A stretch of DNA of 36,321 nt from Oscillospiraceae bacterium. Its GTDB lineage: Bacteria > Bacillota > Clostridia > Oscillospirales > Oscillospiraceae. The stretch spans positions 1 to 36,321 of the forward strand of contig JAITFS010000227.1 in the NCBI GenBank assembly GCA_031281195.1, written 5' to 3'. Position numbers and translations under genes: made by a program. Shown here in pieces: positions 1 to 36,321 of this stretch. How positions within the stretch are numbered: position 1 is the first letter of the stretch; every line of letters begins with the position of its first letter. The notes under the pieces are model-generated. The model was not told the origin of the DNA. It saw only the letters and a program-made list of their open reading frames with translations, and did not search any database.

Positions 1-1131
1 ACCTTTTATATAGGATTTGACCCAACAGCAGACTCAATGCACGTCGGACACTTTGTACCGATGTCATTTATGCGACGACTGCAAACAGCAGGGAACAGAC
101 CTATTGCACTAATGGGCGGCGGAACTGGCATGATTGGCGACCCGTCGGACAAATCGGACATGCGCCAGTTACTGACAGTTGAAAAAATAGACCATTACCT
201 TAAATGTATCAAGGAGCAAATGGCAAAGTTCCTCGACTTCTCAGAAGGAAAAGCCCTGATGGTAAACAATGCCGATTGGCTGTTGGGCTTAAACTACATC
301 GAATTTTTACGTGAGTACGGAACAATGTTTTCAGTAAACCGTATGCTCTCGGCAGAATGTTACAAAAGCCGCTTGGAGCAAGGATTAACTTTCCTTGAGT
401 TTAACTATATGATATTACAAAGTTATGACTACCTTGAGCTGCATAAAAGATATAATTGCAACCTGCAGCTTGGTGGCAATGACCAATGGTCAAACATACT
501 CTCAGGTACAGAGCTTATTCGCAGAAAAGTTGGAGCAGATGCTCACGCCTTAACAATTCCGCTGTTATTAAATAACGACGGCAGTAAAATGGGGAAAACC
601 GTTAAAGGAGCTGTTTGGCTTGACCCCGACAAAACAAGTCCGTTTGAGTTTTACCAATACTGGAGAAATGTTGCTGACGCTGATGTTATCAACTACTTAA
701 AAATGCTCACATTTTTACCTCTGGATTTAATATGGGAAATGGACACATGGAGTGGCGAAAAGCTTAACGGAGCTAAAGAAACCCTGGCATTTGAGCTGAC
801 ATCACTCATTCACGGAGTAGATATAGCCGAAACAGTACATGACGCTTCAAAGGAACTCTTCAAAACAGGCGGAGCAGCAAACATGCCATCAATGCACCTC
901 GTAAAAACTGATTTTGCTGATGGAACTATCGACATACTTTCCTTATTAGTCAAAACTGAAATATGTTCATCAAAAGGGGATGCACGCAGAAATGTTGACC
1001 AAGGTGGTGTCGAAGTTGACGGCAAACAAATTAAGTCAACTCTAACAACGTTTGACTACGACGACTTCAAAGACGAAGGCATCATAATCCGCAAAGGCAA
1101 AAAAACCTTCTGCAGAGTAGCGTTAGTGTAA
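1..1131 (+). CDS. tyrS: Tyrosyl-tRNA synthetase, 5'-truncated by the window edge
   Basis: Frame is open from base 1 (TFYIGFDPTADSMHVGHF); HIGH-like motif HVGH, GGNDQWSNI and KMGKT (KMSKS-like) motifs; C-terminal S4-like region. Stop at 1129-1131. Confidence 0.95.
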   Translation, partial: TFYIGFDPTADSMHVGHFVPMSFMRRLQTAGNRPIALMGGGTGMIGDPSDKSDMRQLLTVEKIDHYLKCIKEQMAKFLDFSEGKALMVNNADWLLGLNYIEFLREYGTMFSVNRMLSAECYKSRLEQGLTFLEFNYMILQSYDYLELHKRYNCNLQLGGNDQWSNILSGTELIRRKVGADAHALTIPLLLNNDGSKMGKTVKGAVWLDPDKTSPFEFYQYWRNVADADVINYLKMLTFLPLDLIWEMDTWSGEKLNGAKETLAFELTSLIHGVDIAETVHDASKELFKTGGAANMPSMHLVKTDFADGTIDILSLLVKTEICSSKGDARRNVDQGGVEVDGKQIKSTLTTFDYDDFKDEGIIIRKGKKTFCRVALV

Positions 1132-1132
1132 T

Positions 1133-1247
1133 GTAATAATATTCTTATGATAGTCTCTTTTCCGAAACGCTGAGCCTCCATGCTCAGAGTTTCGGCGCTA
1201 CGCCATCCATGGCTACGCTTTCCGAGACCATATAAGAATATTATTAC
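1133..1247 (+). repeat. Structured element E1: ~25-nt imperfect terminal inverted repeats enclosing two hairpins with TCCAT loops
   Basis: gtaataatattcttatgatagtctc (1133-1157) is complementary to gagaccatataagaatattattac (1224-1247); inside are ccgaaac-g-ctgagc-ctccat-gctcag-a-gtttcgg and gcc-atccat-ggc. Homologous to the element at 26916-27036. Confidence 0.75.
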
Positions 1248-1335
1248 TAATCTACAACCACTATATATAGTGTTTATTCGTTATGTATTTACGCATTAAA
1301 ATGTGGTGAATTGTTAAAATTTATGGTAAATTGCA

Positions 1336-1364
1336 TTGACTTTATAATATAGACGTGGTAGAAT
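1336..1364 (+). promoter_or_regulatory. Sigma-70-type promoter for the giant prepilin operon
   Basis: TTGACT (1336-1341), 17-nt spacer, TAGAAT (1359-1364). A TATAAT also lies at 1343-1348. Confidence 0.55.
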
Positions 1365-1429
1365 TGGTTGATTTAGGTATAAACTGCGTTTACTTGCGTT
1401 TTGCAGGTATATAAAGGAAGGGTTTACTA

Positions 1430-4400
1430 GTGAAAAAAGTCAGCAGTAAAAAGATATTAAGAGACAGAATATCCTCAAATGGAAGTGTACGAACTGCAAG
1501 CAGTAACACCATAAAAAGAACCAGGCGAATCAGCAAACGTGGCGGATTTACGCTCACTGAAATGATAATAGTAGTAGTAGTTGTTGCGATAATATCCGCA
1601 GTAGCACTACCGTCTATGCTTGGCTTTATCCGTCACGGACAGCAAGTAAACCGAATGAACATAGCGCGAACCCTATACCTATCTATGCAAAACCAACTCT
1701 CACGCGGAATGGTTGAAGGAAACCTCGGGTCAATATTAACAGACGGAATTAACCCAAGTAATGTACAAAATGGTGTATTACAAAATACTAATAATAGAGT
1801 AGGACTTGTTTCGGCACGTCTTGGTGTTAATTTTCCAACTTCAACTGACGGAAGTAATTTACCGGGTGATGAAGGAAATGAACAAAGAGTATTTTACATC
1901 AGCAAACCTGCCGGCTATACTCCCACCGGAGCAGCGGCTGATGTATTTGTAGATAGATTCTATCATCTTCTCGCTGAAGTTATAAACGATGATGAAGTAT
2001 TAAACGCTGCAATCTTAATGGAGTTTAACTTTATAACAGGTGTTGTTATGTCCATATTTTACGGCGACGAAGCATCAATGAGTTTCTCGATTAACTTTGC
2101 TACAGACAGTACCAGAGCCTTTAACTACGATGGAACACCTACAGATACACTACGGGATAATGTCAACGGTCCTCGTGGAATGACACAATATATCCCATTT
2201 GCACGTAATCAAGGTTATTACGGAATAAGACAAACAAATACTGTCCAACTCCCACATATTGATATTGTAAACATATATGACGGACATGATAATCCACTAA
2301 CTGTTGGTGGAGTTGAATTAGAAAATATTTTATACGCAGAATATTTATTAGCTGACGATGATAGTTTAGCTGCATCAAACAGAGCTGATTTACTGATTAG
2401 AAGCCGCAATCTTCTTGTTATCAGAAGTGATTCAGGAAATGGTAACCTTTTCAGAGGACGACTGCACCCTTCTCAATCAGTAGTAGAGAGTTTTATAAAT
2501 GCTTTATCTCTGGGTGCGGCTAATGTATATGACGAGATTTATTGGGATAGAGAAAATGGCAGTACCGGAACCCAAGTAATAAATGTTCATGGTATTGATG
2601 TAACATTTTATAGATATATTTGGGTGCTTGACTTTATAGAAGGTGATATTTTAAGCTTAGCCGGTTTAAATGATGGTACTTTTTATTACGGACAGCCACA
2701 CAGCATACACGGCAAGCCTACAAATGCTATACCGGGAAGCACATCAACACTGATTTCTCCGGCTACAGTACGTGCCAGAATTACAAAAGATGAAGCGATT
2801 ATCACATCTACAACAGTTGCAAACACTCACTTTGCAGCCGAGTGGCCAAACAGTTCGTATGCAATATCATCTGCCAGACATTTAAACAACATTCGTTATG
2901 TACCGAATGGAAGCTTTGTACAAAACAAAGATATTGATATGAATACGTTGAGAACAATCACCGGTGGTGATCACAACTTTACACCGATTGAAGTCTTCGC
3001 AGGAACATATACAGCTACTTACGGAGCCGGACTCCAATGGCAAATTCAAAATCTTGTTATTGATACAACTACTAACCCATGGTACAACAATAGAAATGTC
3101 GGTCTATTTGCAACTGTCAGCGATGTACATAATCAGGGAATAATCACTGGTATATCACTTGCTTATGCAAGGATAACCGCACCAAACGCATACTACGTCG
3201 GCTCAATCGCAGGTGAATTAGCAGGTGGAGTTATAAACCGCAGCAATGCACTGGCTGATGTTGTAGGCAGAACCAGCACTAACCCCGCTGAAACAAACTT
3301 TACAGCAACTGGTGGTCTAATAGGAGCAATCACAGGCAGCACCTTGTCAAACTCCTATAACGCAGGATTTTTTAACACAATGAGCAGTCCACCTCATAGT
3401 CTTGTCACAAGCCACGAAAACAGCTACGGCTCAGTCACAGCATCAGGCGGAAGCATCGGCGGACTGGTCGGTGAAAATCGCGGAACAATACAGCGTAGCT
3501 TTAACAACGCCAGAGTTAATATTGCATCTGTCGATATTGAGACTGTTAGTGACCGCCATCTGTCAACAAACCCCAATCCTGTACCGGTAATTGGCAATTC
3601 ATACCTTGGTGGTCTTGTTGGCCTTAATACGGGACCACTTGCCAGAATACAACGCTCTTATGCAACAAACTTTGTTGGTGCAACAAATATAGCTACTTCA
3701 TTTACCGGAGCTTTAGTCGGCAGAAATCAAGCAGGTGCAGATATTCAATATTGTAGTGCATTACCTACCAGCTTATTACTTGTTGGTTCTACAGATAATG
3801 CAACTGCATCAAATACAGAGTTTAGAACAAAAGAACAACTAATGGACGATAATAGTTATTTTATAGACAATGGTTTTATACAAAGTACAAACATAGTCGA
3901 ATATGTAAGCAATTCACCACAGGATTATTCTCATTTATATAATATATATCCTTATCCAACATTAGCTGACAATGCATTTGATTACACAAGACCGGCATGG
4001 AGCTTTGCAACTGCACTTGGTTGGGAAGATATATTTATAAGTAATGTAAAAGAAACAACACTGGTATATTTTGAAAGATATAATGATATAGACACAGGAA
4101 ATTATGGTTTTTGTGCAAATGCACTTACAAACTCTCTCAGTGACGATGCTAATCATAGAGTAGTCAGAGCAGGGTATATGCTGCTTTTAGTACATGATGA
4201 CCCGGGTATTACACCAGAAGCAGGTTTAGGTTTTTATGTACGTTCGGTATCTCCAACAAATATTGGCTCTTGGATGAATATAACACCGGCTGTGTTTACT
4301 GATACTGCAAGTTATATGCCGGATGACTATGTCACAGAATATAAGTATGCGGAACTAAACCTTACTGCATTAGAGGCTGCTTTACCAACAGATAGTAAAA

Positions 4401-7400
4401 ATGATTGGTTAGAATACTATATATCCTATGGTGTTGGTGCTGACAACAATCCAACATTAGGAGGAGCTATGGTGCAGCGTGGTTTCTTCCATCCGCTGTT
4501 TGCAAACTCAGTTCAGGTACTCCCGGAAGAAATTCCACTACCGCAAGAACCTAATGAATTTGAAGTACGCACCCCCTGGCAGATGCAGAATATTGATAAA
4601 CTGGCTTTATCCGGTCTACCGGAGGATTATGAAATTCCGGGATCCGGTGGTTGGAGAGAAGTATTAAACCTGCAACCTTCCGGTGCTATGCCCGGTGATA
4701 ATGGTACAATGCCCGGTCGAGGAATTGGGACATCTGAAGCGGCAAATCAAGGCGTTGGAACTAGTTTAGGTTTATTAATAGGAGCAGCACAAGAGGTTGC
4801 TTATAATCCATTTACTCATGTAATTCTACCTCCACCAAGCAGTTCATCAGATACATATTTAGTTAGCAGAGAAAATCTGACACTTCATAATTACACGAAC
4901 ATAAATACACAGTATTTATATGTTGAAGGTAATCTTACTTTAACAGGCACTATTGATATGAGAGCGCTTGAAGGAGCTTTTATTACCGGTAATTTAATTA
5001 TTGATCGAGGTGCAGTTATTAACTCTGTTACAAACTTCCCCAACATTGGAGCAACAGTTGTTGTAGGTGGAGATTTGATTATTAATCAAGGAGCAACAGG
5101 TGCTGCAGCTAATGTTAATAATATGAGATTTCTCGTGAGAAATAACATCAACGTATTAATTACTGCTAGTAATATACAATTATTAAATGGTAATAGTATT
5201 TATTTTACAGTTTCATCAAATCCAACTGCAACCTCAGGAAATATCTGGATTCCCACTACACAGATGCATGGTAATGATTTTATAATTGCTACTCAAGATC
5301 ACTGGCCGCAGTTTTATTCAATACGTAATATTGATATAAACTTCCAAGGTGGTAATCCAAGAATATTCGGTGTGTATGCTGCTGCAGCAGACCTTGTATT
5401 TCGTAATAATATAGGCAACAGTGCCCCGGGCGGAGGAGTTTTTATATCAAGAAACAATACTTATGGCGGACCTGCTAGAGATATTCCCATAAACAACATG
5501 CTTGACCCGGGCGGATTTCGTATGCCTGATATTCCACCTACACCAAACCCTGTCGCAGGAGAGTTCTTATACACCCAAACACGTAGTATGAACTTTGGTA
5601 CACCTCTACAAGGTGGTGATATAGGCAATGGAACAAACGACGGTACAACACCTAATATGGATAATAGAATTGCAGTGGTTGAGCAACCATTTTACAGCAC
5701 CTACACCGGACGTGGTCATGCAGCACTAGGTTCAACTATTAGAAACAACGAAATACTATATTTAACTATAAGCACTTCGGCTGATAAAACAGCACCGCAC
5801 GGACTATTCTCAATAATTGGTTCAGAAGAAGATAGTCCTGTTACCGGTATTGTAAGACATGTAACACTTAGAAATGCAAGTATCACAAGCACTGCTCTAT
5901 ATATACCAAATGATAGTAATGCTCGTGTTCAAGTTGGTGGTATTGCAGGTGTAAATGATGGATTTATTGAGGATTGCTTAGTAATAAATTCTAATGGAAT
6001 ATATGGTAGAAATATAGTTGGTGGTATTGCAGGATTAAATCACAATAATATTTTACGATCAGCAGTACAAAACTCTACAGTTAACGGCACAGCGTTAGGT
6101 GAACATGTGCATGTAGGTGGTATTGTTGGAGTTAACGCAATAAATCCAATTGTTGCCGAGAATCCATTTGTACATGATGTATACTTCATATCAAATAATG
6201 AAGTCGATAACCCACCTGTACGATTTCTAAATACTAGTGGAACTATTAACTTTGGACATGCCGGTGGTGGCATTGTTGGGTCTAACCAAGTCTCAACCCC
6301 ACATACTATAGCACGTGCGTTGTATATAGCACCTGCACCGTTTACGAGAACACAGACAGGTACAACTGATGAAGGTGCACCTATTTATCGTACTGACATG
6401 TATCCAATCGTCGGACACGGTTATCCTGTACTTACACAAACATCAGATACAAACCCGATGGCAACCTGTTTCTATCTCTCAGGGCATCAGTATAGGCTAA
6501 TTGGAAATACAGGCACACCACATTTTCCAATACCATATAATCTCCCAGCAGATAATGAAGTAATACCATACGGTGGTGGAATAGGTATTGTCTCAGCATT
6601 TATGGAGCGAGAAAGACTAAACTTCTTCTTTAATAAAACACCAAGTGACCCGGATAGTGATGTTGTACATCTATTCCCAACGAGTATATGGGGTCAACTA
6701 GATGAAGGTTACCCATATCCATATCTTAATAGTATTGCCAGACCGGGCAGATGGCCGGTAACAGAAGGTGCTTTACACCCGATTCAGCTTGACAGATACC
6801 CATTTGTTAATCATCTTCCTGTTGACGAAATCAGAGCTTTTGAACAAATATCAGAAAGTACACTTAGAGCAAGAAATATAAACTTTGTAAACGGTAACTT
6901 TGATATGCCGCTTCGCAATCCTCTCCCACCACAAAATACGTTCGATATTGTAACTCAAACCAGTCCTTATGCGCCTAGAGACAATATTGTATCATCTAAC
7001 GAGTGGTCGCGTATCCCAGGCACTGTTCCAGGTCCTCTTGCTACTTTTCCAAATCAAAATATTTTGCTCGACGGACCAAGAATCGTACCGGGAGGAACAC
7101 CAACGGTTGGTATAGGTGGATACTGGACATACATTAATTCGGACTGGGTTCAAGGATGGAATGTCCGTCTGGCACCGGGTATTCCCACTGCAGGTTTACC
7201 ACCTGTAGGCCAACAAGGTATTGCAAATGCAATAGAATTGCAAAAACCGTATGCATCACCCGGTGAAGGCGGAAATACTTTGACAAATTATTTGGGAACT
7301 CGTACCGGTTTTTATGCTGAGTTAAATGCTCATTTCCCAAGTACATTATATCAAATACTCCCAACATCTGAGGAGAGAGAGGTTTATTACTCTTTCCATC

Positions 7401-10400
7401 ATGCCGCAAACTCCAGAGATTTTGAGAATGGTAATTTGATGAACTTTTATCTCTCAGGAGTACGGTATGACGATATAAATGAGACTTGGAGATACAATAC
7501 ACCATCTACAGATGCAAATCCTTTAGGAACTCCAACATTAATTCGCCCATGCTTGACATACCCAAGAACTTCAACAAATGTTACAAGAAGAGCTATATCT
7601 TATGGATATACTGAGTTCTTTAACCCAAATATTAATATAGAAGGAGATGTTAGTCCACAGCATCATGCTTTCTTATACGATGTGTGGGTAGGTTCTTCTC
7701 TCACAGCAGGTAATGGATTTGGTATAACATTTTATATAGATAGAGAAACACCGACAACTCAGCCAATTCCTTTATCAGAAATTGCACCATTTGGGCGTTT
7801 CGACTCGTTAGAGGCTATTCCACAAGCTTATGTCGATAATATTGTTGGTTACTGGGATGCACCTTTGATAACAACACCTGAGAATGTAACACGAGTCAGT
7901 GAGTGGAAACAGTACTACGGACTTTATACAATACCAAAAGGTCAGTTTACAACAGAGTTTGCGTATGAATCACCTTTTATACCGGGTGCAACTACTCCTA
8001 CTCATGGTAACTTCCTTGATGGAATCACATTTGAATCACCCGGATTTTTAAGTGTAAACAAAACAATCAAACGTGGCAACACAGAGGTTAAATTTGTTCA
8101 ACCAAATGATGTATTAACTGTTGAACTTGCTATACAAAACTGGGGTGAGGTTGCTGTTGATAACATAAAAGTAACAGATATGTTTGCACCATATAATGCA
8201 TATTTTGGGTATACTGGTGGACTAAATGTCTACAGAACCAGAAATACAGATGGTTCTTATAGTAATCCGATTACATTACCAACAGGAAGTGTTGAAGCCC
8301 CCTCCTTCCATAACAATTGGACATTAACTATTGATAGAATATCTTTGGAAACTCCACTAGCCACAGACGAACAGATATTTGTTGTGTTTAACATTACAGT
8401 ACATGAGGTTGTTCACGATAATGTCTTTGGTACAGTGTTAAATCCATCAGCACCAACACCAACATGGTATTACTTCTTTAGAAATCAAGCCGAGGTTGAG
8501 TATTTTGACATTGATTACTTTGGGTATTCATATCAAAATGTTCAAAAAAGAGATTATAATGCTAAAGAAAATGCTTCTGATATGGATTCTGTACAAGTAT
8601 TTATAGATTCAATAAAGCTATCAAAAACTGTTACTCCCAGAGTACAACATAATGTAAATGATACACTTACTGTAACTCTTACTGTAGAAAATGCAACAAC
8701 AGATAGTGTAGTTACTACATCCGGTATTATTACTGATATTATTCCTCCGGGCTTCAGAGTGCTTGGTTTACCTGCAGGAGCATCAGTAACAGGATCACAA
8801 ACTACAACTCAGCGTATAATAATACCTAATGTTGAGTTAAATGATGCAAATAGACTGAGAACCTTTGAATATACTCTACGTTATGTTGGTGAAGGCTTTG
8901 GTGTTATAGACACCAGCACAACTGCTGACTACAGCTTCATCGAAGGAAATGAAATGAGACAACTTAGATTCCCGCAAACGTATGTTGGAATACCGGTCAG
9001 AACTCATGATAGTGTCTTCTCATTTACCGGAGCTACATCACAATTATTTAACATCACAAATGACGATTTATTGGATGAATTTCTTAATGATTCAAACTAT
9101 AATATAGAGCCATCAGTAGTTCTTGTAGATGGTTTTGATAATCAAGGTAATCCAATATATACTGATTTAATTGTTACCGATCAATATAGAATTGAGTTAT
9201 TGCCAACAACAGATTTGGGTTCAACTCAAATACTCTTTACTCCAACACATCCTGAAGCACCACCCGTTGTTAGAGTCCAATACAGAGTCTTGTTAACCGC
9301 AACAAGAGCAGGGCTTGCACAAGGGCAAGAGTTGGTGCTGGATTCAAGAATATCCAATGTCACAATCATACCTGCTATTAACAACATTCTGGTTTACTAC
9401 GAGATGTATACCGGTGATGTATATGGATTCAGAAGTGCTGATATTGAATTAGGTCTTCCACCATTGATAGATGACACTGACGTTGAAATTCTTGAATGGG
9501 GTTATGGTGTAATAAACAGCCATGCTACTCATAATGTAGCCGGTGCTGTGCTTGCAGTATTAGGTCAAGATAATGCCTTCACATCATCTGTATCACTAGG
9601 TGATGGTGACAGTGGAGCATACCTACATAAGATTAGTGGTTTAACAACACCAACCATAGATACGTACACTGTAACACTAAACGCAACTAGTGACTTAGGT
9701 TACTTTAATCCAAGTTTTGCGTCAACTGTACGTACTCCTAGTTTAACTCCAACTCCAATAAACACATTTACCATACGTAATGCGGAGCAAAGAGGACATC
9801 TTGTTACACTGTTGGAAACAGGTGGTGAATTGAGTGGATTTACTGTTGACAGTACAAGTCATCCAAATTCAATAACAGCAACCGGAGAAAATGATGATGA
9901 TCCTCCAGTCTCAATCACTTACACATTTAACTTCCAACGTGATATGCGTGATGGATTTAGTTACATAGCACCAACATTTGCACCTTTTGCTGCATTCTTC
10001 TCATTTGGTGAATGTACATGCTGTACCTGCTATGACGATTGTGAGTGCGAAGAACCCGAACGAATCTCTATCTGTGAACACGACTGCTTAAAAGAAGGTT
10101 GCCCCAAAGATTGTAGCTATGTGTGTGCCGAAGATGATTGTGTTTCACTCGTATGTATTCTAAACACAAACTTCTTATGTGAATGTACTGCTTGCGACTA
10201 CATCTGTGATTGTGATGATGAGTGTTTCCACGCTTGTTATGACGGAGATTGTTCGATAATCTGTACATGTGATATTCACAACTGCGAAACTGACGAATGT
10301 GAGTTAGAATGTGTCCACATTTGCATCGAGGATTGTATCGATTATTGCTTACATCACTGCAATGATGATGACTGTTATATTAGCTGTCCATGTGCATTAG

Positions 10401-10564
10401 ACTGTGACTGTCCGCACGATTGCTTCGCAAGCAGTTTCTCCGACATCATGCTTGCAATGCCACTAATCGGCTACGGCTTCACCTACACAAACACCTTCAA
10501 AAACCTCAAACGTTATCTCAACGCCAAATCCCTCCGCAGGATAAATCAAGGGAATAGGAAGTAA
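1430..10564 (+). CDS. Giant prepilin-like surface protein (3,044 aa) with GLUG-like repeats, DUF11-like domains and a cysteine-rich C-terminus
   Basis: GTG start preceded by aaaggaaggg; ~39-aa basic leader then G|FTLTEMIIVVVVVAIISAVALPSM (E at +5). GLUG-like motifs: GGLVGENRGTIQRSF, GGLVGLNTG, VGGIAGVNDG, VGGIAGLNHN, VGGIVGVN, GGGIVGSN. DUF11-like: LSVNKTIKRGNTEVKFVQPNDVLTVELAIQNWGEVAVDNIKVTD and IKLSKTVTPRVQHNVNDTLTVTLTVEN...IITDIIPPGF. Confidence 0.9.
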   Translation: MKKVSSKKILRDRISSNGSVRTASSNTIKRTRRISKRGGFTLTEMIIVVVVVAIISAVALPSMLGFIRHGQQVNRMNIARTLYLSMQNQLSRGMVEGNLGSILTDGINPSNVQNGVLQNTNNRVGLVSARLGVNFPTSTDGSNLPGDEGNEQRVFYISKPAGYTPTGAAADVFVDRFYHLLAEVINDDEVLNAAILMEFNFITGVVMSIFYGDEASMSFSINFATDSTRAFNYDGTPTDTLRDNVNGPRGMTQYIPFARNQGYYGIRQTNTVQLPHIDIVNIYDGHDNPLTVGGVELENILYAEYLLADDDSLAASNRADLLIRSRNLLVIRSDSGNGNLFRGRLHPSQSVVESFINALSLGAANVYDEIYWDRENGSTGTQVINVHGIDVTFYRYIWVLDFIEGDILSLAGLNDGTFYYGQPHSIHGKPTNAIPGSTSTLISPATVRARITKDEAIITSTTVANTHFAAEWPNSSYAISSARHLNNIRYVPNGSFVQNKDIDMNTLRTITGGDHNFTPIEVFAGTYTATYGAGLQWQIQNLVIDTTTNPWYNNRNVGLFATVSDVHNQGIITGISLAYARITAPNAYYVGSIAGELAGGVINRSNALADVVGRTSTNPAETNFTATGGLIGAITGSTLSNSYNAGFFNTMSSPPHSLVTSHENSYGSVTASGGSIGGLVGENRGTIQRSFNNARVNIASVDIETVSDRHLSTNPNPVPVIGNSYLGGLVGLNTGPLARIQRSYATNFVGATNIATSFTGALVGRNQAGADIQYCSALPTSLLLVGSTDNATASNTEFRTKEQLMDDNSYFIDNGFIQSTNIVEYVSNSPQDYSHLYNIYPYPTLADNAFDYTRPAWSFATALGWEDIFISNVKETTLVYFERYNDIDTGNYGFCANALTNSLSDDANHRVVRAGYMLLLVHDDPGITPEAGLGFYVRSVSPTNIGSWMNITPAVFTDTASYMPDDYVTEYKYAELNLTALEAALPTDSKNDWLEYYISYGVGADNNPTLGGAMVQRGFFHPLFANSVQVLPEEIPLPQEPNEFEVRTPWQMQNIDKLALSGLPEDYEIPGSGGWREVLNLQPSGAMPGDNGTMPGRGIGTSEAANQGVGTSLGLLIGAAQEVAYNPFTHVILPPPSSSSDTYLVSRENLTLHNYTNINTQYLYVEGNLTLTGTIDMRALEGAFITGNLIIDRGAVINSVTNFPNIGATVVVGGDLIINQGATGAAANVNNMRFLVRNNINVLITASNIQLLNGNSIYFTVSSNPTATSGNIWIPTTQMHGNDFIIATQDHWPQFYSIRNIDINFQGGNPRIFGVYAAAADLVFRNNIGNSAPGGGVFISRNNTYGGPARDIPINNMLDPGGFRMPDIPPTPNPVAGEFLYTQTRSMNFGTPLQGGDIGNGTNDGTTPNMDNRIAVVEQPFYSTYTGRGHAALGSTIRNNEILYLTISTSADKTAPHGLFSIIGSEEDSPVTGIVRHVTLRNASITSTALYIPNDSNARVQVGGIAGVNDGFIEDCLVINSNGIYGRNIVGGIAGLNHNNILRSAVQNSTVNGTALGEHVHVGGIVGVNAINPIVAENPFVHDVYFISNNEVDNPPVRFLNTSGTINFGHAGGGIVGSNQVSTPHTIARALYIAPAPFTRTQTGTTDEGAPIYRTDMYPIVGHGYPVLTQTSDTNPMATCFYLSGHQYRLIGNTGTPHFPIPYNLPADNEVIPYGGGIGIVSAFMERERLNFFFNKTPSDPDSDVVHLFPTSIWGQLDEGYPYPYLNSIARPGRWPVTEGALHPIQLDRYPFVNHLPVDEIRAFEQISESTLRARNINFVNGNFDMPLRNPLPPQNTFDIVTQTSPYAPRDNIVSSNEWSRIPGTVPGPLATFPNQNILLDGPRIVPGGTPTVGIGGYWTYINSDWVQGWNVRLAPGIPTAGLPPVGQQGIANAIELQKPYASPGEGGNTLTNYLGTRTGFYAELNAHFPSTLYQILPTSEEREVYYSFHHAANSRDFENGNLMNFYLSGVRYDDINETWRYNTPSTDANPLGTPTLIRPCLTYPRTSTNVTRRAISYGYTEFFNPNINIEGDVSPQHHAFLYDVWVGSSLTAGNGFGITFYIDRETPTTQPIPLSEIAPFGRFDSLEAIPQAYVDNIVGYWDAPLITTPENVTRVSEWKQYYGLYTIPKGQFTTEFAYESPFIPGATTPTHGNFLDGITFESPGFLSVNKTIKRGNTEVKFVQPNDVLTVELAIQNWGEVAVDNIKVTDMFAPYNAYFGYTGGLNVYRTRNTDGSYSNPITLPTGSVEAPSFHNNWTLTIDRISLETPLATDEQIFVVFNITVHEVVHDNVFGTVLNPSAPTPTWYYFFRNQAEVEYFDIDYFGYSYQNVQKRDYNAKENASDMDSVQVFIDSIKLSKTVTPRVQHNVNDTLTVTLTVENATTDSVVTTSGIITDIIPPGFRVLGLPAGASVTGSQTTTQRIIIPNVELNDANRLRTFEYTLRYVGEGFGVIDTSTTADYSFIEGNEMRQLRFPQTYVGIPVRTHDSVFSFTGATSQLFNITNDDLLDEFLNDSNYNIEPSVVLVDGFDNQGNPIYTDLIVTDQYRIELLPTTDLGSTQILFTPTHPEAPPVVRVQYRVLLTATRAGLAQGQELVLDSRISNVTIIPAINNILVYYEMYTGDVYGFRSADIELGLPPLIDDTDVEILEWGYGVINSHATHNVAGAVLAVLGQDNAFTSSVSLGDGDSGAYLHKISGLTTPTIDTYTVTLNATSDLGYFNPSFASTVRTPSLTPTPINTFTIRNAEQRGHLVTLLETGGELSGFTVDSTSHPNSITATGENDDDPPVSITYTFNFQRDMRDGFSYIAPTFAPFAAFFSFGECTCCTCYDDCECEEPERISICEHDCLKEGCPKDCSYVCAEDDCVSLVCILNTNFLCECTACDYICDCDDECFHACYDGDCSIICTCDIHNCETDECELECVHICIEDCIDYCLHHCNDDDCYISCPCALDCDCPHDCFASSFSDIMLAMPLIGYGFTYTNTFKNLKRYLNAKSLRRINQGNRK

Positions 10565-10569
10565 CCATA

Positions 10570-11298
10570 ATGCCACTTAAAAACAAATCAGGATTATCGT
10601 TAATATTTGTGACAGGAATAATGTTCCTTTTACTTGGGGTGGGAACATCCGTATTGGCAGCTGCAAGTGCCACTGTTGGAGCAGGTATGCGCCAAAACGA
10701 ATACAATAGAGCGATGGCACTTAGCAACTCGATTCACAGAAGCATTGAGTATAGTTTAAACAACATGAGTGCAGAAGCAAACTCTTTAGGTTACAGAATT
10801 GCGTTATATTTACATGAGGAGGGAGAAGCTGCTCCTAATATTAATATTACCGGTATGACACTTGCCGGTGATGATACACCGGAAATTAATTTTCATAACA
10901 ATGTGGTATTATCATTTACCAAAATACAGCTCATAGAGGGTGGACCTGTTGGATATATGCCACCGGTTTTAGATGCTATTTCAGGAGCTGAGATAATTCC
11001 TGCACAAGCACGAATACCATACACAGTTGAGTTTAATGTTCGAATGGTTGTAACAGTACAAATCAACACCGGTCAAAGATTATTTGTGGGTCAAAGGCTT
11101 ATCACCACACAAGCAATATATGACTATACAGGTGGTGTATTGTCTGATGAAGGTGCTGCTGATGCACATACCGCAGCAGGATTTCCAAATGAAGGAACAT
11201 TTAATCAAGGTAGCAATATTTATGACCCTCTGAGTTTTTATGGCGTTGGTAATTACGGTGTTTGGACACTAGTAGACTTCATTGTCGGAGAAAATTGA
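10570..11298 (+). CDS. PilX-like / type IV pilus accessory protein with N-terminal hydrophobic helix
   Basis: N-terminus KNKSGLSLIFVTGIMFLLLGVGTSVLAAASATVGAGMRQNEYNRAMALSNSIHRSIEYSL; position in the prepilin operon. Confidence 0.65.
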   Translation: MPLKNKSGLSLIFVTGIMFLLLGVGTSVLAAASATVGAGMRQNEYNRAMALSNSIHRSIEYSLNNMSAEANSLGYRIALYLHEEGEAAPNINITGMTLAGDDTPEINFHNNVVLSFTKIQLIEGGPVGYMPPVLDAISGAEIIPAQARIPYTVEFNVRMVVTVQINTGQRLFVGQRLITTQAIYDYTGGVLSDEGAADAHTAAGFPNEGTFNQGSNIYDPLSFYGVGNYGVWTLVDFIVGEN

Positions 11299-11299
11299 T

Positions 11300-11635
11300 A
11301 TGATAAATAAAATAGTCAAGATTCTAAAATCAAATAGGGGAGAGTCAATTATGGAATCCGTGGTTGCACTGGTTATACTCGGTATGCTGATGACTACCAT
11401 AATGGCTATTATAGCTTTTTCTCTCACAATGACAGCCAGATCAACCAGTAACGCAACAGTAACACAAGCTGCATTTAATGAATTGTTTTTAGGAAATGGA
11501 TTCGATGAGGATAATTCTGTACTTCTCACTATAACAACTGTTGATTTTGAAGTTTCGCACAATGTAGTTATAGGAACTGTAGAAGTTGTTGCCGGAGTCC
11601 CATTTGGCTTCGCGTTTTTACCCGACCCTGATTAG
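11300..11635 (+). CDS. Prepilin-like protein (minor pseudopilin)
   Basis: NRG|ESIMESVVALVILGMLMTTIMAIIAFSLT with E at +5; ATG at 11300 with cggag upstream, just after the previous stop (ORF track starts at 11282). Confidence 0.7.
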   Translation: MINKIVKILKSNRGESIMESVVALVILGMLMTTIMAIIAFSLTMTARSTSNATVTQAAFNELFLGNGFDEDNSVLLTITTVDFEVSHNVVIGTVEVVAGVPFGFAFLPDPD

Positions 11636-11661
11636 TGGTTTATCTAATTGATGAGCCTTTG

Positions 11662-11680
11662 CCCTCTTTAGTAAAGAGGG
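11662..11680. repeat. Hairpin within an intergenic repeat-like element (about 11650-11729)
   Basis: ccctcttta-gt-aaagaggg, followed by GC-rich ggtgccgaatccgtgcgacggggagtcc that contrasts with the AT-rich surroundings. Confidence 0.4.
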
Positions 11681-11766
11681 GTGCCGAATCCGTGCGACGG
11701 GGAGTCCTCAGACGGCGGGTGATTTGTTAAAGATTAGCACACTTTATTACTTGAAAGAGAATTATT

Positions 11767-12345
11767 ATGAGAAAAATCCTTAAATGCAAAAAAGGCATAT
11801 CCTTAATGGAAATACTGGTTGGAAGCCTTATCTTTACAATGGTTGCTATGACAGTATCTTCTGTTATGGCTCCAATAATGATGGCATTTAACAGAGCCAA
11901 CAGCCTTGCAGAATACAGCACCGTCCTTGACTCTGTTGGAAATCAAATAGCAAATGACATCATGCGTGGTGTTGTTTTAGAAACTGAACCAGACCTAACT
12001 TTGCCAATAAATAGTGTTTTTCCTGATGACTACGATGATGGTTACGTGATGATACTGGTTCGCACAGAGGGAACTATTGAATACAGAACTGCTCTTGTTG
12101 GCGGATTACAAATTCTACAAAGACGTATCAGCCCTGCAACAGCATTTACAGATGTTTTTGCGAGAGATTTCTACAGAGCAAAAAATGTATCATTTCAAGT
12201 AACAGAAGCTGATGATATTGAGCAAGGATTTAACATCGAAGTAACTGTTGACTCATTTAACCAAATGAGCAGGGGAGCAGCAGGTGGTTCAATCACCCGC
12301 ACCTTCGCCGTCAGAACAATGTTCACCGAAAGCGACGAAGATTAG
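11767..12345 (+). CDS. Prepilin-like protein (minor pseudopilin)
   Basis: CKKG|ISLMEILVGSLIFTMVAMTVSSVMAPIM with E at +5. Confidence 0.75.
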   Translation: MRKILKCKKGISLMEILVGSLIFTMVAMTVSSVMAPIMMAFNRANSLAEYSTVLDSVGNQIANDIMRGVVLETEPDLTLPINSVFPDDYDDGYVMILVRTEGTIEYRTALVGGLQILQRRISPATAFTDVFARDFYRAKNVSFQVTEADDIEQGFNIEVTVDSFNQMSRGAAGGSITRTFAVRTMFTESDED

Positions 12346-12376
12346 GCGGTTAGTGGGGTAGTAGAAACGGACTTTC

Positions 12377-12401
12377 GTAGGGGCGGATGGTTATCCGCCC
12401 G
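12377..12401. repeat. REP-like palindrome, GCGGAT type
   Basis: gtaggggcggatggttatccgcccg. Confidence 0.7.
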
Positions 12402-12459
12402 TGTTCTTAAAGCAACCAAGAGTTATATATTTAAATTGTTCTTATTTATTTACTGATTT

Positions 12460-12675
12460 CTAAGTTCTTTTTGTACTATTCACAATTTTAAAGCCGTATT
12501 TTTTTGCAGCTTCTGCACCACGACGATTATAGTAAACCGTTCGCTCAGCTACGGTCATATCTTTTGTTCTATCATTTAGCATTAAACGAATAGCATGTAC
12601 TTCACGTAGTGGCATTGGTTCATTTATTACGCTTGAGTCATTCATATAATCATTAAGCGTTTTCACGATCAACAA
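12460..12675 (-). CDS. Small putative antitoxin partner of the PIN protein
   Basis: 71 aa, overlaps the 3' end of the PIN ORF on the same strand; REVHAIRLMLNDRTKDMTVAERTVYYNRRGAEAAKKYGFKIV resembles small proteins often paired with PIN genes (recalled, not searched). Confidence 0.55.
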   Translation of the reverse strand: MLIVKTLNDYMNDSSVINEPMPLREVHAIRLMLNDRTKDMTVAERTVYYNRRGAEAAKKYGFKIVNSTKRT

Positions 12676-13138
12676 CCTCCATTGGTGAATGAATTTCTAT
12701 TGGTCTATATCCAAAATCGGTATTTACACGCCCTGTCATAATAACTGTTTTCTTCCTAACAATATGTTTAAAGTTTAAGCTGATAATCATATCCATATCA
12801 TTGACTGAAGCAACTGCGATATGTTGTGCATCAATTATGCTTCCGAGAGGGATAATACCTTGATTTTGATAAGTAGTAGCAAGCATGTTAGCCTCTTCTG
12901 ACGAATCCAACACAGTTATATTGTACTCAATGATGAGGTTAATCATTTTCTCAGCTCGTTCAGTAGGTGCTTCCTGTAACTCATCAACTGTATATACAGA
13001 AGTAAATGCTTCATACTTTTTTGCTTTGATTTCCTCAAATAACTTAACAGTATCTGCATGAGCTTCACGATTATATTCATAATAATAATTAAACAATGTG
13101 GTTTCAAGATAAATTCGCTGGGTACGCATACAAATCAA
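12653..13138 (-). CDS. PIN-domain protein (VapC-like putative RNase toxin)
   Basis: RIYLETTLFNYYYE start, SVYTVDEL, and IPLGSIIDAQHIAVASVNDMDMIISLNFKHI match PIN-fold acidic motif layout. Confidence 0.7.
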   Translation of the reverse strand: MICMRTQRIYLETTLFNYYYEYNREAHADTVKLFEEIKAKKYEAFTSVYTVDELQEAPTERAEKMINLIIEYNITVLDSSEEANMLATTYQNQGIIPLGSIIDAQHIAVASVNDMDMIISLNFKHIVRKKTVIMTGRVNTDFGYRPIEIHSPMEVVDRENA

Positions 13139-13254
13139 CTCCTAATTTAATTATACTATGTATTATGTAATTTTTCAAACATTATAAACGCTTCACTACC
13201 AAATACAGATGAAGTAAATTCCTACACACTGCTGACATAACAAGGATATTTATA

Positions 13255-13983
13255 TTAATCAGTATTCGCATACTTTTCCTCCCACATTTTCTCACTAACA
13301 TCATCCTTGTTTTTTAGGTACAGTCGCTCAGCTTCGCTAACAAAATTTGAGCGTAAATTAGCAAATGCAACCTTCGCAGCATTATCATAAATGTAGTATT
13401 TATCTTCTGACCATCGTATTGGATTTTCGTCAATGTATTGCCAAATACGCAAATAATCACTCTCATTGCGTATAATATGGTCATGGAACGACCGTTGCCA
13501 CATTGAAAAACCAATTTGTTTGGTAGTAATTGATTTCAAACTCTGTACAACTCGTGAAATAGATATTTTCGTGGTCGATTCATTTTTGTGTGTTTTATCA
13601 TGCTTTTGGGAAATTAAGGATTTTGTTGTAGGGGACGTGCCCCCGCGCGTCCCGTTGTTATTTTGCAAATATAATTCATTTTTGATAAACGCAATTATAT
13701 GTATATGATTTGGCATAATTGCGTATTTGTCAATAAACACACATGGATATACAGTATTAATTTTGCAAATCCCCTTATCAACAATCACACCAATTTCTGA
13801 TAATTCTACGCACGGGACGCGCAGGGGCACGTCCCCTACAACAACTTTACCTAATAATCCATGACCGTCTTTAACACAAATTGTAACAAAATAACAACCT
13901 GATTGTGAATAATCGTAATTGATTAATCGCATTGGTTTTCTTGTAATCATTCTTTTTAAATATATACTGTCCATACATAACAC
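13255..13983 (-). CDS. REP-associated tyrosine transposase (RAYT, Y1_Tnp family)
   Basis: YDYSQSGCYFVTICVKD, AIMPNHIHIIAFI (HxH motif), FSMWQRSFHDHIIRNESDYLRIWQYIDENPIRW. The true start may be the ATG at 13974. Confidence 0.88.
   Translation of the reverse strand: MLCMDSIYLKRMITRKPMRLINYDYSQSGCYFVTICVKDGHGLLGKVVVGDVPLRVPCVELSEIGVIVDKGICKINTVYPCVFIDKYAIMPNHIHIIAFIKNELYLQNNNGTRGGTSPTTKSLISQKHDKTHKNESTTKISISRVVQSLKSITTKQIGFSMWQRSFHDHIIRNESDYLRIWQYIDENPIRWSEDKYYIYDNAAKVAFANLRSNFVSEAERLYLKNKDDVSEKMWEEKYANTD
13628..13654. repeat. REP-like palindrome inside the RAYT gene, copy 1
   Basis: gtaggggacgtgcccccgcgcgtcccg; read on the minus strand as ...NGTRGGTSPT... in frame. Confidence 0.85.
13813..13839. 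repeat. REP-like palindrome inside the RAYT gene, copy 2, inverted relative to copy 1
   Basis: cgggacgcgcaggggcacgtcccctac; read on the minus strand as VVGDVPLRVPC in frame. Confidence 0.85.
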
Positions 13984-14075
13984 CTATAATCATAATACCA
14001 TGATTTATAGGACGATTACAACGGTGACATTCTGTCACCTTACGTTCCCTACAAACAAATATTTCAACACCCACC

Positions 14076-14102
14076 GTAGGGGACGTGCCCCTGCGCGTCC
14101 CA
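14076..14102. repeat. REP-like palindrome upstream of RAYT
   Basis: gtaggggacgtgcccctgcgcgtccca followed by ttatgttagattg. Confidence 0.8.
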
Positions 14103-14158
14103 TTATGTTAGATTGGTTGCATTAATATCAAACAGGACACACATCTGCACGTCCTTCC

Positions 14159-14185
14159 GTAGGGGACGTGCCCCCGCGCGTCCCG
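14159..14185. repeat. REP-like palindrome upstream of RAYT, second copy
   Basis: gtaggggacgtgcccccgcgcgtcccg followed by ttatgttagattg, 83 bp from the previous copy. Confidence 0.8.
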
Positions 14186-14239
14186 TTATGTTAGATTGAC
14201 TGGACTGTATTAACAACGCACCCGCCCCGTCACACACTC

Positions 14240-14791
14240 CTACTGCGGGTTTAAGTATGTGAGTTCAAAGGCTAGGGTAATTACTCCAAATTCATCATCT
14301 TCTAAATCACGTGATAATAGGTAACTCATACTCACAATTCGAATATGTTGTTTTTCATCAACATCATCAAGTAGGTTTAAAAAAGAATCATAAGTACCTA
14401 CAACACTCATGCTTACAGATATAATTACAAATAAATCATCGGGAGTAGGTCTGTCAAAAGGTCTAACACTCCATGATGTTGGGCGTAAATTATTACTAAG
14501 ACATAGATTTGTTAAGGCACTGTCAATTTCTTCATTAGTAACTAATACCGGATAATCAAGAGTGATTTCGGTAAATCTCTCATTAGCAAGTCTGTTTTCA
14601 TCTTCATATTGAAATCTATTTTCTATACGTGATCTAACAACATTGACCTCTTCATCAAGTAACCTATTTTCTTCATTTGCAATATCAAGTCTTTCAAGCA
14701 TTGGAACAACACCAAATATGGCTACAAGAGTTACAGCACCTACTATTGCGACTATGAAAATAAGCATTTTCTCACGTTTAGTTATCTTCAT
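14240..14791 (-). CDS. pilO: PilO-like type IV pilus assembly protein
   Basis: N-terminal KREKMLIFIVAIVGAVTLVAIFGVVPMLERLDIANEENRLLDEEV (single TM then coiled coil); directly downstream of pilMN with a 14-bp overlap. Confidence 0.65.
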   Translation of the reverse strand: MKITKREKMLIFIVAIVGAVTLVAIFGVVPMLERLDIANEENRLLDEEVNVVRSRIENRFQYEDENRLANERFTEITLDYPVLVTNEEIDSALTNLCLSNNLRPTSWSVRPFDRPTPDDLFVIISVSMSVVGTYDSFLNLLDDVDEKQHIRIVSMSYLLSRDLEDDEFGVITLAFELTYLNPQ

Positions 14792-16247
14792 TTTGAATTA
14801 CCTCCTCATTCCAGCCAACTTGAACAATATCTATTGAAAATGATTGATGTCCGGTTGCTGTTGTTGAGTAAGCTGTATAATAGACATCTTCAATTAAAGC
14901 ATTGTTTCTTAGGTTTTCTACAAATGTAGAAGCATAAAATTCTTCTGATGTTATTGCAGTTACACTCATTTTAGCATCTACATAGTTAAAGCTGATAGAG
15001 GATACTACAACAGTTTCACCGGCAATACTTAATACTGTTTCAAAAAGTTCTCTATGTACATGTGGCATTGAGTTAAGTTCTACTGTTCTTGCTTCTACAG
15101 CAGATGACAAAGTGTTGATTCTATTAGTGTGAATAATCAACATATCTATTTCATTACGTTCATCAAACACAGCAGGACTATCTAAATAATCTCTCATATC
15201 ATTATTATCTATATTAAGTATAGTTGTTAAAATTAGCAAAGTACCAAGAGTTATAGCAATAACTGCTGCTGTAATAATTCCGATTGGTATCATCGGGTTA
15301 ATTTTTTTATCACCTTTTTTTGCACGTTCCAGCATTTTTATACTGGCAAACACATCAGGTGCGTTTTCCGGCATCAGAGCGTTTAGAAACGCATAGTGAG
15401 CATCAGCAGGTACTTGCTCAGTTCCTGTTGAGTTACCATAAATGTCTAATAATCCAAAGCGTATATCAGGGTAATTATTATTTGATGCAATAAGTTCCAT
15501 ATCGTTTGAATCAAGTCCGATATATAAGCTATGCGTTATATCTGCAAAGTTTTGTGACTTGATAAATTGATTAATTCCGGCAAGGCTGTTTAGAGTGCTG
15601 TTAACTATAGTGACACGGTCTTCACCATATAGTCTTGTTCTCGACTGGAACACACTCACACCATCCTGGAAAATCATAGAGAACAATATAACATCATCAA
15701 TTACATTAAGCACAAATGGTGTTGTCTTTAACTCAGGTTTTGATGATATAAAACGAAGTAAGGTCTGTACACCAAGATGAATTGAAGTTAAAGTTATTCC
15801 TGCTGCGGCAAACATTGCTATATAGTTTTGAGCATGAATATTCTCAACACCGGAAGCTAATATCTGCTTCGAGCCGTCAGGATTATCAGCAAGAGCATAA
15901 AAGCTGCAAAGCAGATTCTCTGCATCTTGTGCAACCTCAGAGAACTCATCACGTATAACCCTATCATACATAATTGGTGTAAGCTTACCCGGGACTGTGA
16001 CCTTTTTTGTGTAGACAAAACTACCGTCAAGCACAAGTGATGCATCCTTAAATGCTCCAGGTACTTGTGACTTTAGTGAGTTTAATCCATCGATAACAGG
16101 TGCTGCATCGATGATAACACCGTTCATAACACATTCATCCGGAAGGGGATAAGTGTTAAACGCCTTGACTGCAATACGTGATCCACCACCACTTGTGTAT
16201 GAGACAACCTTTATTGCATGTCTGGAGATTTGAATTGATGATTTCAT
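14778..16247 (-). CDS. PilM-PilN-like fusion protein
   Basis: N-terminal actin-like PilM-type sequence (SSIQISRHAIKVVSY...LVLDGSFVYTKKVTVP), then TM segment IPIGIITAAVIAITLGTLLILTTIL and a PilN-like tail (SIAGETVVVSSISFNYVDAKMSVTAITS). Confidence 0.7.
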   Translation of the reverse strand: MKSSIQISRHAIKVVSYTSGGGSRIAVKAFNTYPLPDECVMNGVIIDAAPVIDGLNSLKSQVPGAFKDASLVLDGSFVYTKKVTVPGKLTPIMYDRVIRDEFSEVAQDAENLLCSFYALADNPDGSKQILASGVENIHAQNYIAMFAAAGITLTSIHLGVQTLLRFISSKPELKTTPFVLNVIDDVILFSMIFQDGVSVFQSRTRLYGEDRVTIVNSTLNSLAGINQFIKSQNFADITHSLYIGLDSNDMELIASNNNYPDIRFGLLDIYGNSTGTEQVPADAHYAFLNALMPENAPDVFASIKMLERAKKGDKKINPMIPIGIITAAVIAITLGTLLILTTILNIDNNDMRDYLDSPAVFDERNEIDMLIIHTNRINTLSSAVEARTVELNSMPHVHRELFETVLSIAGETVVVSSISFNYVDAKMSVTAITSEEFYASTFVENLRNNALIEDVYYTAYSTTATGHQSFSIDIVQVGWNEEVIQNEDN

Positions 16248-16332
16248 TAATTGTCAATTCCTTTCTTCTATCCTTGGGTATAAATAATCGACAGATATAT
16301 TATAAATACATTGGGTTTAAATAGCAAGATAT

Positions 16333-17538
16333 TTAACTAAATCCACCGATAGCATCTATATTGTTATACATTTCCATCATTGGTAGCATAACTGCAAGTA
16401 ATACCGAGCCTATGCCAACAGCGAGTATTATAATCATTACCGGTTGAATTAACTCAACCAGTTTATCCATCGCCATTTCTGCTTCATAATCAAAAGCCTC
16501 TGCAGTAGACTCAAGCATAGCATCTAGTCTACCGGATTCTTCACCAATCATTATTGTTGTGGCAAGCTTTTTATCAAAACCATCTACCTTAGCTATTGAT
16601 GATGCAAGTGGTTGACCATTTCGTACTTCATTAACAACATCTGTGAATTGATCTGCAATATACGTATTATTAACTATAGTTGCTGTAATTTCTAAAGCAC
16701 GTATCATCGGAATACCACTGGAATAAAGCGATGATAAGGTTCTGCCAAATCTTGCAGTATATATTACTTTAAGTAACTTACCAATAACGGGGAACTTTAG
16801 CTTAAGCTTATCAAACCCGTATCTAACTTTAGGATTTTGTAATAAAATCTGAACAGCTAATACTAATACAAGTACGGCAATTAACACTAAATACCACCAA
16901 TTTATCATAAAGTCGCTTATATTAAGCATTATAACTGTAACTAGTGGCATATCTTCCATTGCTTCAAATAGCTCAAAAAAGTTAGGTAAAATTACAGTAA
17001 ATAGGAGCATAACTGCAGCAATTGTAGTAACAAGCAGAACAATCGGATATGTCATGGCTGATTTAACTTTTGCATTTAGTTTATGTTCCTTTTCATAATG
17101 AGAAGCCATTTTGTCAGTAACATTCTCAAGCTGTCCGCTAGCTTCTCCTGAGGCATACATATTAACAAGAAGCTCAGGAAACGCTCTGGGTTGTAGCCGC
17201 ATTGCTTCGGATAAAGTATAACCCATCAAAACATCACGATGTATTTTTTCATAAATTTTTATAACACTAGGATGAAAATCACGCTCCTTTAGTATCTCCA
17301 TAGCTCGGACAATAGTAATACCACTCGATAGCATACTTGTGAGCTGACGTGAAAACTCGGCAACATCCTTTGCTTTCATACGATATCGGGTAGAGGTGTC
17401 TTCCTTAATTGAGTGTTCTGTAGGTACAAGATCCTGAGCACGTAAAAGACGTCGTAAATCTTCTTCATCACGTGCGTCAATTTCACCGCTTACCTTCTGA
17501 CTTGCTAAGTTTATTGCCTGATAATGATATTTTGGCAT
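16333..17538 (-). CDS. pilC: PilC/GspF-family inner-membrane platform protein
   Basis: YHYQAINLASQKVSGEIDARDEEDLRRLLRAQ, AEFSRQLTSMLSSGITIVRAMEIL, GEESGRLDAML, TM segments. Confidence 0.93.
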   Translation of the reverse strand: MPKYHYQAINLASQKVSGEIDARDEEDLRRLLRAQDLVPTEHSIKEDTSTRYRMKAKDVAEFSRQLTSMLSSGITIVRAMEILKERDFHPSVIKIYEKIHRDVLMGYTLSEAMRLQPRAFPELLVNMYASGEASGQLENVTDKMASHYEKEHKLNAKVKSAMTYPIVLLVTTIAAVMLLFTVILPNFFELFEAMEDMPLVTVIMLNISDFMINWWYLVLIAVLVLVLAVQILLQNPKVRYGFDKLKLKFPVIGKLLKVIYTARFGRTLSSLYSSGIPMIRALEITATIVNNTYIADQFTDVVNEVRNGQPLASSIAKVDGFDKKLATTIMIGEESGRLDAMLESTAEAFDYEAEMAMDKLVELIQPVMIIILAVGIGSVLLAVMLPMMEMYNNIDAIGGFS

Positions 17539-17584
17539 AATATCCTCCTAAAGAAAGGGAGTAAAACGTGGTTTGGGGGCTAGC

Positions 17585-17660
17585 GTCATTGCGGGCTTGA
17601 CCCGCAATCCCCTAAGCATAACGCTATCTTCGGGGGATTCCGTGTCGAGCACGGAATGAC
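17585..17660. repeat. Interspersed structured repeat with GTCATT/AATGAC ends and two internal hairpins
   Basis: GTCATT-GCGGGCTTGACCCGC-AATCCCC...GGGGGATT-CCGTGTCGAGCACGG-AATGAC. Confidence 0.7.
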
Positions 17661-17674
17661 GATTATTTTGAATA

Positions 17675-18472
17675 TTAATAAAAGAAAAGTGATAAATACC
17701 AATCTATTAGCTGTTGACCAAAGAATATTGAAACCGCAACACCTGCACAAAGAGCAGGACCAAAAACTATATGTTGTCCGCGTTTTCTTCTACCGCTTAC
17801 CATAAGATAAACCGCAGTACCTCCACCGAGGAGAATCGCTATAAAAAACGCTGCGAGAGTTAGTTGCCAGCCGAGCATAAGTCCGCATATTGCTATTAAC
17901 TTTATGTCTCCGCCTCCAAATGCTCCGGGGATTATTAGAGAAACAATAAGCATTGGGAGTGCGACTGAAAAGAGTCCGATGATGTGTGATATTGACGATA
18001 TATCAGGTAACCATATTATTGCGGCTGCTGTGGGAATTATTAGAGCTAAAATCAAACTGTCGGGAATCTCGGAGGTATTAAAGTCTATTATTGTTACTGC
18101 AAGCAATATCATCAAGACTATATAAACAGTTGGTGCGAGGTGATTTATACCATAATACCAAAAACATGTTACTGCAAATAATGCTCCGAGTAATTCAACT
18201 ATAGGATACCGTGGTGATATTCGTCTGTTGCAGTGTTTACATCGACCCTTTAACATTAACCAGCTTAGCACGGGGACAAGCTCTATTGGACTGAGTGTTT
18301 CACCACAACCGGGGCATTGAGATCTATTACTACTTAGAAACGCTCCCTTAATAGGAAGACGTGATATAACAACATTTATAAAACTTCCGACACATAAACC
18401 AAAAACACCAATCAGTGCATATATAAAAACAATTGCAAACAAGGGAAGATATTCCATTATGTTTACCGCCAT
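17675..18472 (-). CDS. pilD: Prepilin peptidase (A24 family)
   Basis: GSFINVVISRLP, CPGCGETLSPIELVPVLSWLMLKGRCKHCNRRISPRYPIVELL, FGGGDIKL. Confidence 0.94.
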   Translation of the reverse strand: MAVNIMEYLPLFAIVFIYALIGVFGLCVGSFINVVISRLPIKGAFLSSNRSQCPGCGETLSPIELVPVLSWLMLKGRCKHCNRRISPRYPIVELLGALFAVTCFWYYGINHLAPTVYIVLMILLAVTIIDFNTSEIPDSLILALIIPTAAAIIWLPDISSISHIIGLFSVALPMLIVSLIIPGAFGGGDIKLIAICGLMLGWQLTLAAFFIAILLGGGTAVYLMVSGRRKRGQHIVFGPALCAGVAVSIFFGQQLIDWYLSLFFY

Positions 18473-18524
18473 GTAAATAGAGTTTTGCTAAGCTTACTTC
18501 TAACAATGACTATTTAGGCTTACT

Positions 18525-18558
18525 TCGCTTCGCTCGATGTAAACAACGAACGAAGCGA
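18525..18558. terminator. Intergenic stem-loop between the pilA-like gene and pilD
   Basis: tcgcttcgctcg ... cgaacgaagcga, 11 of 12 bp complementary; no clear T-tract. Confidence 0.35.
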
Positions 18559-18590
18559 TTGATTATCATAAAATGATGGATGTGTAAAGC

Positions 18591-19100
18591 TTAACCACCG
18601 CCACCGAGTGGACCACCTGTTAATGCACTAATCTCATTAATTGGATCGCGAATATAAGTAGAGTTTCCTCCTGCAATAGTTACAAGAAACTCTCCACTAG
18701 CAAACACAACTCCGGTAACACGATTTCCCGATAGTGTAAAGGCTCCAAATCGAGTAGGAACTAAACCATCTTCGGCAAGCATAGTTGTAAACATATTACC
18801 CCAACCAGCGTTACTGCTAGTAAAAGGTTGGCTGTCTACACCACGTAGCATTCTGTTAAAGTTATCATTAGTTACGGTAGCACCTGGAGCTTGACCAGCT
18901 GCCCAGTGGGTTAGAATACTTTGTGCTGCTGTTATACCAACACGTGCGTTTGCAATAGCTGTGCTTGCTCTTGCGTTTCTGGCAAAACCTATAAAGGTTG
19001 GAATAAGTGCTGCTGCGAGGATTGCGAGGATGACTATTACAATTATGAGTTCCATAAGTGTAAAGCCTTTTTTACTTCTAAGAGTTTGCATAATTTTCAT
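18591..19100 (-). CDS. Type IV pilin (PilA/GspG-like), probable major pilin
   Basis: SKKG|FTLMELIIVIVILAILAAALIPTFIGFARNARAS. Confidence 0.88.
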   Translation of the reverse strand: MKIMQTLRSKKGFTLMELIIVIVILAILAAALIPTFIGFARNARASTAIANARVGITAAQSILTHWAAGQAPGATVTNDNFNRMLRGVDSQPFTSSNAGWGNMFTTMLAEDGLVPTRFGAFTLSGNRVTGVVFASGEFLVTIAGGNSTYIRDPINEISALTGGPLGGGG

Positions 19101-19147
19101 TTTATTAGTCGTTCCTTTCTATTTTTGTGATTATTTCTAATCATTGA

Positions 19148-20203
19148 CTACAATTTAGTTAGCGAATTTAAAAACTCGGTTTTATTCGCAACCTTCTCAA
19201 GTGCATGCTCCTGCGTAATAACACCTTGCCTTACGAGCTTAGCAAGATAATCATCAAGAAGAATCATTCCTTGACGTTGACTTGTTTGAATAGTGGAGTT
19301 TAGCTGATGACCTTTACCTTCGCGGATTTGTGTGCATACAGCATCTGAGCCTGTCATTATTTCAAAAGCAGCAACACGGCCTGTGCCGGATGCTTTTGGT
19401 ATCAAGGTTTGTGTGACAACACCTTTAAGTACACCTGCAAGCTGTGTTCTGATTTGGTGCTGACTATGAGGAGGGAACACGTCAATAATTCTGTCAACAG
19501 TCATTGCAGCGCCTGTGGTATGGAGTGTTGACAAAACAAGGTGTCCGGTTTCTGCGGCTGTGACTGCGGCAGATATTGTTTCGAAGTCTCTCATCTCTCC
19601 GACGAGTATAACATCAGGGTCTTCACGCATTGCGCTTCTGAGTGCAGACGAGAAGCTATCAACATCCTCACCGATATTACGCTGATGAATGAGTGCTTTT
19701 TTCTGCTTATATACATATTCAACAGGATCTTCAACAGTGAGAATGTGGCAAGCTCTTTTTGAGTTTACACAGTCAACCATTGCTGCAAGTGTTGTTGACT
19801 TACCACTACCTGTAGGCCCTGTGACAAGTATCAAACCACGCGGCTCATTGGCAAGCTCTCTGAGCGTTTCAGGAAGACCAAGCTCGTCAAATGTTGGAAT
19901 TGTGTCGTTTAAGAGACGAATTGCAGAGGCAAGGCGTTGCTGCTGATGATAAACATTAACACGATGTCTCATTCCGCCTTGAATTTCATAGCTTGTATCA
20001 ACATCCTTACCGTCCTCAACAAGCTTCTTTTGTTTATCTGTGAGTAATGCAAATATTAATGCGCGTTTTTCTTCAATACTAAGAGCAAAATCTGTTTCGC
20101 GTAATGAACCGTCAATACGAAATAGGGGATTACGTGCTGCTGTGATGTGTACGTCACTGGCTCGTTCGTTTCGTGCTGTTGTTAATAAATCATTAATATG
20201 CAT
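19148..20203 (-). CDS. pilT: PilT-type twitching/retraction ATPase
   Basis: ASDVHITA, VTGPTGSGKSTTLAAMVD Walker A, LVGEMRDFETISAAVTAAETGHLVLSTLHTTGA, DRIIDVFPPHSQHQIRTQLA. Confidence 0.96.
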   Translation of the reverse strand: MHINDLLTTARNERASDVHITAARNPLFRIDGSLRETDFALSIEEKRALIFALLTDKQKKLVEDGKDVDTSYEIQGGMRHRVNVYHQQQRLASAIRLLNDTIPTFDELGLPETLRELANEPRGLILVTGPTGSGKSTTLAAMVDCVNSKRACHILTVEDPVEYVYKQKKALIHQRNIGEDVDSFSSALRSAMREDPDVILVGEMRDFETISAAVTAAETGHLVLSTLHTTGAAMTVDRIIDVFPPHSQHQIRTQLAGVLKGVVTQTLIPKASGTGRVAAFEIMTGSDAVCTQIREGKGHQLNSTIQTSQRQGMILLDDYLAKLVRQGVITQEHALEKVANKTEFLNSLTKL

Positions 20204-20326
20204 TGGTTTCTCCTTGTATATTGTAACCGCCGATTAAAACTATACTATATGTTGTGGTTCATGTCAAACCCGTTCTCAATGTAAAACTACAGTTTGCAGG
20301 GTTTAATGTTAAGAATTTTGTTCTTT

Positions 20327-20350
20327 GTAGGGGCGGCATTCTGCCGTCCG
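20327..20350. repeat. REP-like palindrome, GGCGGCA type
   Basis: gtaggggcggcattctgccgtccg. Confidence 0.7.
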
Positions 20351-20375
20351 TTATTTTTAGGGAGTAGGGTTCTTT

Positions 20376-20399
20376 GTAGGGGCGGCATTCTGCCGTCCG
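20376..20399. repeat. REP-like palindrome, GGCGGCA type, second copy
   Basis: gtaggggcggcattctgccgtccg, 49 bp after the first copy with shared flanks. Confidence 0.7.
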
Positions 20400-20431
20400 T
20401 TATTTTTAGGGATTAGGGAGTAGGGTTCTAT

Positions 20432-20456
20432 GTAGGGGCGGATGGCAATCCGCCCG
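20432..20456. repeat. REP-like palindrome, GCGGAT type
   Basis: gtaggggcggatggcaatccgcccg, same flanking sequence as the two preceding copies. Confidence 0.7.
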
Positions 20457-20480
20457 CTATTTTCGGGTGATTTGTCAGGA

Positions 20481-22178
20481 CTACTGCACAAAGTAAGTCA
20501 ACTTCAATAGCTCCTCGACAGAGGTAACACGCTCACGCACAAGCTTTAACAAACTGGTTTGCAGAGTCTTCATAACACCTGTTTCAGCAACATATTTATA
20601 TATTTCTTCAACACCGGCAGTGCCGTTTATCATATTTCTGATGTTACCGTCGATTGTCAGAATCTCATGGATTGCAACACGGCCTTTATAACCGGTGTTA
20701 TTACAGTTGTGGCAACCTTTTCCTCGTGCAAGCCTTTCAATAACAGTGCCACCCATAGCTCTGATGTCGGCTTCTGTTGCATCATATTCCTCACGGCAGA
20801 ATGAGCAAATCTTTTTAACAAGTCGTTGAGCGACAATTCCTACAAGGGAGTTGGCAAGAAGATAGTCTTCAACGCCCATATCAAGCAGACGGACAATTGC
20901 CGAAACTGCATCATTTGTGTGAAGTGATGATAAAACAAAGTGACCTGTGAGTGCCGAACGAACGGAGATTGTAGCTGTTTCGGAGTCACGGGTCTCTCCA
21001 ATCATTATAATATCAGGGTCTTGACGAAGAATTGAGCGAAGCCCCGAGTCGAAGGTAAGCCCTGCAAGAGGATTTATCTGCGACTGGTTGACCTTAACAA
21101 TTGTTCTTTCAACAGGGTCTTCAATTGTTGCAATATTTACGTTTCGAGTCGATAGAAACTCAACAAGCATATATAATGTAGTAGTTTTTCCGCTTCCTGT
21201 AGGCCCTGTTATATAGAGAACACCATGAGGTGATTGCAAAAGTGCAAGCATTTTTTCATAGTCGTCCTGCTCCATACCAAATGTTGTTGCGTGGTCAAGA
21301 AGGGTAGTTTGACTCAAGAAACGCAAAACGAGCTTTTCGCCGTAAATCGTAGGAAGTGATGAAACACGGACGTTTAGCTCATAATCTTCAAGCTTTGCGC
21401 GGAAGTGACCGTCTTGTGGGGCGCGTTTTTCTGCAATGTCCATACTGCTTAGGATTTTTATACGTGCTGTCATGGAGCTATGCAAGGACTGTGAAAGCTT
21501 TGTATAATCAACGATTTGACCGTCAACACGGATTCTGATTTGTGTATGGTCTTCAAACGGTTCAATATGAATGTCACTCGCTCCTGCACTATGCGCTTTG
21601 TGAAGCATGGAGTTAATGAGTGTAACAACAGGCGTATCATCGGCTGTTTCACCAAGGTCAACATAAGTAAACGCACTGGTTGTTCCGGCTGCTTCGTTAG
21701 CATCGCGTGACGCTTTTTGTGCTTCGATTTCGGAGTAACTGCTTTGAATCGCAGATACGATTTCATTTCTGTCACAAATAACAATCTCAAGTTGATGAAC
21801 GTGAGAAATGAGCTTAACATCTTCAAGAGCATAATAGTTAAGCGGGTCACTTATTAGCAAACGCATTGAGTTGCGGTCTGTTGATACTGCGATAAGATTA
21901 AACTTCTGAGCTACTGCTTTGGGGATTTTTGCAACAGCATCCAGGTCAATAGGACATTCACTAATCGGAAGGTATGGTATGCCAAGACGTTGAGCTAATG
22001 CGGTGTTGAGGCGGTTTTCTGTGATAATGCCGTTATCAATTAAGAATTCACCGAGACGTTTTCTTTCAGGCGATGATTTTTGTAAATCCAGCGCGTCATT
22101 TAACTGCTCCTCTGTTAAGTCTCCTGACTCTATAAGCACTTCACCAAGTCTGAGTTGCTGTGTTTGTCCAGCCACCAT
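20481..22178 (-). CDS. pilB: PilB/GspE-type pilus extension ATPase
   Basis: N-terminal MshEN-like LGEVLIESGDLTEEQLNDAL, ITGPTGSGKTTTLYMLVEF, IEDPVERTIVKVNQSQINPLAGLTFDSGLRSILRQDPDIIMIGETRDSETA, zinc motif CSFC...CHNC. ATG at 22178 has an aggagg upstream (ORF track starts at 22214). Confidence 0.95.
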   Translation of the reverse strand: MVAGQTQQLRLGEVLIESGDLTEEQLNDALDLQKSSPERKRLGEFLIDNGIITENRLNTALAQRLGIPYLPISECPIDLDAVAKIPKAVAQKFNLIAVSTDRNSMRLLISDPLNYYALEDVKLISHVHQLEIVICDRNEIVSAIQSSYSEIEAQKASRDANEAAGTTSAFTYVDLGETADDTPVVTLINSMLHKAHSAGASDIHIEPFEDHTQIRIRVDGQIVDYTKLSQSLHSSMTARIKILSSMDIAEKRAPQDGHFRAKLEDYELNVRVSSLPTIYGEKLVLRFLSQTTLLDHATTFGMEQDDYEKMLALLQSPHGVLYITGPTGSGKTTTLYMLVEFLSTRNVNIATIEDPVERTIVKVNQSQINPLAGLTFDSGLRSILRQDPDIIMIGETRDSETATISVRSALTGHFVLSSLHTNDAVSAIVRLLDMGVEDYLLANSLVGIVAQRLVKKICSFCREEYDATEADIRAMGGTVIERLARGKGCHNCNNTGYKGRVAIHEILTIDGNIRNMINGTAGVEEIYKYVAETGVMKTLQTSLLKLVRERVTSVEELLKLTYFVQ

Positions 22179-22352
22179 GAGATATTCCTCCTGCCGTGTA
22201 ATAATTACTTTCAAATAAAGTAAGTATAGATGAACATAAACTATCGCTCATTTTCTCATATAAATAATCAATATGCAAGCATTATTTTGCAAATATTTAA
22301 TAAAATATTAACATTTCTCATAATTACTTACACTTTCACAGGAGAAACATGC

Positions 22353-22358
22353 TATAAT
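22353..22358 (+). promoter_or_regulatory. Extended -10 promoter element for the first moeA
   Basis: TGCTATAAT ending at 22358, just upstream of caggaggg RBS and GTG start at 22381; the -35 is weak. Confidence 0.4.
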
Positions 22359-22380
22359 CTCCCACAGGAGGGCAACCACC

Positions 22381-23604
22381 GTGCTTAATGTGCTTACACC
22401 AACAGAAGTTATCGACGTTATAAACAAAAACTTCACAACAGCAACATTTCAATACGAAAAAATCCTTACCGTTGATTCTGTTGGGCGTATTCTACATAAC
22501 GACATTGTCGCAAACGAAGATGTACCAAGCTTTAACCGCAGCACCGTTGATGGTTACGCAGTAAAAGCATCAGACACCTTTGGCTCTAGCGAAAGTATAC
22601 CTGCTGTAATGACTGTAACCTACGAGATTTTGATGGGAAAAGCAAATATAACTCAAACCGAAGCAATCACTGATAACAGCAACTCTTGCGTAGCAATTTC
22701 AACAGGTGGAGCTGTACCCGAAGGTTTTGATGCCGTAGTTATGGTCGAACACACCGAAAGCTACAGTGATAATATGATTGGTATTTCAAAGCCTGCTGCC
22801 CCCGGAAACAACATTATATTCAAAGGTGACGATGTATCAAAAGAAAACCTTGCACTAAAAGCAGGAGCAGAGCTGACTGTGCATGATGTTGGTATTTTAG
22901 CTGCATTAGGCTTTGAACATATAAATGTGCGAAAAAAACCACGTATTGCAATCATTTCCACAGGTGATGAGCTTGTAGACATAACCGGTACACCATCTGA
23001 CGGTGAAATCCGTGATGTAAACGGATATATGCTTGCAGCTTCTGTTAATAAATTTGGTGGTATAGAGGTATCTTACGGTATTGTACGTGATGATGAAAAA
23101 TCACTAATAAACGTTTTAAATGACTGTATTAAAAATCTGGATTGCGACATAGTCCTAATTTCAGGTGGCTCATCAGCAGGTGAGAAAGACAAAACCGCAA
23201 AAGTAATTGAATCTATGGGCGAGCTTCTCTTTCACGGAATAGCAATAAAACCGGGCAAGCCCACAATTTTAGGAGTTGTGCAAAATAAACCTGTCTTTGG
23301 ACTGCCGGGGCATCCTGTTGCTGCTTATATGGTTTTTGAACTATTTGTGCGTGAAGTAATAGCCCGCTTTTTAGGCACTACTATAAAACGCAAAACAACA
23401 ATAGCAAAACTTGCCGAAGCGATTTCAGCAAATCACGGCAGAGCAGAAATTGTACCTGTTAAGTTCGTTGACAATGTCGCAACACCCATAAAGGGTAAAT
23501 CAGGCCTTATCTCAAAACTAATCGACATTGACGGCTATATCCTAATCCCACGTGACCGTGAAGGTTTGTCAAAAGATGAAATTGTGGAAATTACTTATTT
23601 ATAA
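22381..23604 (+). CDS. moeA: Molybdopterin molybdenumtransferase MoeA
   Basis: NRSTVDGYAVKASDTFG, VAISTGGAVPEGFDAVVMVEHTE, IAIISTGDELVD, ISGGSSAGEKD, GIAIKPGKPTILG, GLPGHPVAAYMVFE. Confidence 0.95.
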   Translation: MLNVLTPTEVIDVINKNFTTATFQYEKILTVDSVGRILHNDIVANEDVPSFNRSTVDGYAVKASDTFGSSESIPAVMTVTYEILMGKANITQTEAITDNSNSCVAISTGGAVPEGFDAVVMVEHTESYSDNMIGISKPAAPGNNIIFKGDDVSKENLALKAGAELTVHDVGILAALGFEHINVRKKPRIAIISTGDELVDITGTPSDGEIRDVNGYMLAASVNKFGGIEVSYGIVRDDEKSLINVLNDCIKNLDCDIVLISGGSSAGEKDKTAKVIESMGELLFHGIAIKPGKPTILGVVQNKPVFGLPGHPVAAYMVFELFVREVIARFLGTTIKRKTTIAKLAEAISANHGRAEIVPVKFVDNVATPIKGKSGLISKLIDIDGYILIPRDREGLSKDEIVEITYL

Positions 23605-23620
23605 ATGTGTACCCAACACT

Positions 23621-23645
23621 GTAGGGGACGATGGCAATCGTCCCG
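23621..23645. repeat. REP-like palindrome, GACGAT type
   Basis: gtaggggacgatggcaatcgtcccg. Confidence 0.7.
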
Positions 23646-23726
23646 CGATTATTAGAAAATCCTCAGGTTACAACAACCGTGATGTTTCCGCCCCAACAAC
23701 ACAACCACAATACGAAAGGTACCACC

Positions 23727-25619
23727 ATGAGTTTTCATTATTTATCAAATACACCACTTGAAAAAGCACTCGACGAATACATTAATATACTTATTAATAA
23801 TGGTATGAAATACAAAACAGAAATAATCCCTGTTATCAAATCATCAGGAAGAATCACAGCCACAGCAGTTTATGCAACATTTTGTTCACCACATTATAAT
23901 GCATCCGCAATGGATGGAATTGCTGTACTCGCAAGCGACACATTCGGTGCAAGCGAAACAACACCTATAACCCTCACAAAGCAGCAATACCAACACGTTG
24001 ACACCGGAGACCCTCTGCCTGATGGATATGATGCTGTTATTATGATTGAAGATGTTATAAACATAGACACAGGCGAAAACGGCGACATCAAGCTCTACGA
24101 GGCTATTTCACCGTGGTCACATATCAGACAAATCGGCGAGGATATTTGTGCAGGCGAGATGATTCTCACATCTTTTATGAAAATATCACCCTCCGCTGTA
24201 GGTGCGTTAATTGCCGGTGGAGTCAGCGAAGTGACAGTTATTAAACAACCAATCGTTGGTTTTATACCCACAGGTGACGAAATAGTGCCATCAAAAACAA
24301 TCCCAAAAACAGGGGAGATACCCGAGTTTAATTCTGCAATATTCTCAGCAATGCTAAGTAATTACGGTGCTGTACCAAAGGTTTACGACATTGTACCCGA
24401 CAATAAAGAGAAAATAAAAAACGCTCTTAAATCTGCGTTTAAAGAATGTGATATTGTCCTGCTTGGTGCAGGTTCTTCCGCAGGTAGAGAGGATTATTCT
24501 GTCTCAATAATCGGTGAAGTCGGTGAGGTTGTCTGTCACGGAATAGCGATAAAACCCGGCAAGCCCACAATTTTAGGGCATTATAAAGGTAAACCGGTGA
24601 TTGGACTCCCCGGATATCCGGTATCGGGAATAATTGTTCTCGATCAAATATTACGTCCAATTCTTGATTTATTTAACAAAACAGGAGTACGGAAGAAAAA
24701 ATACACCGAAGCAACATTATCAAAATCTATTGTTTCATCTCTGAAATACAAAGAGTTTGTACGTGTTCGTATGGGTTATGTTCAGGATAAGCTGATAGCC
24801 GCTCCACTTGGAGGTGGTAGTGGTGTTGTCACATCATTTATGCGTGCTGACGGTATAATTGAAGTGCCGCAAGGAGTTGAGGGTTATTCAAGTGGAGAAA
24901 TCATAAATGTGCGACTTCTGCGACCACTCGAGGAGCTGCAACAAAGCCTTGTTGTTATAGGTAGCCACGACCCTTTATTAGACGAGCTTGCAGATATTTT
25001 ACGTATAAAACATGGTGATATTTTGATGCGTTCTGCTCATGTTGGCAGTATGGGAGGCTTGCTTGCAATTCGTAACGGTCAAGCTCATATCGCAGGTATA
25101 CATCTGTTAGATGAAAAAACAGGTTTATACAATGAATCTTTTATAAAGAAAATGATTCCTGATGGAAATATACATTTAATTAAATGTGTAAAACGTCAGC
25201 AAGGTCTTATTGTGAAAAAAGGCAATCCTAATAATATAACAGGAATTGCCGATTTGAATAAAGATAATATAAGGTATGTAAACAGACAAAAAGGTTCAGG
25301 TACCAGAATACTGATTGATTATTTGTGCAAAAAAGAGGGCATAGACACAAGCGGGATTTACGGTTATGATAGGGAGGAGTTTACGCACACCTCAGTTGCA
25401 GCTTTAATAGCTTCGGACTCCGCAGACGTTGGACTCGGCATATATTCAGCAGCAAAACTCTATAATTTAGATTTTCTGCACATCTGCGACGAGGAATACG
25501 ACCTGCTAATCGCCGGCCACGCTTACAATCTCCCCATGGTGCAAAAATTATTAACAGAATTAAACTCCGACGAGTTTACAAAGAGATTAAACAACCTGGG
25601 CGGATATTGTAGGGATTAG
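23727..25619 (+). CDS. MoeA fused to a C-terminal periplasmic-binding-protein-like (molybdate/PBP-like) domain
   Basis: MoeA motifs (YNASAMDGIAVLASDTFG, GIAIKPGKPTILGHYKGKPVIGLPGYPVSG) followed by SHDPLLDELADILRIKHG...SMGGLLAIRNGQAHIAGIHLLDEKTG...RYVNRQKGSGTRILIDYL...HTSVAALIASDSADVGLGIYSAAK. ATG at 23727 with gaaaggt upstream; the ORF-track start at 23631 lies inside the repeat. Confidence 0.9.
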   Translation: MSFHYLSNTPLEKALDEYINILINNGMKYKTEIIPVIKSSGRITATAVYATFCSPHYNASAMDGIAVLASDTFGASETTPITLTKQQYQHVDTGDPLPDGYDAVIMIEDVINIDTGENGDIKLYEAISPWSHIRQIGEDICAGEMILTSFMKISPSAVGALIAGGVSEVTVIKQPIVGFIPTGDEIVPSKTIPKTGEIPEFNSAIFSAMLSNYGAVPKVYDIVPDNKEKIKNALKSAFKECDIVLLGAGSSAGREDYSVSIIGEVGEVVCHGIAIKPGKPTILGHYKGKPVIGLPGYPVSGIIVLDQILRPILDLFNKTGVRKKKYTEATLSKSIVSSLKYKEFVRVRMGYVQDKLIAAPLGGGSGVVTSFMRADGIIEVPQGVEGYSSGEIINVRLLRPLEELQQSLVVIGSHDPLLDELADILRIKHGDILMRSAHVGSMGGLLAIRNGQAHIAGIHLLDEKTGLYNESFIKKMIPDGNIHLIKCVKRQQGLIVKKGNPNNITGIADLNKDNIRYVNRQKGSGTRILIDYLCKKEGIDTSGIYGYDREEFTHTSVAALIASDSADVGLGIYSAAKLYNLDFLHICDEEYDLLIAGHAYNLPMVQKLLTELNSDEFTKRLNNLGGYCRD

Positions 25620-25625
25620 AGTGTT

Positions 25626-25650
25626 GTAGGGGTTGATGGCAATCCGCCAG
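25626..25650. repeat. Degenerate REP-like palindrome
   Basis: gtaggggttgatggcaatccgccag; matches the GCGGAT type with the left CG replaced by TT. Confidence 0.55.
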
Positions 25651-25681
25651 TGGGAATAGGGAGAAGGAGTGTATTTTTAAT

Positions 25682-26854
25682 ATGGATATTAGTTTTCTGT
25701 TGATTCTTGGTGTTATTTTGATACTTAGTGTCCTGTCGTGTAAGATAACAAGCAAAAGAGGATTACCACTGCTTGTTGGTTTTATATTGATTGGTATTAT
25801 TATAGGTAGAAATTTCGATTTTGTTTCAGTGGATAATGCCGTACAAATATGTAATTTCGCGTTAATGTTTATTATCTTCACAGGTGGATTTCAAACAGAT
25901 TTTTCCAGTGCGAAACCGGTTTTAGGTGTTTCTTCATTACTTACAGTAGCAGGCACTGCATTAACCGCAGGACTTGTCGCTGCATTTGCATATTTTATCC
26001 TTGGATTTGATTTTATGGCAGCTATGCTGCTTGGTGCTGTATTATCGGCAACAGATGCAGCATCGGTATTTTCTGTTCTAAACTCAAATAAATTAAAGTT
26101 AAAAAATAATCTTGGCTCAGTGCTGGAAATAGAAAGCGGCTCTAACGATCCGATTGCATATTTGCTGACAGTCGTATTTCTCGCATTTGCAACAGGAGAC
26201 TCAATCAACGTACCACTGCTTCTGCTTATTCAAGTTATAATAGGTGCAGCCGCAGGGTTCGCAATCGGATTTCTCGGTCGTCGAATGATAAACAGGCTCA
26301 ACTTAGAAATAAACGGTCTCTACGCCGTTTTGTTATGTGGTATCGCACTGCTGACTTATGGTTTATCAATACAATTCGGCGGAAATGGATTTTTAGCCGT
26401 ATATATCGGCGGCATAGTTCTCGGAAGCGGCAAGCTTGTTTATAAAGAGCATCTGTCAACTCTTTTCAGTTCTGTATCAATGCTGATGCAGATATTACTT
26501 TTTATAGTATTAGGAATATTATGGATACCGGAAGCATTTTTCACCGTGATGCTTGCTGGTCTAATAATTGCTGTTTTTATGATTTTTGTAGCTCGTCCTG
26601 CCGTCATTATTCTTATTCTGAAACCATTTAAGTACAAGATGAATGAAATCGCATTTGTTTCATGGGCAGGCTTAAGAGGTGCTTCATCAATAGTTTTTTC
26701 CACATATTTGCTATCCGCCGGGTTACCTTTTGCCGAATACATTTTCGGCGTTGTATTCTTTGTGTGCTTGTTATCAGTCGTACTGCAAGGCTCTCTCCTG
26801 GCAACTCTCGCCAAACGCCTAGGCTTAGTAATAAGCGAAAACGAAAAAGATTAG
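25682..26854 (+). CDS. CPA1-family Na+/H+ or K+/H+ antiporter (NhaP-like)
   Basis: Multi-TM protein; FTGGFQTDF, GAVLSATDAASVFSVLNSNKLKLKNNLGSVLEIESGSNDPIAYLLTVVF, FVSWAGLRGASSIVFSTY. Confidence 0.88.
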   Translation: MDISFLLILGVILILSVLSCKITSKRGLPLLVGFILIGIIIGRNFDFVSVDNAVQICNFALMFIIFTGGFQTDFSSAKPVLGVSSLLTVAGTALTAGLVAAFAYFILGFDFMAAMLLGAVLSATDAASVFSVLNSNKLKLKNNLGSVLEIESGSNDPIAYLLTVVFLAFATGDSINVPLLLLIQVIIGAAAGFAIGFLGRRMINRLNLEINGLYAVLLCGIALLTYGLSIQFGGNGFLAVYIGGIVLGSGKLVYKEHLSTLFSSVSMLMQILLFIVLGILWIPEAFFTVMLAGLIIAVFMIFVARPAVIILILKPFKYKMNEIAFVSWAGLRGASSIVFSTYLLSAGLPFAEYIFGVVFFVCLLSVVLQGSLLATLAKRLGLVISENEKD

Positions 26855-26886
26855 TTATAATAATAACCTTTATTTGCAAGGCATTG

Positions 26887-26915
26887 GAACAAACCGTCAA
26901 AATGACGGTTTGTTC
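26887..26915 (+). terminator. Perfect 13-bp stem-loop downstream of the antiporter gene
   Basis: gaacaaaccgtca-aaa-tgacggtttgttc; no following T-tract. Confidence 0.5.
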
Positions 26916-27036
26916 GAGATATTGGTGTATTTTTTCGGTTTCGTCAAGTGAAACCATGGACGGTGTAACGCCGAACCTCTGCACATGGATGTGCAGGCGT
27001 TCGGTAGAAACCGCTAAAAAATATACCAATATTGAG
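26916..27036 (-). repeat. Structured element E2, homologous to E1 in opposite orientation
   Basis: Ends gatattggtgtattttttcggtttc / gaaaccgctaaaaaatataccaatatt are complementary; minus-strand core ccgaac-gc-ctgcac-atccat-gtgcag-ag-gttcggcgttacacc-gtccat-ggt aligns without gaps to the E1 core. Confidence 0.75.
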
Positions 27037-27055
27037 AACATTTATTCTGTTTTTG

Positions 27056-27131
<76 letters not shown>

Positions 27132-27140
27132 ATGTTACGC

Positions 27141-27169
27141 ATTATAACTGATAGAGTTTTTTTCGTCAA
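27141..27169 (-). promoter_or_regulatory. Promoter of tRNA-Phe
   Basis: Minus strand TTGACG, 17-nt spacer, TATAAT, about 9 nt before the tRNA 5' end. Confidence 0.75.
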
Positions 27170-27242
27170 CAGATTATTTTTCATTTTTTCGATTTCGTTA
27201 TAACTAAAATCTTATCCATAACTTAACCTTCACAAAAAAATG

Positions 27243-27271
27243 CTTGACATTGTGTCAAGATGTGTTAGAAT
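27243..27271 (+). promoter_or_regulatory. Promoter of rpoBC, -35 embedded in a perfect inverted repeat
   Basis: TTGACA (27244-27249), 16-nt spacer, TAGAAT (27266-27271); CTTGACA-TTG-TGTCAAG spans 27243-27259. Confidence 0.6.
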
Positions 27272-27416
27272 AGGAAGTTGTGTGCAAAAAATCCAGTGCC
27301 TTCAACGAACCCACCAAAAGCATAATATCATTTGTAGTAATTTTTGTCAATATAGCATAAAGAGAAAACTAACAACGTAGCCGCGAGTGTCGAGAAATCA
27401 AACTGAGGTGAAATAT

Positions 27417-30400
27417 ATGCCAAAAGATGTTCTTTATGGAAAAACCCTAAGAAAGAGTTACGCAAAAACTGAAGAAGTCAGAGAAATGCCAAATCTCCTT
27501 GAGATTCAAAAGCATTCCTATGGCTGGTTTTTTGAAACAGGACTTCGTGAAGTTTTTCGCGATGTCGCAGCAATAGTTGACCACACAGGCAGTCTCGAAC
27601 TGACATTCATCGACTTTAGTATGACTGATACACCAAAGTACTCGATTGAAGAATGTAAAGCACGAGACACAACGTATGCCGCACCAATCAAGGTCAGTGT
27701 ACGTTTACGCAACAGAGAAACTGAGGAAATTAAAGAGCAGGAAATCTTCATGGGTGATTTTCCGCTTATGACACATGCCGGTACATTTATTATAAATGGT
27801 GCAGAGCGTGTTGTTGTTTCTCAGATTATCCGCTCACCAAGCGTATACTTTGAGAAAAGAACTGACCTGAAAACCGCAATTACAATATATACAGCACAAC
27901 TAATCCCGTATCGTGGAGCATGGCTTGAGTTTGAAACTGATGCATCAGATGCATTTTACGCACGAATTGATAAAAACAGAAAACTATTAGTTTCATGGTT
28001 ATTAAGAGCAGTCGGAAAACAAACTGACGATGAGTTTTCCAAGCTTTCTACCTGCGGAGCAGAAAACGGAGCAGAAACAAATGCACAACTTACAGAAATC
28101 TTCGGCGATGATGAACGAATCCGTGCAACTATTGAAAAAGACACATGCGCAACAGCCGACGAAGCACTTATCGAACTGTACAGAAGACTACGCCCCGGAG
28201 ACCCGCCAACTGTAGAAAGTGCTCAAACATTACTAAATAACTTGTTCTTTGATTCACGCCGTTATGATATTTCAACTGTTGGGCGTTATAAGTTTAATAA
28301 AAAACTTGCATTATGGTCAAGACTTATAAACCAAGTTTTAACAAGACCGATTACCAATCCGTTAACCGGTGAAATAGTAGCAGAAACAGGGGAGCGAATC
28401 ACTCGCGCTCGTGCCATTGAGATTGACAGACTAGGTGTAAATGATGCTTTTGTTAGTGTAGACGGACGTGAGGTCAAGATTTTTTCAAACGGAATGGTAG
28501 AGCTTAATGGTTTTGTCGATTTTGACCCACTTGCCGAGCTTGGAATAAAAGAAAGAGTCAGATTTATCAAGCTTCGTGAGCTTTTAGAAAACTTTGAAGG
28601 CGAAGACCTTAAAGAAGCAATTACTGACAATATCGACTCGCTTATTCCAAAACATCTAATTCCTGATGATATTTTCGCATCGGTTAACTACCTTAACTGT
28701 ATCACTCATGGAATCGGCGAACCGGATGACATTGACCACCTTGGTAACAGACGTTTAAGAAGTGTTGGTGAGCTGCTCCAAAATCAATTCCGTGTTGGTT
28801 TTTCAAGAATGGAGCGTGTTATCCGCGAAAGAATGACACTTCAAGATTTGGATATTATCACGCCACAATCACTGATAAATATCAGACCTGTCACAGCAGC
28901 GGTAAAAGAGTTTTTCGGATCGTCACCACTGTCACAATTTATGGATCAAACAAACCCGCTTGCAGAATTAACACATAAACGCCGTTTATCCGCTTTAGGT
29001 CCCGGTGGTTTGTCCAGAGAACGTGCAAGCTTTGACGTTCGTGACGTTCACTACAGTCACTACGGGCGTATGTGTCCGATTGAAACGCCGGAAGGTCCAA
29101 ACATTGGTCTTATATCTTATCTTTCATCTTATGCCCGTGTAAACGAATACGGATTTATAGTTGCACCATTCAGAAAAGTTGACAAAAAAACTTTATGCGT
29201 AACAGATGAGGTTGTTTATTTAACAGCTGATATGGAGGATAATTACATCATTGCTCAAGCAACAGAACCACTCGGTAAGGACGGTTTGCTCCTAAACGAG
29301 CGTATAACTTGCCGTCATCGTGATGAAATCTTAGAGGTTGATCGTGATATGATTGACTTCCTGGACGTTTCACCGAGTATGATGGTATCTATCGCAACAG
29401 CCATGATTCCGTTTTTAGAAAACGACGATGCAAACCGTGCTCTTATGGGTGCAAACATGCAGCGTCAGGCAGTGCCGCTCTTAATACCGGAAGCACCGAT
29501 AGTTGCAACAGGTATCGAGCATAAATGTGCTGTTGACTCAACCGTTGTTGTTGCCGCACCGGGTGAAGGTGAGGTTACTTATGTATCATCAACAAATATT
29601 CGTATAAAATATGATGATAAGGACATTGGTGTTGTTGACCACGAGCTTGCGAAGTTTTCTCGCAGTAACCAGGGTACATGCACAACACAGCGCCCGATTG
29701 TATCTGTTGGTGACCGCGTTACAAAGGACGAGATTATCGCAGACGGCCCATCCACATGTAACGGCGAGATTTCTCTCGGAAAAAACATTCTCGTTGGGTT
29801 TATGACATGGGAAGGCTACAACTACGAGGATGCTATTCTTATAAATGAACGCCTTGCGATGGACGACGTTTTCACATCAATACATATTGAAGAGCATGAG
29901 ATAGATGCCCGCGATACAAAACTAGGTCCGGAAGAAATCACACGTGATATCCCGGGTGTTGGTGAGGATGCTCTGCGTTATCTTGATGAAAACGGTATCA
30001 TATTTATAGGTGCCGAGGTGCAAGCAGGTGATATTTTAGTCGGTAAGGTCACACCAAAGGGTGAAACAGACTTAACACCGGAGGAAAGACTGCTCCGTGC
30101 GATTTTCGGTGAAAAAGCACGTGAGGTTCGTGATACATCTCTAAAAGTACCACATGGCGAAAGTGGAATTGTTGTTGACGTAAAGGTTTTCACAAGAAAA
30201 AATGGCGACGAACTAAATCCCGGTGTTAACATGGTTGTTCGTTGTTATATTGCTCACAAAAGAAAAATCAGTGTCGGTGATAAAATGGCAGGCCGTCACG
30301 GTAATAAAGGTGTTGTTTCACGTATATTACCAAAAGAGGATATGCCATACATGCCTGACGGTACATCACTTGATATTATTCTTAATCCGCTAGGAGTTCC

Positions 30401-31220
30401 GTCACGTATGAATATCGGACAGGTTCTTGAGGTTCACCTTGGTTACGCTGCAAAAACTCTAGGTTGGAATGTTGCAACACCAATATTTAACGGTGCAAAC
30501 GAACAAGATATTTGGGACACCTTAAAACATGCAGGATTACGTGAAGACGGTAAAAGTATTCTCTACGACGGGCGAACAGGTGAGCCGTTTGACAACCCTG
30601 TCACAGTCGGTTATGTATACTTCCTCAAGCTCCACCACCTTGTTGACGACAAAATTCACGCACGTTCAACAGGACCTTACAGCTTGGTCACACAGCAACC
30701 GCTAGGTGGTAAGGCACAGTTTGGCGGTCAACGTTTCGGTGAGATGGAGGTTTGGGCACTAGAAGCTTATGGTGCTGCATACACCTTGCAAGAAATCCTT
30801 ACTGTCAAATCCGACGACGTTATGGGTCGTGTAAGGACTTATGAAGCAATAGTTAAAGGTCTTAATATTCCAAAACCCGGTGTGCCGGAGTCCTTTAAGG
30901 TTCTGGTTAAGGAATTACAATCACTATGTCTTGATGTGCGTGTTCTTGATGAAAACGGCATGAAGATTGACCTCAAGGGTGAAGAATACGAAAACCAAAA
31001 CGATGCCTTCCGTGACGATAGCCAATACCAGCAGGGTAATGAGGAAGCATTTATAAGACGCGGGTACTCGGTACACGATGCTGATGAAGCTCCCGGCGGA
31101 TATGACGAAGGTTACGAGGAAGAGGAAGAAACAGACAGTGAGTTGGAATCTGCTCTCGAAGAGGAGTTTGGAGACTTTATTGATTTCGATCAAAGTGGAG
31201 ATAAGGAGGAAACTGAATAA
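27417..31220 (+). CDS. rpoB: DNA-directed RNA polymerase subunit beta
   Basis: [78 protein letters not shown] at 27417 with gaggtg RBS (ORF track starts at 27387). Confidence 0.98.
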
Positions 31221-34200
31221 TGAGCTTCTTACCTTTTGATGCAATGCAAATAGGACTTGCCTCCCCGGAAATGATACGCACATGGTCAAGCGGGGAAGTA
31301 AAAAAACCTGAAACAATCAACTACAGAACATTAAAGCCTGAACGTGACGGATTATTCTGCGAAAGAATATTCGGACCGTCAAAGGACTGGGAATGTCACT
31401 GCGGTAAGTTTAAGAAAATCCGCTACAAAGGGAAAATCTGCGACCGTTGTGGTGTTGAGATTACAAAATCAAATGTTCGCCGTGAGCGAATGGGTCATAT
31501 CGACCTTGCAGCACCTGTATCTCATATTTGGTACTTTAAAGGAATCCCGTCAAGAATGGGATTACTGCTCGACATAACACCACGCGTGCTTGAAAAAGTG
31601 CTGTATTTCGCAACATATATAGTTATTGATGAGGGTGATACACCACTCAAGAAAAATCAGATTCTCACAGAAAAAGAATATCGTGAAATGCGTGAGAAAT
31701 ATGAAGATGACTTTAGAGCCGGAATGGGTGCAGAAGCAATACGTGATCTTTTATTAGATTTAGATATTGAAGCATTTTCCGAGCAACTAAAAATCGAGGT
31801 TAAAGCAGCTACAGGTCAGAAAAAAGCAAAGCTTGTCAAACGTCTTGAAGTTGTCGAAGCGTTCCGCACATCAGGAAATGACCCGACATGGATGATTATT
31901 GACACACTTCCTGTTATTCCGCCTGAAATTCGTCCGATGGTTCAGCTTGACGGTGGACGTTTTGCAACATCAGACCTTAACGACCTATACAGACGTGTTA
32001 TCAACAGAAATAACCGCTTAAAAAGGCTTATTCAGCTTCAAGCTCCCGATATTATCGTAAGAAACGAAAAAAGAATGTTACAGGAAGCCGTTGATGCTCT
32101 TATTGATAATGGCAGACGCGGACGTCCGGTTACAGGTGCAAACTCCAGAGCGTTAAAATCCTTATCAGATATGCTCAAGGGTAAGCAAGGCAGATTTAGA
32201 CAAAACCTTCTTGGAAAACGTGTTGATTATTCGGGACGAAGTGTTATTGTTGTAGGCCCTGAGTTAAAGCTTTATCAGTGCGGTGTACCTAAAGAAATGG
32301 CAATCGAGCTTTTCAGACCGTTTGTTATGAAAAAACTCGTTGAAGACGGTAATGCAAGCAACATCAAATCCGCTAAGAAAATGGTTGATAAAGGTGTTAC
32401 ACATGTTTGGGATGCTCTTGAGGTTGTCATAAAAGACCACCCTGTACTTCTAAACAGAGCACCTACATTGCACAGACTGGGAATACAAGCGTTTGAACCT
32501 GTGCTGGTTGAAGGTCGTGCGCTTATGCTTCACCCGCTCGTTTGCTCAGCTTATAATGCTGACTTTGACGGTGACCAGATGGCAATTCACGTTCCGCTAT
32601 CGGCAGAAGCACAAGCAGAAGCCAGAATCTTGATGCTTTCTGCAAACAATCTCTTGCATCCAAAGGATGGTCATCCTGTTACAGTTCCGACACATGATAT
32701 GATTCTTGGTTCATATTATTTAACATTTCTTAGAGAAGATGAGCATGGTGCAGGGAAGTTCTTTGTTTCACCAAATGAAGCCCTAATGGCATATCAATGT
32801 GGTGATGTAAATGTACATGCTCCGATAAATGTTCGTATTACAAAAGAAATAAATGGTGAGCTACGATACAAAACTGTTAAAACAACAGTTGGTAGAATTA
32901 TTTTTAACGAACCTCTGCCACAGGATTTAGGTTATGTTGACAGAACTAATCCCGATAATATTTTCGAATATGAAATCGACTTTAGAACGGATAAAAAAGA
33001 ACTCGAAAGAATTATTGAACGTTGCATAGCAAAGCATGGTTTTACAAGGTCTGCATCTGTTCTTGACAAAATCAAGGCTCTTGGATTTAAGTTCTCAACA
33101 CAAGGTGCAATTACAATCTCAATCGCTGATATGACAGTTCCCGATGCCAAGTGGGAGCTAATCAGACAAACCGAGAAAAAAGTTATTGAAATTGAAAATC
33201 ACTACAAGCGTGGATTTATCACTGATGATGAACGTTACCGCCTTGTTGTTGACGAGTGGGAAAGAACAACATCAGAGGTTACCGCCGCTCTTGCCAACAC
33301 TCTTGACGAGTTTAATCCTGTTAAGATGATGGCAGCATCAGGAGCAAGAGGTAGTGAGAATCAAATCAGACAGCTTGCAGGTATGAGGGGGCTTGTACAA
33401 AATACAATCGGACGTACAATCGAAATCCCGATTAAAGCAAACTTCCGTGAGGGTCTCACAGTTCTTGAATACTTTGTATCCTCCAGAGGTGCAAGAAAGG
33501 GTCTTGCAGATACAGCACTTCGTACTGCTGACTCAGGTTACCTCACACGCCGTCTGGTCGACGTTTCGCAAGATGTTATTGTACGTGAAAAAGACTGCGG
33601 AACTCATGAAGGTATTGTCGCACGGGAGGTCTACGAAGAAGGCAAGGGTGTAATTTCAACATTTGGTGCTGTAATTCACGGACGTTTTCCTGCAAATGAT
33701 ATAGTTGACGAAAAAACCGGTGAATTACTCTTTACACGTAGCCACATGCTTATAAACAGTGATTCGATTAAGCTCCTGGAGCGTGGTATTGATTCTGTTA
33801 TAGTCCGTACCGCAATGGATTGTGAATCCCGTAGTGGTATCTGTGCAATGTGTTACGGTATAAACCTTGCAACCGGAACAGGCGTTTCTATCGGTGAAGC
33901 TGTTGGTGTTATCGCTGCTCAATCAATTGGTGAGCCGGGTACACAGCTTACAATGAGAACATTCCACACCGGTGGTATAACAGGTGACGACATAACGCAA
34001 GGTCTTCCACGTGTTGAGGAGCTATTTGAAGCACGTAAGCCTAAGAAAATGGCAATTTTGTCAGAAATTGACGGTTTAATTGAAATTGAAGAAACAAGAA
34101 GAAATGCAATAATTTCAATATCAGTCATAAATCAAGAATCCGGTGATGTCCGCGCATACCAAACACCATATTTCTCAGGTATCAGAGTGAAAAACGGTGA

Positions 34201-34837
34201 TACTGTTAAAGCAGGTGACAAGCTTACCGACGGTGCTCTTAATCCACATGACATCATGCGTATTCTCGGTAAAGCCGCAACCCAGGCTTATATAATCTCT
34301 GAGGTGCAAATCGTTTACCGTCAGCAAGGTGTTGACATCAACGATAAACATATTGAAGTCATAGTTCGTCAAATGATGAGAAAAGTTAAAATCGAGGACG
34401 GTGGCGATACAGATTTACTTGCAGGTATGACTGTTAATTCTGACGAGTTTAAGGCTGCAAATGCAGCAATAACAAAAAGAATTGAAGAAGGTGAAGAGGA
34501 GCTTCGCTGCGCTGATGCTTCACCACTTCTTATGGGTATCACAAAAGCATCACTCGCAACCGAGTCCTTCTTGTCTGCCGCATCCTTCCAGGAGACAACA
34601 AAAGTCTTGACTGAGGCTGCAATTAAAGGTAAGGTAGACAGACTCACCGGTCTTAAGGAAAACGTTATTATCGGTAAGCTCGTTCCTGCAGGTAGTGGAC
34701 TTGCCATATACCGTAAATTCGACAGCGACATTGAATACGGCGGAAAGAGTTACACACTCACAGGCTACGAGGGTAATTATGATTATGATGATGATGTTGA
34801 CACATCAGTTCTCATCGGCTACGGCAACGCTCTATAA
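31220..34837 (+). CDS. rpoC: DNA-directed RNA polymerase subunit beta'
   Basis: [73 protein letters not shown] overlap with rpoB. Confidence 0.98.
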
Positions 34838-34848
34838 GAGTTATTCGT

Positions 34849-34980
34849 AAATCCATGTAGGGGACGTGCCCTGCGCGTCCCGCGATATAAACAAATCCAT
34901 GTAGGAGAAATACCCTGCATGTCCGGAAATACAAACAAATCCATGTAGGGGACGTGCCCTGCGCGTCCCGCGATATATAG
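34849..34980. repeat. Three tandem ~44-bp units each carrying a REP-like palindrome (middle unit degenerate)
   Basis: aaatccatgtaggggacgtgccctgcgcgtcccgcgatataaac type units starting at 34849, 34893 and 34937. Confidence 0.85.
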
Positions 34981-35029
34981 GAATCTATGTTATATAGGAA
35001 AAACAAAAACAGAAGAAAGGAGGGAAATA

Positions 35030-35449
35030 ATGCCAACGTTTAATCAGTTAGTCAGAAAGGGTAGAAAGAGACTCACTTACAAATCCACATCACCGGCTAT
35101 GCAAAAAGGTTTAAACACACTTAGAAACGAAGAAACAGACCTGTCTTCATCGCAAAAACGTGGAGTTTGTACAGCAGTCAGAACAGCTACTCCAAAGAAA
35201 CCTAACTCGGCACTTCGCAAAATCGCTCGTGTCAGATTAACCAACGGTCATGAGGTCACAGCATATATACCGGGAGTCGGGCACAACTTACAGGAGCACT
35301 CAGTTGTTATGATTCGTGGTGGCCGTGTTAAAGACCTGCCGGGTGTACGTTATCATATCGTGCGTGGTTCATTAGATACACAGGGTGTAGAAGGCCGCCA
35401 GCAATCCAGGTCAAAATACGGAGCAAAAAGACCTAAAGGTGCAAAATAG
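35030..35449 (+). CDS. rpsL: 30S ribosomal protein S12
   Basis: [72 protein letters not shown]; ggagg RBS. Confidence 0.98.
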
Positions 35450-35676
35450 CAAATACTAACTTTATGTCCGACATGACATAGCGTTACTTCGCTCGCATTA
35501 TAAAGAATGTAACACATTCTTCTAATCGCGAAAAAAGTCTCGTTTTATATAGAAAATCATGCGGCATATATCGGATAGAGAGTTTATCCGAAGTACCTAT
35601 GAAACAATGTGAGAATGTTTATCATTTTCTGAATGGCTTGCAAAGCAAGACTGTTATTATTGAGGAGGGAAGTATA

Positions 35677-36147
35677 ATGCCAAGAAGAGGCAGTGTACCC
35701 AAAAGAGAGGTTTTACCGGATCCTGTATATAATTCGGTAATAGTAACAAGATTAGTCAACAGCATAATGCTTGACGGTAAAAAAGGTGTAGCACAAAAGG
35801 TTGTTTATGGTGCGTTTGATATAGTCAAAGAAAAATCTGAAAAAGATCCGCTTGATGTATTTATATTAGCACTTGAAAACATAATGCCAACACTTGAGGT
35901 TAAGGCCCGCCGTGTTGGTGGTGCAACATACCAGGTTCCAATGGAGGTCAGACCGGAAAGACGTCAGGCTCTTGGACTTAGATGGCTGACAAATTACTCC
36001 AGAGCACGCAACGAAAAAACTATGAAAGAACGCCTTGCAGGAGAAATCCTCGATGCTTCAAATAGTGTTGGTGCTGCTGTTAAGAAAAGAGAAGACACGC
36101 ACAAAATGGCAGATGCAAACAAGGCATTTGCACACTACCGCTGGTAA
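35677..36147 (+). CDS. rpsG: 30S ribosomal protein S7
   Basis: [47 protein letters not shown] at 35677 after gaggaggga RBS (ORF track starts at 35599). Confidence 0.97.
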
Positions 36148-36164
36148 CAGCTTTAAAAGAAACC

Positions 36165-36209
36165 GTCATTGCGGGTTCAATCTGCACGGCAGGGAGAGCT
36201 CACAATGAC
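36165..36209. repeat. GTCATTGCGGG-type repeat, degenerate copy
   Basis: gtcattgcgggttcaatctgcacggcagggagagctcacaatgac with gtcattg/caatgac ends. Confidence 0.5.
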
Positions 36210-36236
36210 GAACTTTTTTACGAAAGATGAACTATC

Positions 36237-36321
36237 ATGTCCAGAGAATATTCATTAGAAAAAACTCGTAATATTGGCATCATGGCACATATTGATGCAG
36301 GTAAAACAACAACAACAGAGA
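36237..36321 (+). CDS. fusA: Elongation factor G, 3'-truncated by the window edge
   Basis: [28 protein letters not shown]. Confidence 0.95.

Follow-up and report, generated by a model that had tools for sequence, protein, structure and literature searches.

A dispersed, probably mobile palindrome with a TwoAYGGAY-like double hairpin at its centre in termite-gut Oscillospiraceae

The window analysed here is a stretch of 36,321 nucleotides from an Oscillospiraceae bacterium (contig JAITFS010000227.1). A palindrome, E1, begins directly past the stop codon of tyrS (ORF 37-1131, named by NCBIfam), and a second one, E2, sits 3' of tRNA-Phe. A preliminary description, made from the letters alone, had drawn both as twin hairpins and had taken the paired differences between their stems as a sign of selection on structure. 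It offered three options: a non-coding RNA, a MITE-like element or a DNA structure bound by protein. What is E1, and do these paired changes speak for a function exerted as RNA?

Anatomy and strand of E1 and E2

The features on which the analysis is based are the following.

1133-1247, minus strand (the strand carrying the GGA loops): E1, whole T-shaped palindrome; Rfam TwoAYGGAY match at 1126-1254, minus strand
1133-1149, no strand: left outer arm of E1, conserved AATAATATTCTTAT, common to E1-type copies
1231-1247, no strand: right outer arm of E1, complementary to 1133-1149
1152-1230, no strand: core unit of E1, matched by covariance model R1; at other E1-type loci, sister species carry this stretch in opposite orientations
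1153-1157, no strand: basal stem GTCTC of E1, pairing with 1224-1228
1224-1228, no strand: basal stem GAGAC of E1, pairing with 1153-1157
1162-1195, minus strand: long hairpin of E1, 7+6 bp, with loop ATGGAG on the minus strand
1197-1218, minus strand: short hairpin of E1, GCCA-TGGA-TGGC on the minus strand, motif AUGGAU
26916-27036, plus strand: E2, second copy, of the E2 subtype with locus-specific arms; Rfam TwoAYGGAY match at 26903-27048, plus strand
26936-27013, no strand: core of E2, matched by model R1

About 180 bp downstream of E1 starts an ORF of 3044 codons with a GTG start (1430-10564, plus strand).

The twin-hairpin folds proposed for 1133-1247 and for the minus strand of 26916-27036 were recovered as described. 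Compared with dinucleotide shuffles, the RNA folding z-scores of the two strands were -8.8 and -10.0 for E1 and -7.0 and -7.2 for E2, and DNA folding parameters gave the same outcome for both elements. The two cores had been aligned as gap-free; our alignment has a 1-nt gap near the outer stem.

The elements were then compared with Rfam. At the gathering threshold, the search returned tRNA only and no TwoAYGGAY call. At a permissive threshold, E1 and E2 both aligned end to end with the TwoAYGGAY RNA family (RF01731, model positions 1-168 covered), E1 on the minus strand with 31.8 bits and E2 on the plus strand with 35.1 bits, both under the curated cut-off of 43 bits and with E-values computed over very short search spaces. 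L119, a homologous copy in the sister species genome G003, reached 47.2 bits and thus exceeds the cut-off. Since E1 itself lies below 43 bits, we class it as a divergent TwoAYGGAY-type element and not as a formal member, an assignment that the alignments make well supported. The non-coding RNA option of the preliminary description was therefore largely right, the match being to a known structured-RNA family.

Because E1 and E2 match RF01731 on the GGA strand, the RNA strand must be the reverse of the one originally drawn, on which the loops read TCCAT. On the GGA strand, the loops are AUGGAU and AUGGAC in E2, and AUGGAU and AUGGAG in E1, the last letter of AUGGAG departing from AYGGAY. Among 86 distinct cores, 85 carry at least two GGA in hairpin loops on this strand, against none in 71 of the 86 on the opposite strand. 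Mismatches in the arms point the same way: 59 A.C versus 7 G.T on the strand shown, equivalent to 59 G.U versus 7 A.C on its reverse complement, in cells that are not independent as the copies share ancestry.

Copies, mobility and the search for a driver

E1 and E2 had been presented as two elements 25 kb apart. Both exist, but they are not isolated: their own genome (G000) holds about 30-45 scattered copies. A DNA search of it yielded 28 E1-like and 14 E2-like places, partly overlapping, and covariance model R1, built from 23 distinct cores, gave 44 matches. The covariance-model search suggested at the outset thus turned up a family, and extended to related genomes it detected 39 matches in G008, 76 in G013, 38 in G009, 29 in G014 and fewer in five further genomes, so that 10 of the 19 genomes belonging to this Oscillospiraceae genus of termite guts are positive. 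With stricter filters, no matches were found outside this genus among 151 genomes of the bacterial family. A 32-letter pattern searched across GTDB retrieved 33 stretches, every one in Oscillospiraceae MAGs, whose isolate codes we take to denote termite-gut samples. The plasmid collection contained no match to the element.

Several variants were seen along the way. In L031 (core 2023-2151) and L063 (core 516-643), three extra hairpins within the core produce a many-armed structure. L036, L179, L187 and L188 form a subgroup whose arms take in a further dispersed hairpin, CTACGTGTGCTTGCG..CGCACAC; at L193, that hairpin stands without a core. A second subfamily (L100-L109 and L111, with a TGTTTTC.. 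core and arms GTTCATAAAGGTTTAATATTTAG) lies at many contig ends, where it likely breaks the assembly. Spacers of G000 and G008 (e.g. L071, L073, L205) also contain many other short repeats, runs of GGGAATAGGGAATAG, and GGGGATTGCGGGTCAAGCCCGCAATGACG.

Comparison of sister species revealed sites occupied in one and devoid of the element in the other (L173/L196, L174/L195, L187/L193 and L038/L194). The cleanest pair is L173/L196, with a possible AAC target-site duplication. Palindromic remnants without core persist at L197 and L062, so loss is possible too, and in some pairs the "empty" species may once have carried the element. L034 and L173 have the same arms at different loci; arms can therefore travel with the core. 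The MITE-like option raised at the start proves largely correct in the sense of a dispersed, polymorphic palindromic repeat, in which terminal inverted repeats and dispersal are both found.

Which protein would move such an element? The copies could not be linked to a transposase or any other mobilising protein, no autonomous parent with the same ends appeared among the hits of the own-genome DNA search, and a search of that genome for PF01797 gave none. The window does encode a RAYT-like ORF (13258-13983, minus strand), whose frame appears to hold copies of its own GTAGGGGACGTGCCCC..GCGCGTCCC repeat, with more just upstream. Its presence in the same window as E1 and E2, together with a GTAG/GGAG alternation beside the short hairpin on the GGA strand of the copies, would fit a REP/REPIN-type element spread by this Y1 tyrosine transposase. 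We find this reading hardly credible and largely refuted, as the number of copies does not follow the presence of RAYT genes and a cognate RAYT does not accompany the repeat. None was found in G013 (76 copies), G008 (39), G002 (11) or G012 (10), several RAYT-carrying genomes lack copies, and of 12 RAYT loci searched for a neighbouring twin hairpin, 11 gave no match and the twelfth only a weak one (L221, E 0.015). Moreover, the RAYT of the window has a different repeat of its own on its flanks, and REPs measure 20-40 bp (PMC3733652).

Core inversion and paired changes

At five loci shared by G000 and G008 (L017/L068, L020/L065, L023/L060, L027/L061 and L028/L066), the core is reversed and the flanks and outer arms are colinear; identities of 0.83-0.96 are obtained only when the core is inverted. 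For L023/L060, the second flank is weak (27 versus 330 for the first) and colinearity rests on a separate alignment. Long-hairpin stems occur among the copies as alternative modules, CTGAGC/GCTCAG or CTGCAC/GTGCAG, and at L023/L060 and L027/L061 this module differs as well, a pattern resembling conversion by another copy. L021/L073 keeps its orientation, but the element is interrupted in G008. Overall, 5 of 6 shared E1-type loci are inverted versus 0 of 3 E2-type loci (Fisher p = 0.048, on small numbers). E1 of the window has no clean counterpart in G008; as that genome shares only the right flank (L074), the flip is documented at the sister loci and not at E1. At those loci, flipping of the core within its arms appears well supported by the alignments. 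On a larger scale, L032 (G000) and L062 (G008) differ in the orientation of a segment of about 1.8 kb bounded by two inverted copies, which suggests rearrangement through the copies.

The genomes are all fragmented assemblies, with several copies at contig ends, and one might suspect the core inversions to be artefacts of assembling or aligning repeated sequence. This is very unlikely, since the orientation is set by about 30 nt per junction (flank, arm and core-specific letters), well inside the usual read length, since both junctions agree on it, and since E2-type loci treated identically display no inversion.

The paired stem changes first noticed between E1 and E2 are real and extend to the 23 distinct cores, where 96.6% of the cells are paired and 7 pairs changed on both sides. 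The covariation score was 0.285 versus a mean of 0.122 after shuffling (0/500 shuffles), and slid controls were close to zero. In the long core stem, every change between standard pairs is two-sided, with no G.U intermediates.

The arms follow two regimes. E1-type copies have the AATAATATTCTTAT arms in common; 4 departures from the consensus are paired and 2 one-sided. Beyond these arms, their flanks pair no better than shuffled ones (1055/2000), so insertion of E1-type copies into pre-existing palindromes is not seen. E2-type copies may or may not have inserted in this way: L062 in G008 is a palindrome without core, and other empty sites are without palindrome. Arms of E2-type copies vary in sequence by locus yet pair with each other (12.7 for matched versus 5.3 for mismatched arms, 0/5000 permutations), and no permutation reached the observed value with better anchors or with symmetric scoring. 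One-sided arm changes are present too at shared E2-type loci.

The same anatomy was encountered in other Clostridia. TwoAYGGAY matches occur in 36 of 392 genomes of the class, several of which have at least 7. Within the single-contig genome G225, copies are near-identical and dispersed; in G300 (L268, L270 and L271), conserved cores are enclosed by unrelated, self-complementary outer arms. For 28 loci from 28 other genomes, not all above the Rfam cut-off, pairing beyond the Rfam model scored 22.6 versus 7.3 for mismatched flanks (0/5000 permutations), and 23 of the 28 exceeded the 95th percentile for outer-arm pairing.

Template switching between inverted-repeat arms homogenises the arms and inverts spacers (PMC8604942), and yields multi-base compensatory changes (PMC8794818). 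Both hallmarks, arm homogenisation and spacer inversion, are found here. Because this process gives the same pattern without selection, covariation in this family does not by itself prove selection on RNA. The step from covariation to selection on structure thus fails: two-sided stem changes without G.U, mostly paired changes in E1 arms and core inversions are what template switching produces as well.

Copies of the element are interspersed, present or absent at given sites between sister species, inverted in their core within fixed arms and enclosed by pairing arms that vary by locus, an anatomy repeated in other Clostridia. E1 is probably one copy of a non-autonomous dispersed mobile palindrome, with a divergent TwoAYGGAY double hairpin as its centre and with template switching as the process reshaping it. 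A polymerase changing template from one inverted arm to the other, or from copy to copy, would homogenise arms, swap hairpin modules and flip the core. New here are the insertion/absence polymorphism between sister species, the core inversion at E1-type loci and the locus-specific pairing arms, the TwoAYGGAY fold itself being already known. This would provide a natural bacterial case in which covariation, though commonly taken to prove RNA function, may stem from replication errors.

Candidate function and comparison with known systems

With a simple ORF caller, the spacers holding copies were tandem in 49 cases, convergent in 16 and divergent in 5; 13 of 83 copies were contained within ORFs of 80 codons or more, and such ORFs may be spurious. 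The prevalence of tandem and convergent contexts, the terminator-like appearance of some arms (L243) and the location of E1 directly after tyrS and of E2 after tRNA-Phe are consistent with a main role as transcription terminator or stabiliser of mRNA 3' ends. We hold this to be quite unlikely, as U-runs of E2-type copies lie within the stem instead of after it, and such a role leaves the conserved GGA loops and the TwoAYGGAY match unexplained.

TwoAYGGAY was discovered computationally, as set out in Weinberg 2010 (PMC2864571), and binding to CsrA has been proposed for it, without proof (PMC4333381). This proposal, the match to an RNA family, the retention of GGA loops in nearly all copies, the mismatches of one strand being G.U rather than A.C, and the presence of csrA in the genome argue for a structured RNA serving the host, either a CsrA-binding sRNA or a cis element of the 3' UTR, that would be under RNA selection, with dispersal and arm variation secondary. 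Several observations make it unlikely. The core does not keep one orientation with respect to adjacent genes (flipped at 5 of the 6 shared E1-type loci), the GGA strand coincides with the gene strand for just 31 of the 49 copies in tandem spacers (p 0.09), and copies are polymorphic between sister species and number up to 76 per genome. Co-occurrence with csrA is also loose: G000 carries csrA, as do 13 of 19 genomes of the genus, including genomes without copies, and the gene was not found in G014 (29 copies) and G012 (10 copies), both incomplete genomes.

A mobile palindrome may nevertheless engage CsrA, although this loose co-occurrence makes the link to CsrA weak. Transcription from the GGA strand would expose two AUGGA loops, a plausible binding site for a CsrA dimer, and on that condition we tentatively regard a CsrA-binding RNA function as possible. 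A broader, rather doubtful proposal is that TwoAYGGAY constitutes a class of mobile palindromes across Clostridia, with a flipping core, GGA loops that would act on or exploit host CsrA, and self-complementary arms acquired at each locus, whether by inverted copying of one flank or by landing in a palindrome. The main reading would place an unexplained Rfam family at the heart of a dispersed palindromic element, and two questions become directly testable: whether TwoAYGGAY binds CsrA, and which agent moves and flips the element.

Among known systems, the inverted terminal repeat of parvoviruses such as AAV is likewise a T-shaped palindrome with two small hairpins and an interior existing in two orientations (flip/flop). 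The analogy is one of shape only, E1 being internal to a chromosome and no Rep-type nickase having been found. Fungal mitochondrial double-hairpin elements are dispersed two-hairpin sequences proposed to be mobile; they are organellar, and are likened here by description, not sequence. MITEs share small size, lack of coding capacity, terminal inverted repeats, dispersal and polymorphism; the present element differs in that no autonomous parent turned up among the hits of the own-genome DNA search, a target duplication is at best hinted at, and the family does not have its outer arms in common. REPs and REPINs are also short dispersed intergenic palindromes at high copy with GTAG-like letters next to a hairpin, whereas the present element is longer, T-shaped and locus-variable in its arms, with a copy number that does not follow RAYT. 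TwoAYGGAY appears in the literature sections considered here as an RNA motif, with no mention in them of core inversion, polymorphism or locus-specific arms, and E1 and E2 differ from it by scoring below its cut-off (31.8 and 35.1 versus 43 bits). They resemble it in their two AYGGA-loop hairpins, the shorter being first on the RNA strand, in a long, poorly conserved outer stem, in their occurrence in Clostridia and in the strand, which is the GGA strand of E1 and E2.
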